A stretch of 64,000 bases of DNA from Halodesulfovibrio sp. MK-HDV. Lineage in GTDB: Bacteria > Desulfobacterota > Desulfovibrionia > Desulfovibrionales > Desulfovibrionaceae. Of this stretch, positions 1 through 64,000 are shown piece after piece (within the stretch, counting starts at the first letter, position 1; each line of letters starts with the position of its first letter). Under the pieces are notes generated by a model, which worked only from the letters and a program-made list of their open reading frames with translations, was not told the DNA's origin and made no database searches. The position numbers were made by a program, and so were the translations under genes. The stretch is taken from the NCBI RefSeq assembly GCF_009914765.1, contig NZ_WYDS01000010.1:62001-126000 (forward strand), read 5' to 3'.

Positions 1-230
1 TTCGAATTGCCTTCCAGTCCATGAGAGATCACGACAAGCCGCTTTTTAGGGGTGTCAGGATTTGCATAGTGGAAGTCTACATCTAAAAAATCATTATCAG
101 GCGTAGTTATTCGTTGAACAGTGCAAGCAGGCAAATCCAATGCTCTGAACAGTGCAGGATATAGCGTTTGTGCATGACCACCCGGTAGAAAAAACGGAGC
201 CGGATACAGTGTGTTTTCATAAATCGGCAT
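1..230 (-). CDS. YheT-family alpha/beta hydrolase, N-terminal part (runs off window)
   Basis: The minus strand opens with ATG at 230 after a GAGGTGAG ribosome site and reads about 76 residues before leaving the window. The start MPIYENTLYPAPFF, then PGGHAQTLYPALFR, and an HGLEGNS segment match the N-terminus of the YheT/UPF0017 alpha/beta hydrolases. In that family the HGLEG loop forms the oxyanion region just before the nucleophile domain. The catalytic Ser-Asp-His triad would lie beyond the window. The substrate is not known; relatives are called carboxylesterases. It is divergent from the flavoprotein gene at 330, with a ~100-bp shared upstream region. Confidence 0.8.
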   Translation of the reverse strand, partial: MPIYENTLYPAPFFLPGGHAQTLYPALFRALDLPACTVQRITTPDNDFLDVDFHYANPDTPKKRLVVISHGLEGNS

Positions 231-329
231 AGTGCTCACCTCAGAGGATAACGTGACAATTACACCATAACAGTATACGTCCCTTTGGCTTCATGTAAGC
301 AGGAACGACACATATTTTCAGGAGCACGC

Positions 330-1493
330 ATGAATCAACATGACGTTATTATCTTAGGCGCAGGCGCTTCAGGCCTCTGGGCTGCACTCACAGCTGCCAA
401 AAGAGGCCGCAAAGTTCTGGTCGTTGACCATGCTCGCAAAGCCGGACGCAAGATCCTGATTGCTGGTGGTGGCAAATGTAACTTTACAAATATAGACTTA
501 AGTCCAGCGAACTACCATTGTAAAAATGCTCACTTTTGCAAATCAGCCCTTGCACGTTTTACGCCCTGGCACATGGTTGAATATCTGTCTCTTCATGATA
601 TCTCTTGGGAAGAGCGTGAGCACAGCCAATTATTCTGCACTCACAGTGCTGCGGATGTTACAGAGGCACTCTACAACGATTGTCTTGAGCATAATGTACA
701 CTTTCTTTTTTCCGAACAAATCACGGATGTGCAGAAAAAAGGTGAACTCTTTGACGTTGGGTTAACGGATTCGCAACATTTTGCTCCGTCACTTATAGTT
801 GCCCTTGGTGGCAGCGCATGGCCACAAGCGGGAGCAACTGATGCAGGGTACAAACTTGCCCGACAGTTCGGTCATAAAATCATCCCTACTTTTCCAGCGT
901 TGGTACCACTTATGATGCCTTCCAACTGGAAACTCAAAAATTTATCCGGTATCGCGCTGCCGGTAACTATTCGGTGTAATAATAAGCAATTCACAGAAAA
1001 CATGCTCTTCACCCATAAAGGGATTAGCGGGCCTGTAGTTCTGCAAATTTCTGCTCATTGGAAGAAAGGTGATGCTATTGAAATCGACCTGCTTCCTTCT
1101 GCATCTCTTACTGACATCCTCGAAGAAGCAGGCTCCAAGCCGTTATTAAAAAACGTGTTGAGCCGAAAATTTCCGGAACGTCTTGCTGCTGCTCTTATTC
1201 CTAAAGAGCTTCGTGAAAAACAAATTGCCCAGCTTAGTAAAAAGGATATGCAGGTACTGCATTCCAGCATTCATGCATTTACAGTTACACCGACTGGCAC
1301 TGAAGGTATGAAAAAAGCTGAAGCCACAGGCGGCGGCGTTGATACAAGCTCCGTTTCATCAAAAACCATGGAAAGCAAACTCTGCTCCGGCCTGTATTTG
1401 ACAGGAGAGGTTCTTGATGTTCTCGGCGATCTTGGCGGATTCAATCTGCACTGGGCATGGGCATCCGGCAATGCTGCCGGAGAGGTTGTCTAA
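330..1493 (+). CDS. HI0933/YhiN-family NAD(P)/FAD-dependent flavoprotein
   Basis: A 387-residue flavoprotein of the HI0933/YhiN (BaiN-like) family. The N-terminus has a dinucleotide-binding GAGASG loop near residue 11, followed by GRKILIAGGGKCNFTN, the family signature. The C-terminus has TGGGVDTSSVS and a second FAD contact region, TGEVLDVLGDLGGFNLHWAWASG. Start chosen at 330 because GGAG sits 5 bases upstream; a longer reading from 285 would add 15 residues with no ribosome site. It is a single gene ended by a strong terminator at 1530. Members are soluble, and the physiological substrate is generally unknown (BaiN reduces bile-acid intermediates in gut clostridia, which is not implied here). 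Confidence 0.9.
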   Translation: MNQHDVIILGAGASGLWAALTAAKRGRKVLVVDHARKAGRKILIAGGGKCNFTNIDLSPANYHCKNAHFCKSALARFTPWHMVEYLSLHDISWEEREHSQLFCTHSAADVTEALYNDCLEHNVHFLFSEQITDVQKKGELFDVGLTDSQHFAPSLIVALGGSAWPQAGATDAGYKLARQFGHKIIPTFPALVPLMMPSNWKLKNLSGIALPVTIRCNNKQFTENMLFTHKGISGPVVLQISAHWKKGDAIEIDLLPSASLTDILEEAGSKPLLKNVLSRKFPERLAAALIPKELREKQIAQLSKKDMQVLHSSIHAFTVTPTGTEGMKKAEATGGGVDTSSVSSKTMESKLCSGLYLTGEVLDVLGDLGGFNLHWAWASGNAAGEVV

Positions 1494-1529
1494 CCAGAGC
1501 CTTTACTCAGCATTTATTTCACATAAAAA

Positions 1530-1563
1530 AAGGCTGCCCATATTTTGGGCAGCCTTTTTTTTT
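1530..1563 (+). terminator. rho-independent terminator after the flavoprotein gene
   Basis: AGGCTGCCCA/TGGGCAGCCT hairpin followed by a run of nine T. An A run on the left makes it potentially bidirectional, so it may also serve cbiB on the minus strand, although that gene ends 170 bases away. Nothing else is seen in 1564-1736. Confidence 0.9.
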
Positions 1564-1736
1564 ATTGATAACTAACAATTGTCCATTACGAGGAAAGCTT
1601 CACTCTAAGATCACTTATTTCCGTTCGGCTCAATCTTTTGCTTACAGCCAACTAAGTTTTCCGCAAAAAACACATCAACCTCACCCTCGAATCAAGGGAA
1701 AAAGGATAGTCATTTTTGCTTCGCTAATAAACGTCG

Positions 1737-2681
1737 TTAAAAAACTAAACGCAATAATGAAACCGCAAGCCAAAGCAGTCCACAGCCAAAAATTGCTGCG
1801 AGACGAATGTGTTTAATCAACTGGATCAAAGTGGCTTTATCCCATGCTTCATCACCGACACCCAGCACAGGCTTTTCTTTTACTTTTCCAAAGTACACGG
1901 CACTGCCGCCCATTGGTCTACCGTAAAGATGTGCAGCCATCGCCATTGGCCAACCAGCGTTCGGACTTTCCATTTTAGCTGCATCACGCGCAACACTATC
2001 CCACACGCCTCTTCCTGAACCAAGACCTGCAAGATTTGCAGTACACTGAAGAAACATTGCAGAAAAACGTGCCGGCAAATATGCAAGCAGGTCATCAAAC
2101 TTAGCACCTGCCCATCCAAGATCTATCCATTTCTCGTTCTTATATCCCCACATGGAATCCATTGTGGAGGTAGCCTTGTACAGCCACAGTCCAACCGGAC
2201 CAGATAGAACGAGCCAAAAAAATGGTGCGATGATACCATCGTTGAAATTTTCGGAAATAGTTTCCGCAAGGGTTTTATACAACTCTTCTTCAGTGGATTC
2301 CGATACATCACGGCTAACCAGCATAGAAACGGCCTTACGGCCGTCATCAAGAGAACCGGATGCAACAGCCTGCACAGCTTTAGTGCCTTCACTCAGCAAG
2401 CTGCCAAGAGCAAGACCAGACCATGCAAAGTACAATGCAAAAATCCATCCCACATATGGAATACCTATACAGGTAGTCACCACAACAAAAACCATGAGCA
2501 ACAGAATCAGCAGCGATAACACACCGCCAAACCTGTTAGAGAAATTTTTACGGGCTGTCTTTTCCAACTTATCCAATAATTTTCCAATCAACTGCACCGG
2601 ATGTGGAAAAAAACTCGGGTCAGCAAATATTGCATCAATGACAAACGCAGCTAGTGGTATCCAGAAGAGTTCCATATACAC
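1737..2681 (-). CDS. cbiB: adenosylcobinamide-phosphate synthase CbiB/CobD
   Basis: A 314-residue integral membrane enzyme of the CbiB/CobD family. It attaches the aminopropanol arm to adenosylcobyric acid in cobalamin synthesis. Family features seen are the N-terminal DAIFADPSFFPHPVQLIGKL, several hydrophobic segments, SENFNDGIIAPFFW near the middle, and a late stretch with ESPNAGWPMAMAAHLYGRP. Translation could begin at GTG 2681, directly after the trmL stop, or at ATG 2675; both are compatible with the purine-rich AGTAGG upstream. It is transcribed behind trmL with no gap. No cobalamin riboswitch is visible in front of the pair. Corrinoids are expected in sulfate reducers for methyltransferases. 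Confidence 0.93.
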   Translation of the reverse strand: MYMELFWIPLAAFVIDAIFADPSFFPHPVQLIGKLLDKLEKTARKNFSNRFGGVLSLLILLLMVFVVVTTCIGIPYVGWIFALYFAWSGLALGSLLSEGTKAVQAVASGSLDDGRKAVSMLVSRDVSESTEEELYKTLAETISENFNDGIIAPFFWLVLSGPVGLWLYKATSTMDSMWGYKNEKWIDLGWAGAKFDDLLAYLPARFSAMFLQCTANLAGLGSGRGVWDSVARDAAKMESPNAGWPMAMAAHLYGRPMGGSAVYFGKVKEKPVLGVGDEAWDKATLIQLIKHIRLAAIFGCGLLWLAVSLLRLVF

Positions 2682-3140
2682 CTACTTTCCGTTTAAAACT
2701 CCAGTTGCAGCAAACGCCTGATACAAGACAATGCCTACAGCTGTTGAAAGGTTAAGACTACGCACCTCGCCCCACATTGGAATGCGGACATGATCTTCAT
2801 ATCTGTCCATCAAGTCATCGGGGAGTCCTCGAGTTTCTGGCCCGAACACTAACGCATCATTCACATCATACGCAACCTCATGCACGGCAACACCCCGTTT
2901 AGAACTTGCCATAACATGCCGGTGCTTATGCCCTACACCTTCGATGTATGCTTCCCAGTTGGGCCATACAGAAACGGAAACATGCGGCCAATAGTCCAAT
3001 CCGGCACGTTTCAAATATTTATCTTCAAGACTGAAACCAAGCGGTTCAATCAAATGCAGATCTGTAGCGGTTGCTGCACACAATCTGGCAATGTTGCCAG
3101 TATTCGGCGGAATTTCCGGTTCAAACAATACAACATGCAT
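2682..3140 (-). CDS. trmL: tRNA (cytidine(34)-2'-O)-methyltransferase TrmL
   Basis: A 152-residue SPOUT (trefoil-knot) methyltransferase that 2'-O-methylates the wobble nucleotide of tRNA-Leu isoacceptors using S-adenosylmethionine. Signature segments are VLFEPEIPPNTGNIARLCAAT at the N-terminus, LVFGPETRGLP near residue 95, and the knot sequence IPMWGEVRSLNLSTAVGIVLYQ at the C-terminus. Length is typical for the family. Its stop codon abuts the start of cbiB, so the two are probably co-transcribed, although functionally unrelated. Confidence 0.95.
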   Translation of the reverse strand: MHVVLFEPEIPPNTGNIARLCAATATDLHLIEPLGFSLEDKYLKRAGLDYWPHVSVSVWPNWEAYIEGVGHKHRHVMASSKRGVAVHEVAYDVNDALVFGPETRGLPDDLMDRYEDHVRIPMWGEVRSLNLSTAVGIVLYQAFAATGVLNGK

Positions 3141-3157
3141 ATTTATTACCCCTTTAT

Positions 3158-3196
3158 AAAAACAAAACCGGCTCAGGAATTACCCCGAGCCGGTCA
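3158..3196 (-). terminator. terminator downstream of the FadL-like gene
   Basis: On the minus strand the hairpin ACCGGCTCGGG/CCTGAGCCGGT is followed by TTTTGTTTTT. It separates the FadL-like gene from trmL. Confidence 0.85.
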
Positions 3197-3243
3197 TCAT
3201 TGCAACTATAGATAGCGAACAGTAACTATCAGGTTATCGCAAT

Positions 3244-4487
3244 TTAGAATGCGTAACCAACGGTAACTGCACCCATGTGCGTTACACCGTTCTGAGATTT
3301 ACCAGCAGAAACACCAGTTACGTTTCCAACTGCATCATCATAGTCAACGCTTTCTGCGATAATGTAAGTGTATGCGACGTCAATAGTCCAGTTGTTCACT
3401 TTGTAGCCAACACCTGCACCAATAAGGTGACGGTCAGCAGCTGGAATCATATAGTCAACGTACTTAGCATTTTCTGGTGCTTCATCGTACGAGTAACTGC
3501 CGCGAATGGTCCAGTTCTCGTTAATGTCGTATTCAGCGCCAAGCTGAAACGCCATACGTCATCCCAATCTTTTGGCTGTGCAACAGGAACAGTACCTGCT
3601 GGTGTGTCGAGAAAAAGGTCAAAATTTCTATAGGTAGACCAACGAGTGTTAATAGCAGCAAATTCAAAACTCAACTCTTCAATCGGGTAATATGTAATAC
3701 CAAAACTGATCATATCAGGAAGTACAATTGAAGTTTTTGTATCGTAGGTACCGTTAGGGAGAGCCATTGGGTGCGATGCTGCACCAGAGATCTTAGTTTC
3801 ACCATCAGCATCGATTTTAGCCTGGCTATGGTAGCCAACACCAAAACGCCATTGGTCTAACTTGTAGTGAAGACCTGCGGTCAAAGCTACGCCGTCACCG
3901 CTACCGGTAAGTTTAGAAGTACCACCAAGAAGTTTATTGTATTTTTTCTTAATAGCTACATCAACATATATATATTCAAGACCTACAGCCGCAGAAAGAC
4001 GATCAGTAATTTTGTATGCAATGTTCGGGTTTAAAGAAACCGTTTGAATCGTTGCATCATATACGTTGTATGCGCCTGGAAAATCATCTTTGTCATAGCC
4101 GAAGCCGAGACCAAAACGTGAAAACTCACCAAAACCAATAGACCATTTGTCATTAATTTTGTGAGTTACGTAAAAATGAGGAATAGCAAAGAGAGCATCT
4201 TTACTATCTGTTGTGGTGGTTGAACTATCAGGATTAGTAGTTACAACCTCTGAAAATGGAGACGCAAGAGAAACACCAACGGCAATTTGGGTACCTTCCA
4301 ACTGCGTAATACCTGCTGGGTTATATGCAACCGCAGATGGGTCATCCGCACGACCAACAAGAGTACCACCAAGGGCGTTGCCTCGAGCACTCCATTCATA
4401 CAATGCAAAACCCGCAGCAGAAGCTGAAGTGGCAACAGCTAACAGCAATACACAAGACGCAACAATAGACAGGAAATGTCGCTTCAT
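3244..4487 (-). pseudogene. FadL/OmpP1-family outer-membrane transporter, interrupted by a one-base frameshift
   Basis: Two overlapping frames together make a complete FadL-type beta-barrel of about 414 residues. The first frame (from ATG 4487) has a signal peptide ending SASAAG, then FALYEWSARGNALGG, DDPSAVAYNPAG and SWSIGF-type strands, which are FadL hallmarks. It stays in frame as far as DWDDVWRF. The second frame resumes at QLGAEYDINENWTIRG and ends VTVGYAF, the C-terminal Phe expected of an outer-membrane barrel. One missing C near 3546 (TTTCAGC for TTTCCAGC) explains the break. FadL proteins import hydrophobic compounds such as long-chain fatty acids. Everything on both sides of the break is well conserved, so this is either a very recent mutation or a sequence error. 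Confidence 0.85.
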
Positions 4488-4902
4488 TATTTTCCCCTCG
4501 AATTCATAGTTAGCATGCCTGTAAGTGCCTGTTCAGCGCACTATTCAATATTTTTCAAATAACTATGAAAAGTGAACAGTGTTTCCCCTCAAGACATGCA
4601 AAAGAGCAAGTAGCAAGGCCCCTCTGCCATTACTGCCACCCACTCAAAAAAGTAAATTACACGGTCTATAATAGTAACACTTACACTTGGCAACGCTTTT
4701 TACATTTTTCTACCATCTAAGTATGTATTTTCAATAATGATTGCGTAATCAATTGGGCTAGTTACACCGCACATTTTCGACATACTCACTACACAAAGTC
4801 CTTCTATCAAAACACAGGGTTACGCATAAAAAAAGGCGGGGAATGTATCCCCGCCATAATAGCGTTTGTAGTAAAAACTCGTTCTTTACCGAGGGTACCG
4901 AT
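4488..4902. other. gene-free spacer upstream of the FadL-like gene
   Basis: No supportable gene. The stretch is AT-rich and should hold the minus-strand promoter of the FadL-like gene. The only strong structure is the terminator at 4828-4855. The 140-bp repeat begins just after it. Confidence 0.5.
4828..4855 (-). terminator. minus-strand terminator GGCGGGGA/TCCCCGCC
   Basis: A hairpin with 8-bp arms and a 5-base loop, followed on the minus strand by seven T. It would end transcripts from priA and the Cys-motif gene after they pass through the adjacent repeat element. Confidence 0.85.
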
Positions 4903-5042
4903 AAAGTTGTTTTAAACAGATTGAGACAAACTTGTGCAGTGCAAGGCGCAAGAAAAAGTCAGGGGCGAAGCATAGCTAGATCTATGTGAGCATCTGATTT
5001 TTTTGAAGTAACGCAGCAATGTGCAGGTTTGTCAGCAATCTG
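4903..5042. repeat. 140-bp dispersed hairpin repeat, copy 1
   Basis: About 140 bp that recur with roughly 90 percent identity at 39709-39846. The element is an imperfect palindrome. The ends CAGATTG (4917) and CAATCTG (5036) pair, GACAAACTTGTGCA pairs with TGCAGGTTTGTC, and the centre is CATAG/CTATG. It encodes no protein. It looks like a miniature non-autonomous element or a structured intergenic repeat. The flanks GGGTAC (4893) and GTACCC (5042) are also complementary. Confidence 0.8.
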
Positions 5043-5049
5043 TACCCTT

Positions 5050-5403
5050 CTATTTCCCTCGAATAAGTACCACTTCTTTACGCAGCACACACCATACAGG
5101 ACGCTCTCCGTCAGTCAATATAGGCCGTCCCTTAGGGTTGGCAATATTACACCGACGTTTGGCGTTCTGAAAAAAGAACGGACAGTCCTCACACTCATCA
5201 ACGGCTATAGCCGGTAAGCCGGTATTATTTGCTGCAGACTCTGTAACTCGTAATGTTGAGCTACTTACAGGGCACCAATCCGGCTTTGTAGATGTTGGAT
5301 CTACATCCACCGGCTTTAATTCTGGAAAACGCCCGCTACAGTTGCCGCCATGATCTGAAAGATAAAACGGGCACGCAACACAGGCAGATACAACATAAAT
5401 CAT
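5050..5403 (-). CDS. small protein with duplicated Cys motif
   Basis: A 117-residue protein that I do not recognise from a named family. It consists of two similar halves. The first has CVACPFYLSDHGGNC and later DWC; the second has CEDCPFFFQNAKRRC and later VWC. The shared pattern C-x2-C-P-F-aromatic-x(n)-C ... W-C suggests two metal (zinc or Fe-S) sites created by internal duplication. No signal peptide or membrane segment is seen, so it is probably cytoplasmic. The start has a good GAGGAG site 7 bases upstream. It begins 10 bases after priA stops, so it is co-transcribed with priA, and a role in DNA metabolism is possible but unproven. Confidence 0.75.
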   Translation of the reverse strand: MIYVVSACVACPFYLSDHGGNCSGRFPELKPVDVDPTSTKPDWCPVSSSTLRVTESAANNTGLPAIAVDECEDCPFFFQNAKRRCNIANPKGRPILTDGERPVWCVLRKEVVLIRGK

Positions 5404-5413
5404 ACTTAGCTCC

Positions 5414-7780
5414 TCACAACATATTCACAGGATCTATATCCAGAGAAAGCCTGAGTTTTGAACCACGCGGCACCGCATTGCGCATCGCGTAATAGAGCGT
5501 TCTAATACTTATCCAGCTGTCAGACTTCAAAGTCCACTGGAAACGCTTTCTACCACGCAAAATAGGCAGCGGTGACGGAGTATGTCCCAACACTCGCACA
5601 TCGTGCTCTTTACCAAGAGCTCTTGCGACTTCAGTTAACGAACCTACCCACTCCATCCCTTTATTCCAGTCCAACGGATAGCTGGCACGGATAAGCGCTA
5701 ATTTAACGAATGGAGGGTACTTACGTTTACGTCTTCGCTCAATTTCCTCTGCATAAAATCCATCATAATCTGCACTACCAACAAATTGCCAACAGTAGTG
5801 CTCGGGGTCTCGTGTCTGGATAAGCACACGCCCTGCCTTTTCGCCGCGGCCTGAACGTCCGGATGCTTGAACAAGCAACTGAAATGTACGTTCCGCAGCG
5901 CGATAGTCAGGAAGATTCAGCCCGAGGTCGCCATCAGCTACAACTGCAAGAGTCACGTTTGGGAAATGATGCCCCTTGGACAACATCTGTGTTCCGACCA
6001 GCACCTGCGCTTCCTGATTTGCAAACGCATCGAGAATGCGCTGCATTTTCCCGGGACGACGGGTAGAATCTCTATCCAAACGTAAAATTTTTGTATCAGG
6101 CGGAAGAATCTCTGCCAAATGCTCTTCAAGCTTTTCCGTACCTTCCCCCATAGGAAGATAATGAAGCCCTTTGCATTTGGAACATACAACAGGATACGGA
6201 ACTGAGTATCCGCAATAATGACAGAGCAAACGTTCACGCTCTTTATGATATGTAAGCCCTACTTCACAATGCGGGCAACGTGCAACATGTCCACAATCAA
6301 GGCAATACATCAACGGAGAGTAGCCACGACGGTTCAACAGAATAACAACCTGCTCGCCGCGCTCTACAGTTTCCCGTATTTGCTTTTTACACTCTGGAGC
6401 AAGAATTCCGTCTGCACGTTTCAAGTTTTTAATATTCAACAGCGAAACTTCAGGAAGTCTACCTTCGCCAGCACGCTCCTTCATCACACTCATGGAAACA
6501 GCCTGCTGTTTTACAGCATGAAATGTTTTCACATCTGGTGTTGCCGAACCAAGTAACAGCAATCCATTGCTCTGCTGTACGCGATAATATGCAACTTCTT
6601 TTGCCTGATAAACAAGGCCTTCGTCCTGTTTAAACGAAGTATCATGCTCCTCATCCAGAACAATCAGTCCAAGCTCCGGCGAAGGTAAGAATAGCGCGGA
6701 ACGTGTCCCCACGATAATGCAGGGAGCAGTACGGTCTGCCAAGGTACGAAATGTTTTTTCTCTTTCCGCAGGAGACTGATAGCCGTTGTAAAAAAAGCAT
6801 TCCTGAGAAGGAAAACGACTACGGACAGCATTTTCAAGTCTACAAGCCAGAGCAACTTCCGGAGCAAGCAACATCACAGAACGGCCTTTCGCTAAAGCCT
6901 CTGCTGCCAACTCTAGATATACGACAGTCTTGCCGCTTCCTGTAATGCCATAAAGCAATGCCGATTTAGGGCTTGCAGCATGCATCAGCTGGATAAATTC
7001 ATCGTGGGCAGCTTGTTGCTCAGGCAATAAAGTGAATCCTTCATCTATGTCAGAAAAACATTCACTACTTTCATCCTGACACACTTCACACGCTCCCTCT
7101 TCACGGGAACCAATGCGAATCAGCCCTCGTTCGGCAAGCGTATTCAAAGCTGATGAAATGCCGGAACCTAGGTCCTTAAGCATACGAGTTCGAGAAAGCA
7201 TGCCCTTCTCGTGTAAATACTCCAGCACTTCAATCTGGCGTTTAGCAGAAGGCCGCACTGACCACGGAGGATCCACGAGGAGACTGCACAATTCCTGTTC
7301 GTCTGCATCAAAGGTACTGTCCAGAACTTCGACATCATTGCTCGCCCATAGCGCACCAATGACAGAACGCTCTGCATCGGTCATTTTTGCAATATCACGC
7401 ATAGCGACAGTTCGAGGTCTGCCACCATCAAGCACACGAAGGCGAAGTTTGGAAGTACGAAGCCCAGCAGGCAGTAGTCCGCCAAGTACTTCACCTTCTG
7501 TAACCATATGCCGCAAAGCAAGCTGCTTAACCATGACAAGATATTCAGGTCTAAGCAGAGGTTCACGTTCTGCTGGCCACAGGCAAGCTTTCAGTACAAC
7601 GCCTTTTTTTACAGAGCTGTCATCATCGATAGAAACAACGATTCCTGCCCGAAGCATTCCTCCCTTACCCAGCGGTACAACTACACGCTGGCCACATTTC
7701 CATACAGAATCATCAAGCCATGCCGGTGCGGCGTAGCTTAGCGTTGCGTACGGAGGACTTAAAAGAGAAATAGCGAGCAT
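5414..7780 (-). CDS. priA: primosomal protein N' (replication restart helicase PriA)
   Basis: A 788-residue PriA, the 3'-5' superfamily-2 helicase that recognises stalled forks and reloads the replicative helicase. Visible in order are an N-terminal 3'-binding domain (RVVVPLGKGGMLRAGIVV), Walker A LLYGITGSGKTVVYLE near residue 278, the DEEH box (LIVLDEEHDTSF) near 375, and the zinc-binding Cys cluster (CLDCGHVARCPHC, then CHYCG and CSKCKG). The helicase VI region follows (QASGRSGRGEKAGRVLIQT). The length is at the long end of the family. The ATG at 7780 has AGGA upstream. It forms an operon with the downstream Cys-motif gene. Confidence 0.96.
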   Translation of the reverse strand: MLAISLLSPPYATLSYAAPAWLDDSVWKCGQRVVVPLGKGGMLRAGIVVSIDDDSSVKKGVVLKACLWPAEREPLLRPEYLVMVKQLALRHMVTEGEVLGGLLPAGLRTSKLRLRVLDGGRPRTVAMRDIAKMTDAERSVIGALWASNDVEVLDSTFDADEQELCSLLVDPPWSVRPSAKRQIEVLEYLHEKGMLSRTRMLKDLGSGISSALNTLAERGLIRIGSREEGACEVCQDESSECFSDIDEGFTLLPEQQAAHDEFIQLMHAASPKSALLYGITGSGKTVVYLELAAEALAKGRSVMLLAPEVALACRLENAVRSRFPSQECFFYNGYQSPAEREKTFRTLADRTAPCIIVGTRSALFLPSPELGLIVLDEEHDTSFKQDEGLVYQAKEVAYYRVQQSNGLLLLGSATPDVKTFHAVKQQAVSMSVMKERAGEGRLPEVSLLNIKNLKRADGILAPECKKQIRETVERGEQVVILLNRRGYSPLMYCLDCGHVARCPHCEVGLTYHKERERLLCHYCGYSVPYPVVCSKCKGLHYLPMGEGTEKLEEHLAEILPPDTKILRLDRDSTRRPGKMQRILDAFANQEAQVLVGTQMLSKGHHFPNVTLAVVADGDLGLNLPDYRAAERTFQLLVQASGRSGRGEKAGRVLIQTRDPEHYCWQFVGSADYDGFYAEEIERRRKRKYPPFVKLALIRASYPLDWNKGMEWVGSLTEVARALGKEHDVRVLGHTPSPLPILRGRKRFQWTLKSDSWISIRTLYYAMRNAVPRGSKLRLSLDIDPVNML

Positions 7781-7799
7781 TGTTCATTTTCCTGAAAGT

Positions 7800-7835
7800 A
7801 AAAAAGGCGATCATAAAGACCACCTTTTTGAATTC
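7800..7835 (-). terminator. terminator after galU
   Basis: On the minus strand GGTGGTC TTTAT GATCGCC (with G-U pairs) is followed by TTTTTTAC. It ends the long ftsH-to-galU series 20 bases after galU. Confidence 0.75.
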
Positions 7836-7854
7836 TTACTTCTAACCACATTCC

Positions 7855-8718
7855 CTAAGGCAACAGTGGTTTTAAGTGCTTGATAAGATCATCACGGATA
7901 GACTCATCCTGCAAAGCAAAGTATATATTTGCTGCAAGATATTCTGTCCAGTTACCAGCGTCAAAACGCATACCGCGCATTTTTACAGCCAACAGGCCGC
8001 GTTCTTTAGCAACGGTTCGCAAAGCGTCTGTTAACTGAATCTCTCCACCTGCACCTGCTTTTGTTTTTTCAAGAGCCGGGAAAATATCTGGAGTCAACAC
8101 GTAACGACCAACGATTGCCAGACGGGATGGAGCATCCTGAATTGCAGGCTTCTCAACAAGATCAGTGACGCGATATGTACCAGGAGAAATTTCTTCTCCT
8201 GCGACAATGCCGTAACGGTCTACTTTGTCCGCTTCAACTTCCATCACGCCAACAACTGGTAAATGCTCGGAGGCTGCAACCTGTATAAGCTGCTTCAATC
8301 CGGGCTCCATGCCAAAAATAAGGTCATCGCCAAGCATTACGCCAAAGGCATCTTCATTGATAAGATCTTTAGCGCATAACACAGCGTGTCCCAAACCAAG
8401 CTGCTCTTTCTGGCGAATAGAAATGATATTCGCCATACTTGCTACTTCTTGCACGACACGAAGCAACTCTTCTTTTCCAGCGCGTTGTAATAAACCTTCA
8501 AGCTGAAGGTTTCTATCAAAATGATCCTCAATAACTTTCTTTTCGCGGTTGGTAACGAAAACAACATCATTAAGGCCGGATTTGATAGCTTCCTCTACAA
8601 TGTACTGAACAACAGGCTTATTGTAGATAGGTAACATTTCTTTCGGGATATTCTTGGTAGCAGGAAGAGAACGGGTTCCCCAACCAGCAACAGGGACAAC
8701 TACTTTGCGAATATTCAT
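7855..8718 (-). CDS. galU: UTP--glucose-1-phosphate uridylyltransferase GalU
   Basis: A 287-residue nucleotidyltransferase making UDP-glucose from UTP and glucose-1-phosphate for envelope sugars. The family start is recognisable in VVPVAGWGTRSLPATKNIPKEMLPI, with Trp and Ser where many GalU have Leu and Phe. Other motifs are EAIKSGLNDVVFVTNREKKVIEDHFD, LGLGHAVLCAKDLI, GVMLGDDLI, and the sugar-binding VEKP and GGEIQLTDAL. It begins 11 bases after glmM ends, so both sugar-phosphate enzymes are in one transcript. UDP-glucose could also feed lipopolysaccharide or polysaccharide synthesis; the GlgA at 33455 would use ADP-glucose instead. Confidence 0.95.
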   Translation of the reverse strand: MNIRKVVVPVAGWGTRSLPATKNIPKEMLPIYNKPVVQYIVEEAIKSGLNDVVFVTNREKKVIEDHFDRNLQLEGLLQRAGKEELLRVVQEVASMANIISIRQKEQLGLGHAVLCAKDLINEDAFGVMLGDDLIFGMEPGLKQLIQVAASEHLPVVGVMEVEADKVDRYGIVAGEEISPGTYRVTDLVEKPAIQDAPSRLAIVGRYVLTPDIFPALEKTKAGAGGEIQLTDALRTVAKERGLLAVKMRGMRFDAGNWTEYLAANIYFALQDESIRDDLIKHLKPLLP

Positions 8719-8729
8719 AAAATTTCCAC

Positions 8730-10082
8730 TTATACTAAATTCTTTTGTGCAGACTCAGCAAGATATGAAGCCAGGCGTTTAACCAGTTCATCATCTTCAC
8801 CTTCAACCATTACGCGACAAAGAGATTCTGTACCGGAATACCGTAGCAGCACTCGCCCTTTATCACCCAATTCATTCTCAGCTTTCTTAACATCTTCAAG
8901 CAAAGCCGGACACTCCTCAAAAGGAACCTTACGCTCTACGCGGACGTTAATAAGTTCTTGAGGGTATAGTTCAAGCAATCCTGCAAGGCTGGAAAGCGGC
9001 TTATCTTGTTGACGCATAATACGGAGCAACTGAAGTCCTGCAAGCAAGCCATCTCCAGTTGTACCATAATTCGTAAATACCAAGTGGCCAGACTGCTCTC
9101 CCCCCATAGTTGCCTGCGTATTCCGCATGGCTTCTACTACATGGCGGTCACCAACGGGAGTGCGCAATAAGCGGCCTCCCTGTTCACGCATGAATACTTC
9201 AAGTGCCATATTACTCATCACAGTGGAAACTAGAGTATTGTCCACAAGAGAGCCGGAGCTTATCATGTCGTTAGCACAAATAGCCATTATCTGATCGCCA
9301 TCAAGCACTGTACCATGCTCATCACAAACAATCAGCCTATCAGCATCACCGTCAAGCGCCAGCCCGATGTCGGCACGCGATTCACGAACTTTTTGTGCCA
9401 TTACTTCTGGATAAAGAGAGCCACAACCTTTGTTAATGTTCACCCCGTTCGGGCTAACACCAATAGGTATAACTTCTGCTCCAAGTTCCTCAAGAACCAG
9501 CGGGGCAACTTTATAGTTCGCGCCATTGGAGCAATCAAGAACGATACGTAGACCTTCCAAAGAAAGGTTCGTCGGAAAGCTATTCTTCAAATAGACAATG
9601 TATCGACCTACAGCATCTTCAATACGCTTTGCGCGTCCAACTTTATCTGGAGCTGGGTAATCCCACTGATGATCAGCATTAAGAACCATATCTGTAATGG
9701 TATCTTCAACAGAATCAGCAAGCTTGTAGCCACAAGAATCAAAAAATTTAATGCCGTTGTCTTGGTATGGGTTATGCGAAGCAGAAATAACCACACCCAT
9801 GGTTGCGCGCATGTTTCTTGTTAAGAAGGCAATGGCTGGTGTAGCCATTGGTCCAACAAGGTATACGTCCATACCTGCAGCACAAAAGCCTGCAGTCAGA
9901 GCATTTTCAAAAACATATCCGGAAAGGCGGGTGTCCTTTCCGATTACAACTCTATTCCGTCCAGTTTCAGTTCGGAAAGTGGTTCCCGCAGCAAGTCCCA
10001 AGCGCATGGCGACTTCTGGAACCATCGGGTACTGATTTACAGTGCCACGCATTCCATCCGTTCCAAACAAGCGTCTTCCCAT
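8730..10082 (-). CDS. glmM: phosphoglucosamine mutase GlmM
   Basis: A 450-residue alpha-D-phosphohexomutase converting glucosamine-6-phosphate to glucosamine-1-phosphate on the way to UDP-GlcNAc. It begins [13 protein letters not shown]. The phosphoserine loop is [18 protein letters not shown] (Ser near 102), the metal loop is [11 protein letters not shown], the sugar loop is GGEQSGH, and the C-terminal phosphate loop is [15 protein letters not shown]. Start at 10082 follows an AGGAGC site. A 183-base gap separates it from cdaR and could hold an internal promoter. The cdaA-cdaR-glmM order is conserved in many bacteria, and in Firmicutes GlmM directly binds and restrains CdaA. Confidence 0.96.
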
Positions 10083-10265
10083 GGAAGCTCCTGTTTTTTT
10101 ATTTAATTGAAATTTATAAATGTAGGGCTTGTACGCATAGCAGCTATAACAGCAATCAAAGAAGTATTGCGCGCACAACCTACAACAGTTTGATTAAACT
10201 CAAGTAACGCAGAACTGCATTATTATCAACGAAAGGAGGATACTGAGAAATGCCACCTGACTAAA

Positions 10266-11168
10266 TTATTTCGTAGAAACAGTCACAGTTAAGGTTTCTG
10301 GATCTGTGCCCACAACCTTAACTTTATCGGGTAGCTCCAGTCGGTAAGGCAGCTTATATTCTCCGGGAGTTATGTCTTCCGGAAGCTCCAAGATAACACG
10401 AACTGTGTCGATGAGTGCGCTGTTATCCTTTAAAGAATCAGGCACTTCAATCGTCACTTTCACAGCAGGTTGATTGAGAGTGATGTCAAAACCGGCTCTA
10501 GGAATAACTATAACATCCCGAACAATTGTCCGCTTTTGTGACAACATTCCAAGAATATAAGTTACTTCGACAATTGCAGGAGTCGATTTCGCTCGTAAAG
10601 ATAAAGAAACGGTACCATCAAGAGTCACACTTCCAGGCTCTTCGGCTTTAGGTGCCGGCGTAACAGCCTCCACATCACTAAGTGCCGCAAGCTCTGAATC
10701 GGGACCAAGCACCGTAACAAACTGCGGGGTCACAGAAGCTGACTCCACAAACAAGTCCAGAGGCAATTCTCCTGACCAGCGTGGTACGACAGGTAATATC
10801 TTTTCTACAAACCTGTCTACTTCCAAGGTAAGGCGCGACGGACGGACTTCCACCACATCAAAAGCCTTACCAAGCTGAATGCCGCTAGCTTGAACTGGCA
10901 AAACATTCAGTCCCGGACTCACCTTAGAGAGGTCTAGAACATAGGTCAGTTTTCTATCAGTAATCGTGCGAACTAGACCTTTAGGGCCACGAACTCGGAT
11001 TTCAATTTCTGGTGGCAATCCGCTAAGCAGCGTGAGGTTTTTAGGCATCCCTTTTAATTCTACGGATGCTTTTTCCCAAATTTCAACTTGCTCACGACCA
11101 GAGATGACAACCCATAAACAGGAAGCCATAACAAAAGCCAAAAGTAAGTGACGCCAGCTTACACTCAT
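10266..11168 (-). CDS. cdaR: YbbR-domain protein (CdaR-type regulator)
   Basis: A 300-residue protein with an N-terminal membrane helix (HLLLAFVMASCLWVVISG, residues 7-24). Tandem YbbR beta repeats follow, for example VELKGMPKNLTLLSGLPPEIEIRVRGPKGLV and LTLEVDR-type strands. In the Gram-positive c-di-AMP system, CdaR lies outside the membrane and modulates the adenylate cyclase CdaA. Here it starts 3 bases after cdaA stops, which supports the same partnership. The extracytoplasmic placement is inferred from the single N-terminal helix. Confidence 0.85.
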   Translation of the reverse strand: MSVSWRHLLLAFVMASCLWVVISGREQVEIWEKASVELKGMPKNLTLLSGLPPEIEIRVRGPKGLVRTITDRKLTYVLDLSKVSPGLNVLPVQASGIQLGKAFDVVEVRPSRLTLEVDRFVEKILPVVPRWSGELPLDLFVESASVTPQFVTVLGPDSELAALSDVEAVTPAPKAEEPGSVTLDGTVSLSLRAKSTPAIVEVTYILGMLSQKRTIVRDVIVIPRAGFDITLNQPAVKVTIEVPDSLKDNSALIDTVRVILELPEDITPGEYKLPYRLELPDKVKVVGTDPETLTVTVSTK

Positions 11169-11171
11169 GGA

Positions 11172-11930
11172 TTACCGCTCCAAGAGATTACGTAATACAC
11201 GTTTAAGACGAGTCTTATCAAGATTACTGGTCAATCGGCCGTTTACAGCCACAGTAACATCACCACGTTCTTCAGAAACAACAACTGCAATAGCATCTGT
11301 TTCTTCCGTAATACCAAGCCCCGCTCTGTGCCTTGTGCCGTATTCCGGTCTGTCCTGCTCGCCAACGGCAAGAGGCAAAATACAACCAGCAGCAGCCACA
11401 CGACCATGGCTAATAATCACAGCACCATCGTGTAACGGAGCCTTTACCTGAAAAATTGTTACAAGCAGTTCTTTCGTCACAGTGGAATCAAGCGGCACAC
11501 CACGTCGAACCACATCGCCTAAGGCTACATGATGTTCGAGCACAATAAGAGCACCGACCCGACGCTTCGCCATGTTCATAGCAGCGCCGATAATCTCATC
11601 AAGGAAAGAGTCCTCAACTTCCGTTCTTTTAAAGAAGCTGCGCGCTCCCATATTAGAAAGCCCACGCTTGATGTCATCCTGAAACAGAATCACAACCACA
11701 AGGAAGAAGGAGCCAAGGAACTGCTGTAGAATCCAATGCAGTGTGTAAAAACCAAAATATTCAGAAAATGCAAAGACAGCAATAAGCAGCAACAGACCAT
11801 AGATTGCCGATACCGCACGCGTCCCCCTTATTACTATCATCACTTGATAGAACAAGAGCGTTACGAGAGCGATATCTATAGCATCACGCCATGTTATGCT
11901 TATATATCCCAATGTATCCATTGAAAACAC
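11172..11930 (-). CDS. cdaA: diadenylate cyclase CdaA
   Basis: A 252-residue membrane diadenylate cyclase that makes c-di-AMP from two ATP. Three hydrophobic helices occupy residues about 15-90. The DAC (DisA_N) domain follows, with both active-site motifs intact: DGA in KAPLHDGAVII and RHR in GTRHRAGLGITEETDA. The start is taken as GTG 11930 with AGGTAG upstream; an in-frame ATG 9 bases later is possible. It lies between folP and cdaR in the minus-strand series. c-di-AMP usually controls potassium and osmolyte transport and wall homeostasis, which fits the glmM link. Confidence 0.93.
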   Translation of the reverse strand: MFSMDTLGYISITWRDAIDIALVTLLFYQVMIVIRGTRAVSAIYGLLLLIAVFAFSEYFGFYTLHWILQQFLGSFFLVVVILFQDDIKRGLSNMGARSFFKRTEVEDSFLDEIIGAAMNMAKRRVGALIVLEHHVALGDVVRRGVPLDSTVTKELLVTIFQVKAPLHDGAVIISHGRVAAAGCILPLAVGEQDRPEYGTRHRAGLGITEETDAIAVVVSEERGDVTVAVNGRLTSNLDKTRLKRVLRNLLER

Positions 11931-11955
11931 GCTATCTACCTACCTCTAGCTATTG

Positions 11956-12813
11956 TTAGCTACGGAGTGCTTCTGCAAGCAAAAGAGTTTCATGTGTTTT
12001 AGCAACGTCATGTACTCTGTGCACCACTACCCCTCGATACGCGAGGATAGCGGTTGTTGCCTGTGTACAGTTTTCACGTTCACCTGTGGGCGCTCCGCAA
12101 ACCTTTTCGAACATGGATTTATTAGAAATACCGGCCATCACCGGAAATCCAAGGGTCTGGAAGCGATCAATATTCTGTAAAATTGTCAGATTGTGCTCTA
12201 CCGTTTTCCCAAAACCGACACCTGGATCGATCATAATACGAGATTCCGGTAGACCAGCATCGGTTAATTCTTTCAGCTTACGGTCAAAGAAAGCAAGGAT
12301 ATCATCAACTACGTTACCATACGTTGGTGCTACCTGCATGTTATCAGGTTTTCCCTGACTGTGCATGAGAACATAGCCAGGTTTATACTGACCGACAACA
12401 TCCTTTAGTTCCGGGTCAAATTCAAACGCGGAAATATCGTTAATGATATGTGCTCCCGCTTCAAGCACGGCAGCTGCTGTTCCAGCTTTATACGTATCCA
12501 CAGAAACAGCCCACGGCAGCGCATCGTCTGAACAATCTCCGAGCACACCTTCAACAATAGGCAGGACTCGTCTAATTTCTTCTTCGAGTGAAACAGGGTC
12601 TGCAAAAGGACGGGATGACTCTCCGCCGATATCCAGAACATGTGCCCCTGCTGCGGCCTGCATACGCGCGTGCGCAATGCCCGCCGCGACTGAATTATAT
12701 TCTCCGCCGTCATGAAATGAGTCGGGTGTCACATTAACAATGCCAAAAATACAAAAAGGGGCAGGGCCTATGGACCTGCCCCCTCGTACTTCCCATGAAA
12801 ACGGGGTGTTCAT
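11956..12813 (-). CDS. folP: dihydropteroate synthase FolP
   Basis: A 285-residue TIM-barrel enzyme condensing p-aminobenzoate with dihydropterin pyrophosphate in folate synthesis. It is the target class of sulfonamides. Signatures are IFGIVNVTPDSFHDGGEY near residue 22, HVLDIGGESSRPFA, VSVDTYKAGTAAAVLEAGAHIINDISA, LMHSQG, and the C-terminal HRVHDVA. The ATG follows the ftsH stop by 2 bases, so translation is probably coupled. Co-location of folP with ftsH is common in bacteria. Confidence 0.95.
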   Translation of the reverse strand: MNTPFSWEVRGGRSIGPAPFCIFGIVNVTPDSFHDGGEYNSVAAGIAHARMQAAAGAHVLDIGGESSRPFADPVSLEEEIRRVLPIVEGVLGDCSDDALPWAVSVDTYKAGTAAAVLEAGAHIINDISAFEFDPELKDVVGQYKPGYVLMHSQGKPDNMQVAPTYGNVVDDILAFFDRKLKELTDAGLPESRIMIDPGVGFGKTVEHNLTILQNIDRFQTLGFPVMAGISNKSMFEKVCGAPTGERENCTQATTAILAYRGVVVHRVHDVAKTHETLLLAEALRS

Positions 12814-12815
12814 TA

Positions 12816-14849
12816 CTACTTCTTCTCTTCAGAAGATTCAGAAGTAGTTTCCGGTGCTTTCTTTTCTTCCGGTTCTGGAGTCGGTGCAGTTTGCTCCTGC
12901 CCTTTCTCTTCAGTTCCGAGAATAAAGTCTTCAGAATCTTCAGCAGATTCTGGCTGCTGTTCTCTATATGCAGCTGCTGCCTTTGCAAAAGCATCTGGAG
13001 CATCTGCTGGATTTTCAGCCGGAGCGGCATCCTTTCCATTCATGTCTTCTAGAGGAGGAAGCTCTTTACCTTCAATAAGCAGATCAATATCTGCACCTGT
13101 GATGGTTTCACGCTCAAGCAATGATGCAGCAATCTTCTCAAGAAGTTCCATGTTGCCTTCAATAAGCTCACGAGCAGCAGAACGTGCTGATTCCACCATA
13201 CGTTTTACTTCTGCGTCAACAAGGCGTGCTGTTTCATCACTGTAGTTGCGAGACTGATTCCACTCACGACCGATAAAGACTTCTTCGCCTTGCTCGCCAA
13301 TATTGAGTGGACCGATTGCTTCAGACATACCCCATTCACAGACCATCTTACGAGCCATTTTAGTAGCACGTTCGATGTCGTTGCCTGCACCGGTTGTAAT
13401 GTCATTAAAGATAATCTCTTCAGCCACACGACCAGCAAGAAGAACCACGAGGTTTGTTTCGAGGAAGCTACGGGAGTACCCGTAACGGTCTTCACCCGGG
13501 AGCTGCATGGTAACACCAAGCGCGCGACCACGAGGAATAATAGATACTTTATGAACAGGATCAGCTTTAGGGAGAAGCTTAGCACACAGAGCATGACCAC
13601 CTTCGTGGTATGCGGTTATTTTCTTCTCGTCTTCGCTCATAACCATGCTGCGACGTTCTTTACCCATAATGAGTTTGTCTTTGGCCTGTTCGAAATCGAA
13701 CATGTTAATCTGGTCTTTATTTTCCTTAGCAGCCTGAAGAGCCGCTTCGTTAACAAGGTTTTCCAGATCAGCACCGGAGAAGCCCGGAGTACCTTTCGCA
13801 ATGACTTCCATGTTCACATCACCAGCAAGCGGAGAACGGCGTGCATGCACTTCCAGAATACGCTTACGGCCTCTAACGTCCGGTACAGGTACGGTTACCT
13901 GACGGTCAAAACGACCAGGACGAAGTAATGCAGGGTCAAGTACATCAGGACGGTTTGTAGCAGCAATGAGGATTACACCTTCATTGGACTCAAAGCCATC
14001 CATCTCTACCAACAACTGGTTAAGGGTCTGTTCGCGTTCATCATGACCGCCACCCAGACCAGCGCCACGCTGGCGACCAACTGCGTCGATTTCATCAATA
14101 AAAATAAGACATGGTGCATTCTTCTTGCCCTGTACAAACAGGTCACGAACACGAGATGCACCAACACCTACAAACATTTCCACAAAATCAGAACCGGAAA
14201 TAGAGAAGAACGGAACCCCTGCTTCACCTGCTACAGCACGTGCGAGCAATGTTTTACCGGTACCCGGAGGGCCCACGAGTAAAACACCTTTCGGAATACG
14301 TCCGCCAAGGCGGGTAAACCGTTTAGGGTTAGACAAAAAGTCAACAACTTCACTAAGTTCTTCTTTCGCTTCATCAATGCCAGCAACATCAGCAAAGGTA
14401 ACCTTTGACTGATCCTGTGAGATGAGCCTTGCACGGGAGCGACCAAAGGACATGGCCTTGCCACCGCCGCCTTGCATTTGGCGCATGAAGAAAATCCATA
14501 CACCGATAAGGAGTAACATAGGAAACCATGATACAAGCAAGGTCATGTACCAAGGTGAATCTTCTTTTGGCTCGGCATTAACAACAATACCCTTACCTAC
14601 GAGGCGATCTACGAGTTTAGGATCGTCTGGTGCATAGGTATTTACAACGGTACCGCCATGTTCTTTGGCGAGAAGCTTTTGTCCTTGGATAGAGACTTCT
14701 GCAATGTCGCCTTTATCCACCAGCTCCAAAAACTTTGTATAGCTGACTTTTGTCTGCGAGTTTTGTGGCTGGCTGAACATGTTAAACAATACAACCATGA
14801 GTAGGGAGATGACAGCCCAGAGAATCAAGTTCCGGGAAAACTGGTTCAA
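12816..14849 (-). CDS. ftsH: ATP-dependent zinc metalloprotease FtsH
   Basis: A 677-residue membrane AAA+ protease that removes unstable or misassembled membrane and cytosolic proteins as a hexamer. Two membrane helices (about 6-24 and 104-124) flank a small periplasmic domain. They are followed by Walker A GPPGTGKT, Walker [11 protein letters not shown], the second region of homology, and the zinc motif HEGGH. The last ~80 residues are a low-complexity Glu/Ala/Pro tail. The start codon is TTG at 14849 with GGAGGG 10 bases upstream; no better ATG exists. It heads the ftsH-folP-cdaA-cdaR-glmM-galU series. Confidence 0.96.
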
Positions 14850-15064
14850 GGTATTTTACCCTCCGAAGTTAGGATCGGATTTAATTTACTTGCTCAAATG
14901 TATTTTCTTACTCGAACTTTTATTTCTAATTACTCAAACGCGATTTGACAATGGTTGAAACGCTCTTTTTCTAAATTACATTGAACTTTATCCTAAAAGC
15001 ATCTTAATCTTGCGCCTTAAAGGCTTTCCTGCTAAAAACCCCACTGTCAAAGAAAAACAGATGT

Positions 15065-15158
15065 GGAAGCGTTTCGTCACCGGTGTGGCGTCCGGTCTTC
15101 AAAACCGGTGTAGGGCAGTGATGTCCTAGGTAGGTTCGACTCCTATACGCTTCCGCCA
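15065..15158 (+). tRNA. selC: tRNA-Sec (anticodon TCA)
   Basis: A 94-base selenocysteine tRNA including the encoded CCA. It has an 8-bp acceptor stem (GGAAGCGT/ACGCTTCC), discriminator G, anticodon TCA at 15099-15101 in a CTTCAAA loop closed by CCGGT/ACCGG, a long variable arm, and a TTCGACT T-loop. The long acceptor and extra arm exclude an ordinary suppressor tRNA. The terminator at 15168 closes the unit. It implies that UGA is read as selenocysteine in this genome, so TGA-interrupted frames deserve attention. No selA, selB or selD gene is in the window. Confidence 0.97.
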
Positions 15159-15167
15159 CGCACTTAC

Positions 15168-15194
15168 AGCCCTGCTTTTGCAGGGCTTTTTTTT
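15168..15194 (+). terminator. terminator after tRNA-Sec
   Basis: AGCCCTGC TTTT GCAGGGCT hairpin followed by eight T, ten bases after the tRNA CCA end. Confidence 0.92.
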
Positions 15195-15617
15195 ATTTAA
15201 AAAAACAAAAACCTGCGTTGATGTTCAATAGCTGAATAAAATCACCACATTCCATTCAAACACTCCTTAGCAATCAAGCGCGTGTGCAACAACATATCTC
15301 AGTTCAACGCCTGCCACACAGTCCTTTCAAGCACTCACTGCGCTCTATTAAGACTCGCCACTGGTTCAATCTGTAAACCAGCAACCGCCATCACGCAAAC
15401 ATTACCCGAAAACACTCGTTCCGAAAGCTAGAATTTTTATCACAAAAATTATTAATACCAACGTAGCATGTTCAGAAAACAAAAAAAACCTCTCATCAGA
15501 CTTTAACGACTCTCTAATGAGAGTTCTAAATACACTCATTCTATAAGCCGACGTTCCCAACTTCGAACAGATCCATCTGAAGAGTTTAGCCACCATTCAA
15601 ACCAACGGAGGTTCAAG

Positions 15618-15770
15618 ATGGCGTTCAAGCGACCAATTACCATTCCCTGAATTTTCAGAGGACGACATGAAAAGCTCAAAGACAACATTAAACACCCACC
15701 TGAAGGATCGCAAAGCAAAAAACCTCCAAGCGAACCTTCCATGCCATTAAAGAATCCTACAAAAAGTTGA
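15618..15770 (+). other. possible small ORF with in-frame UGA (candidate selenoprotein or leader/sRNA)
   Basis: ATG 15618 follows a clear GGAGG site 6 bases upstream. The frame reads MAFKRPITIP, meets TGA at 15648-15650, then stays open for 39 more codons to a second TGA at 15768. If the first TGA is selenocysteine, the product is 50 residues, basic and Pro-rich toward the end. Directly after the TGA, TTTTCA and TGAAAA can pair across a 10-base loop, a weak hairpin where a bacterial SECIS would lie. A terminator follows at 15816. Codon usage (AGA, CGA, GGA) is less typical than in neighbouring genes, so a non-coding transcript or chance is also possible. Confidence 0.25.
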
Positions 15771-15815
15771 GTTCCTATTTATATAGATAACCACCAGCCT
15801 TTCCCAAACTGATCG

Positions 15816-15840
15816 TCCTGCACACGCAGGGCTTTTTATT
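15816..15840 (+). terminator. terminator-like hairpin CCTGC ACAC GCAGG
   Basis: A 5-bp GC-rich hairpin followed by GCTTTTTATT, 46 bases after the small ORF ends. It suggests that a short transcript of about 200-300 bases is made downstream of tRNA-Sec. Confidence 0.55.
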
Positions 15841-16055
15841 GCACTCTCTTCTACCCACACATCCCAAGTTTCCAGTCATGAAAAAAGTCACAAACTCACT
15901 CTTTACTGTACGCAAAACGAGAATCTTTTCGTTACAAGCACAAGCAAATATCAATATTCGAGAAAAAACATCTGAAAAGCGCATCCTATGAGTGTTTGCT
16001 TATATATACGTTTAAAATGTTAATTACTTAAATTAAATGAATTTATTTATTATTT

Positions 16056-16073
16056 TGTGAATTAAATCACAAA
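16056..16073. promoter_or_regulatory. TTGTGA-N6-TCACAA operator upstream of the DUF169 gene
   Basis: Perfect half-sites TTGTGA and TCACAA spaced by ATTAAA, extended by flanking A/T to 9-bp arms (ATTTTGTGA/TCACAAAAT). This is the CRP/FNR-superfamily (HcpR-type) pattern. It is also one base away from the Rex pattern TTGTGAA-N4-TTCACAA. It lies ~185 bases before the DUF169 start, a position suited to activation or to repression depending on the unmapped promoter. Confidence 0.7.
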
Positions 16074-16113
16074 ATATTGCACTTATAAAGACAAAATGGG
16101 CACTTTGCTTGTG

Positions 16114-16133
16114 AATTAATGTGACTTAATTCT
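16114..16133. promoter_or_regulatory. second inverted repeat GAATTAA-N6-TTAATTC
   Basis: Seven-base perfect arms around TGTGAC, 40 bp after the first operator. It contains a TTGTGA half-site on its left edge. It may be a second binding site for the same or another regulator, but AT-rich DNA makes chance pairing more likely. Confidence 0.4.
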
Positions 16134-16258
16134 TTATTTCAGTTTTTATTGCTGGTTGTAGGGCCCATTGGTAATTCCACCCTCAGATAACAACAAGCTC
16201 AACCACCAAAACAGGTGGAATGACTGAATCTTCACAAGAAACAAATGGGAGAAGAATC

Positions 16259-17035
16259 ATGTCCGTAGATTTTAAAGAAATGCAAGCAACTTTGATGCGC
16301 GAAATGCGCTTGTATCATTACCCTATCGCCGTAAAATTTTTCTACGACCAGGCTGACGTAGACAAGTACCTCGAAGAAAACGAAGTGCATGTACCTATCA
16401 AGCCAATGACTTACTGTCAGTGGGAAATCGCTGCACGTATGAAAGGTCAGAGCGTATACGCTACTAAAGAAATGCTCTCCTGCTCCAATGCTCATTACAG
16501 CTTCGGCTGGAAAGGTCTTGATGATGCAGAAGTAAAAAGCCACGCAAAATACACTCGTAACCCTGAACAGGCTAGACGTTTTGTGGAAACAAAAACTCAG
16601 ATGCCTGAGGGTATGATTGGTATCGCGGTTATGCCGCTTGCCAGCGCAACCGAAACTCCAGACGTTGTTCACTTCTATGTAGATAACATGCAGGCATACC
16701 ACCTTGCTGTTGACTACATGGCAGGCACAGACACTCATCCGCTTCGCCCTGCAATCACCATGAACTCTTCAGCATGTGGTGGTACTGCTTACTCTTACGT
16801 TGCTAACGAATTCAACATGGTTCCTGCATGTTCCGGTAGCTACAACGCCGGTAAAACAGAACGCGGCGAAATCAACGTTATGATTCCGGGCGAAAAGATG
16901 ATCGCAACTTACGAACGTCTTCTCGAACGTATCGAAGATCTCGGTAGTTCTTCCATCACCAAACCTGGCGACGGCTTCCCGGGTCAGGATGTATGTAAAA
17001 ACTGTCCGCTCATCATCTTCAAAAAGAATAAATAG
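16259..17035 (+). CDS. DUF169 family protein
   Basis: A 258-residue DUF169 protein, a family common in archaea and anaerobic bacteria and without a firmly established function. Seen are the early KFFYDQADV segment, SCSNAHYSFGW near residue 80, a central PLASATETPDVVHFYVD, a conserved ACGGTAYSYVANEF, and the C-terminal CKNCPLI. Several conserved Cys could bind metal or substrate. There is no signal peptide. The start at 16259 has GGGAG upstream. It is the first gene after the operators and precedes a TauE/SafE permease, suggesting a role in handling a sulfur compound; that link is inferred from position only. Confidence 0.85.
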   Translation: MSVDFKEMQATLMREMRLYHYPIAVKFFYDQADVDKYLEENEVHVPIKPMTYCQWEIAARMKGQSVYATKEMLSCSNAHYSFGWKGLDDAEVKSHAKYTRNPEQARRFVETKTQMPEGMIGIAVMPLASATETPDVVHFYVDNMQAYHLAVDYMAGTDTHPLRPAITMNSSACGGTAYSYVANEFNMVPACSGSYNAGKTERGEINVMIPGEKMIATYERLLERIEDLGSSSITKPGDGFPGQDVCKNCPLIIFKKNK

Positions 17036-17050
17036 TCTTTGTAATATATC

Positions 17051-17074
17051 GGAGCGGTACGCACATACCGCTCC
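17051..17074 (+). terminator. intergenic hairpin GGAGCGGTA/TACCGCTCC
   Basis: A perfect 9-bp stem with a 6-base loop just after the DUF169 gene, without a proper T run (TCTTAT follows). It is more likely a partial terminator or mRNA-stability element within the operon, leading into the permease gene. Confidence 0.55.
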
Positions 17075-17078
17075 TCTT

Positions 17079-18273
17079 ATGGAACGCAATTTACGTGAGG
17101 AGGTACACGTTGTTTCCAGCAAACGTAATTGGGTAAGTCTTACCCTACTCGCTGCAGCTATTCTGCTTGTTTTTTCTCAGCCCGCATTGGCTGACCGCCT
17201 TTCTGATGCAATTAACGCTACCCCAAAAGGTACTGGCGTTGGCGAAATCAATACTTCTGCTGCTACCGGCTTCTTAGGCATTCCGGGCGCACCATCTGTT
17301 AACCTCGTCATCGGCTTCTTCTGGGCTATCTGGGTTGGTTGGATTTTCTCTACTGTTGGCGCATTCGGCGGCATCATGGCTGGTGTTGGTCACATCACCA
17401 TCTTCGGTTTTGGTGACTACGCATCCAGCTTTAAAAAAACAGTCCCCTGTACTCAACAAACTGGTAACTGACTCCATCCGAGTTTCTAACCAGTGGCTTG
17501 TTGGTACTTCCGCGGGCATGTCATCTTTCAACTACTTCAAAATGGGCCGCCTTGTACTCCCACTGGGTCTTTCCCTCGCAACCGGCTCCATTTTGGGTTC
17601 TTACCTTATTCCTTGGCTCACCGCAGGCCAGATTTCCCTTAAAGCGTACATCGGCTACTTCGGCCTGTTCGTACTCTTCTTAGGCTGCTACCTGCTTTAC
17701 GAAACCACTCCACGTGGTCAGGCAAACAAAAAACAGGCTAAAGAAGCAGCACGTGCTTTTGAAGCCACTATTAAAGAAGAACGCTCCGGCGCCGCTGTTG
17801 ATACCTCTAGCCTTGGTGTAAAAGTTGTTTCTTTCGCTCCAACTAAATGCGTATTCACATTCTACGGCGTTGAATTCTCCTTTAACCCACTCGTACCAGT
17901 ATGCGGCGGTTTTGTTATCGCTGGCCTTGCTTCCTTCCTCGGTGTAGGCGGCGGCTTCCTTCTGGTACCATTCCTTACAAGTGTTGCCGGTCTCCCTATG
18001 TACCTCGTAGCTGGCACTTCTGCACTGGCAGTACTCGTAGGTATGACCACATCAATCTTCACTTACATGGTAGTTAAAGATACCCCGGTATTCTGGCCTC
18101 TCATCGGTGTTGAACTCATTGGTGTACTCGTAGGTTCCTTTATTGGCCCACGCACCTCCAAGTACATCCCTGAAATCTGGCTCAAACGCCTCTTCATCTT
18201 CCTCGCCTTCTACGTTGGTATCCGCTACGCATCTAAAGGCTTCCTTGGAATAGCAGTTCTGCCTCCATTCTAG
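17079..18273 (+). pseudogene. TauE/SafE sulfite-exporter-family permease, frameshifted in an A7 run
   Basis: Two frames make one permease of about 397 residues. Frame one gives an N-terminal hydrophobic segment (LTLLAAAILLVFSQPALA) and GFFWAIWVGWIFSTVGAFGGIMAGVGHI, ending soon after FKKT. Frame two resumes at SPVLNKLVTDSIRVSNQ and runs through the second TauE/SafE half (GLASFLGVGGGFLLVPFL) to 18273. One extra A in the A7 run at 17433-17439 accounts for the break. TauE/SafE proteins move sulfite, sulfoacetate or related organosulfonates, and several sulfate reducers use family members next to sulfur genes. No good ribosome site precedes ATG 17079; a strong GAGGAGG at 17097 lies inside the frame, so the true start is unsure. 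Confidence 0.85.
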
Positions 18274-18288
18274 CCAACACAGCATTCA

Positions 18289-18320
18289 TCGGGAACGAAG
18301 CACTCTTGCTTCGTTCCCGA
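18289..18320 (+). terminator. strong 14-bp hairpin after the permease gene
   Basis: TCGGGAACGAAGCA and TGCTTCGTTCCCGA pair perfectly around a CTCT loop. ACATTACT follows, not a T run, so termination may be only partial or the element may protect the upstream mRNA 3' end. Confidence 0.65.
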
Positions 18321-18377
18321 CATTACTAACAATTTGCACTTACGCAGATTGCGACATTTTTTTTTGAGAGGTAACGC

Positions 18378-19070
18378 ATGGATATGCAGAGTATTTTTTT
18401 CGCACTCGACCCCTTCTTTATTGCCCCGTACCGTTGGATCAGTAATCCGGATATGGCTATATGGATGGGCTCTTTAGTGATGGGGCTCTGGTGCGTTTTT
18501 GCAGGAGAACTTTCATCCATCCTCATCTATCGTGTGAACAGAGCATATTATTCACGCCTTAATGAAAAGATGGTACATATGCACAACCTCTCCATTGAGG
18601 CTATTAAGATAAAGGATAAAGCCAACTTTAAGGCTGCAAACACATGGGCAAACGAATACTTTGGTAAAGTGTTCTTTGCACAGGCAGCATTTTTTGCGGT
18701 TTCCCTATGGCCTGTTCCTTTTGCTCTCGGCTGGATGCAAACACGTTTCACAGGTGTTGACATTATTAGCATTCCTATGATCTCTCTTGACTTCGGTAAG
18801 TTCAGCCTTACCAACCTAAGTACAGATTTTATATCTTCTACAACATTCACATTGGGATACGCTTTTGTACTCCTTACAAGCTATATTGCTTTACGATACC
18901 TGTTGTACAAAACACGTAAATTCATTCCTGTCCTTCGTAATATTGAAGCCATGCGTGAAGAAGATGCTGAACTTATAAGTGATCTCAAATCATGGGAAGA
19001 ACTTAGTAAAGCTGCTCCAGCGTCTAAGCCAATACAGCAGACGAAAGAAAACACCGTTACTGCAGGATAG
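18378..19070 (+). CDS. three-to-four-helix membrane protein of unknown function
   Basis: A 230-residue protein that I cannot assign. Predicted membrane helices are about residues 26-52 (IWMGSLVMGLWCVFAGELS), 97-116 (VFFAQAAFFAVSLWPVPFAL), and 155-180 (FTLGYAFVLLTSYIALRYLL). A charged helical stretch (IEAIKIKDKANFKAANTWANEY) lies between the first two. This helix, basic hairpin, helix plan is reminiscent of the YidC/Oxa1/DUF106 superfamily, but I see no decisive motif. The C-terminal tail is charged and soluble. A GAGAGG site precedes ATG 18378. It lies between a permease and a binding-protein gene, so it may be a partner of either. Confidence 0.75.
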   Translation: MDMQSIFFALDPFFIAPYRWISNPDMAIWMGSLVMGLWCVFAGELSSILIYRVNRAYYSRLNEKMVHMHNLSIEAIKIKDKANFKAANTWANEYFGKVFFAQAAFFAVSLWPVPFALGWMQTRFTGVDIISIPMISLDFGKFSLTNLSTDFISSTTFTLGYAFVLLTSYIALRYLLYKTRKFIPVLRNIEAMREEDAELISDLKSWEELSKAAPASKPIQQTKENTVTAG

Positions 19071-19126
19071 TCATCCTTATCTTAAGAAGAATAGGACACG
19101 CTCCTGTTCATTTATGAGGTCGTTAC

Positions 19127-20119
19127 TTGAAACAGAAAATGTTGCGTGCACTTTTTTTAACATTCATACTCTGCATTCCCGTTTTTTTACAAGGATGCGG
19201 AGAAGAAGTCCCCGTTGTTAAAGTTGACTTTAGCAAACGGGAATCTGTTAAAGTTCCAGTACCGGAACCTGCAATAACCTACGCCTATTTACCTCAGTAC
19301 TCCCACGAAGTTTCCTACGCTCGTCACAACCCGCTCATCCAGCATCTTGCTAAAGAAACTGGTCTGCCTATGCGTCAGGTTTTTCCTGATACTTTTGCAG
19401 AGCATGTTCGCATGGTGGAACGGGGAGAAATTGATATTTCTTTCTCCAATCCGTTTGTTTATGTGCAATTAACCAAATTGGGCTCCACTGCTTTTGCGCG
19501 TATCAAGGAACCGGATGGACGTCCGACATTCCGCGGCCAGATTATTGTACATGCACAAAACAAAGCAATTCAAACACTCGAAGATGTTATCGGTAAACGC
19601 TGGATTGCGGTTGATCCATACTCCGCAGGCGGCTACCTTTACGCGCTCGGATATTTTTTAGATCACGGCATCCACGCTCATAATTTTAGAGAAATTGCTT
19701 TTGCCCCCGGCCCGGGCGGTAAACAGGAAAAAGCCGCACTCGCAGTCTACGCCGGGAAATACGACGTGGCATCTGTTCGCGAAGGCGCACTTGATACTGT
19801 AAAAGATAAAATAAACTTGCAGCACATTCGTGTGCTGGCAGTGACTCCGGAATATCCGGGGTGGGTATATTCAGCCAGAAACGGCATGAACAAAGAGATC
19901 GTTTCAAAGATTGCAGAGGCTATGTTCAGACTTTCCATGGACATTCCCTCTGAAGCAGCAATCCTTAAAAATGCGCGCACCAGCGGTATCATTCCGGCCA
20001 CAGATTCCGATTATGATGCTGTGCGTACTCTTATTCAGAAAATAGAAGCGGATAGAATTACATCAAAGCTTCAAGACGTACCTCCACTACCAGCGCAGCG
20101 GGTGTCAAATGCTGAATAA
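19127..20119 (+). CDS. PhnD-like phosphate/phosphonate-type binding lipoprotein
   Basis: A 330-residue substrate-binding protein of the PhnD/phosphonate-binding superfamily. The N-terminus is a lipoprotein signal with lipobox LQGC (Cys 24). Then come YAYLPQYSHEVSYARHNPLIQHLAKETGL, a DIFSNP-type strand (EIDISFSNPFVYVQL), IGKRWIAVDPYSAGGYLYAL, and GKYDVASVREGALD. The start codon is TTG 19127 with GAGG upstream. No permease or ATPase partner of the phosphonate ABC type is nearby. It overlaps the histidine-kinase gene by 11 bases, so it more likely acts as the kinase's periplasmic sensor subunit than as a transporter part, as TorT-like proteins do. Confidence 0.85.
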   Translation: MKQKMLRALFLTFILCIPVFLQGCGEEVPVVKVDFSKRESVKVPVPEPAITYAYLPQYSHEVSYARHNPLIQHLAKETGLPMRQVFPDTFAEHVRMVERGEIDISFSNPFVYVQLTKLGSTAFARIKEPDGRPTFRGQIIVHAQNKAIQTLEDVIGKRWIAVDPYSAGGYLYALGYFLDHGIHAHNFREIAFAPGPGGKQEKAALAVYAGKYDVASVREGALDTVKDKINLQHIRVLAVTPEYPGWVYSARNGMNKEIVSKIAEAMFRLSMDIPSEAAILKNARTSGIIPATDSDYDAVRTLIQKIEADRITSKLQDVPPLPAQRVSNAE

Positions 20120-22157
20120 AATAAGCACAATGCGTTTTCGTACAAAACTTAATGCGGGAATGAGTTTAATCATCATTTCCCTTTCACTTATGCTTGCCGT
20201 TGTAGTTACCCAAATCGCAACAAACTCGCTCGTACACGAAACTAAACGACGCGGGCAGGTACTGGCGGATAACATCGCGCTGCGTACAACAAGCTCCATG
20301 CTTTCCGGCGATCTTTTGCAGATGAAGGAAATGGTTGATGAGCTACGCACTGTCGATAAAGATGTTGCTTACGCGTTCCTTGTAAACATCGACAACCAGA
20401 TTCTGGCGCATACGTTTACAAACGGCTTTCCCGTTGATTTAAAATACGCCAACATTATCACAGAAGACGCCCAGCCTTCCATCCGCCTCGTTGATACCGG
20501 CTCCGATAAATTTTATGACTTTGCCGTCCCAGTTACAGCTGGAGGACTCGTCATCGGACAAGCACGTCTGGGACTATCCAGAAGTCAGGTACAAAGCGTT
20601 GTTAACGGGCTTATTCTTACCATCTCTATCGTTACCGGTATCACACTGATCATCAGTCTTGCCATCTCAACGCAGTTTGCACACAAAATCACGTATAGAC
20701 TCGGGATGCTCGGCAAATATGCTGAAAGCATTGTCCGTGGTGAACTCAATCTAAACCAGACCTCCGGTCTCAACAGAAACTGTTGGGAAGTCTATAAGTG
20801 CGAGCAAACAGAATGTCCGGCTTACGGCAATACAGACAGGCGATGTTGGCAATTTGGCGACACGCTGTGCACAAACTACTGTAGCAACAAGTCCGCACGT
20901 GATTTGGATAACTGCGAAGAGTGCCCTGTTTTTGCCAGAAACTCCGGTGATGAAATTCATGAACTTGCAGAAACATTCGATGTCATGTCTCTTTCGCTGC
21001 GAGGACATATTGCTGAGCTTGAAGAAGCTAAAACTGATCTGACACAGCAGCAGGAAATTTTACGTACCATCTTTGAATCCAGCCCTGACCAGTTGTCTTT
21101 AATAGACAAGGACGGCACATATGTTTCCGTCAATCAGGCGTTTGCATCCTTTGTAAGTAAATCCAAAGAAGCGATTGTCGGTAAAAAGGAATACGAAATT
21201 CCTTCATTGTTAAATACAGCCGACACTCTTCAGGAAACAAAACAGATAATCAGCACAAGCAAACCTGTTAACCGTGAAGTGCGTATCGTACTGGAAGACG
21301 GTTCACGAAAATGGTTTAACGTGCTGAAGGTTCCTGTGCATGATGAGCATAAAAACTCTATCGGAGTTCTCGGCACAGCCCGTGATATCACGAACGTAAA
21401 AGATTACCAGAACCAGCTCATTCATTCACAGAAGCTTGAATCCATTGGTAAACTGGCAGGCGGCGTTGCTCACGAAATCAACACCCCGCTTGGCATCATC
21501 CTTGGATACTCACAGCTATTACAGGAAGATTTTCCTGAAGATGAGCAGGTACATAAAGATTTGATCGTGGTTGAGAAGCAGGCAAAATTCTGCCGCAAAA
21601 TTGTCGCAGACCTGCTTGATTTTTCACATCAGACAAAAAGTGAAAAGAAAGAAATGTGCTTCAACAACTCCATCATGGAAGTTGTTCAGCTTGTTCGACA
21701 CGCATTCAAACTGGATAATGTAGCCATCATCCCACATCTGGATGACAGGCTTCCTATTATCTATGGCAATCCTGAACAGTTAAAACAAGTATGGATGAAC
21801 CTTATGTCTAATGCTATTGAAGCAATAGGTCATAATGGTGTGATTAATATTCACACCGAACTTGATATTAACGTCGGAACCATAACCGCATGGTTCTCCG
21901 ATTCCGGTACCGGCATTGCGACGAATGACATCGACTCAATTTTCGATCCATTCTTCAGCACAAAGCCCGTAGGAAAAGGAACGGGGTTAGGTCTTTCAGT
22001 TTCGTTCGGCATCATTCAGGATCACGGCGGACGAATTTCTGCCATCAGCCCAGCTTCCAAACGTTTACTGGAAGACGATGCTACCCGCACAGAAAACTGG
22101 GGACCGGGAACATCCTTTAAGGTTGTTCTTCCGTTAGATGAAATTGGATACGAATAA
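20109..22157 (+). CDS. membrane PAS sensor histidine kinase with Cys-rich insert
   Basis: A 682-residue sensor kinase. Membrane helices at about 17-40 and 158-182 enclose a ~115-residue periplasmic domain. A HAMP-like linker follows, then a Cys cluster (NCWEVYKCEQTECPAYG, RRCWQFGDTLCTNYC, NCEECPVF; nine or so Cys) that could hold an Fe-S cluster or zinc. Next is a PAS domain (about 315-425), the dimerisation/phosphoacceptor motif GGVAHEINTPLG (His near 455), and an HATPase domain with NLMSNAIEA, FSDSGTGI and GKGTGLGLSVSFGI. It overlaps the PhnD-like gene and precedes a receiver gene, so these three form one signalling unit. The ligand is unknown. Confidence 0.93.
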   Translation: MLNKISTMRFRTKLNAGMSLIIISLSLMLAVVVTQIATNSLVHETKRRGQVLADNIALRTTSSMLSGDLLQMKEMVDELRTVDKDVAYAFLVNIDNQILAHTFTNGFPVDLKYANIITEDAQPSIRLVDTGSDKFYDFAVPVTAGGLVIGQARLGLSRSQVQSVVNGLILTISIVTGITLIISLAISTQFAHKITYRLGMLGKYAESIVRGELNLNQTSGLNRNCWEVYKCEQTECPAYGNTDRRCWQFGDTLCTNYCSNKSARDLDNCEECPVFARNSGDEIHELAETFDVMSLSLRGHIAELEEAKTDLTQQQEILRTIFESSPDQLSLIDKDGTYVSVNQAFASFVSKSKEAIVGKKEYEIPSLLNTADTLQETKQIISTSKPVNREVRIVLEDGSRKWFNVLKVPVHDEHKNSIGVLGTARDITNVKDYQNQLIHSQKLESIGKLAGGVAHEINTPLGIILGYSQLLQEDFPEDEQVHKDLIVVEKQAKFCRKIVADLLDFSHQTKSEKKEMCFNNSIMEVVQLVRHAFKLDNVAIIPHLDDRLPIIYGNPEQLKQVWMNLMSNAIEAIGHNGVINIHTELDINVGTITAWFSDSGTGIATNDIDSIFDPFFSTKPVGKGTGLGLSVSFGIIQDHGGRISAISPASKRLLEDDATRTENWGPGTSFKVVLPLDEIGYE

Positions 22158-22313
22158 TCTATCTGAATCATACAAAACGTCGAGAATTGCTAACTGGCGA
22201 TGCTATTCATTAGCAGCTTCTTATACAATTCTCACAACGTTTTTTGCATACAGTCTGAGCAGCAGGTGTTGTCCTGCTGTCTGCGCTTACCTTACGCTAA
22301 CAAGGAAATAGCT

Positions 22314-22679
22314 ATGGCAATAATCATGGTACTCGATGATGTTATTGACGCAGGCATTCTCATCAAACGCATTTTAGAACGCAAAGGGCATTCTGTAATG
22401 GTTTTTACAGATGAAGAAGAAGCCCTGACCTTTGCCCAGCAGGACACGCCCGACCTTGCGATTCTAGACATTAAACTGCGCAAAATGACCGGAGTAGAAG
22501 TTTTGGCAGAACTCAAAACTCGTTCACCTAAAACACAAGTCATCATGCTTACAGGGTATCCGACACTGGAAACCGCTCGTGAATCTCTCAAACTTGGTGC
22601 TAATGAATACTGTGTAAAACCAATCGATAAAGAGGAACTGGAAAACAAAGTACAGGAAGTACTCGCCGCGGCGTTGTAA
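22314..22679 (+). CDS. stand-alone response-regulator receiver protein
   Basis: A 121-residue single receiver domain, CheY/Spo0F-like, with no output domain. The phosphoacceptor Asp is in LAILDIKLRKMTGVEVL, the Thr in VIMLTGYPTLETA, and the Lys in YCVKPIDKEEL. The acidic pocket appears as DDV at the start (VLDDVIDAG). Start at 22314 follows an AAGGAAA site. Lacking an output domain, it must pass phosphate or contact another protein; the kinase upstream and the PEP-synthase-like protein downstream are candidates. Confidence 0.92.
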   Translation: MAIIMVLDDVIDAGILIKRILERKGHSVMVFTDEEEALTFAQQDTPDLAILDIKLRKMTGVEVLAELKTRSPKTQVIMLTGYPTLETARESLKLGANEYCVKPIDKEELENKVQEVLAAAL

Positions 22680-22700
22680 ACAACGCGGGTACGTTCTGTA

Positions 22701-22792
22701 GAACGGGCAAACACTTCGGGATGATGTAAACCAACATCCTACTCCCGAAACACTCTCTCCGGTTGCGCGAGAGTTTTCATCTTTGCCCGTTC
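22701..22792 (+). ncRNA. predicted three-way-junction RNA structure between the receiver and PEP-synthase-like genes
   Basis: An 11-bp perfect closing stem (GAACGGGCAAA at 22701 with TTTGCCCGTTC at 22782) encloses two hairpins. One pairs TTCGGGA (22715) with TCCCGAA (22743), plus GATG/CATC. The other pairs ACTCTC (22752) with GAGAGT (22769). The layout resembles a structured leader or cis-regulatory RNA 98 bases before the downstream start codon. No known riboswitch consensus was recognised. Folding was done by eye. Confidence 0.5.
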
Positions 22793-22889
22793 CCCCTAAA
22801 AGTATTTTCCTGCGCACTGTATGTACAGCTGCGTTCTTTCCCCTTTCTATCGGCTTGAATTTTAAACTTACACAGAGTTCAGAGGGATT

Positions 22890-25337
22890 ATGTTTATCAC
22901 AGAGCTATTTAAGCACTGGACATTCCGGGCGTTTGCTCCGGGAACTCTTTTGCGCACAAAATACAATGCCTTCAAAGAACTCTTACGACTCGACGAACGC
23001 TGTCTGGAACACATAGCTGATCTGGAAGAAATTCATTACGGCCGCGAGCAGGCAGACTGGACACGCGTTGTATGGCTGACCGAAGAGCTTGGCCGTGATA
23101 TCCGTAGCCTTATCGAACAGCTACAGCTTATGAGCCCTGTAAAGTACATGGACTTGCAGGACTACGCCACAAAACTCAACTTCTATGTTCGCATGGGAGT
23201 AAGTGTGGAAGAGCCACACATTGAGCCACCTTTCGTATTCACACTTCCTGAAGCACAAGACATGCTTGAAGCCGCTGGCGGCAAAGCAGCAAACCTTGCA
23301 CGCATCAGTTCCGAAAAAGACATCAATCTTCTTCCGGCACGCGTCATATCCGCCCATGCATACCATTATTTTGTAGAAGTAAACGACCTGCGTGAAGAAC
23401 TGGATAAACGCCTGAGTGCTATTTCTCTTGCAGATGCCGCAACGCTGGATGAGCTTGCGCATGAAATGCAGCAACTCATTCTACAGGCAGACATGCCCGA
23501 CCCGATTGCTAACGAGATTGAAATTGCAGCTCTTGAGCTTGGTAAAAACGGCATAAAGCTCGCAGTGCGCTCCAGCGCAGTTGCAGAAGATGGAGCAGCC
23601 TCTTTTGCCGGACAGTACTCTTCAGTCCTCGATGTGACAGCGAATAATATTATTCAGGCATGGAAAGAAGTTGTCGCGTCCAAGTACACCCCGCGCGCAA
23701 TCGCATACCGCATTATGAATGGCCTTGCAGACACCGAAACACCGATGGCTGTTCTTATTATGCCGATGGTAGACGCAGTATGCTCCGGCGTTGCCTTCTC
23801 TACTGCTCCAGCAGAACATGCTGCACATTTGGATGAACCGGCAGTCGCTGTGTACGCAACTTCAGGAATCGGTGAAAAACTGGTTTCCGGCTCCGTCACA
23901 GCACAAACTACCTTCATCAGCAAAGCTGAAAAGCCACGCATTATTGAAAAAGCAGCGCAGAGTGTTGTTCCTGCACCGACGCTCAAACGCATCGCAGCCC
24001 AAGCGCAGCAGCTTGAAACATTTTTCGGGGAACCGCAGGATGTTGAATGGGTCGTAGACCATCGCAGCAGAATTTTTATCGTACAAAGCAGACCTGTACC
24101 GCATAGCAGACGTCCGCAGCAAACAGAATGCCCAGCACATGACTTACAGGCTCTTGATACCAACAAAGAATGTGCTTCCATGGGCATTGGTAGCGGCAAA
24201 GTGCGCGTTGTAGCAAACTGTCAGGATATTACAGAACTACCGCACGGAACCATTCTCGTAACACGAGGGTTGGGGCCTGTACTCACACGCGTTATTCATC
24301 GCCTTAACGGTGTAATTGCAGAACGTGGCAGCGCGGCTAGTCACTTTGCATCAGTCGCACGTGAATTCAATGTACCTGTCCTTTGCGGTGTCGAAGATGC
24401 ATGCACTCGCTACACAAACGATCAGCTCATTACTGTAGACGGCACAACAGGATCAGTCTTTGACGGCGTACTGCCTGAATGTCATCAGGAAAACATAAAA
24501 CCTCAGCAAGGCGTTATTCCGCGTCTTGGCAAAGTTCTGCCACGTATTGCGCGTCTGACATTACTAGATCCTTCATCCGAATCTTTTGCTCCTGAATATT
24601 GCAAATCACTTCATGATCTTGTCCGCTTCGTCCACGAAAAAGGTGTAGAGGAAATGTTCTCCCTTGTGGACAAATCAAGCCGCGGTCTTTCCGGTTCCCG
24701 CAAGCTGCAAACACACCTGCCACTGAGCATGTATGTATTGAACCTTGATAAAGGACTCTTCCATTCAGCGGCTGGCAAAAAGGAAGTGGAACAAAGCGAT
24801 ATTGCCTCCGTTCCTATGTGGGCATTATGGTTTGGTCTTTCTTCAGAGCTGGTAACATGGCATGATGCGCTTCCACATTTTGACTGGGAACACTTCGACA
24901 AAGTAAGTGCCGGTATAATCTCAAAAGATTCACCGCTTCTGGCAAGCTATGCAATAATCTCTGATAACTACATGCATGCCATGTTACGGTTCGGCTATCA
25001 CTTCTCAGTTGTGGACTGCATGTGCGGCGACAAAGACAGACAAAACTACATCCGCTTCCGTTTCATGGGCGGTGGTGGTAAATCGCACCAGCGCACGTTA
25101 CGACTTGATTTTATCGAACGTATTCTTTCCAAAAACAACTTTGCCATAGAGCGTAAAGGCGACATGCTCAATGCACGTCACGGAATGGAAGAAGAGCACA
25201 TTATCCAGCAGCGCCTTGCTCTGCTAGGGTTGCTTCTTGCCAAAACGCGTATGCTCGACATGCGTCTTGAAGAAACGAGCGACTTAGACGCCCTTGAAAA
25301 AGAATTTTTCAAAGACCTCGGGAGCCTTACCTATTGA
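22890..25337 (+). CDS. PEP-synthase-like protein (PPDK_N ATP-binding plus PEP-utiliser domain)
   Basis: An 815-residue protein built like phosphoenolpyruvate synthase/PPDK but without the C-terminal PEP-binding barrel. An N-terminal helical region (1-110) precedes an ATP-grasp-like PPDK_N domain with GGKAANLAR near 130, LAVRSSAVAEDGAASFAGQYSS near 220, and MPMVDAVCSGVAFST. The mobile phosphohistidine domain has TRGLGPVLTRV and ERGSAASHFASVAREFNVPVLCG, with the catalytic His retained. The final ~280 residues are not recognised. Such architecture occurs in rifampin phosphotransferase and other PEP-synthase-like kinases, so phosphorylation of a small molecule or protein is plausible. It overlaps a phosphatase gene by 4 bases. 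Confidence 0.85.
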   Translation: MFITELFKHWTFRAFAPGTLLRTKYNAFKELLRLDERCLEHIADLEEIHYGREQADWTRVVWLTEELGRDIRSLIEQLQLMSPVKYMDLQDYATKLNFYVRMGVSVEEPHIEPPFVFTLPEAQDMLEAAGGKAANLARISSEKDINLLPARVISAHAYHYFVEVNDLREELDKRLSAISLADAATLDELAHEMQQLILQADMPDPIANEIEIAALELGKNGIKLAVRSSAVAEDGAASFAGQYSSVLDVTANNIIQAWKEVVASKYTPRAIAYRIMNGLADTETPMAVLIMPMVDAVCSGVAFSTAPAEHAAHLDEPAVAVYATSGIGEKLVSGSVTAQTTFISKAEKPRIIEKAAQSVVPAPTLKRIAAQAQQLETFFGEPQDVEWVVDHRSRIFIVQSRPVPHSRRPQQTECPAHDLQALDTNKECASMGIGSGKVRVVANCQDITELPHGTILVTRGLGPVLTRVIHRLNGVIAERGSAASHFASVAREFNVPVLCGVEDACTRYTNDQLITVDGTTGSVFDGVLPECHQENIKPQQGVIPRLGKVLPRIARLTLLDPSSESFAPEYCKSLHDLVRFVHEKGVEEMFSLVDKSSRGLSGSRKLQTHLPLSMYVLNLDKGLFHSAAGKKEVEQSDIASVPMWALWFGLSSELVTWHDALPHFDWEHFDKVSAGIISKDSPLLASYAIISDNYMHAMLRFGYHFSVVDCMCGDKDRQNYIRFRFMGGGGKSHQRTLRLDFIERILSKNNFAIERKGDMLNARHGMEEEHIIQQRLALLGLLLAKTRMLDMRLEETSDLDALEKEFFKDLGSLTY

Positions 25338-26485
25338 TTGACCCGCGCCCGCTTATTACACGCATACGCACTAGCGCTTCGCACATTGCCTCCAGCATGT
25401 TGCAAGCCGTTTCGTATACAGCGCCTCCCAGTGCCTCGGATCACCCATCATTTCCGGTGCACTGGGTTTCCTCGCGTCTTGCGCTTGGCCCAGCGCCCAG
25501 CACACAACGGCATTTTACGGCAATCAAAGAACAAAAAATATCCTGTATTCTCAACCTATGCGCAGAAATGAAAGAACTGCCAGCATTGGAAGAAAAAGCA
25601 GGATTTGAAGTCTATTTTCTTCCCATCGAAGACGAAGAAGCACCAGAGCTGGAACAACTCGATAAGGCTCTAGACTGGCTCGACGAACAACTCTTCCTCG
25701 GCAAGCACGTTTACATTCATTGCAGACACGGCATAGGCCGCACCGGAACCGTGCTCAACGCCTACCTTCTTCGCAGAGGGCTAGGACACAAGCGCGCGGC
25801 AAAAGTACTGCACAAACTTCGTGCAGAGCCGACAAACTTTACTCAGTGGCGCACCGTACGAAAATACGGAGCACAAAATGCTCAACTCAAAATCAAAACG
25901 CCTACTCTAGAGTTTGGTGAAGACACCGCCATGTCTCTTGAGCCATTCCTTACTGACTACCATCATCTACAAGAAAGCATTGATGACCAGCTACAGCTGC
26001 ACCAGATAGATTCCCTATGCGGTAAGCTCGACAATGCATGTTGTCACACCTGCGTACCGCTCACGCTTATCGAATCTCTAGCGCTCGCGACGCACCTGAA
26101 CACGTCCATCCCAAGTGCTGCCCGTGCGGACATTATCGAACGAGCCGCTGAGGCAGTTCGTCATGAAAAAGAAAACGCCGAAGGGCTCTCCGGCACATTC
26201 TGTCTATACAACACATCTATATGCTGTCCGCTCCTGAAAGATGGCACATGTCTCTTATACGAATATCGCCCCCTGCGCTGTCGTCTCTTTGGCATCACTC
26301 CAGAGTTAGACTCAAAAATATGGGAAGATATTCTTCACAGTCCGCTCGAACATCTTTCGTCACAAGTCTATCTGACCCTGACGAGTACCCTGCCCGACCA
26401 CACAACGCTCATGTTTACCATTCCGGAAGTTCTCTCTGGAAAGTACGTACAGCGCCTCTTTTCCTTTTTGAAAGCTGCAAAATAA
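25334..26485 (+). CDS. dual-specificity/tyrosine phosphatase fused to a YkgJ-type Cys cluster
   Basis: A 383-residue fusion. The first half is a dual-specificity phosphatase with the loop HCRHGIGRTG (Cys near 130, Arg near 136) and a general-acid Asp candidate in LPIEDEEAPEL. The second half carries Cys motifs CCHTC near 235 and CCPLLKDGTCLLYEYRPLRCRLF near 297-319, characteristic of the YkgJ/UPF0153 zinc- or iron-chelating family. The start is TTG in a TTGA overlap with the preceding stop, a sign of translational coupling. Position suggests that it opposes the PEP-synthase-like protein (kinase/phosphatase pair). That is inference. Confidence 0.85.
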   Translation: MIDPRPLITRIRTSASHIASSMLQAVSYTAPPSASDHPSFPVHWVSSRLALGPAPSTQRHFTAIKEQKISCILNLCAEMKELPALEEKAGFEVYFLPIEDEEAPELEQLDKALDWLDEQLFLGKHVYIHCRHGIGRTGTVLNAYLLRRGLGHKRAAKVLHKLRAEPTNFTQWRTVRKYGAQNAQLKIKTPTLEFGEDTAMSLEPFLTDYHHLQESIDDQLQLHQIDSLCGKLDNACCHTCVPLTLIESLALATHLNTSIPSAARADIIERAAEAVRHEKENAEGLSGTFCLYNTSICCPLLKDGTCLLYEYRPLRCRLFGITPELDSKIWEDILHSPLEHLSSQVYLTLTSTLPDHTTLMFTIPEVLSGKYVQRLFSFLKAAK

Positions 26486-26529
26486 TTTGCAGAATATTTG
26501 ATGAAAACACAAGAGTGTCTGCGGCATTT

Positions 26530-26648
26530 TGACTTTTATTGCCTCCGGCGGGTGTCTGCGACGCCTTGGTTTCTGTTGCCTCCGGCGGGCAAGGGGCCAG
26601 CCCCTTGCATCCCTGCAAGAGGTACGACCTCTTGACTGCGATTAGGCG
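26530..26648. repeat. GC-rich CCTCCGGCGG intergenic repeat, copy 1
   Basis: Contains two GCCTCCGGCGGG boxes and two hairpins, GCAAGGGG CCAG CCCCTTGC and CAAGAGGTACGACCTCTTG, ending CTGCGATTA. The same block appears in reverse orientation at 31350-31480. It is non-coding and lies after the phosphatase gene. Confidence 0.8.
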
Positions 26649-26899
26649 TTACAACACGGAATGATCATCCCAACTTCGGCTTATTGATGTTTTATCTCAT
26701 AAAATAACGTTCTGTTATGCCAAGCCATTGCCTACTCAACCACTCTGCTTCTTCGTAACATACTGTTTTTATACAAGTCAGTTCGTGACAAAAATCATTA
26801 TCTAATTCTCTCTTGCCCAAGGTAAAGCTGTTTTGCTATTTGAATCCATTGCTACAGATCGAATTAAATTTTCCGTATCATCATATATTGGAGTCAAAA
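26649..26899. other. upstream region of the sulfite reductase gene
   Basis: About 250 AT-rich bases without a gene. It should carry the sulfite-reductase promoter. A lone GTGACAAAAATCA half-site near 26786 is seen, but no convincing operator palindrome. Confidence 0.4.
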
Positions 26900-27538
26900 A
26901 TGGCAACATTACCTGCAAGCGCACTTATTCAGCGTGATAAAGAAACATACCAGATTCGTATTACTCCACCATCCGGTGTTGTAACCGCAGACGAACTTCG
27001 TCAGCTCGCAGATGTTGCGGACAAATACGAAGTACCTCTTCTCAAAATTACTTCCGGTCAGCGTATTGCGCTTTTTGGTCTTAATGAAGAAGACATGGCA
27101 AAAGCAGCTGAAGAAGTACCATTCCGTATTGGTGGTCACTACATTCAGGCTTGCCCTGGTACCGACTGGTGTAAAATGGGTCAGTGCGATTCCTTAGGAC
27201 TCGGCCAGACCCTCAACGAAAAAATCGGCACTCTCGCAACCGCTGCTAAAATTAAAGTCGGCGTTTGTGGCTGTCCTATCGGTTGTTCCGAAAGCCACAT
27301 CCGTGACATCGGCTTCATCGGCGGCAAAAGCGGCTGGACCATGGTAATCGGCGGCAACTCCGGCTCCCGTCCACGCATCGCTGATACTCTCGCAGAAAAA
27401 CTCACCACCGAAGAAGCTCTCGACCTGCTCGATCGTTTCCTTACCCACTACAACGACACTGCTAAGAAAAAGCAGCGCGTAGCACGCTACGTTGAAGAAC
27501 ACAGTATCGAAACCATCCGCGAAGCAATGGGCGTTTAG
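26900..27538 (+). CDS. small assimilatory-type (low-spin) sulfite reductase
   Basis: A 212-residue siroheme-[4Fe-4S] sulfite reductase of the low-molecular-mass Desulfovibrio type. It reduces sulfite by six electrons to sulfide in the cytoplasm. Signature Cys pairs are CPGTDWC near residue 80 and CGCPIGCSES near 120, which ligate the cubane bridged to siroheme. SGQRIALFG near 52 belongs to the sulfite/nitrite-reductase ferredoxin-like half. The length matches the known ~218-residue family, distinct from DsrAB. Start at 26900 after a TTGGAG site. It is a single gene with its own terminator. Confidence 0.93.
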   Translation: MATLPASALIQRDKETYQIRITPPSGVVTADELRQLADVADKYEVPLLKITSGQRIALFGLNEEDMAKAAEEVPFRIGGHYIQACPGTDWCKMGQCDSLGLGQTLNEKIGTLATAAKIKVGVCGCPIGCSESHIRDIGFIGGKSGWTMVIGGNSGSRPRIADTLAEKLTTEEALDLLDRFLTHYNDTAKKKQRVARYVEEHSIETIREAMGV

Positions 27539-27560
27539 CTCACAACGCATTTTCAAAAAA

Positions 27561-27596
27561 AACGGATGCTCTATCACTAGAGCATCCGTTTTTTTA
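27561..27596 (+). terminator. terminator after the sulfite reductase gene
   Basis: AACGGATGCTCT/AGAGCATCCGTT hairpin followed by seven T. Confidence 0.92.
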
Positions 27597-27690
27597 TGTC
27601 CTAGCCGAAAACCGCTTGCACCGACTAATATATGAAGTACCGTATAGTCAGCTTTTCATCACGCAACCCGCCAAGAGGATGCTCTCCCAA

Positions 27691-29181
27691 ATGCCACAGG
27701 TGCCACAGATGACGAATACGACGAATATGACGCAGGTAACGCAAACAGAATACAGCCACGCCCGAACCACAAAAGATAAAAACTTTGATGGCGTTTTTTA
27801 CTTTGGAGTAAAAACGACAGGTATTTTTTGTCGTCCTTCATGCCCTTCGCCCGTGGCAAAAGAAGAAAATGTACTCTACTTCTCTTCTTTGTTTGAGGCT
27901 CTTGATCAAAATTTTCGTCCCTGCAAACGGTGCAGACCTGATATTGAAGTAGACTACTACACGGGCAATCCTACCGGCACCACCACCGTGCACGCAGCAC
28001 TCCACAAAATTTACAATGGGTACCTAAACTTTCATTCTGTTGCAGAGCTTGCCGCCGCCTGTTCTCTTTCAGAACGGCATCTGCGCAAACTCTTCATAGA
28101 TAATATTGGCATTCCGCCCAATAAAATTGCCCGCTATCATCGAGCACTTTTTGCACATAAAATGCTGCAATATTCTGATCAGACAATTACAGATATTGCT
28201 TTTGCGTCCGGCTTCGGCTCCACGCGGCAATTTAATGATGTCTTCAAATCAGTATTCGCAATAACACCGACAGCGGCACGCAAAGGACTACCAACTGTTG
28301 ATAGTAGCCCTGGATGTACCAGAGTCCTGTTGCCGTATCAAAAGTCATTCAACTACAAACAGATTCTGTCATTCATGGAACCGCGCATTATGCAGGGTGT
28401 AGAAACTGTAGTTGATGGCGTATACAGTCGCACCTTTCGCATCAACGGCTCGCAAGGTTTCTTCACCGTCAGTGATAAGCCGAAGCAAAACGCACTCGGA
28501 TTATGCATTCACTGCGACGACATTCGCTGCACGATGCCTGTCTATAACAGGGTTAAGCGCATGTTCGATCTCGATATCGACGCAACACGCATCAACGAAA
28601 TTTTTAATGCAGACCCGCTGCTCTCAAAAGGAATGATCAACGGACATATTCCGCATCTACCTGTGGCGTTCGATCCGTTTGAATTTTCAATACGCGCAAT
28701 TCTTGGTCAACAAGTCTCCGTCAAAGCAGCGACAACCATTGCAGCCAGAATTGCCGCAAAAAATATGGTTAAATGCCCTTCACAGTATCGAGAGGGATTG
28801 CTCTACTTTTTCCCTACACCAAAGGAACTGGCAGAGCTTGAACTGGACGACATAGGACTCACCCGCACCCGCGCCAACACCGTAAAGAATGTTACCCAAG
28901 CTGTGCTTGAAAATGCCGTTTCACTCAGTTCCGCCCAGACATTTCAAGAATTTCATGATGCATTCATTCAAGTAAAAGGCATTGGTGAATGGACAGTAAA
29001 CTATGTCGCTATGCGCGGATTAGGCATGATAGATTGCTTTCCTGCAGCGGACCTTGGCGTTATTAAAGCACTTGCAAAAGACGGCAACATGCCATCACCC
29101 AAAGAGTGCCTTGCAATAGCCGAACAATGGCGTCCTTACAGAACGTATGCCACGCTCTGCCTTTGGAACACGTTAGGATAA
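27691..29181 (+). CDS. Ada-type methyl acceptor/AraC HTH fused to AlkA-type DNA glycosylase
   Basis: A 496-residue three-part DNA-alkylation repair protein. The N-terminal Ada zinc domain has GVKTTGIFCRPSC and FRPCKRCRPD, the Cys4 site in which the first Cys accepts a methyl from DNA phosphotriesters. An AraC-type helix-turn-helix follows (SERHLRKLF ... IADIAFASGFGSTRQFNDVFK). The AlkA-like HhH-GPD glycosylase completes it, with GILGQQVSVKAA-type and VKGIGEWTVNYVAMRGLG helices and the catalytic Asp in FPAADLGV. The start is uncertain: ATG 27679 sits directly against AAGAGG, and ATG 27691 is 12 bases from it. It lacks the O6-methylguanine methyltransferase domain of full Ada. Confidence 0.9.
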   Translation: MPQVPQMTNTTNMTQVTQTEYSHARTTKDKNFDGVFYFGVKTTGIFCRPSCPSPVAKEENVLYFSSLFEALDQNFRPCKRCRPDIEVDYYTGNPTGTTTVHAALHKIYNGYLNFHSVAELAAACSLSERHLRKLFIDNIGIPPNKIARYHRALFAHKMLQYSDQTITDIAFASGFGSTRQFNDVFKSVFAITPTAARKGLPTVDSSPGCTRVLLPYQKSFNYKQILSFMEPRIMQGVETVVDGVYSRTFRINGSQGFFTVSDKPKQNALGLCIHCDDIRCTMPVYNRVKRMFDLDIDATRINEIFNADPLLSKGMINGHIPHLPVAFDPFEFSIRAILGQQVSVKAATTIAARIAAKNMVKCPSQYREGLLYFFPTPKELAELELDDIGLTRTRANTVKNVTQAVLENAVSLSSAQTFQEFHDAFIQVKGIGEWTVNYVAMRGLGMIDCFPAADLGVIKALAKDGNMPSPKECLAIAEQWRPYRTYATLCLWNTLG

Positions 29182-29216
29182 CCTATTCACTTTCTCACCA
29201 CATCAGGACTTTCCCC

Positions 29217-30059
29217 ATGAACACGCAACAACAGCAAGCCGCACGTTTTCAAGAACTCCACACTCGCGACGCACTTTTTATTCTTCCCAACGCATGGGAT
29301 GCAGGTAGCGCTAAAATTTTTGAAAAAGCTGGGTACGAGGCTATTGCGACCACAAGCGCGGGCATCGCCTACTCTCTTGGATACGCTGACGGAGAGATCA
29401 TCACTATGGACGAGTTACTGCCTGTGGTACGTCAAATTGCAAAGCGCACAACAGTTCCGCTTTCTGCAGACATAGAGCGTGGCTATGGCACAACTCCAGA
29501 AGAAGTCACAGAAAATGTTCGAGTAATTATCACCGCTGGGGCAGTGGGAATTAATATAGAAGATGGGTATCCTGCCGCCGCAACGCACGCAGAATCATAT
29601 TTGGAAGAAACAAACACGCAAGTCGCAAAGATTGAGCAACTTGCTGCGCTTAAAGATGAACTAGACATTCCTTTCGTCATCAATGCGCGCACCTGCGCAT
29701 ACTTGCTCGGCATTGGAGATAATGACACTCGTCTTGATGCCACCATCGAGCGTTGTAACTCATACGTCGCTGCCGGAGCTGACTGCATATTCATTCCCGG
29801 AGGACTCGATAAAGCGACCGTAACAGCGCTAACAAAAGCCATCGCCGCACCGCTCAACATTCTTGCCAGTCCTGCATTCAACGATATTCAAGAACTACAA
29901 AATATCGGAGTTCGCCGCATCAGCCTCGGCTCTGGACCAGTTCGAGCAACGTACGCCGCGCTTATGGATATAGCCAGTGCGGTTCAGAACAAGCACGATT
30001 TAAGTGCCCTCTTCTCGCATCCATTTTCGTACCAAAAAGCAAATGAATTTTTTGGCTAA
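29217..30059 (+). CDS. isocitrate lyase/PEP mutase superfamily enzyme
   Basis: A 280-residue TIM-barrel protein of the isocitrate lyase/phosphoenolpyruvate mutase superfamily. The substrate-loop motifs are PNAWDAGSAKIFEKAGYEAIATTSAG, the metal-binding PLSADIERGYG, and GINIEDGYP. The KKCGH loop of isocitrate lyase is not present. Family members include carboxyvinyl-carboxyphosphonate phosphorylmutase, oxaloacetate decarboxylases and phosphonopyruvate hydrolase; I cannot choose. Start at 29217 has AGGA upstream. It follows the Ada-AlkA gene by 35 bases, so it may be co-transcribed without an obvious functional link. Confidence 0.88.
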   Translation: MNTQQQQAARFQELHTRDALFILPNAWDAGSAKIFEKAGYEAIATTSAGIAYSLGYADGEIITMDELLPVVRQIAKRTTVPLSADIERGYGTTPEEVTENVRVIITAGAVGINIEDGYPAAATHAESYLEETNTQVAKIEQLAALKDELDIPFVINARTCAYLLGIGDNDTRLDATIERCNSYVAAGADCIFIPGGLDKATVTALTKAIAAPLNILASPAFNDIQELQNIGVRRISLGSGPVRATYAALMDIASAVQNKHDLSALFSHPFSYQKANEFFG

Positions 30060-30089
30060 TCAACCCAACAGCCTTTCTTATTAGCTCAA

Positions 30090-30133
30090 AAAACTGTGAG
30101 GATACTTATAACAAAGTATCCTCACAGTTTTAA
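30090..30133. terminator. bidirectional terminator between convergent genes
   Basis: AAACTGTGAGGATAC and GTATCCTCACAGTTT form a 15-bp stem flanked by A and T runs. It serves both the PEP-mutase-family gene and the convergent isoaspartyl peptidase gene. Confidence 0.9.
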
Positions 30134-30195
30134 AATACATAATTATGGCTTAACCAGCCGCTAGGCACAAAAGCTTATTTGTCCATATGAAAAAC

Positions 30196-31101
30196 TTATT
30201 TGCCCATATGAACTGTTGTATAAATAGTACCATCCGGTAAAACATACGCGTGTGCCATATGATCTGTGTTGTGATAAATTCCGTAGTTACCGTCTTTATC
30301 CAACAAGATAATGCCTGCATGGCCAGCAACTCGACGATACAACATGTTGATTGCTTCAGTAGCAGCCTCTGTTGCATCTTGGTGTTTCAAGTACTCACAA
30401 GCTTTGGAGCACATAAGTGTACGGATAACGCCTTCACCAAATCCTGTGCAGGATGCCCCGCCAAGTTCGCTATCAGCGTAAAGCCCCGCGCCGCAAATTG
30501 GAGAATCACCAACTCGTCCAGGCAGCTTGTACGGAGTGCCGCCAGTGGATGTTGATGCCGCTATATTACCATCTTTATCGATAGCAACCGCGCCCACAGT
30601 ACCTTTCGGCATTGGAGCAAAAGCATCATGCGTTGAATATCCGTCCTGACTGCGAAGCTTTTCATACAGCTGCAATTCACGCTCAACAAACAAGTCACGT
30701 GGATCACATTCTGCCAGTCCCTGTTCGCGAGCAAAACGTTCGGCACCTTCTCCGATCAAAAAACAAAATTCTGTTTCCAGAACCTTACGTGCTATGTCGA
30801 CCGGCGTCATAAAACGACGCACACCGGCGACTGCACCAAAATTTAAGTCACTGCCGTCCATGATGGAAGCATCAAGTTCTATCTGGCCGTCTGCATTCAA
30901 GACCGCGCCACGACCCGCGTCGAAAGTTTCATCCTTCTCAAGAACATTAATAGCAGCCTGAACAGCATCAAGAGCACTCGCACCCTGCAACAGCAAAGGA
31001 TAGGCTGCCTCAACAGCACTGCGGCACCCGTCAAGGTGAGCTTGCTTGCGATCGTCCGGAATTGTCCATGCACCACCGTGAACAATAATTTTCGGTTCCA
31101 T
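30196..31101 (-). CDS. isoaspartyl peptidase/L-asparaginase (Ntn hydrolase)
   Basis: A 301-residue plant-type asparaginase that self-cleaves into two chains. It begins KIIVHGGAWTIPDD; the autocleavage/nucleophile Thr is in KGTVGAVAIDKDGNIAASTSTGG (near residue 170). The substrate Arg/Asp lie in PGRVGDSPICGAGLYAD, and a GHAGIILLDKDGNYGI strand follows. Such enzymes remove isoaspartyl residues from dipeptides and hydrolyse asparagine. There is no signal peptide, so it acts in the cytoplasm. A single gene facing repeat-rich non-coding DNA. Confidence 0.93.
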   Translation of the reverse strand: MEPKIIVHGGAWTIPDDRKQAHLDGCRSAVEAAYPLLLQGASALDAVQAAINVLEKDETFDAGRGAVLNADGQIELDASIMDGSDLNFGAVAGVRRFMTPVDIARKVLETEFCFLIGEGAERFAREQGLAECDPRDLFVERELQLYEKLRSQDGYSTHDAFAPMPKGTVGAVAIDKDGNIAASTSTGGTPYKLPGRVGDSPICGAGLYADSELGGASCTGFGEGVIRTLMCSKACEYLKHQDATEAATEAINMLYRRVAGHAGIILLDKDGNYGIYHNTDHMAHAYVLPDGTIYTTVHMGK

Positions 31102-31124
31102 TACTTTATCACCTATTTTTTATC

Positions 31125-31205
31125 GGTGATGCCTCCGGCGGGCAGGGCGCCGCCCTACAACCCGCAAGGGAGGTCACCCCCCTTGACCCCGAATAGGGGT
31201 ATCTG
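31125..31205. repeat. CCTCCGGCGG repeat, copy 2 (variant hairpins)
   Basis: Begins TGCCTCCGGCGGGC like copy 1. It has different but still self-complementary hairpins, GGGCGCCGCCC and CAAGGGAGGTCACCCCCCTTG. Retained pairing with changed sequence suggests that structure is what is conserved. Confidence 0.7.
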
Positions 31206-31349
31206 TTGCCTTACATACTTAACAACCTCTACTCGTACAAAAAAATTGGTGCAAGAACTTCTGACGTACAACCCGCGACAGTGACTTCTCCAGCTGCTCT
31301 TCACTCACAGATGTTAAAGAACAACACCTCATAGTCAGACAAACTACTC
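31206..31349. other. gene-free spacer between inverted repeat copies
   Basis: About 140 bases with no gene or strong structure, flanked by repeat copies in opposite orientation. Confidence 0.4.
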
Positions 31350-31480
31350 TCACTTAATCGCAGTCGAGAGGACGTTCCTCTCGCGGGGATGCAAGGGGCT
31401 GGCCCCTTGCCCGTCGGAGACAAAAAAACTCAAGCGTCGCAGACTCGCCGAAGGCACAACCAGTCAAAAAGAAAAAAGCG
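31350..31480. repeat. CCTCCGGCGG-family repeat, copy 3 (reverse orientation)
   Basis: Read on the minus strand it matches copy 1 closely: TCCGACGGGCAAGGGGCCAG, then the GCAAGGGG/CCCCTTGC hairpin, then GAGAGGAACGTCCTCTCGAC and CTGCGATTA. It lies head-to-head with copy 2. Confidence 0.8.
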
Positions 31481-31510
31481 CCGCAGGCACCCCAACGCCT
31501 TCTCTTCCCA

Positions 31511-33430
31511 TTATCTACCCTGATACTTCAGGCACACAGCACCAAGCGGCGGAAGCGTTAACTCTATGTATCCCTCACCACCGAAAGCATCCGGACATGT
31601 TTCTATTGGCGCGATGCTTCCGACATTGGAGCCACCATAATACATACTGTCGCTGTTGAGTATTTCTTCCCATACACCACTTTTGGGACTGGCTACGCGA
31701 TAATGATGCCGTACAACGGGCGTAAAGTTGAATATCCAGAATAGCGGTGCACCATCACCACCTGTTCGAACAAAGCTGATAACGGATGCCCCGTAATCGG
31801 AAAAATCAATCCACTTGAATCCCTTCCAACTAAAGTCATCTTTGTGCATGGCTTCTTCTTTCACAAGCACTCGGTTTAGGTCACGAACTAGAGCGCGTAT
31901 TCCATCATGTGCTGGAAACTGAAGTAAACACCAGTCGAGTTCTTGGCGTGGATTCCATTCGTTCCACTGCCCGAATTCACTTCCCATGAAGATCATTTTC
32001 TTACCGGGATGTGCCCACATGTAAGCGTAAAGAAGTCGGAGATTAGCTTGTTTTTGCCAGACATCACCGGTCATTTTACTAAGGAGAGTGCCTTTACCGT
32101 GTACCACTTCGTCATGTGAAAGAGGGAGCACAAAATTTTCGCTGAATGCGTAGAGCATGGTGAAGGTAAGACTGTTGTGGTTGTAGCTTCTATAGACGGG
32201 ATCGGTTGAAAAATAGTTGAGACTGTCGTTCATCCACCCCATGTTCCATTTGAAGGTAAAACCTAATCCGCCGGTATAGAGAGGACGTGAGACTCCCGGC
32301 CATGAGGTGGACTCTTCTGCTATCATAGCAACACCGGGGAACTGCTCGTGCGCGACGCGATTAAGTTCACGTAGGAAATCAACGGCATCTAGATTTTCGC
32401 GCCCACCATATTTGTTCGGGCACCATTCTCCTTGGCATCGGGAATAGTCGAGATACAACATGGAGGCGACTGCATCTATGCGTAAACCATCTATGTGAAA
32501 CTCGCGCAGCCAATACAGCGCGTTTGCGAAAAGAAAATTACGCACCTCATGTCGACCATAATTAAATATGTACGTTCCCCAGTCTGGATGCTCACCCAAC
32601 TGCGGGTCAAGATGCTCATACAAGGCGCTGCCATCGAATCTACCGAGGCACCAGTCATCTTTAGGAAAATGCGCTGGAACCCAATCTAGATACACTCCTA
32701 TGCCTGCGTTATGTAAGGCATCTACGAAGCCTTTAAATTCTTCTGGAGTTCCAAAACGGGATGTAGGTGCAAAATAGTTACTGGTTTGATAGCCCCAAGA
32801 TTCGTCGAGAGGATGCTCTGCAACGGGAAGTAGCTCTACATGCGTGAAGCCCATATCAGTTACATAATCTATGAGTAGCTCAGCTATTTTGCCGTATCGC
32901 AGAAACCCGTTTCCTTCTGGATCATGATCACGGCACCATGAGCCAAGGTGTACTTCATAAATTGAGATTGGCTTATCGAGCGGAGGCCCTTGCTGACGGC
33001 GATTTTCCATCCATGTATCATCTTCCCATGTGTGGTTATCTAAATCCCATGTGCAGGACGCAACTCCGGGACGCAACTCACAATGAAACGCAAGCGGATC
33101 GACTTTATATACGTCCCGACCATCTTTTCCTACAATACTGTATTTATAGTACTGTCCTTTTTCGACACCGCTGATAAATGCAGCCCACACACCAGAAACA
33201 CCCACAGGAAACAACGGGAGATTTCTAAAATGCCATCCGTTAAAGTCACCGGCTACGTGAACTTCCTGCGCGTTAGGTGCCCACACGGCAAATCGATATC
33301 CTTGTTCTCCATCCATCTCTGTTGGATGCGCTCCAAGGAATCGATACAAGTCCCAATGCGTTCCCTCGCCGAACAAATATAAGTCGAACGGCTCAAAAAA
33401 TGCTGGAACGCTTTTCAAAGTACCCCTCAT
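31511..33430 (-). CDS. glgB: 1,4-alpha-glucan branching enzyme GlgB
   Basis: A 639-residue GH13 branching enzyme that forms alpha-1,6 branches in glycogen. An N-terminal CBM48 domain (FAVWAPNAQEVHVAGDFNGW) precedes the catalytic barrel. The nucleophile Asp is in HIDGLRIDAVASMLYLDYSR, the acid Glu in VAMIAEESTSWPGVSRP, and the transition-state Asp in LPLSHDEVVHGKGTL. The C-terminal beta domain ends with LPPLGAVCLKYQGR. ATG 33430 is chosen because GGAG lies 6 bases upstream; a GTG four codons earlier is possible. It follows glgA by 24 bases, so the two form an operon. Confidence 0.95.
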   Translation of the reverse strand: MRGTLKSVPAFFEPFDLYLFGEGTHWDLYRFLGAHPTEMDGEQGYRFAVWAPNAQEVHVAGDFNGWHFRNLPLFPVGVSGVWAAFISGVEKGQYYKYSIVGKDGRDVYKVDPLAFHCELRPGVASCTWDLDNHTWEDDTWMENRRQQGPPLDKPISIYEVHLGSWCRDHDPEGNGFLRYGKIAELLIDYVTDMGFTHVELLPVAEHPLDESWGYQTSNYFAPTSRFGTPEEFKGFVDALHNAGIGVYLDWVPAHFPKDDWCLGRFDGSALYEHLDPQLGEHPDWGTYIFNYGRHEVRNFLFANALYWLREFHIDGLRIDAVASMLYLDYSRCQGEWCPNKYGGRENLDAVDFLRELNRVAHEQFPGVAMIAEESTSWPGVSRPLYTGGLGFTFKWNMGWMNDSLNYFSTDPVYRSYNHNSLTFTMLYAFSENFVLPLSHDEVVHGKGTLLSKMTGDVWQKQANLRLLYAYMWAHPGKKMIFMGSEFGQWNEWNPRQELDWCLLQFPAHDGIRALVRDLNRVLVKEEAMHKDDFSWKGFKWIDFSDYGASVISFVRTGGDGAPLFWIFNFTPVVRHHYRVASPKSGVWEEILNSDSMYYGGSNVGSIAPIETCPDAFGGEGYIELTLPPLGAVCLKYQGR

Positions 33431-33454
33431 TATATTCTCCACAGTTCTCTACAG

Positions 33455-34909
33455 TTACATGCGTAGTCCAAGCTCTTTGTACAAGGCTGCATACTCATTT
33501 GCAGAGCTGTCCCAAGAGAATATCTTTCCCATCGCTCGTCCGACAATTCTACGAAACTCGCGTGGGTTATTCTCCCACACGTCTATAGCATCAGTTATGG
33601 AATCAATAAAAGCACCGCTGTTTATGTTCTCAAAGGTAAATCCTGTAGCCTGTGGATGTGGCCACGACATAATGGTGTCGTGCAGTCCTCCCACAGCGCT
33701 GGCAACCGGAACAGTACCAAAACGTAAAGCGTAAAGTTGTGTGAGCCCGCAAGGTTCATACGTAGAAGGCATGAGGAAAATATCTGAAGCGGCTTGAATT
33801 TTATGTGCGAGTTCTTCTGTGTAATCCACAATCGTGCACATATTTTTAGGATAGCTTTCCATGTAGTTAAGAAGCGTCGCTTCCCGTTCAAGGTTACCCT
33901 CACCAAGTACAACCAGCCCGACATTTTTCTCCATAAGCTGAGGAATAATGTCTATCAGCATATTCACGCCCTTTTGCTCACGTAGCCGTCCGATAAATCC
34001 AAGCATTGGACGTTTTTTAAGCGAAGGGTCAAGACCAAGTTCATCGATTAAAGAACTTTTGCACGCTCTTTTACCCCGAACATTGGTACTGTTATATGTT
34101 TTGGGCAGATACTTGTTATCTTCAGGATTCCAGATTTCGTAATCTGCACCGTTCAAAATGCCATGTAGACGATCTTTCCGTCCCATTAAAACATTATGCA
34201 GGTCACAGCCAAATTGGCGTGTCAGAATCTCTTTGGAATAGTTTGGTGATACTGTGGTGATTTTATCCGCATACGAAATACCGGCTTTCATAAAATTGAA
34301 ATCACCATAGAACTCTACACCATGCATAGACCATGCGGTAGGTGGAAGCCCGCAACTTTCGAACAGGCGAGAAGCAAAACGCCCCTGAAATGCGAGATTA
34401 TGGATGGTAAATACAGAACGAGTATCTTCCCAGAACGGATTATTCATACGATTGTAGTGAAGATAGGCAGGCGAAAGCGCCGCCTGCCAGTCGTGCGCAT
34501 GGATAATTTGAGGGGCAGTATCAAACCGCTCCATCAAAACCTGCGCCGCCCTGTTGAAAAAAATGAACCGCTCTGCATTATCAAAGAAATCCCCCTTATG
34601 GTTGCAGTAATAAAAGCGCCTGTCGAAATATTCACTGCGATGAATAAAATAGACAGGCATTCCTTTATAATCTGCTTGATACACATCTGCAGTGATGGGT
34701 GCCCAAGGGTACCCAACCTGAAGATCTGACCATGCGAGGCGGATATCATATTCAGCAGTCCCCAGTCTTCCATAGAAGGGAGTTATTACTGCTGTGTTAA
34801 TTCCTTTATTATGTAAAGCCAAAGGCAATGCACCTAATACATCCCCAAGACCACCAGTCTTGGAAAACGGAAAAATTTCCGATGCTATAAAAACTACGTC
34901 TGCCCCCAC
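33455..34909 (-). CDS. glgA: glycogen synthase GlgA (ADP-glucose type)
   Basis: A 484-residue GT5 glycogen synthase that extends alpha-1,4 glucan from ADP-glucose. The N-terminal acceptor/donor motif is [21 protein letters not shown] (KTGGL). Other landmarks are [32 protein letters not shown], and the donor-binding [24 protein letters not shown] 34909 is preferred, with GAGGAG 6 bases upstream; a longer reading has no support. Sulfate reducers are known to store glycogen. The ADP-glucose pyrophosphorylase gene glgC is not in this window. Confidence 0.95.
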
Positions 34910-34929
34910 ACTGAACTCCTCGTTAGTTT

Positions 34930-34967
34930 TCGTATTGAAAGGCCGACATTCGTACAAATGTCGACCT
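34930..34967 (-). terminator. terminator between the Nudix gene and glgA
   Basis: On the minus strand AGGTCGACATT TGTACG AATGTCGGCCT is followed by TTTC. The T run is short, so read-through into glgA remains possible. Confidence 0.65.
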
Positions 34968-35023
34968 CTAACGACGATAGCGCAGCAGTATTTTTCAGAA
35001 CATGATTTATCGATTTGGTCGCG

Positions 35024-35485
35024 TTACTTATTCAATCGTTTAAGTCGGTTTGCAAAATCTGCAATAATTACGTTGTGGTCAAACACCACGTGCGGCAAGG
35101 CGTCCAGAGGATAGAAGCATGCATTTTGTGCATCATCACCAGCAGTTAAAACAGAAACATCATTTGCCACAGCACTATATACAACGCTCATTGTGTGATG
35201 CCTAGGGTCCCTTGTCGGGTCAGAGTACACACCGATGAGTTCGGTTAGAGTAACATCCAGATTTGTTTCTTCTTTTGCCTCACGAATCGCAGCAGACTCA
35301 CAAGTTTCACCGTAATCAATAAAACCACCCGGCAAAGCCCATCCATGTGGTTCATTGGCGCGCTCTATCAGCACGATACCTTTTTTAGGATCATAGATAA
35401 CAATATCAACAGTCGGTGCCGGATTCCGGTACATAGTTACAGGCGCTGAACAGTTGGGACACGGTATATCGTGAGTTATACTCAT
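35024..35485 (-). CDS. Nudix hydrolase with N-terminal zinc-like CPNC
   Basis: A 153-residue Nudix hydrolase. The Nudix box GGFIDYGETCESAAIREAKEE (from about residue 50) is intact, with the metal-binding REAKEET glutamates. An N-terminal CPNC could form half of a zinc ribbon, as in NudC-like or ADP-ribose pyrophosphatase relatives. Start at 35485 follows GGAGAG; an 11-residue longer reading is less likely. Members cleave nucleoside diphosphates linked to another group; the substrate here is unknown. Its position upstream of glgA hints at ADP-sugar turnover, but a terminator lies between. Confidence 0.88.
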   Translation of the reverse strand: MSITHDIPCPNCSAPVTMYRNPAPTVDIVIYDPKKGIVLIERANEPHGWALPGGFIDYGETCESAAIREAKEETNLDVTLTELIGVYSDPTRDPRHHTMSVVYSAVANDVSVLTAGDDAQNACFYPLDALPHVVFDHNVIIADFANRLKRLNK

Positions 35486-35557
35486 TAGTCTCTCTCCTTT
35501 CTTACATAACATGATCATATGTATATTGTTGTATAACGTCTAAGGACAGTACAACAA

Positions 35558-35595
35558 AAAAGCACCTCTCTGACCACTTGAGAGGTGCTTTTTAA
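35558..35595. terminator. hairpin terminator upstream of the Nudix gene
   Basis: AAGCACCTCTC/GAGAGGTGCTT stem with an A run before and a T run after, so it could act in both directions. No plus-strand gene ends here, so the transcript that it terminates is not obvious. Confidence 0.8.
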
Positions 35596-35848
35596 AAAAA
35601 GAAGGATATGAAGATATTTGCACAAAGAATGCCACTTTTTCTTAGATCATCTTAGAATCTTCGTAGACTCCGGTATCCGTAGCATAGTCAATATACACAA
35701 AAAAAATCACATCCCGTATTCTGTCAAAAGATTTGAACCAGTTTTGAAAAAGTTCAGTGTCAGTACAAAAAACTTTTTACTATCGGCAGGTTATACGCCA
35801 CACTAGATTGCTTTGCTTACCGTCATTCTCAAGTATATCTCTAGAAAA

Positions 35849-36487
35849 TTACGCGCCAGCAACTCGCGGCACTACCGCAAGCCCAGACGTACGCAATTCA
35901 ATCTCCGATACAGCACCATTACGCACAATGCTTACAGCACGAGGGCCAACAATTTCAATGAGTGTTGATGCCAACCCGCCAGCCGGAGCCGGTTCAATAT
36001 CCACAACGCCGGCTACATTGCCTGTAAGTTCTGAATCAAGTTCAGATGCTGCGACTACAGCCGGACGTCCACTCATGTTGGCGCTAGTAGAAACAAGCGG
36101 CACACCTGCTTCAAGACACAACTGTTGTGCCACAGGGTGTGGTGTAACTCGCACTGCAATCCTGCCGGTTTCACCGGTAAGAACTGAAGAAATACGATCA
36201 GACGCTGTCACCAGAATTGAGAGAGAACCAGGCCAAAAACGTTTTGCAAGTGCCATCACAAGCTCAGAAGAGACCTCAGTTACCAATGACAATTGTTCTA
36301 TGCTACCGATAAGAACCGGCAACGGCATGGAGTCCGAACGCTTCTTAACTTTATATACAGATTCCACAGCAAGTGGATCAAGCGCGTTACAACCCACAGC
36401 ATAAAATGTTTCGGTGGGATAGCATATAACTTCACCCTGTTTAAGGGCGGTTACTGCTTCAGAAATACTAAATGTTGATACGGTCAT
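35849..36487 (-). CDS. tsaC: L-threonylcarbamoyladenylate synthase (TsaC/Sua5/YrdC family)
   Basis: A 212-residue YrdC-domain protein. It makes threonylcarbamoyl-AMP from threonine, bicarbonate and ATP for the t6A37 tRNA modification. Motifs seen are GEVICYPTETFYAVGCNALDPLAVESVYKVKKRSDSMPLPVLI at the N-terminus (KxR/SxM-type ATP pocket) and PLVSTSANMSGRPAV near residue 128. It lacks the extra Sua5 domain, so it is the short TsaC-like form. AGAGG precedes the ATG. It is divergent from rlmH, with a ~100-base shared promoter region. Confidence 0.92.
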   Translation of the reverse strand: MTVSTFSISEAVTALKQGEVICYPTETFYAVGCNALDPLAVESVYKVKKRSDSMPLPVLIGSIEQLSLVTEVSSELVMALAKRFWPGSLSILVTASDRISSVLTGETGRIAVRVTPHPVAQQLCLEAGVPLVSTSANMSGRPAVVAASELDSELTGNVAGVVDIEPAPAGGLASTLIEIVGPRAVSIVRNGAVSEIELRTSGLAVVPRVAGA

Positions 36488-36593
36488 AATTCTACCTCTA
36501 TCCTTTTCATTGAGAAACTACCCATTACACGGTACACAGGCAGCCAATACGGATTCAATAACCCGAATATATCTCCAATGATGGAGTACCTAC

Positions 36594-37073
36594 ATGATTC
36601 AGCTTAAAATTATCGCCGTCGGCAAAATAAAAGAACGCTTCTGGGCAGATGCAGCAGAACACTACATTACCCGCTTAAAGCGTAGTTATAAATTTCAAGA
36701 AATCACCGTTAAAGACGGTAACGCCAAAATGAAGCCGCTCGAACGTAATAACGACGAAGGCAAACGAATTCTTGCTGCCCTAGCTCCAACAGATATACCT
36801 ATCTGTATGGATGAGCACGGAAAAACATACACCTCAGTAAAATTTTCTCAAATGCTCGAGCGAATAGGTATGGACAACAACCGAACCCCGACACTCATTG
36901 TTGGCGGAGCGTTTGGATTGTCGCAAGATGTACTGAAAAAATGCCAGTACAAAATCAGCCTGTCACCCATGACATTTACTCACGAGATGGCGCGCGTCAT
37001 TCTATTTGAACAACTCTACCGTGCCGATGCTATCCTGCGCGGTAGTCCGTACCATCACGTTGAACTAAAATAA
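36594..37073 (+). CDS. rlmH: 23S rRNA (pseudouridine(1915)-N3)-methyltransferase RlmH
   Basis: A 159-residue SPOUT methyltransferase that methylates pseudouridine 1915 of 23S rRNA helix 69 after subunit joining. Characteristic segments are IKIIAVGKIKERFW-like at the start, LIVGGAFGLSQDVLKK near 101, MTFTHEMARVILFEQLYRA, and the terminal GSPYHHVELK (the family ends Y-H-H/K-x). Its length is exactly typical. GGAG lies 8 bases before the start. It is followed 83 bases later by a small gene in the same direction. Confidence 0.97.
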   Translation: MIQLKIIAVGKIKERFWADAAEHYITRLKRSYKFQEITVKDGNAKMKPLERNNDEGKRILAALAPTDIPICMDEHGKTYTSVKFSQMLERIGMDNNRTPTLIVGGAFGLSQDVLKKCQYKISLSPMTFTHEMARVILFEQLYRADAILRGSPYHHVELK

Positions 37074-37156
37074 GTATAACAAAATTCTTATACCACCCGC
37101 AACGTACCTGTCCTAAAGGGCAAATACCCAGCGCATACAAAAGTAAGGAGAACACC

Positions 37157-37372
37157 ATGGCTGCTCTACAGTTAAAATACCTCAAAGAACTCGAAGAATA
37201 CATGACCTCCGGTCGGATGCAGGAAGACTTTGAATGTTCTCCCGAAGAGCGCCGATTCGAAATGCTCGAATTCCTCGAAACTCTTATGGATGTAGCAGAA
37301 ATAGCTGACGACACAGCAACCAAGCTCATCTTTAAAAATTCTCAACTCGGTGCTTTAACAGGAACTAAGTAA
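37157..37372 (+). CDS. small acidic helical protein, unknown
   Basis: A 71-residue protein that I do not recognise. It is Leu/Glu-rich and predicted almost entirely helical (LKYLKELEEYMTSGRM, then ERRFEMLEFLETLMDVAEIADD), with one Cys and no membrane segment or signal. An excellent AAGGAG site 6 bases before ATG and neighbour-like codon use support real coding. It follows rlmH and may share its transcript. Confidence 0.7.
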   Translation: MAALQLKYLKELEEYMTSGRMQEDFECSPEERRFEMLEFLETLMDVAEIADDTATKLIFKNSQLGALTGTK

Positions 37373-37384
37373 GTCCTGTGGAAT

Positions 37385-37545
37385 GCTGCCTCTGGCGGCG
37401 CTTGCCAGCGAGGCTTTAGTCTTTTTTGTCTTCGACGAGCCTCCGGCGGCCAGAGAACCTTTTTGAAAAAAGGTTTCTCTGGACTCTCCAAAAACTTTTA
37501 CTCGCGAGTTTAGCCCGTTGTTTTTTATAGCCTCGCGGCTTACGC
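37385..37545. repeat. CCTCCGGCGG-family repeat, copy 4
   Basis: Two boxes, GCCTCTGGCGGCGCTTGCCAG and GCCTCCGGCGGCCAGAG, followed by AGAGAACCTTTTTG/AAAAAAGGTTTCTCT and CTCCAAAAACTTTTA. The CTCCAAAAACTTTTA end recurs in reverse at 37660. Confidence 0.75.
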
Positions 37546-37568
37546 TCCACTACCTTTCGAAAAAGATA

Positions 37569-37604
37569 AAAGGCTGCCCTAACATACTTGGGACAGCCTT
37601 TTTT
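37569..37604. terminator. terminator between the small-protein gene and rsmG
   Basis: AAGGCTGCCC/GGGACAGCCTT hairpin followed by TTTTATTATT. It lies between the two inverted repeat copies and can serve either strand. Confidence 0.8.
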
Positions 37605-37659
37605 ATTATTTAAGTCGGCGACTTTGAGCCGCGTGAGTACATAATCAATGAAAGATCAT

Positions 37660-37745
37660 CGAATAATAAAAGTTTTTGGAGATTTTTAAGACCCTTGTTT
37701 CAACAAGGTTCTTAAAGCCCCGCTGGCAAGCGCCGTCGGAGACAT
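37660..37745. repeat. CCTCCGGCGG-family repeat, copy 5 (reverse orientation)
   Basis: On the minus strand: TCCGACGGCGCTTGCCAGCG, an AACCTTGTTGAAACAAGGGT hairpin, then CTCCAAAAACTTTTAT. It mirrors copy 4 across the terminator, directly after rsmG. Confidence 0.75.
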
Positions 37746-37769
37746 AAGAAAGTGTCACAGGCTCAACGC

Positions 37770-38414
37770 CTAAGCTTTAATAAGCGACCAGAAGTATCGA
37801 GTGTCCTTACCCACTTTGTAGGAAATTTCTTTTTCGACACTCCAGCCTTCGGTCAGATCTGTTGGAACCGGCTCGAGAGCAAGGACAACAATGCGACCTT
37901 GCGGCTTGATGTTGGGACCAACCAGCTCCAGAAGTTTTTTCCACGGCATGAACGCACGGCTAAGCATAAGGTCAGCGGGTTCATGTTCTTCCATGAAATT
38001 CTCCACGCGTCCCTTGTAGACATTCGTGTTAGGAATTTGCAGTCGTTTAACTGTTTGCTCCATAAACATGGCGCGCTTTTCACGCACATCTACGAGATAG
38101 TATTCACCATCTTGCCACAGAGCGCGAAGCGGAATACCCGGGAGTCCGGCACCTGCTCCAAAATCCCATGTAACTGGTGTTGATGGAAGTGACAACGAAC
38201 GCAAAAATTGGTTAAGATACAAGCTATCGATAATAAGGATAGTAAGGGCATCCTGCCATGAGTATGGTCCCACAAGGTTCATTACCTTGTTCCATTTCAT
38301 GACAAGGGTAAGGTACCCTGTGAGTGCTTCGAGTTCAGTCTCTGAGGGGGTAAAACCTGCTCGTTTCAGTAGGCTGGCTACATCAGTAATAGTTAGCGAA
38401 TCATTTTTCATCAC
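37770..38414 (-). CDS. rsmG: 16S rRNA (guanine(527)-N7)-methyltransferase RsmG
   Basis: A 214-residue Rossmann-fold methyltransferase (GidB/RsmG) that modifies G527 near the decoding centre. Loss of it gives low-level streptomycin resistance in other bacteria. The SAM-binding motif is WDFGAGAGLPGIPLRALW, preceded by MNLVGP and DSLYLNQFL, with a later VDVREKRAMFMEQTVKRL and MLSRAFMPWKKLLEL. The start is GTG 38414 with AAGGA 8 bases upstream, or ATG 3 bases later. A lone gene, away from the gidA/parAB context often seen. Confidence 0.93.
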   Translation of the reverse strand: MMKNDSLTITDVASLLKRAGFTPSETELEALTGYLTLVMKWNKVMNLVGPYSWQDALTILIIDSLYLNQFLRSLSLPSTPVTWDFGAGAGLPGIPLRALWQDGEYYLVDVREKRAMFMEQTVKRLQIPNTNVYKGRVENFMEEHEPADLMLSRAFMPWKKLLELVGPNIKPQGRIVVLALEPVPTDLTEGWSVEKEISYKVGKDTRYFWSLIKA

Positions 38415-38597
38415 GGTATCTATCCTTACTTATATAACAACGCCTCTAAATTTTTTACAGGCGCAATTAATTACTTCCGTTAAAACGTAATCGGTTGGTA
38501 CTGTACCTTGTCACCTCTTGCAAGTGAAACTGAGATAGCCTATTAGGCTGTACCAAGCGACTTACAAAAATGAATCAAACAAAAATGTGAGCATAGC

Positions 38598-39554
38598 ATG
38601 ACAATGGACACCGATATAGCTGTTCTCTTTCCGGGACAGGGTTCTCAGGAACCGAACATGGGGCGCGATGTTGCAGAAGCAAATGCAGACATCATGTCTT
38701 TGTGGAAAAAAGCTGAAAAAATCAGCGGTATTGACCTTCGCGGTATTTACTGGGACGGCGACGAAGCTGCCATGGCAGACACCCGCAACTTACAGCCTGC
38801 ACTTACTCTGGTAAACCTTGGCTTGTGGATTGAAGCTTGTGGCTCTTTAACTCCTTCCTGCATGGCTGGTCACTCTTTGGGTGAATTCAGCGCACTTGCA
38901 GCATCCGAAGCACTTTCCGTTGATGCTGTACTTGAAGCAGTATCTCTTCGCGGTCGCCTTATGGCTGAAGCTGATCCAAACGGTAGCGGCGCTATGGCTG
39001 CTGCAATGAAAATGAAGCTCGAAGCTGTTGAGGCTGTTGTTGCTGACGTTGCAGAATCTACAGGGGAAATGATTCGCATCGCCAACTACAACACACCAGG
39101 TCAGTTCGTTCTTTCCGGCACCAAAAACGCAATTGCAGAAGCCGGTGTTAAAATTAAAGAACAGAAAGGTCGTGCGATTCCATTAAAAGTTTCCGGCGCA
39201 TTCCACAGCCCACTCATGGCTGATGCTGCTAAAGAACTTTCCGGTTATTTCGCAAAGCTTTCTTGGAACAACCCGAAATACCCTATCTACTGTAACGTAA
39301 CAGGCAAGCCTGCTACCAAGTCCACTGATCTCGAAGAGATTATGCCACAGCAGATGACATCTTCGGTATTTTGGATTGATACCATCAACAACCAGTTCAA
39401 CACCGGCATTCGTCAGTTTGTTGAAATTGGCCCTAAAGGTGTCCTTTGCAAAATGCTCGGACAGATTTTAAAACCAGTTGCAGACTCTTCCGAATGGGAA
39501 AGCCTGAATCTGGGCAGCCTTGAAGCTGTAACGGCTTTCAAAGCAGCAAAATAG
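38598..39554 (+). CDS. fabD: [acyl-carrier-protein] S-malonyltransferase FabD
   Basis: A 318-residue malonyl-CoA:ACP transacylase for fatty-acid chain extension. The start AVLFPGQGSQEPNMGRD and nucleophile elbow GHSLGEFSALAA (Ser near 92) are present. The malonyl-binding Arg lies in the SLRGRLM segment, and the catalytic His in SGAFHSPLM near 203. No other fab genes flank it, unlike the usual fabHDGF cluster. The ribosome site is weak. A GC hairpin follows. Confidence 0.94.
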   Translation: MTMDTDIAVLFPGQGSQEPNMGRDVAEANADIMSLWKKAEKISGIDLRGIYWDGDEAAMADTRNLQPALTLVNLGLWIEACGSLTPSCMAGHSLGEFSALAASEALSVDAVLEAVSLRGRLMAEADPNGSGAMAAAMKMKLEAVEAVVADVAESTGEMIRIANYNTPGQFVLSGTKNAIAEAGVKIKEQKGRAIPLKVSGAFHSPLMADAAKELSGYFAKLSWNNPKYPIYCNVTGKPATKSTDLEEIMPQQMTSSVFWIDTINNQFNTGIRQFVEIGPKGVLCKMLGQILKPVADSSEWESLNLGSLEAVTAFKAAK

Positions 39555-39562
39555 ATTATGAA

Positions 39563-39594
39563 CCGGCAGCGTAACAGACTTGTTGCGCTGCCGG
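39563..39594 (+). terminator. hairpin after fabD
   Basis: CCGGCAGCG/CGCTGCCGG 9-bp stem 8 bases after the stop, followed by ATTTAC rather than a T run, so its termination strength is uncertain. Confidence 0.6.
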
Positions 39595-39708
39595 ATTTAC
39601 TCTAAAAGCACGTCTTTTCAGTCATCGAAAAGTTTGCTAAAAAGATTAGTTCCTTTCTGATCGCTTAGTAACTTTGCACATAGTGCAAGGATAGTTGAGA
39701 TTGCTGAG

Positions 39709-39846
39709 AAAGTTGTTTTTTAACAAATTGAGACAAACTTGTGCAGTGCAAGGCACAAGAAAAAGTCAGGGGCAAAGCATAGTAGACCTATGTGAGCATC
39801 TGATTTTTTTGAAGTAACGCAGCAATGTGCGGGTTTGTCAGCAGTC
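39709..39846. repeat. 140-bp dispersed hairpin repeat, copy 2
   Basis: Nearly the same sequence as 4903-5042, in the same orientation, including TTGAGACAAACTTGTGCAG, AAAAAGTCAGGGGC and GCATCTGATTTTTTTGAAG. The palindromic layout is kept. The flanks ATAGTT and AACTAT are complementary, as at copy 1 but with a different sequence. The rest of the 39595-40019 gap holds no gene. Confidence 0.8.
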
Positions 39847-40019
39847 TAAGTTAACTATTCAGAATATGACCGCACAATGGTCAATGGAACTTTGTATCGG
39901 GGTAACACTCCGTCCCTTTGGACATCGTCCAAAGTCAATATGCTAGCCCCGCTAAAGCACCTGTTACCATACGCTTTAGCTTACCTGATATACTAAACTT
40001 TATACGTGAATGGAAAGAC

Positions 40020-41666
40020 ATGCGCGCTAAGAATCATTTATACACAGCCCTGCACGCAATTGTGGCTGACCTTGATCTTGAATGGCCAACCAGAACAACC
40101 ATCGAACCTCCAAAAGATAAAAAGTTCGGTGACATGGCGGCAAACATTGCCATGGTTCTGGCTAAACCTGCAAAACGTAACCCGCGCGAACTTGCTGCCC
40201 TCATCGCTGAAAAACTCATTGAAGATCCAATGATTGACAACGTTGAGATTGCAGGCCCGGGCTTCTTGAACATTAAGTTCTCCGTTGAATTCTGGAGAAA
40301 CACCATTGCAATTATCGAAGATCGCGGCGAAAGCTTCGGTGCTATCGATCAGGGCAAAGGCAAAAAAGTTCAGGTTGAATACGTTTCTGCTAACCCGACC
40401 GGCCCACTGCACATTGGTCATGGTCGCGGCGCTGCCGTTGGCGACAGCCTTGCTCGTCTTCTGCGCTTTGCCGGATACGACGTACACACCGAGTACTACA
40501 TCAACGACGCAGGTCGTCAGATGCGTATTCTTGGTCAGTCTGTTCTCTTCCGTGCACGTCAGCTTGAAGGTGAAAACCTTCCTGACCCTGAAGATTTTTA
40601 CCGTGGCGAATACATTAAAGACATCGCAGCAGAAGTTCTGGAATTACATCCTGGCCTTCTCAAAAAAGACGATGCTCTTGATATCTGCCGCGAATACGCT
40701 CTTAACCAGATCCTCGACGGCATCAAGAAAGACCTTGGTGAATTCCGTGTAGAGCATCAGAACTGGTTCTCTGAGCGTTCCCTCGTTACCGCAGGCGCTG
40801 TTGAAAAAACATTCAACCGTCTTAAAGAAGCTGGCCTTGCTTTCGAGCAGGACGGTGCTCTCTGGTTCCGTACCACTGAGTTTGGTGACGACAAAGACCG
40901 CGTACTTCGCAAGTCCGACGGTTCCCTTACTTACTTTGCTTCCGACATCGCTTACCACGACAACAAATATGACCGTGGTTTTGAGCTTAACGTAGACATC
41001 TGGGGTGCAGACCACCACGGCTATGTTCCACGTATGCGCGCTGCGGTAGAAGCATTAGGTAAGCCAAAAGAGAGCTTTGACGTAATCCTTATTCAGCTTG
41101 TTAACTTGCTCCGCAACGGTGAACAGGTCGCTATGTCCACCCGTGCCGGTCAGTTCGACACACTTGAAGAAGTTGTTAAAGACGTTGGTTGTGATGCGGC
41201 TCGCTTCATGTTCCTTTCACGCAAAAGTGATAGTCATCTCGACTTTGACCTTGAGCTTGTGAAACAGAAATCCATGGAGAACCCTGTGTACTATGTTCAG
41301 TATGCAAATGCCCGTATCTGTTCTGTTCTGCGAAAAGCTGCTGAACGCGGCATTGCAATCCCTGAAAAAGCAACCTCTGATATTCTTTCTGCAATAAAAG
41401 AAGACAGTGAACTTGACTTGATCAAACTTCTCGATCAATTTGAAGATGTTGTTGATTCAGCAGCACGTCAGCTTGCTCCGCACCAGATTAGTTTCTACGT
41501 GCAGGAACTCGCAAGTGCATTGCACAGCTTCTACGCTAACAACCCAATCCTTAATGCTAAGGATGAAAACACCATTGCAGCACGCCTTTGCCTGCTCAAG
41601 AGTGTTTCCAAGGTTATCCGTAACGGACTTAACCTGGTGGGTGTCGAAGCACCTGAATCTATGTAA
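40020..41666 (+). CDS. argS: arginine--tRNA ligase ArgS
   Basis: A 548-residue class I synthetase that charges tRNA-Arg. The N-terminal Add1 domain ([22 protein letters not shown]) precedes the ATP-binding HIGH motif in [20 protein letters not shown] near residue 122. Next come the Arg-specific [11 protein letters not shown] and the region of the degenerate KMSKS loop ([11 protein letters not shown]). The C-terminal DALR anticodon-binding domain closes it. ATG 40020 has GGAAAG upstream; an in-frame earlier start would add 34 residues that are unlike other ArgS. It is followed 23 bases later by the SPOR gene. Confidence 0.96.
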
Positions 41667-41689
41667 TTTAACACTAGGATGTTGCCTGC

Positions 41690-42499
41690 ATGGGCTTCGC
41701 ACCGACTACATCAAAAGATAAAGACACAGGGAAAAAGATTTTCACTTTTTCCCTGCGTCTTCCTGAACTCACTGGCCTGTCTGTTATCATTCTTGTCGGA
41801 TTTATCTGGGTCTTTATCTTTGGCCTGCTTGTAGGTCGAGGATACCAGCCGGAAGAAGCACTTCCTGAACTGAAGCATCTTATGCCTTCACAACAGCAAG
41901 TTGCAGAAGTTAATCCTATGCCTGTTGAACAGAACATAGGTGCAAACTCTTCTTCGCAATCCAATAAGACATCCAACAAACCCAATCTTAACCGTACACA
42001 GGGTAAAACAGTTACAGAGCAGCAGAAAGCCAGCGTAATTGAACCTGAACAGTTAAACTTTTTTGAGCAGTTAAAGGCCAAAGAAACGTCCAACAGCCCT
42101 GCCACTGCAAGCAAGCCTAAAAAAGCACACGTTGTAGCAAAGCGCCCCGCGCCTGCATCTTCTGTTACCCAAAAGGTTGTACAAAAGCCTAAAGTGGTTG
42201 CAGCATCCACCTCATCTGTACAAAAAAAACAAGCCGTACTTGAAAAAAATGCAGCTATGTTTGAGTACATTTATCAGGTTGCAGCTTCTACCAACAAACA
42301 GGCAGCTTCTAAGCTACGCACCACCATGTCTGCTAAAGGTTTTACCACCTCATTAGCAACTGCCGTGATTAACACGAAAAAATGGTATCGCGTAAACGTA
42401 CACTTTGTAGGTTCTCCTGCTGACCTTTCAAGCTTCAAAAGTCGCCTTGCAGTCGCAGGTTACAGCAAGCCTCTGTTAAGAAAGAAAAAGCAACGTTAA
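41690..42499 (+). CDS. SPOR-domain membrane protein
   Basis: A 269-residue bitopic membrane protein. Its single helix spans about residues 30-52 (LSVIILVGFIWVFIFGLLVG). A Lys/Pro/Ala/Ser-rich linker of ~130 residues leads to a C-terminal SPOR-like domain (FEYIYQVAASTNKQAASKLRTTMSAKGF ... KWYRVNVHFVG). SPOR domains bind denuded peptidoglycan at division sites. Placement after argS matches many delta-proteobacterial genomes. It may lead into the mla operon, 100 bases on. Confidence 0.85.
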   Translation: MGFAPTTSKDKDTGKKIFTFSLRLPELTGLSVIILVGFIWVFIFGLLVGRGYQPEEALPELKHLMPSQQQVAEVNPMPVEQNIGANSSSQSNKTSNKPNLNRTQGKTVTEQQKASVIEPEQLNFFEQLKAKETSNSPATASKPKKAHVVAKRPAPASSVTQKVVQKPKVVAASTSSVQKKQAVLEKNAAMFEYIYQVAASTNKQAASKLRTTMSAKGFTTSLATAVINTKKWYRVNVHFVGSPADLSSFKSRLAVAGYSKPLLRKKKQR

Positions 42500-42599
42500 C
42501 ACAGTACTATAGCATGATGTGCAGGCTTCGCTTGACGGACTGATAGTAACTTCACTATCATCATCCGATTCAAATTTTGACTACAAGGAGCCTGCACTC

Positions 42600-43406
42600 G
42601 TGCAACAACATACAGGCTTCCAGACTAACCCGATAGCAGCGCTTGGTCGTTCAACTATCGATTTCATATCTAGTCTGGGGGAAATTTTTCTTTTTTTCCT
42701 AGAAGGTGTTCGCCTCATCTTCTCCTCACCGAAGCAGCTGACGAAGATTGTTCGTCAGACATATTTTATCGGGTCAAAATCTCTTTTTGTCATTTCTCTT
42801 ATCGGAATCTTTACCGGTATGGTGTTAGGACTTCAGGGATATTATACACTCGTCAAGTTTGGCTCTGAGGGTTTACTCGGAGCAGCCGTATCTCTCACAC
42901 TTATCCGTGAACTTGGACCTGTTCTCACTGCAATTATGATTACCGGACGTGCCGGATCATCAATGGCAGCAGAAATCGGGGTTATGCGCATATCCGACCA
43001 GATAGACGCACTGGATGTTATGGACATCAACCCGATGGCGTATCTTGTTTCACCACGGATAGCAGCTAGCATTATATGCTTCCCGCTGCTAACGGCACTC
43101 TTCGACGTAATTGGAATTTTAGGTGGTTATTTGACTGGCGTCACAATGCTTGGCATTAACTCTGGTGTATACTTCTACAGAATTGACACCAGTGTTGTTA
43201 TGTCCGATATCAACGAAGGCTTTTTGAAATCGCTAGTCTTCGGGATCATTGTCGCTACAATCAGCTGCTACCAAGGGTATAACACCCATAAACGAAAAGA
43301 CAGCGTCGGCCCTGAGAGTGTTTCCAACTCTACAACCGCTGCTGTTGTACTCTCCTGTGTATTAATTTTGGTAAGTGACTACGTAATCACTTCCTTCTTA
43401 TTATAA
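42600..43406 (+). CDS. mlaE: MlaE-type lipid ABC transporter permease
   Basis: A 268-residue permease of the Mla phospholipid transport complex in the inner membrane. Family features are FFLEGVRLIFSSPKQLTKIVRQTYFIGSKSL, FTGMVLGLQGYYTLVKFG, and the very conserved LIRELGPVLTAIMITGRAGSSMAAEIG ... MRISDQIDALDVM. GTG 42600 has AAGGAG 9 bases upstream and is preferred to an earlier in-frame GTG at 42519 that lacks a site. It is the first gene of mlaE-F-D-C-A. Confidence 0.94.
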   Translation: MQQHTGFQTNPIAALGRSTIDFISSLGEIFLFFLEGVRLIFSSPKQLTKIVRQTYFIGSKSLFVISLIGIFTGMVLGLQGYYTLVKFGSEGLLGAAVSLTLIRELGPVLTAIMITGRAGSSMAAEIGVMRISDQIDALDVMDINPMAYLVSPRIAASIICFPLLTALFDVIGILGGYLTGVTMLGINSGVYFYRIDTSVVMSDINEGFLKSLVFGIIVATISCYQGYNTHKRKDSVGPESVSNSTTAAVVLSCVLILVSDYVITSFLL

Positions 43407-43424
43407 CGCAGGTCGGATATTGTT

Positions 43425-44243
43425 ATGTCAACGACTACTTGGGACATTGAAATTCAAGATCTTTGGGGTGGGTATAATGATACCAAAATCCTCAAGGGTA
43501 TTAATGGTGCGCTACCGGCAGGAAAAATATCCATCATTCTTGGTGGGTCCGGCTGTGGCAAATCCACCCTGCTTCGACATATTCTCGGACTGAACCGCCC
43601 TATGGACGGTAGCATCCACATTGGTGGACATGACTTTTTTTCTTTAGATAAAAAACAGTTCAGAAAAATTCGTCGTCGTATGGGAGTACTTTTTCAGGAT
43701 GGCGCACTGCTAGGCTCCCTTACACTCGGTCAGAATGTTGGGCTGCCACTGGCAGAGCATACAAAACTTTCGCAAAAAACTATTCGTACTATCGTGCTGC
43801 ACAAGCTCGGTTTAGTTGGACTTGCGGATTTTATAGACTACTACCCGAACGAACTTTCTGGCGGAATGCGCAAACGTGCTGGACTTGCACGGGCAATTGT
43901 TATGGACCCTCAAATTTTGCTGTGCGACGAGCCGACATCCGGTCTTGATCCGATTAACGCAGCAGAAATGGATCAACTATTACTGAGCATGAAAGAACAT
44001 TTTCCTTCCATGTCGATTGTAGTAGTTAGCCACGATTTGGAAAGTCTATACAAAATTGCTGACAACGTTCTTGTTATAAATGAGGGACAAGCTGCCTTCT
44101 GTGGTAATCTTAATGAATTACAAAACAGTGAAGACCCTTATTTGAAACAACTCCTCGGAAGAAAGCCAAACAGCATAAGCCAGCCAACAATCAGCCTTGG
44201 CGCTGACATTCAGGCAGAGCTATCTAAATGGCTAGAAAAGTAG
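43425..44243 (+). CDS. mlaF: MlaF-type ABC transporter ATPase
   Basis: A 272-residue ATPase partner of MlaE. Walker A is GGSGCGKSTLLRH, the Q-loop is GVLFQDGALLGSLT (the FQDGAL form typical of MlaF), the signature is LSGGMRKRAGLARA, Walker B is ILLCDEPTSGLDP, and the switch His is in VVVSHDLES. The last ~35 residues extend beyond the core. It lies 18 bases after mlaE. Confidence 0.95.
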   Translation: MSTTTWDIEIQDLWGGYNDTKILKGINGALPAGKISIILGGSGCGKSTLLRHILGLNRPMDGSIHIGGHDFFSLDKKQFRKIRRRMGVLFQDGALLGSLTLGQNVGLPLAEHTKLSQKTIRTIVLHKLGLVGLADFIDYYPNELSGGMRKRAGLARAIVMDPQILLCDEPTSGLDPINAAEMDQLLLSMKEHFPSMSIVVVSHDLESLYKIADNVLVINEGQAAFCGNLNELQNSEDPYLKQLLGRKPNSISQPTISLGADIQAELSKWLEK

Positions 44244-44280
44244 TAGAATATTACAAAAATAAAGTATAAGAGCAGTCTTC

Positions 44281-44727
44281 ATGAAATCATACTCAAAAGA
44301 AACCGCTGTAGGCATTTTTGTTTTAATCTGTCTACTTTGCGTAGGATATTTGACCATCAAGCTGGGAAAAATGCAGCTTGGTTCTTCAAATACATATACG
44401 GTAGTTGCCAAATTTGAATCAGCAGCAGGATTACGCGCCGGTGCCGGGGTGGAAATAGCTGGTGTACCTGTAGGTAAAGTTTCTGCTGTGTCACTAGACC
44501 AGGAAGAGTACCTTGCAGAAGTGTATCTTGCGATTCAAAACGACATACAACTTGGCGACGATATTATCGCCTCAATCAAGACAAGCGGGCTTATTGGTGA
44601 CAAATACATCAAGCTTACGCCTGGCGGGTCTACTGAAATGTTAGAAGACGGCAGTGAAATCACTGATACTGAATCAGCTGTCGATATCGAAGAACTCATC
44701 AGTAAGTACGTTTTTGGCGGAGTATAA
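44281..44727 (+). CDS. mlaD: MlaD-type MCE-domain protein
   Basis: A 148-residue inner-membrane-anchored MCE protein. The N-terminal helix (TAVGIFVLICLLCVGYLTIKLG) is followed by one MCE domain with FESAAGLRAGAGVEIAGVPVGKV and IKTSGLIGDKYIKLTPGG. MlaD forms a hexameric ring through which phospholipids pass between MlaC and MlaFE. Its length is near the usual ~150-180. It is in the same transcript as mlaF. Confidence 0.93.
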   Translation: MKSYSKETAVGIFVLICLLCVGYLTIKLGKMQLGSSNTYTVVAKFESAAGLRAGAGVEIAGVPVGKVSAVSLDQEEYLAEVYLAIQNDIQLGDDIIASIKTSGLIGDKYIKLTPGGSTEMLEDGSEITDTESAVDIEELISKYVFGGV

Positions 44728-44849
44728 TTTCATAGATTTTTCGTATGTACTTTTACGCCACAGTTATTATACTTGCGAAATATCTATTTAATTTTCACAC
44801 TACTATCGCCCAAAACGTTTTTTTACTTATATCACATATGGGGGGTTTT

Positions 44850-45503
44850 ATGCCTAAAACCTACAAAAAGCTTTTATCGTCTATAATCTGCACTTGCATA
44901 ATGACCCTGTTTATCGCTGGCACAGCTTTCGCTGATGCTAAACATGATGCAGAAGAAACATTACGCCAAGCAGTTAATGAAATTTCGCATAAACTTAACA
45001 ATGCGAACCTGCACAACATTACTGAAGACAGTGCTATTGTCTCTGAACTTGAAGGGATGATACTCAATATTTTCAGCATGAATCAATTTTCCATGCGCAC
45101 TGTCGGCAGAAAATGGACAAAATTCACACCGACACAGAAGACACAATTTAAAGATGCTTTTATTCAGCTCCTCAAAGCGACGTATTTCAAGCACGTAAGC
45201 GAATACGAAGGACAGAACCTCGACATTCTTGGCGCACGCACAAACAAAGCAGGCACCAAAGTCGAAGTACGCACCACTGTAAAATTCAAGAACGAATCCG
45301 TTCCCGTCAACTATCGTATGTTAGTCGAAAATGGAAAATGGATGGTCTACGATGTTCTTGTAGAAGGCGTAAGCCTTGTCAAAAACTATCGTACTCAGTT
45401 CAAAGAACTCTTACGTAAAGGCACACCTGACGAGCTCATTACAAAGCTCAAGGATAAAGCCGAGCGAGTACGTCAGCAGCAAGCAGCAGCCGACAAAAAG
45501 TAA
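44850..45503 (+). CDS. mlaC: MlaC-type periplasmic phospholipid carrier
   Basis: A 217-residue protein with a signal peptide (LLSSIICTCIMTLFIAGTAFADA) and the MlaC/Ttg2 fold. Seen are IFSMNQFSMRTVGRKWTKFTPTQKTQFKDAFIQLL and VNYRMLVENGKWMVYDVLVEGVSLVKNYRTQF, family hallmarks. It ferries phospholipid across the periplasm between MlaA and MlaFED. Start at 44850 after GGGGGG; an upstream in-frame ATG would disrupt the signal peptide. Confidence 0.94.
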   Translation: MPKTYKKLLSSIICTCIMTLFIAGTAFADAKHDAEETLRQAVNEISHKLNNANLHNITEDSAIVSELEGMILNIFSMNQFSMRTVGRKWTKFTPTQKTQFKDAFIQLLKATYFKHVSEYEGQNLDILGARTNKAGTKVEVRTTVKFKNESVPVNYRMLVENGKWMVYDVLVEGVSLVKNYRTQFKELLRKGTPDELITKLKDKAERVRQQQAAADKK

Positions 45504-45514
45504 TTGAGGTAACA

Positions 45515-46372
45515 ATGCGACACTATTTTTGGCTCATTCTTGCTCTCCTCATTCTCAATGCACAGCCAGCATATGCAGATGGTGCTATACCTTTAGCAAT
45601 GTCTAAAGACACTTCTGCAGCCGCACCAGCTACTCCACTGCTCTATTCGTCTTCAACCTTAGTTGCTGATAATGAAGATCCTTTTACTGATGAGCCAGAT
45701 TTCTTTGATGAGTCAGCAGACTACTTCGACGATTCTGAGTACGAATTAGAAAATACTGCCGCGACAGCAAATGACCCTCTCGAGGGTTGGAATCGGATGT
45801 GGTTTAATATCAATGACTGGTTATACATTGATGTTGGTAAACCTGCCCATGCTGCATACCGTGTTGTTGTTCCTGAATTTGCCCGTGAAGGTTTTAACAA
45901 CGCTGTTGTTAACTGGTTCGGTATGCCTCGCAGATTTCTCAACGCTATTTTGCAAGCTAAATTTGCTCTGGCCGGTATCGAATTTTCACGTTTTGTAGTG
46001 AACACAGCATTTGGTTTTGGTGGCCTGATTGATATTGCAAAAGATTTAAAACCAGTGATCCCGCATACTGGTGAAAAAGAAGATTTGGGACAAACATTTG
46101 GCACTTGGGGTATCCCGGCTGGGCCATATCTTGTTCTGCCGTTCTTCGGAGCATCCAACTTCCGAGACACCGCAGGGTTGATTGGTGAAGGATTTCTTCC
46201 ACCTTCATTAAATCCAGTTTACTTGAACTATGCCTTGTTCGCAGCAGCACAGTTTAACATGCTGGATAAGCGCATTTCTGTGTACGAAAACATTGTAGGC
46301 ACAGCTATTGAGCCTTACATTGCCTTGCGAACTGCATATGGTCAGCTTCGACAGGCGCAGATAGAGAACTAG
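45515..46372 (+). CDS. mlaA: MlaA/VacJ-family outer-membrane lipid-asymmetry protein
   Basis: A 285-residue MlaA. A signal peptide (LILALLILNAQPAYADG) is followed by a ~60-residue acidic, low-complexity region, then the MlaA core: DPLEGWNRMWFNINDWLY, VNWFGMPRRFLNAILQAKF, FVVNTAFGFGGLIDIAKDL, and GQTFGTWGIPAGPYLVLPFFGASN. No lipobox Cys is seen, so it is probably not lipidated, unlike E. coli MlaA. It is the last gene of the operon, closed by the terminator at 46389. The STAS subunit MlaB is absent here. Confidence 0.93.
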   Translation: MRHYFWLILALLILNAQPAYADGAIPLAMSKDTSAAAPATPLLYSSSTLVADNEDPFTDEPDFFDESADYFDDSEYELENTAATANDPLEGWNRMWFNINDWLYIDVGKPAHAAYRVVVPEFAREGFNNAVVNWFGMPRRFLNAILQAKFALAGIEFSRFVVNTAFGFGGLIDIAKDLKPVIPHTGEKEDLGQTFGTWGIPAGPYLVLPFFGASNFRDTAGLIGEGFLPPSLNPVYLNYALFAAAQFNMLDKRISVYENIVGTAIEPYIALRTAYGQLRQAQIEN

Positions 46373-46388
46373 AATAAATACACACAAA

Positions 46389-46427
46389 AAGGCTCTGCTT
46401 GAAATTTCAAGCAGAGCCTTTTTTTAT
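46389..46427 (+). terminator. terminator after mlaA
   Basis: AAGGCTCTGCTTGAAA/TTTCAAGCAGAGCCTT perfect 16-bp palindrome followed by TTTTTATA. Confidence 0.93.
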
Positions 46428-46539
46428 AGATTACTAACCAAATAGTTATTGCCGTGATGCAATATTCTACCCTGAAAGTTACATAAGTTTACAAAGGTCA
46501 ATCTGGTAAACAAAGCAACCGAGTTATCGACATTCAGCG

Positions 46540-46869
46540 TTACGTTACTGCTTCTTTAGCTGGTGTAAAGCTTGCCAAAACACACATATCCTTTTCAGCT
46601 CGCAGCCCATGAGGGATACGTAAATCCATTAAGACTATGTCGCCTTTGACTAGCGAATCTAATACGCCATGTTTTCCTAGCAATAAACCTTCACCGCTCA
46701 GTACAACCAGCATGGTTTCGCCCTCAGCCTCATAGGCTTGAACAGGCAATTCACTTCCTGCTTTTATATGCAGGCTTTTAATCTTTGCACCAGCGGATTC
46801 GTGTACCAGCCGCTCATGAACTTTTTCTGGATTGAATACTTCATTTTTTAAAATACTATATTTGCGCAT
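46540..46869 (-). CDS. small single-domain cupin, paralogue 1
   Basis: A 109-residue cupin. The two cupin motifs are visible as IKAGSELPVQAYEAEGETMLVVLSGEG and IVLMDLRIPHGLRAEKD. The usual first metal His pair of motif 1 is replaced (VQAY), so metal binding is doubtful. The N-terminus FNPEKVHERLVHESAGAKIKSL is shared with the neighbouring paralogue. An AGGAGG site precedes the start. Function unknown; such mini-cupins may bind small ligands. Confidence 0.85.
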   Translation of the reverse strand: MRKYSILKNEVFNPEKVHERLVHESAGAKIKSLHIKAGSELPVQAYEAEGETMLVVLSGEGLLLGKHGVLDSLVKGDIVLMDLRIPHGLRAEKDMCVLASFTPAKEAVT

Positions 46870-46942
46870 AGGAGCCTCCTTTCCACTATCTAGTGTACTC
46901 GAAATAGCACCTATGCCGACAGTATATTACACTTGTTTCTGC

Positions 46943-47260
46943 TTAGATTGGAGGTGCAATGGTTACAACAAGGCTCATATCTTTTGAGGCTCGTACACCA
47001 TGCGGAACTTTAATTTCGCAAATAAGAACATCACCGGCTGTAATACTATCCAGTACGCCATCTTTGCCTAAAAGCTCACCTTCACCGCTAAGAACAACCA
47101 TAACAAGCTCGCCGTCTAAATTATGGGAATGCACAGGCATTTCCTGTCCAGCTTTCAAGTTAAAGTTCATTACTTTTACGTGTTCGGATTCATGCACCAG
47201 CTGCACATGCATTCTATCTGGGTTAAAGCTACGACTTTCAGGGATTCTATTTTTACGCAT
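46943..47260 (-). CDS. small single-domain cupin, paralogue 2
   Basis: A 105-residue cupin strongly similar to the gene at 46540 (FNPDRMHVQLVHESEHVKVMNFNLKAGQEMPVHSHNLDGE). This copy keeps the HSH and Glu of cupin motif 1 and the His of IKVPHGVRASKD, so it can bind metal. It is probably co-transcribed with its paralogue, 73 bases apart. It is divergent from the lysO-like pair, with two CRP-type palindromes in the shared upstream region, so both directions may be controlled together. Confidence 0.87.
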   Translation of the reverse strand: MRKNRIPESRSFNPDRMHVQLVHESEHVKVMNFNLKAGQEMPVHSHNLDGELVMVVLSGEGELLGKDGVLDSITAGDVLICEIKVPHGVRASKDMSLVVTIAPPI

Positions 47261-47318
47261 ATGAAGGCTCCTTTGATTCAGTGTATGGTTCCACCCTAAT
47301 GAATTGACAGTATAAGTA

Positions 47319-47334
47319 TGTGATGGACGTCACG
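47319..47334. promoter_or_regulatory. CRP/FNR-type operator 1 (TGTGA-N6-TCACG)
   Basis: One base from a perfect CRP-class palindrome. Its centre is 23 bp from that of the second site, about two helical turns. Confidence 0.7.
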
Positions 47335-47341
47335 TTGCGTG

Positions 47342-47357
47342 TGTGACATTCATCACA
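47342..47357. promoter_or_regulatory. CRP/FNR-type operator 2 (TGTGA-N6-TCACA)
   Basis: A perfect TGTGA/TCACA pair with a 6-base spacer, lying between the divergent cupin and LysO genes, 122 bases before GTG 47480 and 82 bases before the cupin start. Confidence 0.8.
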
Positions 47358-47479
47358 GCTGTGCACCAATTTGTCAGCACGATACGATTTTTGCTATTTG
47401 ACAATAATTCTACACAGGTATATCCGCATTTTCTTCGGAGACTGCTCCCCATATCTTTATTTTCACTCTTGGAGGCGTT

Positions 47480-47764
47480 GTGCTTATCACCGTTCTTTGC
47501 ATACTTGTCGGCATCCCGTTGGGGTTCCTTTTCCGTAACAACAAACTTGTTGTTGATAATGTCACCCGCCTCACCATGTGGTCTATCTACACGTTGCTCT
47601 TTATGCTTGGTGTGACCACTGGATCAAATGAAACCATCGTCACTCAATTAAGCACCATCGGCGTGCAAGCTGCGTGCATTAGCGTCTTCTGCGTACTCGG
47701 TAGCGCAAGTGCTGTCTTCTTACTCGATAAATTTATTTTGAAAGGACAGTTCGATGAAAGGTAG
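47480..47764 (+). CDS. LysO-family exporter, N-terminal half protein (split gene)
   Basis: A 94-residue membrane protein matching the N-terminal domain of LysO (DUF340/YbjE). It has three hydrophobic helices: VLCILVGIPLGFLF, WSIYTLLFMLGVTTGSN, and AACISVFCVLGSASAVFLL. In E. coli LysO is one ~300-residue protein that exports lysine and its toxic analogue thialysine. Here the two parts are separate genes overlapping by 11 bases. The start is GTG 47480 with GGAGG upstream. Confidence 0.85.
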   Translation: MLITVLCILVGIPLGFLFRNNKLVVDNVTRLTMWSIYTLLFMLGVTTGSNETIVTQLSTIGVQAACISVFCVLGSASAVFLLDKFILKGQFDER

Positions 47765-48353
47765 CCTTATTATCCTGTCCTTTTTTATTGCCGGTTGCTT
47801 TGTGGGACACATGGAATCTGTACCTGCATGGCTGCTTAACGACTCCCTTTCAACATACACTCTTTATGCCCTGCTCTTTTTAGTAGGTATGTCGATCGGA
47901 TTCGATTCGCGCTGCTGGCAAATTTTACGTCAGATGCACCTTAAAGTTCTGCTCGTGCCTGTTGCAATCATCATCGGAACAGCAGTAGGCTCTGTTGCCG
48001 CATGGTGTCTTATTGCAGATATGCCGATGCGCGACGTACTCGCCGTAGGTGCCGGCTTTGGTTACTATTCACTTTCTACTGTTATTATCACAAATCTGGG
48101 CGACCCTATTCTAGGTTCCGTTGCACTACTTGCAAACATTATACGCGAAATCATCACACTTTTATGCACGCCTATTCTTGTTCGCTTTTTTGGTAAACTT
48201 GCTCCTATTGCATCCGGTGGCGCAACAGCTATGGATACCACCCTTCCAATAATCGTAAAATTTACAAGCGAACGCTATGGCATCATATCAGTCTTTAGCG
48301 GCATGGTTTTAACAGTACTTGTTCCATTTATTGTAACTCTCATAATGACGTAG
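47754..48353 (+). CDS. LysO-family exporter, C-terminal half protein (split gene)
   Basis: A 199-residue membrane protein equal to the main LysO domain. Visible are LYALLFLVGMSIGFDS (repeating the LLFxLGxxxG motif of the other half), AVGAGFGYYSLSTVIITNLGDP, and NIIREIITLLCTPILVRFFGKLAPIASGGATAMDTTLPII. These polar membrane-embedded stretches are the transport core. It overlaps the N-half gene, so both are translated together and should assemble. Lysine export is the family prediction; the substrate is untested here. Confidence 0.88.
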   Translation: MKGSLIILSFFIAGCFVGHMESVPAWLLNDSLSTYTLYALLFLVGMSIGFDSRCWQILRQMHLKVLLVPVAIIIGTAVGSVAAWCLIADMPMRDVLAVGAGFGYYSLSTVIITNLGDPILGSVALLANIIREIITLLCTPILVRFFGKLAPIASGGATAMDTTLPIIVKFTSERYGIISVFSGMVLTVLVPFIVTLIMT

Positions 48354-48369
48354 TACTTAAAAGTACTAC
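48350..48369. promoter_or_regulatory. 20-bp perfect palindrome GTAGTACTTA/AAAGTACTAC
   Basis: It spans the stop codon of the LysO C-half. The arms are 9 bp with a 2-base centre, too tight for a good RNA hairpin loop unless a few pairs open. It may be an operator for the downstream amino-acid ABC operon or a weak terminator (TATTTACTTTTTTG follows). Confidence 0.5.
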
Positions 48370-48496
48370 ACATATTTACTTTTTTGTATTTTTTCACGTA
48401 ATTCAAGCGATTACCTGTTGACATTTAACGCTCACAACGCCAGTTTATAAGCGGGACGTTTATCAAACACAAATTTTTGCAAAGCAGGAGAATCCG

Positions 48497-49238
48497 ATGC
48501 TAAAAAAAAATAGTTCTTGCGCTGGTAGTTGTTGTTATGACTGCTTCCTTCGCATTCGCACAAAAATCAATTGTGATTGCGCACGACGCAACTTGGCCGC
48601 CAATGGAATTTGTTGATCAAAACAAAAACATTGTTGGTTATTCTGTTGATTATTGTGATGCTATTGCCAAAGAAATGGGTCTTACCGTTGAACACAGAAG
48701 TGTTGCATGGGATGGCATTTTTGCAGGCTTAGTTGGCAGAAAATACGACATGATTTCTTCATCCGTATCCATTACTCCTGAACGTCAGAAAAAATTTGAC
48801 TTCTCTGATCCTTACTTTGAAGTAACTCAGGCAGTAATTCTTCCAGCCGACGCATCCGGTGATTCTCTTGCAGATCTTAAAGGCAAAACTCTCGGTGGCC
48901 AGCTTGGCACAACCGGCGTTTTCATGGCTAAACGCGCTGAAGACGTTAATACAAAAGAATACGATGAAATCGGCTTTGCTATCGAAGCACTTTACACAGG
49001 TCGCATCGACGGCGTAATTTGCGATGATGCTATTGCAGCGGATTACGTACTCCGTAACCCTAAGTATGCTAAAAAATTCAAGCTCGCATTCATCGTTAAA
49101 TCTGATAAGCCTGAGTACTACGGCTTCGTAGTTAAAAAAGGCAACAAAGAACTTCTCGAAACCCTCAACAAGGGTATCGCAGCAGTAAAAGCAAAAGGCA
49201 TTGAAGCCGACCTCCGCAAAAAATGGATCGGACAATAA
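48497..49238 (+). pseudogene. polar amino-acid ABC transporter binding protein, frameshifted in an A9 run
   Basis: ATG 48497 has AGGAG 8 bases upstream. With one A removed from the A9 run at 48502-48510 it reads a normal signal peptide (MLKKIVLALVVVVMTASFAFA) and continues as a 246-residue SBP_bac_3 protein. As written, the frame diverges after four codons. The mature part has IVIAHDATWPPMEFVD, DMISSSVSITPERQKKFDFSDPYF, and GTTGVFMAKRAEDV, typical of periplasmic glutamine/arginine-type binding proteins. A start at ATG 48537 would lack a charged signal n-region and a ribosome site. Partners follow at 49323 and 50101. Confidence 0.87.
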
Positions 49239-49258
49239 GAAGCCTTTAGACTTCCAAT

Positions 49259-49297
49259 AAGGGACTGGTACTTATAGGGCGCCAGTCCTTTCTTTTT
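49259..49297 (+). terminator. attenuator-like terminator between binding protein and permease genes
   Basis: AAGGGACTGG/CCAGTCCTTT stem followed by CTTTTT. Partial termination here would give more binding protein than permease, as is common for ABC operons. Confidence 0.8.
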
Positions 49298-49322
49298 ACT
49301 GTAAACAACAGCGATACACACT

Positions 49323-50111
49323 ATGAGCGTAGAAAAAAAAGAAGTTCGCATTGCCGTCACGGACGGTATGCTTATCCCGTCCGGCAAAGACAAAAGTGTA
49401 GTAACAGCATGGACCATCTCGCTAATTTTTGCGATCAGTTCCATCATTTACCTTTGTGTAACTAAGCCGGACCCGTACCTAGATATTCTCAAATTCTTAC
49501 CAGATGGGATTCTAGTTACATTTGAAGTGACAGTCAGCGCGATTCTGCTCACAATTCCTATCGGTCTTGCAACCGGCATGGGACGACTGTCCGAAAATAA
49601 AATTATCAACCTTATTGCCTCAACCTATGTAGAAATTATTCGCGGTATTCCACTTCTGGTTCAGCTGTTTTTCATCTACTATGCAATTGGTGAATTCATT
49701 CAGCTCCCAGACCTTGCCGCAGCTGTCATCGCCATGTCCGTTTGCTACGGAGCATACATGGGTGAAGTATTCCGCGCAGGTATTGATGCAATTGATACAG
49801 GACAAACTGAAGCAGCCCGCTCTCTTGGTTTGAACAAAACCGAAACCATGTTTATGGTAATTCTTCCTCAGTCCTGGAGAACTATTCTTCCACCTGTTGG
49901 TAACGAATTCATTGCGCTGCTCAAAGATTCTTCTCTTATCTCCATCCTCGCAGTTTCCGAATTACTGCGCCGAGGCAGAGAATACGCGTCCGTTACATTT
50001 AACTATTTTGAATGTTACCTTATGGTAGCGCTCATCTACCTTGTGATTACTCTGCTTCTTTCAAAAGCGGTAAGTATCATGGAAAACAAACTGAATTACT
50101 ATGACGACTAA
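49323..50111 (+). CDS. polar amino-acid ABC transporter permease
   Basis: A 262-residue HisM/GlnP-type permease. An N-terminal cytoplasmic stretch leads to five predicted helices. Landmarks are [52 protein letters not shown], and the EAA loop [43 protein letters not shown]. It overlaps the ATPase gene by 11 bases. It needs the binding protein upstream to work. Confidence 0.94.
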
Positions 50112-50838
50112 TCCAATCATCCAAGTAGAAAACGTCTACAAGTTTTTTGGACAGCTCACAGCGCTTAATGATGTAAGCCTGAACATTGGTTCAGGTGAAA
50201 AAGTCGTTATCCTCGGGCCATCTGGTTCTGGTAAATCAACATTATTACGCTCCATCAATCGTCTTGAAAAAATAGACAAGGGTCACATCATTGTTGACGG
50301 TCAGGATATTACTACACCGGAATGCAATATCAACGATGTGCGTCAGGAGCTGGGCATGGTGTTCCAGAGCTTTAACTTGTTCCCGCATAAAACTGTGCTG
50401 GGCAACCTGACAATGGCTCCAATGCGTCTTAAAAAGATGTCGAAAGATGAAGCCGAATCCATTGCACTGGAGCTGCTGAAAAAAGTAGGTATCTCCGACA
50501 AAGCGCATGTATTCCCAGCCAAGCTTTCTGGTGGCCAGCAGCAGCGCGTAGCCATTGCACGTGCGCTCGCCATGAGCCCGAAGATTATGCTTTTCGATGA
50601 ACCGACTTCTGCACTTGATCCGGAAATGATCGGTGAAGTACTCGACGTTATGACAAAACTCGCTAAAGAAGGCATGACTATGGTCTGTGTAACCCACGAA
50701 ATGGGCTTTGCCCGCGAAGTGGCAGACAGACTCGTATTTATGGATCACGGCGAAATCATCGAACAAGGGACACCTGAAGAATTCTTCACCAATCCCAAGC
50801 ATCCTCGACTCAAACAGTTTCTTGAGCAGATTCTATAA
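50101..50838 (+). CDS. polar amino-acid ABC transporter ATPase (GlnQ-like)
   Basis: A 245-residue ATPase of the GlnQ/HisP class. Walker A is [13 protein letters not shown], the Q-loop is [18 protein letters not shown], the signature is [17 protein letters not shown], Walker B is [15 protein letters not shown], and the switch His is in [14 protein letters not shown]. It ends the operon before a terminator. The substrate cannot be read from sequence; glutamine, glutamate or basic amino acids are usual. Confidence 0.95.
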
Positions 50839-50845
50839 TAAAAAA

Positions 50846-50872
50846 GGCCGGTTCTTCCGGCCTTTTTCTTTT
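50846..50872 (+). terminator. terminator after the amino-acid ABC operon
   Basis: GGCCGG TTCT TCCGGCC-type hairpin followed by TTTTTCTTTTT. Nothing recognisable lies between here and 51031. Confidence 0.9.
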
Positions 50873-51031
50873 TAGTATTCAGCTACCAACGCACTTACGA
50901 CACTATCTTTGTTTTCATATCTCGCTTCATAAACGTCGCTACTATTTTGAAATGGGCGTCTTACAATTTTCTATAAGCTCTCTTCCAATACCAATCCGCT
51001 TTCAGCATACGTTTCGCTTCCTTCGAACTAC

Positions 51032-51063
51032 AAAAAAAGCTGCCCTACTTCTGTAGGACAGCT
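51032..51063 (-). terminator. minus-strand terminator for the flavoprotein oxidoreductase
   Basis: AGCTGTCCTAC/GTAGGGCAGCT stem (one mismatch) followed on the minus strand by seven T. Confidence 0.8.
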
Positions 51064-51151
51064 CTTCATTACTGTTCAAGATAGAAAAATTACGCCAGTT
51101 TCTATATTTCAGAAGCCAACAATACGCCGAAGAAACAACTCATCAGCAAAG

Positions 51152-52504
51152 CTATTTAAGCATGTACCGTATGGTGTACCCAAATGAAGGATACGCCCAG
51201 AGCCATTTGGCGAGATCAGCCACTGTCGTCTTGGTTCTCATCGCAAAAGCAAAGATGTTGATTATCTCTTCAGAGTTATGTCCGTTTATGGTTGCACCGA
51301 GGATTGTATCATCATCTTTGGAAACAACAATCTTGTATGACGGATAAAGTTCACCAATTCTGCGATACTCTGACCACCCAGAGGCACTTCCTTCAAAAAT
51401 CTTATAGGAGATATTCTGTGCCTGTGCTTCTTCTTCCCGCAGCCCTACCGAGCTTAACGGCGGATGCGTAAAGAGCGTGTACGGCACCACTGAGTAGTCT
51501 GGCTTTTCTTTGTTTCCATAAAGAAGATTGCTCGCGACCACCATTGCTTCCATTGATGCAACTGGGGTTAGCTCCATACTGTTTCCTACAACATCTCCAG
51601 CTGCGTACACGCGAGGATTTGAGGTGCTCTGCATAAATTCATTAACTTTTATGCCGCCCTTCTGATTGAGCTCAAGCTGACCTTTTTTGGGGTTCAATGC
51701 TTCTGCATGTGCAACGCGTCCTGCAGCAATAACAACACAGTCTGCTCTGAACTTAATATCGTCTTCACCCGCACAAAGTACAAGCTCATCACGATCTCGT
51801 TTAAGAGAGTTTGGTGGTAACATGGTATGGAACCGAACACCCATGTCACGGCTTGCCTCAATCATGCAGTCAACAAGCGATGAGTCAAACCGACGCAAAA
51901 ATCTGTCACTGCGAAGTACTACATCAACCTGAGCACCAGAGATTGCCGCAACATTAGATAGTTCGAATGCAATAAATCCACCACCAATAAATACTATGCG
52001 TGACGGCAGTTCTTTCATTTCGAAAAATTCGTCTGTTGATGTCAACAGCTCGTGCCCGGGAAAATCGACTTCACGAGGAGTCGCACCAGCTGCAATAACA
52101 ATTTTTTCTGGCTGATATTTTTGATTGTTAATGACAACGGTATCGGGTGAAGTAAAATGTGCTTTGCCGTGCACGCCAACAATTCCATGCTCCGCATAAA
52201 ACTTTTCTACAAGGGACGGAATGGGATCACGCATTTCTGCCATTCCTGACATCATCTTTTCCCAATCAATCGTAAGGTCGCCGCGAAGCCCTCTATCTAC
52301 CATGTGCTTACGGCGTAACGCGACGTTGGTTACATCAAACAGAAATTTTTTAGGTTCACATCCACGTAACGGACATGTTCCACCAAAGGGCTGATAATCT
52401 GCCACTACCACATGCTTGCCTTCCGCCGCACATGTTCGCGCAACAGATCCCCCTGCAGGGCCTGATCCAATTATGAGTACATCCGGCTTTTCCACTTTGG
52501 TCAT
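51152..52504 (-). CDS. pyridine nucleotide-disulfide oxidoreductase-like flavoprotein
   Basis: A 450-residue class I disulfide-oxidoreductase-like flavoenzyme. The FAD loop is IIGSGPAGGSVARTCA, the redox pair is in GGTCPLRGCEPKKFLFD (CxxxxC), the NAD(P) loop is FIGGGFIAFELSNVAAISG, and the second FAD motif is VYAAGDVVG. The dimerisation domain follows (PYTLFTHPPLSSVGLREEEA). The C-terminus ends WAYPSFGYTIRYMLK, so the His-Glu catalytic dyad of glutathione and mercuric reductases is not evident. ATG 52504 has AAGGAG 8 bases upstream. Substrate unknown; glutathione, mycothiol or metal reduction should not be assumed. Confidence 0.88.
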   Translation of the reverse strand: MTKVEKPDVLIIGSGPAGGSVARTCAAEGKHVVVADYQPFGGTCPLRGCEPKKFLFDVTNVALRRKHMVDRGLRGDLTIDWEKMMSGMAEMRDPIPSLVEKFYAEHGIVGVHGKAHFTSPDTVVINNQKYQPEKIVIAAGATPREVDFPGHELLTSTDEFFEMKELPSRIVFIGGGFIAFELSNVAAISGAQVDVVLRSDRFLRRFDSSLVDCMIEASRDMGVRFHTMLPPNSLKRDRDELVLCAGEDDIKFRADCVVIAAGRVAHAEALNPKKGQLELNQKGGIKVNEFMQSTSNPRVYAAGDVVGNSMELTPVASMEAMVVASNLLYGNKEKPDYSVVPYTLFTHPPLSSVGLREEEAQAQNISYKIFEGSASGWSEYRRIGELYPSYKIVVSKDDDTILGATINGHNSEEIINIFAFAMRTKTTVADLAKWLWAYPSFGYTIRYMLK

Positions 52505-52810
52505 GAACAATTCTCCTTACTCTGCAACTATTGACCTATAATCTTACCCATGAGCTTAGGTTTCTCAACTATTACTAAAGTTCTTTCTGTAAAACTATCT
52601 ATTCTATAAACACATCAGGTTACAATAATCAGGCTGAATCAACTGAATAAAATAAGTGATGGCTGTTGGTTTTCCTGTATAAAAAGTAATGAATGCCTCT
52701 GTACTGTTAGAAGATTTTAAAAAAAGTGTAAATATTAATAATAACTATTCCAAATAAAACTTTTTTTGTGTAGAAGGTATTCAACAGACAAAAGCACTGC
52801 CCAATAGGGC
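52505..52810. other. AT-rich spacer between the flavoprotein gene and tpx
   Basis: Divergent promoter region with no gene. It contains AATATTAATAATAACTATT near 52730, AT-rich and loosely PerR-like but not convincing. Confidence 0.4.
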
Positions 52811-52816
52811 TATAAT
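52811..52816 (+). promoter_or_regulatory. tpx promoter -10 box (TATAAT)
   Basis: A consensus TATAAT 28 bases before the tpx start codon, with a CAGGAG ribosome site between. No strong -35 is seen at the ideal distance, so an activator may be involved. Confidence 0.6.
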
Positions 52817-52843
52817 ATAAACTTTATTGTCAGGAGAATTCTC

Positions 52844-53359
52844 ATGATTGAACGTTCCGGTGTCATCACTTTTCAGGGCAATGGTCTCACTCTCGAAGGA
52901 ACCGCAGTGGAAGTTGGCGACCTTGCTCCAGACTTCTCCATACTCACAACTGACTTAGCTCCAAAATCACTTGCTGATTACGAAGGCAAGATTATTCTTC
53001 TTGTAACTGTCCCTTCCCTGGATACTCCGGTATGCGATGTTGAAGCACGCCGTTTTAATCAGGAAGCAGCAGATCTTCATGAAGATATTGAAGTACTGAC
53101 AGTTTCAACCGACCTTCCATTTGCACAGGCACGCTGGTGCGGTGCTGCTGGTATCGAATCTGTTGAAGTACTTTCCGATCATAAAGATCTTTCACTTGGT
53201 CACGCTTATGGCGTCGCAATCAAAGAGCTTCGCCTCCTTGCACGTGCCGTATTCGTCATCGATCGTAACCATAAAATAGTATACTCCCAGATAGTTCCGG
53301 AAGTAACTGACGAGCCAGATTACAATGCAGCAATCAAAGCTGCTGAAGCAGTTTTATAA
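52844..53359 (+). CDS. tpx: thiol peroxidase Tpx
   Basis: A 171-residue atypical 2-Cys peroxiredoxin that reduces peroxides, usually with thioredoxin. The peroxidatic Cys is in VTVPSLDTPVCDVEARRFNQ (near 60), and the resolving Cys in ARWCGAAGI (near 95). The start ITFQGNGLTLEGTAVEVGDLAPDF and the terminal PEVTDEPDYNAAIKAAEAVL are family-typical. There is no signal peptide. It has its own promoter and is expected to be part of the oxygen/peroxide defence of an anaerobe. Confidence 0.96.
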   Translation: MIERSGVITFQGNGLTLEGTAVEVGDLAPDFSILTTDLAPKSLADYEGKIILLVTVPSLDTPVCDVEARRFNQEAADLHEDIEVLTVSTDLPFAQARWCGAAGIESVEVLSDHKDLSLGHAYGVAIKELRLLARAVFVIDRNHKIVYSQIVPEVTDEPDYNAAIKAAEAVL

Positions 53360-53387
53360 GCATACATCCTCTTTGGAAAAGCCCAAG

Positions 53388-53418
53388 GCCCCTGTTCGGA
53401 ATATCCGGACAGGGGCTA
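53388..53418 (+). other. GC hairpin after tpx
   Basis: GCCCCTGT and ACAGGGGC pair around a loop that itself contains CGG/CCG. There is no T run, so it is a possible weak terminator or mRNA 3'-end stabiliser for tpx. Confidence 0.55.
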
Positions 53419-53544
53419 AGCTGTGTGTATACGTTTTCACAGATAAATTTTTATTTTTCAGAAGCTCTTTCTTTGTAAAGCAAACTATTCCCATCTATTA
53501 GCCCCTCCCACACCGGAAAAACTGTCCATGTAACCCTTTCTAAC

Positions 53545-53566
53545 GATGCAGTGTTGCATCTTTTTT
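53545..53566 (+). terminator. terminator with no obvious upstream gene
   Basis: GATGCA GTGT TGCATC followed by six T, 185 bases after tpx. Either a second tpx terminator or the 3' end of a small transcript starting in 53420-53500. Confidence 0.7.
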
Positions 53567-53663
53567 GGGCCTTCCTATTGCCCCGACAGTCACAATTCTG
53601 TACTCTGCACGTGCATTTTAGAGAACGCCTTTATGTCTTTTCGCCAGAAACAAAGGGATTAAA

Positions 53664-54113
53664 ATGGATATACTTGCAATACGTGACCACTTAATTGCAA
53701 CGGTTATGCGCCGAATTGATGATTCAATAGGTAGCCGATCTGAGGCTCTTAGAGAATTTATGGACGTAACACTTCCAAATATTGAAAAAGATGCTTCTGC
53801 TGAGATTTCTCAGCACATTCCGACATTGCCGGATAATATTTACAAAAAATGGGCTGAGATGTTTGCAGACCGCATGTTGCAAACGGTTAAAACAGATCAA
53901 CTTGAAGACATGTGTGACGACACAGAAGAAAGTAACGCAACCATCGCACTCGTGTATCTCATGTTCATGGAATCAGAGCGTATGGAAGAACAAATTGCTA
54001 ACGACTTGTCAGAACTAGGTGTAACAGCCGGTAACACAGATGAAGTTGGTAATTTCCTTGGTGGCTATCTTCGAACAGCGCTGGGCGCGCGAAGTGAAGA
54101 GCAACCACGTTAG
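53664..54113 (+). CDS. small acidic helical protein, unknown
   Basis: A 149-residue protein that I do not recognise. It is acidic and helical throughout (LRDHL-type start, MDVTLPNIEKDASAEISQHI, LVYLMFMESERMEEQIANDLSELG), with one Cys, no signal peptide and no membrane helix. GGGATT precedes ATG 53664. It is a monocistronic gene closed by a terminator, with ordinary codon use, so real. Genus-restricted distribution would not surprise me, but I cannot check. Confidence 0.75.
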   Translation: MDILAIRDHLIATVMRRIDDSIGSRSEALREFMDVTLPNIEKDASAEISQHIPTLPDNIYKKWAEMFADRMLQTVKTDQLEDMCDDTEESNATIALVYLMFMESERMEEQIANDLSELGVTAGNTDEVGNFLGGYLRTALGARSEEQPR

Positions 54114-54193
54114 GACAAAACTCTTTCCACAAAAGCATATGAGCATAATTTTTGACAAGAATATGCAGGTATTCTTGTCAGTAGTTCAAAAAA

Positions 54194-54226
54194 AAGACCA
54201 AATTCCACACAGGGGTTTGGTCTTTT
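54194..54226 (+). terminator. terminator after the gene at 53664
   Basis: AAGACCAAA/TTTGGTCTT stem with an A run before and TT after; the longer loop includes CCACACAGGGG. Confidence 0.8.
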
Positions 54227-54282
54227 ACATTGTTGCCGTGTAACCTAGCAACGAAACACAAATTCGTTCTTGTAATATCAAG

Positions 54283-54519
54283 CTACTTCAGTTCTACTCG
54301 CAGACCATCTGGTTCTGAGATAAGATGGACTTGATCTCCTGTTAAATTCAAATCGTGATCCATCCCTTGGAAGAGAGATGCACGCGAAGTCCACTCATCA
54401 TTCACAAAGACTTCTTGTGCTCCGCCATTTGCCTCAAAACGTAACTGCGTGCCATCTTTAAGGGTAACCATTTCTGTTTCACGAAGAACTACTGGCAGAT
54501 CTTTGTATGTAAACGTCAT
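54283..54519 (-). CDS. small protein of unknown function
   Basis: A 78-residue, mostly beta-strand-like protein (VVLRETEMVTLKDGTQLRFEANGG ... VHLISEPDGLRVELK). A near-perfect AAAGGAGG site lies 5 bases before ATG 54519, which fixes the start 13 codons inside the longest reading. It has no Cys and no signal peptide. It is convergent with the gene at 53664 and divergent from tex. I do not recognise a family. Confidence 0.7.
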   Translation of the reverse strand: MTFTYKDLPVVLRETEMVTLKDGTQLRFEANGGAQEVFVNDEWTSRASLFQGMDHDLNLTGDQVHLISEPDGLRVELK

Positions 54520-54609
54520 AACGTCCTCCTTTCCCATGTGGGCAATACGTTTTAACACCAGTAAGTAACTACTAACATACCATACGCACGAAAGAGAGCA
54601 TTCCTTATA

Positions 54610-56742
54610 ATGTCAAACTCACAAAAAATTATCGCGCAAGACCTTGACCTTGCCGAAAAGAACGTAGCTTCCGTACTCAATTTATTAGCAGAAGGTGCAA
54701 CAGTTCCCTTTATTGCCCGCTACAGAAAAGAAGCCACAGGTTCGCTGGACGAAGTTGCAATTGCAGATATTCGCGACAAACATGACGTTCTGACAGCTCT
54801 CAATAAGCGTAGAGATGCCATCATATCAGCTCTCACAGAACGTGACCAGTTGACAAACGAACTATCAAGTGCCCTGCGAAAAGCCGGTGCCCTATCTGAA
54901 CTTGAAGATATTTACCTGCCATATAAGCCCAAACGTCGTACAAAAGCACAAACAGCTCGCGAGCGCGGGCTGGAGCCATTGGCGAATCTTATTTTTGAGC
55001 AAGACAATTGCAAACTTGAATCGCTCGTTGCAGCATATATTTCGGATGAGAAAGATGTTCCGGACGCTGAGTCAGCCCTTAAGGGCGCACGCGACATCAT
55101 TGCGGAGCGCATAAGTGAAGACACTCAAACGCGTACGGTATTCCGCAAAATCTTTGCCGTAAAAGGCGTATGTTCATCCAAGTTAGCACGCGGAAAAAAA
55201 GAAGATGAAGCTGCTACCTATAAGGATTACCTCAACTGGGAAGAACCAGTAGCGAAAGCACCAAGTCATCGTTTGCTTGCCATGTTCCGTGGCGAACAGG
55301 AAGGTTTACTCAGCCTCTCTATCAGACCGGACGACGGGGCAGCAATTACAGCACTCACCAACCATTTTGTTGGTTCCCGTAATGACTGCGGCAAACAAGT
55401 TGTCCTTGCCTGTGAAGATGCTTACAAACGCCTGCTCGGTCCTTCGCTCGAGAATGACATTCGCGGCGAATTAAAAACACGCGCTGACGTTGAAGCAATC
55501 TCCGTTTTTGCCTCAAATCTCCGTGAGTTACTACTCGGTGCTCCGCTTGGTCAAAAACGCGTACTCGCTCTTGATCCGGGATTCCGTACAGGAGCAAAGC
55601 TTGTATGCCTGTCTGAACATGGTGACCTGCTACACAACGAAACAATTTTCCCGACATCCGGTGCAGGCAAAGAAGCGCAGGCTGGCGAACGTGTGCAAGC
55701 ACTTGTCAAAAAATTTAATATTGAAACAATTGCCATCGGTAACGGAACGGCATCACGTGAAACCGAAACATTCGTTCGTAATCTGAATCTCCCTGATGTG
55801 ACCATCAACATGGTCAACGAATCCGGCGCGTCAATTTATTCCGCGTCTGCTGTTGCCCGTGAAGAGTTTCCAAACGAAGACATCACTGTCCGCGGTGCTG
55901 TTTCAATCGGTCGCCGTCTCATGGACCCACTTGCTGAACTCGTAAAGATTGATCCGAAATCGATCGGCGTTGGACAGTATCAGCATGACGTAAACCAGAC
56001 TGAACTCAAGAAATCACTCGACGATGTTGTAGCCTCTTGCGTTAACAGTGTTGGTGTAGAACTGAACACAGCCAGCAAGGAATTGCTCACACATGTGTCG
56101 GGTCTGGGTGCTGTTTTAGCGCAAAACGTAATCAACTATCGCACAGAAAACGGTGCCTTTACGTCACGAAAAGAGCTCCTTAAAGTTGCCCGACTTGGAC
56201 CTAAAGCATACCAGCAATGTGCAGGTTTCTTGCGAATTCATGACGCAAAAAACCCGTTAGACGCATCAGCGGTGCATCCGGAATCATACAAAGTGGTTGA
56301 GCAAATTGCGAAAGATTTGGCTTCGAGCCTCCCCGATCTTGTTGGAAAGTCCGATCTTAAATCTAAAGTGCAGCTCCAAAGCTATGTCACAGACACCATC
56401 GGTCTACCGACACTTAACGACATTGTAAGTGAGTTAGCACGTCCCGGACGTGACCCTCGTGAGCAGTTTACCGAGTTCAAATTTGCCGATGTTCACAAAA
56501 TTTCTGACCTATACGAAGGCATGATGCTACCCGGAATTGTTACAAATGTGACCAAGTTTGGTGCATTTGTGGACATTGGAGTACATCAGGATGGCCTCGT
56601 TCACATCTCACAACTTGCTGACCGTTACGTCAGTGATCCATCAGAAGTTGTGCGAGTTCAGCAAAAAGTAACCGTAAAAGTGCTTGAGGTAGACGCGCCT
56701 CGAAAACGTATCTCACTCAGCATGAAAGATCTCGATAAATAG
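54610..56742 (+). CDS. tex: Tex-family RNA-binding transcription accessory protein
   Basis: A 710-residue Tex/YhgF protein that binds nucleic acid and associates with transcription. In order are the N-terminal Tex helical region (TVPFIARYRKEATGSLDEV, IYLPYKPKRRTKAQTARERGLEPLA), a YqgF/RNase H-like core (VLALDPGFRTGAKLVCL, IAIGNGTASRETE), helix-hairpin-helix repeats (LLTHVSGLGAVLAQNVINYR, LGPKAYQQCAGFLRI), and a C-terminal S1 domain (GMMLPGIVTNVTKFGAFVDIGVHQDGLVHISQ). Its length is normal. Single gene with its own terminator. Confidence 0.95.
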   Translation: MSNSQKIIAQDLDLAEKNVASVLNLLAEGATVPFIARYRKEATGSLDEVAIADIRDKHDVLTALNKRRDAIISALTERDQLTNELSSALRKAGALSELEDIYLPYKPKRRTKAQTARERGLEPLANLIFEQDNCKLESLVAAYISDEKDVPDAESALKGARDIIAERISEDTQTRTVFRKIFAVKGVCSSKLARGKKEDEAATYKDYLNWEEPVAKAPSHRLLAMFRGEQEGLLSLSIRPDDGAAITALTNHFVGSRNDCGKQVVLACEDAYKRLLGPSLENDIRGELKTRADVEAISVFASNLRELLLGAPLGQKRVLALDPGFRTGAKLVCLSEHGDLLHNETIFPTSGAGKEAQAGERVQALVKKFNIETIAIGNGTASRETETFVRNLNLPDVTINMVNESGASIYSASAVAREEFPNEDITVRGAVSIGRRLMDPLAELVKIDPKSIGVGQYQHDVNQTELKKSLDDVVASCVNSVGVELNTASKELLTHVSGLGAVLAQNVINYRTENGAFTSRKELLKVARLGPKAYQQCAGFLRIHDAKNPLDASAVHPESYKVVEQIAKDLASSLPDLVGKSDLKSKVQLQSYVTDTIGLPTLNDIVSELARPGRDPREQFTEFKFADVHKISDLYEGMMLPGIVTNVTKFGAFVDIGVHQDGLVHISQLADRYVSDPSEVVRVQQKVTVKVLEVDAPRKRISLSMKDLDK

Positions 56743-56850
56743 CCTTAGCAATCTGCAATGGTTGGTATACAACGGCTCTCTTTAGCCTTATAGCGGGATT
56801 CCTCGAGTCAAACAGTGTCTAACTGATGTGCTTATGTATAAAACAAAAAA

Positions 56851-56884
56851 AAGCCCACTGAATATCTTCAGGGGGCTTTTTTTT
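56851..56884. terminator. terminator between tex and the convergent acyl-CoA synthetase gene
   Basis: AAGCCCACTG/CAGGGGGCTT (one mismatch) with eight A before and eight T after, so it is usable from both strands. Confidence 0.88.
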
Positions 56885-56904
56885 ATTTCTGTGTGAGCTA
56901 ATGC

Positions 56905-58557
56905 TTATTCAGCGTTAGCATCCTGTTCGCGAATCTCAACGCGTCGGATTTTGCCGGAGATGGTCTTTGGCAATTCCTTTACGTAGTTAATGATACGCGG
57001 ATATTTGTACGGTGCAGTCACTTTCTTTACATAGTTCTGCAGCTCTTTCGTAAGTTCTTCAGACTCAGTGTAGTCTGGAGCCAGCACTACGGTTGCTTTC
57101 ACAAGCTGTCCACGCAGATCATCCGGCACGCCGGTAACTGCGGCTTCAATAACAGCTGGATGCGCAATAAGAGCGGATTCAACTTCAAAAGGTCCAATAC
57201 GGTATCCTGAAGACTTAATAAGGTCATCCACACGACCTAAGAACCAGAAATAACCGTCTTCGTCCATCCATGCTTTATCGCCGGTATGATAGTAACCGTC
57301 GAACATAACAGATGCAGTTTTTTCTGGATCTTCAAGATAACCTGAGAACAAACCGACTGGAGCACCGTCTGAAGTTTTTACGCAGATTTCACCTTCCTGA
57401 CCTGGATTGCAGATGTTGCCTTCAGCGTCCATCAGTACAACATCCCAGCCCGGTGCAGGTCTTCCGATGGAACCCGGCTTTGCTTCCATGCAAGGGAGAG
57501 TAAGGATTTGCAGAGTCGTCTCTGTTTGTCCGTACCCTTCATAAATTGGTAGTCCGGTCATTTTCTGCCACTCAAGGAATACGCTGTCGTTCAATAGCTC
57601 GCCTGCTGTTGTGCAATGGCGTAATGCTGACAAGTCGTACTTAGAGAGATCCTGACGGATGAGAAAGCGATATACGGTTGGAGGTGCACAGAAGGTGGTA
57701 ACTTTATGTTCTGCTATCTGCTCAAGCAACGCAGCTGGTTCAAACTTTCCACGGAAATCCCATACGAACACGGCGGCACCAGCCATCCACTGTCCGTAGA
57801 ATTTACCCCAGACTGCTTTACCCCAACCTGTGTCTGCCAGAGTCAGGTGCAGATCACCTGGTTCCAAATCATGCCAGTGAGCACCAGTTACGTAATGTCC
57901 CATTGGATAGGTGTGCGTGTGTTCAACCATTTTCGGCATGCCGGTTGTACCGGATGAGAAGAAAATGAGCAGCGGATCATTGCCACCTGAATTACGTTCT
58001 GGATCTTGCGGGCGAGGGAACTCTGACGGACCAGATGCAACAAGTTCATCGTATGCATGCCAGCCATCTGCAACTGAATCACCACCAGCCTGCACAAGAC
58101 AGGTCAATGAAGGACAAGTAGCACGTGCAGCTTCAACACGGTCCGCCACGGAATCTTCGACGATCATACCGCGAATATTGGCGCGACGAACACGGAAATC
58201 AATATCTTTTACAGTCAACTGTGAAGGAGACGGAACTGGTACAAGCCCAAGCCTATGGCAAGCAAGCATGGACACCCAGAACTCAACTCGGCGATACAGA
58301 ATAAGCATTACTCTGTCGCCTTTTTTGAGCCCTTGTATTTCTAAGGCACCAGCAAGCTTTGCGGATTGCTCCTGAAACCATGCAAATGAGTAATCGTTGC
58401 GCGTGCCTGCATCATCAACATGCACCATCGCAAGACGGTCTGGATCTTCATCAGCGATGGAATCCAAAACATCAAATGCAAAGTTAAAATTATCAGGAAC
58501 ACTTAGAGAAAACTCGTGCACAAACTCTTCATAGCTGGAACTGGAAAACTTTTTCAT
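56905..58557 (-). CDS. AMP-forming acyl-CoA synthetase
   Basis: A 550-residue ANL-superfamily ligase that activates a carboxylic acid to its CoA thioester via an acyl-AMP. The P-loop is LLIFFSSGTTGMPKMVEHTHTYPMGHY, followed by YEGYGQTETTLQ, DGYYHTGDKAWMDEDGYFWFLGR, and the catalytic Lys region PKTISGKIRRVEIRE. The overall plan is like medium-chain (MACS/ACSM) synthetases. Start at 58557 follows AAGGA; an upstream extension reading through 58695 is unsupported. It lies 150 bases after the XRE-cupin regulator gene on the same strand, a recurrent pairing in anaerobes. Confidence 0.93.
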   Translation of the reverse strand: MKKFSSSSYEEFVHEFSLSVPDNFNFAFDVLDSIADEDPDRLAMVHVDDAGTRNDYSFAWFQEQSAKLAGALEIQGLKKGDRVMLILYRRVEFWVSMLACHRLGLVPVPSPSQLTVKDIDFRVRRANIRGMIVEDSVADRVEAARATCPSLTCLVQAGGDSVADGWHAYDELVASGPSEFPRPQDPERNSGGNDPLLIFFSSGTTGMPKMVEHTHTYPMGHYVTGAHWHDLEPGDLHLTLADTGWGKAVWGKFYGQWMAGAAVFVWDFRGKFEPAALLEQIAEHKVTTFCAPPTVYRFLIRQDLSKYDLSALRHCTTAGELLNDSVFLEWQKMTGLPIYEGYGQTETTLQILTLPCMEAKPGSIGRPAPGWDVVLMDAEGNICNPGQEGEICVKTSDGAPVGLFSGYLEDPEKTASVMFDGYYHTGDKAWMDEDGYFWFLGRVDDLIKSSGYRIGPFEVESALIAHPAVIEAAVTGVPDDLRGQLVKATVVLAPDYTESEELTKELQNYVKKVTAPYKYPRIINYVKELPKTISGKIRRVEIREQDANAE

Positions 58558-58710
58558 CACTCTATCCTTATCCCTTTTGGGGATACCATTCACCACCAGA
58601 GGTGGTATTAACGTAATAACTTTTGACAACATCCCCTGTGTCATGTCCCCTTCCGGCGTGCATTTGCACTTGCGGGGGTGCAGCAGTTCAATCACTGCAC
58701 CGGAAAGAAA

Positions 58711-59268
58711 CTAGCTAATAACGTCAAGAAAGGTTGCTGGTTCACCATCTAAGCCACGCAGTGCATGAGCAATACGTGAATCAAAATAAATGGAGTCACC
58801 TGCTTCTAGCTTATGGCGTTTCTGATCAAGCCATACTTCCAACTTGCCTTCGAGCAGGTAAATGAATTCCTGACCGCTATGCTCGTTCCAAGTAAGCTCG
58901 TTTAAATCTTTTGCAGGAACAGTTACGAGGAACGGCTCCATCTTTTTATTAGTAAAACGTGCAGCAAGGTTGAAGTAGTCGTAATCAACTCGACGTTCAA
59001 CGCTAAGGCCTTCACCTTTTCGCACGAGTGTGTAGTCATGAAGATGACCTTCCTGACCGGTGATGAGTGACGTAAGGTCAACACCACAGATTGTTGCTAC
59101 GTCTTTGAGATAGCTAACAGGAATTTCGGTTTCACCCTCTTCGTACAGTGCTACGGTATCGGGCTTTACTCCTACTTTTTCGGAGAGCTCTTCTACCGTC
59201 ATGTCTACTGCTTCACGAAGACCGAGTAATCGGGGAGCAATATCTTTATATGCTTTATTTTCGTGCAT
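58711..59268 (-). CDS. XRE-family regulator with C-terminal cupin
   Basis: A 185-residue transcription factor. The N-terminal HTH_XRE domain (LLGLREAVDMTVEELSEKVGVKPDTVALYEEGETEIPV) binds DNA. The C-terminal cupin (EFIYLLEGKLEVWLDQKRHKLEAGDSIYFDSRIAHALRG) probably senses a small ligand. Start at 59268 with GGAGGAAAT directly upstream. It probably regulates itself and the adjoining acyl-CoA synthetase gene; the ligand might be an acyl-CoA or free acid. That is inference from arrangement. Confidence 0.92.
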   Translation of the reverse strand: MHENKAYKDIAPRLLGLREAVDMTVEELSEKVGVKPDTVALYEEGETEIPVSYLKDVATICGVDLTSLITGQEGHLHDYTLVRKGEGLSVERRVDYDYFNLAARFTNKKMEPFLVTVPAKDLNELTWNEHSGQEFIYLLEGKLEVWLDQKRHKLEAGDSIYFDSRIAHALRGLDGEPATFLDVIS

Positions 59269-59437
59269 ATTTCCTCCAAACTGGCAATGCAATAACTTGC
59301 TCTGAGCAGAGCTATTACATTTTTGTTAAAAAGCAAAGCTTTTCTTCCTCTACCAATCCGTCAGTGTTGCAATCAGTTACGTACAATAGCCAATGGGGAT
59401 GTAAAGCAAAATGCTTTAAATTGTACACTCCTGAAAA

Positions 59438-59476
59438 ACAAAAAAGGCGCGTGCCGCATCGAGCGGTACGCGCCTT
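59438..59476 (-). terminator. terminator after dnaA
   Basis: AAGGCGCGTACCGC/GCGGCACGCGCCTT stem (one G-U/mismatch) followed on the minus strand by TTTTTT. Confidence 0.85.
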
Positions 59477-59509
59477 ATCACAAACAAGACTTACGACCCC
59501 CGACTAGTT

Positions 59510-60937
59510 TCAGGGGGCGGAAATTCGTCCATTCTTTTCGATCATCTTCACTGTATTAGACACCTGACGACCAGTCGGTGTACTACGGCTCATTTCCCGT
59601 TCAAGATTTGTAATACCTTTCAACACTGTTGAATGGCGACGGTTAAACTGCAAACCAATCTGCTTCAAAGAGAGATCGGTATGCTTACGAGCAAGGAAGA
59701 AGATGGTGTTGCGCGCTGTTACCAGCTCACGCTTACGGCTGCGTGAGTTAAGCTGATCATATGAAAGATCAAAACAGCTACAGACACAACGTACAATTGA
59801 GTCCATGTTCATGATGACTTCACGGGATGCGTAATGTCCGATGACGTCCCATGCCATGTCCATAGAAATACGTTCGTTCAGGATACGTGCTTTCAAGATG
59901 AGGTTGTGTAAGCAGCTCTCAATCTGACGTACATCCGAATGAATGTTTTCTGCAAGCAAATCAGTCACGTTTTCTGGCAAATCGACCTGATAAAGACGTG
60001 CTTTCTTGCAAAGAATATCGCGGCGGGTTTCAAAATCCGGTTTATCAATAACAGCAAGGAATCCTGAGCAGAAACGGGAAACAAGCTGGTTATCTACGTC
60101 TTTTAAATCACGCGGGGCAAAAGAACTGGAAAGTACAACGCGGGAACCGCGGGACTGCAAAGATTTAATTGTTGCAAGAACTTCGTCCTGCATACGTTCT
60201 TTACCCTGAAGGAAATGAATATCTTCAAGCAACAGAAGGTCAATGTCACGGTAGCGTGTTTTGAAACGTTCTGTGTCACGATGTTTAAGGGAAGTTACGA
60301 GACCTGTAGCAAACTCTTCAGCGGTAAGATATTCAACTCTTGGGTTGATACGGTTGCTATGCTTACAAAGCTGTCCGCCAACTGCCTGCATGAGGTGAGT
60401 TTTACCAAGTCCCGGTGCAGAACTCAAAAAGAGTGTGCTGCAAGAAAGAGAATCGCGTGTAATTCCCTGTGATGCGGCGAAAGCAAGGTCGTTGCTCGGC
60501 CCCACTACAAAACTGTCGAAATCAAATCGCCAGTCAAGGGCTTTAGAAACCAGCGTACGTTCTACAGGAAGCTGCTGCTGAACAACTCGTTTATTGTCAG
60601 CACCAAAGAGCACAGGAGCAGACGTGGTCTGAGGTTCAGACACACGTGCAGCTTTAGGCGCAGAGGTTTGAGCTTGAGCTTTCGGCTTTACAATAGCTTT
60701 AGCGGCACCGGCAACAACAGTAATAGTTGGACGTTCACCCATAACAGAAGTGGCAGCTTCCATAATATCGTTCACCAGGCGCTCACGCACCCAAGAAGCA
60801 ACGAAATCATTGGAAGCTGTCAGCCGGATGGTTGTACCATCGACTTCAGCGTGTAGTGGTGAAATCCATACTTTGAAAATGCCGGGGTTAAGGCTTTCTT
60901 GTAGAATTTCTCGGATTTGGCCCCAAATATCAATCAT
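59510..60937 (-). CDS. dnaA: chromosomal replication initiator protein DnaA
   Basis: A 475-residue DnaA. Domain I ([25 protein letters not shown]) is followed by a variable Ala/Pro-rich linker (about 85-130), the AAA+ core with [16 protein letters not shown] and [19 protein letters not shown], and the C-terminal DnaA-box-binding helices ([42 protein letters not shown]). The latter has Asn-Arg where most DnaA have Gly-Gly in the FGGRDHTTV signature. ATG 60937 has AGGA 8 bases upstream; a 12-residue longer form is possible. dnaN, recF and gyrB are not adjacent. Confidence 0.92.
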
Positions 60938-61445
60938 GGGGATGTTCCTACGTTCTTTCATGCTATTCCGCAATTCGAGTTAAACCAGTGATACCTGTTA
61001 GTCTCTACACAGGTGCTATCATCCGGCTAAGTTTAACAATATCTCGATTTATCTACCTTTTTTAGCAAAACACTATTTTCAGGCGAATTATTCGACGCAC
61101 GGACAACAAGTGTTGGCGCGGTAGACTTTATAGTTTCCACAGTTTTGTGGAAAAGTTTTCCACAATTAGTATTGTCGAAAACTGAAGAATTCGCCTTTTA
61201 AAGCTAATATTCGGAAAAGGCAATCATTTGACGCACTTTTTATTCTAGCTTTTTTGTAAAAAAGTATGTGAAAGTCGCACTACAATGAAACTTCCACTAT
61301 AAATACAAATCGAAACAATAAGTTTTTACAACGTGTTATAAAACAACCAAGCTATTACGGCATCTGTTTTTTTATTCACACATTGTAAATAGCAAATATA
61401 CAACCAGCCAATATAAGGCGGTTATAAGCGGTGTGACCCGATTAG
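60938..61445. other. AT-rich region upstream of dnaA with DnaA boxes (origin-like or autoregulatory)
   Basis: About 500 bases without a gene. It has two perfect TTWTNCACA boxes back to back at 61146-61154 (reverse) and 61156-61164 (forward), a one-mismatch box at 61133-61141, and a further TTATTCACA at 61372-61380. The downstream part is strongly AT-rich. Inverted GGCGAATT (61083) and AATTCGCC (61189) segments flank the box cluster. This is what an origin or a DnaA-regulated promoter would show. Confidence 0.6.
61146..61164. promoter_or_regulatory. back-to-back DnaA boxes
   Basis: TGTGGAAAA and TTTTCCACA separated by one base form a 19-bp palindrome of two DnaA boxes, with a near-box GTTTCCACA immediately upstream. 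Confidence 0.75.
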
Positions 61446-62168
61446 TTATGGAAGCGGGTAACGACCGCAGGTGAACTTCTCCCCTTCAGGGCAGTACTTC
61501 AACTTCTCACAGCGAGCACCCGCATCTTCGAAGACACACGGCAACACGTCGCGACAAATTTTAAGCATCTGGTCTGCTAACCCTCTGATTTCCCACTGAG
61601 CTCGAGTGCAACAACGGTGCTCAAAGAAGTTAATAAGGCTTCGACAGTTCATTGTTACTACAATTTTGGATTCTGTGGCTTGCGGCAATACAAAGCGAGC
61701 ATCTTCTTTTGCCTTCTCGCCTCGTCCGTTATCTTCAAGAATTTGTTTCAATTCTTGATACGCATCACCGACTTCATCTAATAATTTTTCAAAGCGCGCT
61801 TTTGCTTCTGGAATCTTCGCAAAAGCAGGCGGCAAAATGTAGTCAAAATCGCTTCCGTCAACATAGCGCTGACTCTGCTGGGAGAACGACGCAATACGAT
61901 GGCGCACAAGCTGGTGTGTTAATGCGCGAGAAACACCTTCTATAGCAAATGTAAACGACACATGCTCAATAGGGCTGGCATGACCTGATTCCATAACCTT
62001 ACGGATAAATGCAGCTTGTTTTTCAGCGGAGATATCTCCGTCAACAAGCTTGGTATGCATATCACCTACAAATCCTGCATGGTAGCACTGTCTGAATGCT
62101 GCATAAATAACTGCCATTGGATCTGGAGTTGTGGCAACAAGTTCTACCCTGCATGTTTTCTGAGGCAT
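61446..62168 (-). CDS. thyX: FAD-dependent thymidylate synthase ThyX
   Basis: A 240-residue ThyX that makes dTMP from dUMP with methylenetetrahydrofolate and FAD/NADPH. The ThyX motif is RHRIASFSQQSQRYVDGSDF (near residue 77), preceded by SPIEHVSFTFAIEGVSRALTHQLV. The substrate region is LPQATESKIVVTMNCRSLINFFEHRCCTRAQWEIR. The C-terminal 40 residues carry extra Cys (CEKLKYCPEGEKFTC), seen in some anaerobe ThyX. Start at 62168 with GGAGAAA. It follows ruvB by 34 bases on the same strand. Confidence 0.95.
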   Translation of the reverse strand: MPQKTCRVELVATTPDPMAVIYAAFRQCYHAGFVGDMHTKLVDGDISAEKQAAFIRKVMESGHASPIEHVSFTFAIEGVSRALTHQLVRHRIASFSQQSQRYVDGSDFDYILPPAFAKIPEAKARFEKLLDEVGDAYQELKQILEDNGRGEKAKEDARFVLPQATESKIVVTMNCRSLINFFEHRCCTRAQWEIRGLADQMLKICRDVLPCVFEDAGARCEKLKYCPEGEKFTCGRYPLP

Positions 62169-62202
62169 ATTTTCTCCTAGGTTATGTGTTCTCGGCACTA
62201 TC

Positions 62203-63171
62203 CTATGCCAGAAATTTTAAATGACGATACGCTTTAGCCGTTGCTACGCGGCCACGATGCGTACGCTTAATAAAACCACATTGGATCAGGTACGGCTCGT
62301 AAATATCTTCAATCGTCTTAACATCTTCAGAACAAGCAACCGCCAGCGTCTTAGCGCCAACTGGGCCACCGCCATAATGTTCAATAAGAACACTCAGCAG
62401 CTTTCTGTCCATCTGATCAAGGCCGCTTTCATCAACGTCCATCATCTTTAACGCACTGCTTGCAAGCTCTACATCAACAATTCTACCACCTTGCACAGTT
62501 GCAAAATCGCGAACTCGACGCAAAAGTCTATTGGCAATACGAGGCGTACCACGGGAGCGACGACCAATTTCTAAAGCGCCGTCCGGTGCTATTTCTACGC
62601 CTAAGATGCGTGCAGTACGGGTGACAATTTTTGAGAGCTCTTCCGGGGAGTAAAACTCCAATCGGCAGATTACGCCAAAGCGATCGCGCAGCGGTGAAGA
62701 CAATAATCCGATGCGGGTTGTGGCTCCTACCAGAGTGAAGGGTTCCAAGTCAATCTTTACAGTACGTGCTCCCGGCCCCTGTCCGATGACAAGATCAAGC
62801 TTGAAATCTTCCAAAGCAGGATACAGCACCTCTTCAACACTGATAGGCATACGATGAATTTCATCCACAAACAAAATATCGTTCGGACCTAAGTTCGTCA
62901 AAATTGCTGCTAAGTCACCACTACGCTCTAAAACTGGCCCCGAGGTAGAAACAATATTAACCCCAAGCTCTTCAGCCATAATCTGGGATAATGTTGTCTT
63001 ACCAAGCCCTGGATTACCATAAAACATGGTGTGATCCATAGCCTGCCCACGGGTTTTAGCAGCTTGAATGTATACTTTTAAATTTTTGCGCAGCTCTTCC
63101 TGACCAATAAAGTCATCAAGAGACGAAGGACGAACAGATTCATCCATGCAGATATTTTGGTCAGTATCCAT
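62203..63171 (-). CDS. ruvB: Holliday junction branch migration helicase RuvB
   Basis: A 322-residue RuvB motor. Walker A is [14 protein letters not shown], Walker B is [10 protein letters not shown], sensor I is [20 protein letters not shown], the arginine finger lies in RDRFG, and the C-terminal winged helix is present ([21 protein letters not shown]). It starts 2 bases after ruvA ends. Confidence 0.96.
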
Positions 63172-63173
63172 TC

Positions 63174-63776
63174 CTATCCCTTTGCAAGAGCTTTAAGGGC
63201 ACTACGCAGAGCACTACCCACATCGAGATCCGGCTCATTTTTCAAAATAGTTTTGAGTAACGGCGCAGCTTCGTCTTCGCCGTAGCCAAGGTTAGCAAGG
63301 CCATCCAAGGCGTCACGGTACACACTAGTTGCAGGCGCATCACCTTTGCCGGATACAACAGGCATTTCGTCCACTTTCAGCTTGTACTTTAATTCAAGAA
63401 AAATATGCTGTGCGCCTTTTTTGCCAATGCCGGAAACCTGCGTCAGCGCATTAATATCTTCTTCAAAAACAATACGACGCAGATCATCAGGACGGTACAC
63501 AGACAAAACGCCCAGAGCTGTTTTTCCACCAACTTTTGAAATGGAAATCAACGTGGTGTACATCTGGCGCTCGTCCCATGACTCAAAACCATACAGTTCC
63601 AACGCGTCCTCACGCACAACGGTGTACGCGAATACTGCGATGTCGCCGCCTTTAGCAGGTACACGGCTCATAGTATGGGCTGGCAAACGGACTTCGTACC
63701 CGACACCGCCTTCGGTGACGATGATGACACTCTGCTCTGTTACCTCTGCAATTTTACCTTCGAGATATGCGATCAT
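63174..63776 (-). CDS. ruvA: Holliday junction DNA-binding protein RuvA
   Basis: A 200-residue RuvA tetramer subunit. Domain I is an OB fold ([32 protein letters not shown]), domain II has helix-hairpin-helix motifs ([32 protein letters not shown]), and a flexible linker leads to the C-terminal RuvB-binding domain III ([19 protein letters not shown]). It heads ruvA-ruvB-thyX in this window. No clear ribosome site precedes ATG 63776; an upstream ruvC is expected just outside the window. Confidence 0.96.
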
Positions 63777-64000
63777 AATATATACTTTGAAGAAATTTTT
63801 TGTATGAATTGAACCGGAAACAGCAGCATTGCACCAGCAATCAGCAACCGCTTCCGACTATCAAGTGTCTATTACCCAAGACGCTTCAATAAATAAAGCT
63901 GGTTTTACATTTGAAAGAAGCATTTTACGTTGTGACTGGCAAAGACAAATTGCCTCAGGCACGGCTTTTCAGCGGTACAGTTTGACCGTTGGCGTGTCTG
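63777..64000. other. right-edge spacer, no supportable gene
   Basis: No gene is recognisable. Short open ends exist on the minus strand (for example a frame ending near 63958), one of which may be the last residues of a gene such as ruvC, but they are too short to identify. Confidence 0.3.

Follow-up and report, generated by a model that had tools for sequence, protein, structure and literature searches.

The closest described counterpart of the locus studied here is the Desulfovibrio 'nitrate cluster' (Dde_0597-0605 / DVU0251-0245), in which insertions in most genes give nitrate resistance (Korte 2014, PMC4001038). According to that work, isolated DvH mutants in the genes for TauE, DVU0250 (MemP by position), the receiver and the dikinase are nitrate-resistant, and the permease, receiver and dikinase mutants have one phenotype in common. 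In DvH the dikinase mutant is resistant and the phosphatase mutant sensitive, which fits antagonism of the pair, but the G20 phosphatase mutant is also nitrate-fit (+2.08), at odds with simple antagonism. The DVU0250 data conflict (-5.82 in the pool, resistant as an isolate), and the DvH kinase gene is annotated as a pseudogene whose preliminary mutant advantage was little or none. Cluster mutants grow in lactate-sulfate and are reported to be mildly sick on thiosulfate (unpublished data cited in PMC4001038). Nitrate is a competitive inhibitor of Sat, as published. What the cluster does natively is important, since oil reservoirs are dosed with nitrate to stop sulfate-reducing bacteria and mutations in these genes yield resistant strains. 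A second described relative is the AioXSR/ArxXSR/ArrXSR group of sensors, whose binding proteins AioX, ArxX and ArrX are reported to bind the substrate of the cognate Mo enzyme (PMC5908839).

The locus lies in a window of 64,000 nucleotides from Halodesulfovibrio and is the Halodesulfovibrio orthologue of the nitrate cluster: the eight families and their order are those in Table 3 of PMC4001038. The module is therefore not undescribed, as the original prediction had called it. DUF169 leads in G20 as it does here, whereas DvH lacks DUF169 and has the pseudogene kinase; the Halodesulfovibrio locus differs in its frameshifted permease. The accessible text of Korte 2014 (PMC4001038) makes no mention of an operator, a thiosulfate-reductase-like neighbor or a pseudo-dikinase. 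Genome comparison suggests that the locus imports a sulfur oxyanion and that import is controlled by an unusual kinase/phosphatase switch.

Layout and transcriptional signals

ORF calls and Pfam profiles confirmed all eight genes on one strand in the predicted order (Table 1). The anticipated overlaps between binding protein and kinase (20109/20119) and between dikinase and phosphatase (25334/25337, 4 bp) are real, and folding recovered the hairpin foreseen at 18289. The proposed neighborhood search was run across the family, and the gene cluster is kept as a conserved unit.

Table 1. Features of the locus, in window coordinates
Feature	Position	Strand	Evidence
Palindromic operator TTGTGAATTAAATCACAA	16055..16072	.	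0 mismatches to TTGTGA-N6-TCACAA
DUF169 / COG2043 protein	16259..17035	+	PF02596 E 1.4e-50
TauE/SafE-type permease, N-terminal part	17079..17471	+	premature stop from frameshift
TauE/SafE-type permease, C-terminal part, shifted frame	17335..18273	+	PF01925 E 2e-25
Intercistronic hairpin TauE/MemP, 14-bp stem	18288..18320	+	folding of spacer
Weak terminator-like stem then T, between TauE and MemP	18330..18351	+	consensus match only
MemP membrane protein, no Pfam family	18378..19070	+	~3 TM segments (hydropathy)
PhnD/PtxB/ArrX-like periplasmic binding protein, probably lipoprotein	19127..20119	+	PF12974 E 2.7e-61
Histidine kinase: sCache_3_2, Cys-rich segment, PAS, HisKA, HATPase_c	20109..22157	+	Pfam
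Stand-alone receiver, 121 aa	22314..22679	+	PF00072 only
PPDK-like dikinase: N-terminal helical domain, ATP-grasp, phospho-His (His485), unassigned C-terminal region 530-815	22890..25337	+	Pfam PPDK_N + PEP-utilizers
DSP-type phosphatase (HC-x5-R), C-terminal Cys-rich YkgJ-like region	25334..26485	+	Pfam

The operator is one of two perfect TTGTGA-N6-TCACAA sites in the genome, where the pattern is modestly enriched (19 sites, 12 for the control). Allowing two mismatches, 39 of 138 distinct TauE transcripts have the palindrome upstream, compared to one of 138 control regions; it is present in 14 of the 19 TauE transcripts led by DUF169, and 99 of the 138 have none within 350 bp. Near-matches lie upstream of sat in 18 of 20 regions, and also of adk, the Mn-pyrophosphatase gene ppaC and aprB. 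The S. aureus Rex consensus, for comparison, is reported as TTGTGAAW4TTCACAA (PMC2883068). As in a Rex regulon, a palindrome of this type is found upstream, and the genome encodes one Rex-family DNA-binding domain (PF06971). The conserved palindrome, new in this analysis, is probably a Rex-type box that Rex would bind; it may alternatively be of the CRP/FNR type. An incomplete literature search met no published Rex site at this cluster. Against this picture, deleting rex would be expected to raise nitrate entry if Rex represses the operon, yet a rex mutant is reported to be nitrate-resistant, perhaps through a rise in Sat.

The spacer between TauE and MemP folds at -34.8 kcal/mol (z -6.65). 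All three sister loci that were folded (L035, L111 and L036) have a hairpin at the same spot, with 12-bp stems of different sequence. We dropped the idea that the 14-bp hairpin is a simple terminator because no T-run follows its stem directly; in L111 a T-run begins ~8 nt past the stem. The terminator-like site downstream of it has 8 pairs, of which 3 are G-C, in a region with 19 such sites compared to 11.2 in shuffles. Partial termination ahead of MemP is therefore possible, and given this site and the L111 T-run the spacer may act in attenuation.

The permease, MemP and their genomic partners

The permease belongs to the TauE family, as predicted, but the gene is not unbroken: a frameshift had been overlooked. 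Its two halves lie in different frames, with the break in an A-run near 17433-17440 that differs by one base in length from intact sister copies; true permease residues of the C-terminal half begin at ~17437. This half scores 90.3 bits with PF01925 (gathering score 32.6) and is 96% identical to the intact copy in L035. Read across both halves, 151 of 152 TauE genes are open (overlapping sets, window left out). Seven had looked broken at first; in six of these the stops fell either ahead of a downstream start codon or at the gene's end, and the MAG L124 has an internal stop. Since the relatives read in one frame, we consider a programmed frameshift less likely than a genuine mutation or a mistake in the assembly. 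A homopolymer error is possible, the assembly being a 54-contig draft. TauE in this strain is probably non-functional, barring a sequencing error or bypass of the frameshift. The TauE profile covers 274 of 312 alignment columns, and the first row of the alignment begins with shifted-frame residues; against PDB sequences the best match had an E of 0.89.

The system differs from other TauE/SafE (TSUP) permeases, with which it shares PF01925, in forming a two-gene unit with MemP, a putative importer in sulfate reducers. TauE has MemP as a neighbor, no more than 3 kb away, in 65 of 71 and 75 of 80 loci; such neighbor counts come from tblastn in two locus sets with some genomes in common (as for L035 and L110), hence not independent. 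The occurrence of the pair in other sulfate reducers, often next to a molybdoenzyme like thiosulfate reductase, is new in this analysis. MemP may weakly resemble TMCO1/EMC3 proteins (PF01956 in one of 26 members, E 0.092; top Foldseek match 7tut_8, E 0.23), and its profile gave no match among PDB sequences.

The DUF169 protein has six conserved Cys and no match among PDB sequences. It stands in for a Phs-like Fe-S/Mo unit of other TauE loci: 39 of 71 and 45 of 80 loci have a Phs-like gene no farther than 3 kb from TauE, and DUF169 and this unit occur together within that distance in none of the 71 or the 80, a mutual exclusion first seen here. Anywhere in the locus, the Phs-like gene is found in 40 of 71 TauE loci compared to none of 23 TauE-less dikinase loci (p 2.6e-7). 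Its best matches are NCBIfam PhsA and, in the PDB, thiosulfate/polysulfide reductase 2vpw. It differs from PhsA/PsrA in scoring below the PhsA equivalog cut-off (499.7 bits, cut-off 694), and most of the ORFs read begin near the Fe-S motif, where inspection by eye showed no export signal; the enzyme is probably cytoplasmic. The window locus has no such gene, and the best match genome-wide is 28% identical.

Among 119 genomes of the family, 59 have both permease and dikinase, nine TauE only, one the dikinase only and 50 neither; the corresponding tally for the 84 sat+ genomes is 59/9/1/15 (p 1.2e-9, related genomes being treated as independent). Five doubtful dikinases from one genus, three above the 400-bit threshold (G009, G094, G106) and two just below (G050, G075), change these figures to 59/9/4/47 or 59/9/6/45, with p in sat+ genomes of 2.9e-6 or 1.3e-4, so that 10-15 genomes carry only one of the two genes. 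These proteins are 31-34% identical to the window dikinase and score with it little above its paralogue; their 20-kb loci contain no receiver, kinase or TauE match above 60 bits, and a phosphatase-like match in one of five. The tally takes in genomes in which the two genes are unlinked, and this co-occurrence is new. It had been doubted whether the permease part shares a transcript with the rest, as it may; the conserved neighborhood and the shared mutant phenotype (PMC4001038) place it in the same system.

The sensory chain and the dikinase/phosphatase pair

The PDB relatives of the binding protein are PtxB, PhnD, ArrX and AioX. As predicted for a lipoprotein without an ABC partner, no ABC genes lie beside it, and its relatives include the sensors ArrX and AioX in addition to proteins of ABC systems. 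A PhnD-like protein next to a histidine kinase without ABC genes is shared with AioXSR/ArxXSR/ArrXSR, as is, at many TauE loci, the link to a molybdoenzyme. In contrast to these systems, the protein lacks the Cys106 of the AioX/ArrX ligand pocket (its only Cys, 16 and 24, are in the signal/lipobox part), the receiver stands alone instead of carrying a DNA-binding output, and the apparent output is the dikinase/phosphatase pair. The missing pocket Cys led us to drop arsenite sensing of the AioX type. Of the ligand classes first proposed, a sulfur oxyanion is retained as the candidate; phosphonate was backed by the family name alone, and phosphonate uptake was dropped because the cluster lacks ABC genes and the binding protein has sensing relatives besides PhnD. 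The kinase conserves its H-box and N/G-box residues. The receiver, output-less as expected with PF00072 as its sole domain, conserves D52, T80 and K102; in 54 of 66 and 25 of 28 loci the dikinase gene is no more than 500 bp away.

The dikinase shares ATP-grasp (PF01326, E 1.5e-66) and phospho-His (PF00391, E 4.8e-19) domains with PEP synthase, PPDK and rifampin phosphotransferase, and His485 is invariant in all 36 dikinases. It differs from them in its own N- and C-terminal regions, in the adjoining receiver and phosphatase, and in residues 531-815, which have no Pfam match and so no PEP/pyruvate-binding domain by that search; we therefore dropped PEP synthesis as its function. Its score with the PEP synthase profile is 261 (cut-off 598), and the Foldseek matches listed are dikinases, their parts, pyruvate kinases and ATP-grasp enzymes. 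A pseudo-dikinase that has lost the phospho-His domain, new here, occupies the operon in six of six sampled genomes of one genus. Every phosphatase listed has HC-x5-R; the DSP assignment of the original prediction stands, while its YkgJ part matches CxxCxxCC/YkgJ weakly, below cut-off (E 0.0091).

Proposed function of the operon and rival explanations

The best explanation, to which we give about an even chance, is that this nitrate-cluster orthologue serves both to import and to sense a sulfur oxyanion, thiosulfate being the likeliest, with import under post-translational control by the dikinase/phosphatase pair. TauE and MemP would form the importer. The lipoprotein would bind the oxyanion outside the membrane and, by way of the histidine kinase whose gene overlaps its own, signal to the stand-alone receiver, which when phosphorylated would contact the PPDK-like dikinase; the DSP phosphatase would oppose the dikinase, so that importer activity is set post-translationally. 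We infer the substrate, this order of steps and the dikinase's target. Transcription would be headed by the Rex-type box common to sulfate-activation genes. Nitrate would enter the importer by mistake and inhibit Sat, the proposed reason why loss of permease, receiver or dikinase gives resistance. A more specific version is tentative: the receiver would act on a dikinase derived from PEP synthase and countered by the translationally coupled DSP phosphatase, and would so switch a respiratory oxyanion importer post-translationally, with TauE-MemP as a major overlooked sulfur-oxyanion importer and the pseudo-dikinase as a non-catalytic docking version. If true, the receiver-to-dikinase switch would be a new kind of bacterial two-component output, open to direct test with the mutant libraries of D. 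vulgaris and D. alaskensis. The sulfate/thiosulfate carrier genes of sulfate reducers are incompletely known, and TauE-MemP is a defined candidate importer with a candidate substrate class and regulator.

That sulfate is the main substrate, TauE-MemP being the missing sulfate importer under the sensory chain, is unlikely. Every one of the 68 genomes with TauE is sat+, and neither TauE nor the dikinase occurs in the 35 sat- genomes; operator-like sites are common to sat, adk, ppaC and aprB; and sulfate respiration persists in a DvH strain stripped of the three sulfate permeases annotated there, which the authors say are not the only importers (PMC7531388). Yet 16 sat+ genomes lack TauE, including the congener G079, the neighboring enzyme is like thiosulfate reductase, and cluster mutants grow on lactate-sulfate and are reported to ail mildly on thiosulfate (PMC4001038). 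The family name, sulfite exporter TauE/SafE, and the toxicity of sulfite as a pathway intermediate would suit export of sulfite or another sulfur compound, with nitrate sensitivity as an indirect effect; this is improbable, as loss of an exporter should sensitize cells instead of yielding nitrate resistance (PMC4001038), and coupling with a probably cytoplasmic reductase suits import. Equally improbable is that the module is a decaying relic in this strain. The frameshift was seen in this genome alone, 151 of 152 other TauE genes being open, but the remaining seven genes of the module are open and a homopolymer error in the draft could account for it.

A somewhat less remote reading, though still doubtful, is that two systems are merely neighbors, a permease pair alongside a dikinase and phosphatase that serve carbon or PEP metabolism. 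The modules are apart in several genomes, for example L068, L070, L072 and L076, the dikinase has its origin in the PEP-synthase family, and four to six genomes have a TauE-less dikinase when doubtful ones are counted. Against it, presence and absence agree even when the genes are unlinked, permease and dikinase mutants share their phenotype (PMC4001038), the PEP-binding domain was not found in the dikinase, and one genus keeps its phospho-His-less copy at the operon.

The cluster and its published counterpart

In gene families and gene order, the cluster corresponds to the published "nitrate cluster" of Desulfovibrio strains G20 and DvH (Dde_0597-0605/DVU0251-0245), as described in PMC4001038. 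In nitrate, G20 mutants with an insertion in any of the eight cluster genes listed in Table 3 of that paper had fitness above 2. Isolated DvH mutants in DVU0251 (TauE), DVU0250, DVU0247 (receiver) and DVU0246 (dikinase) grow with 100 mM nitrate as without it, and the DVU0245 (phosphatase) mutant is inhibited by nitrate (PMC4001038). Sat is competitively inhibited by nitrate with a KI of 3.60, according to a later study (PMC9723548), and a leaky thiosulfate transporter was proposed by Korte et al. 2014 (PMC4001038).

The eight genes, in a genome of 4.17 Mb on 54 contigs, have the order and the two overlaps claimed in the original prediction. At this locus the closest relatives among named genomes are Halodesulfovibrio, the probable genus of the source genome. 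Pfam bears out its assignments of DUF169, TauE, phosphonate-binding protein, lone receiver and dual-specificity phosphatase; the kinase has sCache/PAS/HisKA/HATPase domains and the dikinase PPDK_N and PEP-utilizers domains. TauE is split in the window, resuming in a different frame at a point where sister copies are unbroken. With both halves read through, 145 of 152 TauE genes from overlapping locus sets outside the window were free of breaks at first reading, and inspection cleared another 6. One internal stop codon was found among the 152, in a MAG (L124) whose Rhodospirillales label may be a binning error.

Coordinates of features in the window and at two other loci
Feature	Location	Strand	Remark
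tRNA-Sec gene	window 15065-15158		directly upstream of cluster
Predicted operator	window 16055-16072		palindrome TTGTGA-N6-TCACAA
Eight-gene cluster with operator	window 16055-26485	+ (genes)	DUF169 to phosphatase
TauE, end of N-terminal half	window 17471	+	stop
TauE, permease resumes	window ~17437	+	different frame
Terminator-like site	window 18330-18351		weak
MemP	window 18378-19070	+	membrane protein
Sulfite/nitrite-reductase-like protein	window 26900-27538		small; downstream of cluster
Second PPDK-like dikinase locus (L093)	G000:C8:112800-131600		same genome
TauE of L124	L124:1484-2566		one internal stop codon

The TauE-MemP spacer folds into a 14-bp stem (z -6.65), and in the sisters L035, L111 and L036 this position is taken by 12-bp stems that differ in sequence (z -3.95, -4.88 and -3.65). 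In character the stem resembles an element for mRNA stability or processing more than a transcript boundary, but the weak terminator-like site that follows it, ahead of MemP, may allow partial termination. The pattern of MemP and its weak top fold match, 7tut_8 (E 0.23), a TMCO1 chain, hint at the Oxa1/EMC3/TMCO1 superfamily. The sulfite/nitrite-reductase-like protein belongs to an ORF family at 6 loci, including the window and one duplicate, mostly in Halodesulfovibrio.

Co-occurrence and neighbourhood

In a sample of 119 family genomes, TauE (E <=1e-40) is present in 68, sat in 84 (83 above the family cut-off) and a dikinase orthologue, from a hand-made list, in 60. TauE and dikinase agree in 109 genomes (59 both, 50 neither, 9 TauE only, 1 dikinase only), and neither occurs in any of the 35 genomes lacking sat. 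Among sat-positive genomes the association has p 1.2e-9, with related genomes treated as independent. The hand list excluded one genus with weaker dikinase matches (31-34% identity). Adding 3 or 5 of its genomes changes the counts (both/TauE only/dikinase only/neither) to 59/9/4/47 or 59/9/6/45 and p among sat-positive genomes to 2.9e-6 or 1.3e-4, relatedness again ignored. The congener G079 has jointly lost TauE and the dikinase orthologue and has kept sat.

A dikinase-like match was found in 66 of the 94 family loci read, a set separate from the window, L093 and L262-L266. Of these 66 matches, 54 have a receiver and 52 the phosphatase no more than 500 bp away, and 52 have the binding protein within 3 kb. 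At 71 family loci with TauE, the genes up to 3 kb from it include MemP (65), the binding protein (41) and DUF169 (17). MemP is equally close in 75 of the best 80 named-genome loci (304 were confirmed), which carry labels from Desulfovibrio and Desulfobacterales to Nitrospirota. At L061 and L080, in rearranged genomes, TauE is reversed and the cluster is still adjacent. The dikinases of L262-L266, loci of the genus excluded from the hand list, are of intermediate similarity (31-34%), between orthologue and paralogue; a phosphatase-like match occurs in one of the five, and receiver, kinase and TauE are all absent nearby.

Operator and molybdoenzyme neighbour

Of 146 regions upstream of TauE transcripts, 138 are distinct; the operator, with up to 2 mismatches allowed, occurs in 39 of these, compared with 1 of 138 control regions 3 kb away; 60 palindrome permutations, some repeated, gave a mean of 1.9 and a maximum of 9. 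By leading gene, it precedes DUF169 in 14/19, an Fe-S gene in 15/53 and TauE in 10/66. With up to 1 mismatch allowed, the source genome holds 19 sites, and reversing the pattern still gives 12, so many of the 19 are chance. Of these 19, 15 were inspected: apart from the site in the window, four one-mismatch sites adjoin adenylate kinase, Mn-pyrophosphatase, aprB and split-Soret cytochrome c, and several others lie inside ORFs. Upstream of sat, 18 of 20 regions picked from the 84 sat-positive genomes carry a site with up to 2 mismatches (~0.3 expected from simple shuffles). DvH sat is repressed by Rex (PMC6454106 and PMC7531388), and the source genome encodes a Rex-type domain; the predicted operator may also be read as a CRP/FNR site.

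The genes beside TauE offer a clue to the substrate: 39 of 71 family loci and 45 of the best 80 of 304 named-genome loci encode, within 3 kb of TauE, a Phs-like molybdoenzyme, its Fe-S partner or both. Phs-like genes occur in none of 23 dikinase loci without TauE versus 40 of 71 TauE loci (p 2.6e-7). In the one representative scanned, the top NCBIfam model is PhsA (499.7 bits, below the cut-off of 694) and the nearest solved structure is thiosulfate/polysulfide reductase 2vpw (348 bits; next 189). The molybdoenzyme is likely cytoplasmic and dependent on imported substrate, since, judged by eye, most translated starts lie near the Fe-S motif and an export signal is not evident. DUF169 and Phs-like genes never occur together within 3 kb of TauE (0/71 family loci; 0/80 of the best 80 of 304 named-genome loci), and in the window DUF169 therefore seems to stand in for the Phs-like unit. 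At L115, L136, L140, L144, L197, L198, L200, L201, L204, L205, L207, L208, L212, L220 and L222, TauE is preceded by genes for complex-I/antiporter-type subunits. One in-frame TGA occurs in 5 of 11 molybdoenzyme matches of the source genome, consistent with selenoprotein formate dehydrogenases.

Proposed control of the putative importer

We propose that an oxyanion would signal through the lipoprotein to the kinase, the receiver and then the dikinase; the phosphatase would act as eraser, and TauE-MemP would be the target. Post-translational control of the importer is favoured because DvH receiver and dikinase mutants, with TauE intact, show the TauE phenotype, and because the receiver has no DNA-binding domain. 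Counting against the model are the +2.08 fitness of the G20 phosphatase mutant in nitrate, the pseudogene state of the DvH kinase, the conflicting DVU0250 data and the resistance of a rex mutant.

Solved relatives of the binding protein are PtxB, PhnD, ArrX and AioX; for the sensors AioX, ArxX and ArrX, the ligand is the substrate of the cognate molybdoenzyme (PMC5908839). With the two nearest sisters excluded, identity to the window is 62-81% for the receiver and 41-59% for the kinase, as would be expected if the receiver had a contact surface. The dikinase model (mean pLDDT 84.6) matches rifampin phosphotransferase and PEP synthase; His485 and the ATP-grasp residues are invariant (36/36), and residues 531-815 have no Pfam match. 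The operon copy lacks residues 413-525 at seven loci: L191-L196, which represent every genome sampled from one genus (six), and the MAG locus L112. In these pseudo-dikinases the phospho-His domain is gone, as are most of the ATP-grasp residues checked, with K132, R227 and Q399 lost in all seven, E386 in six and R401 in five. A docking role in addition to catalysis is suggested because they retain the N-terminal and C-terminal parts and the L191-L196 genomes also encode a full dikinase elsewhere, adjoining a phosphatase. At L093, a second PPDK-like dikinase, ~30% identical, follows several kinase/NtrC-type regulator genes.
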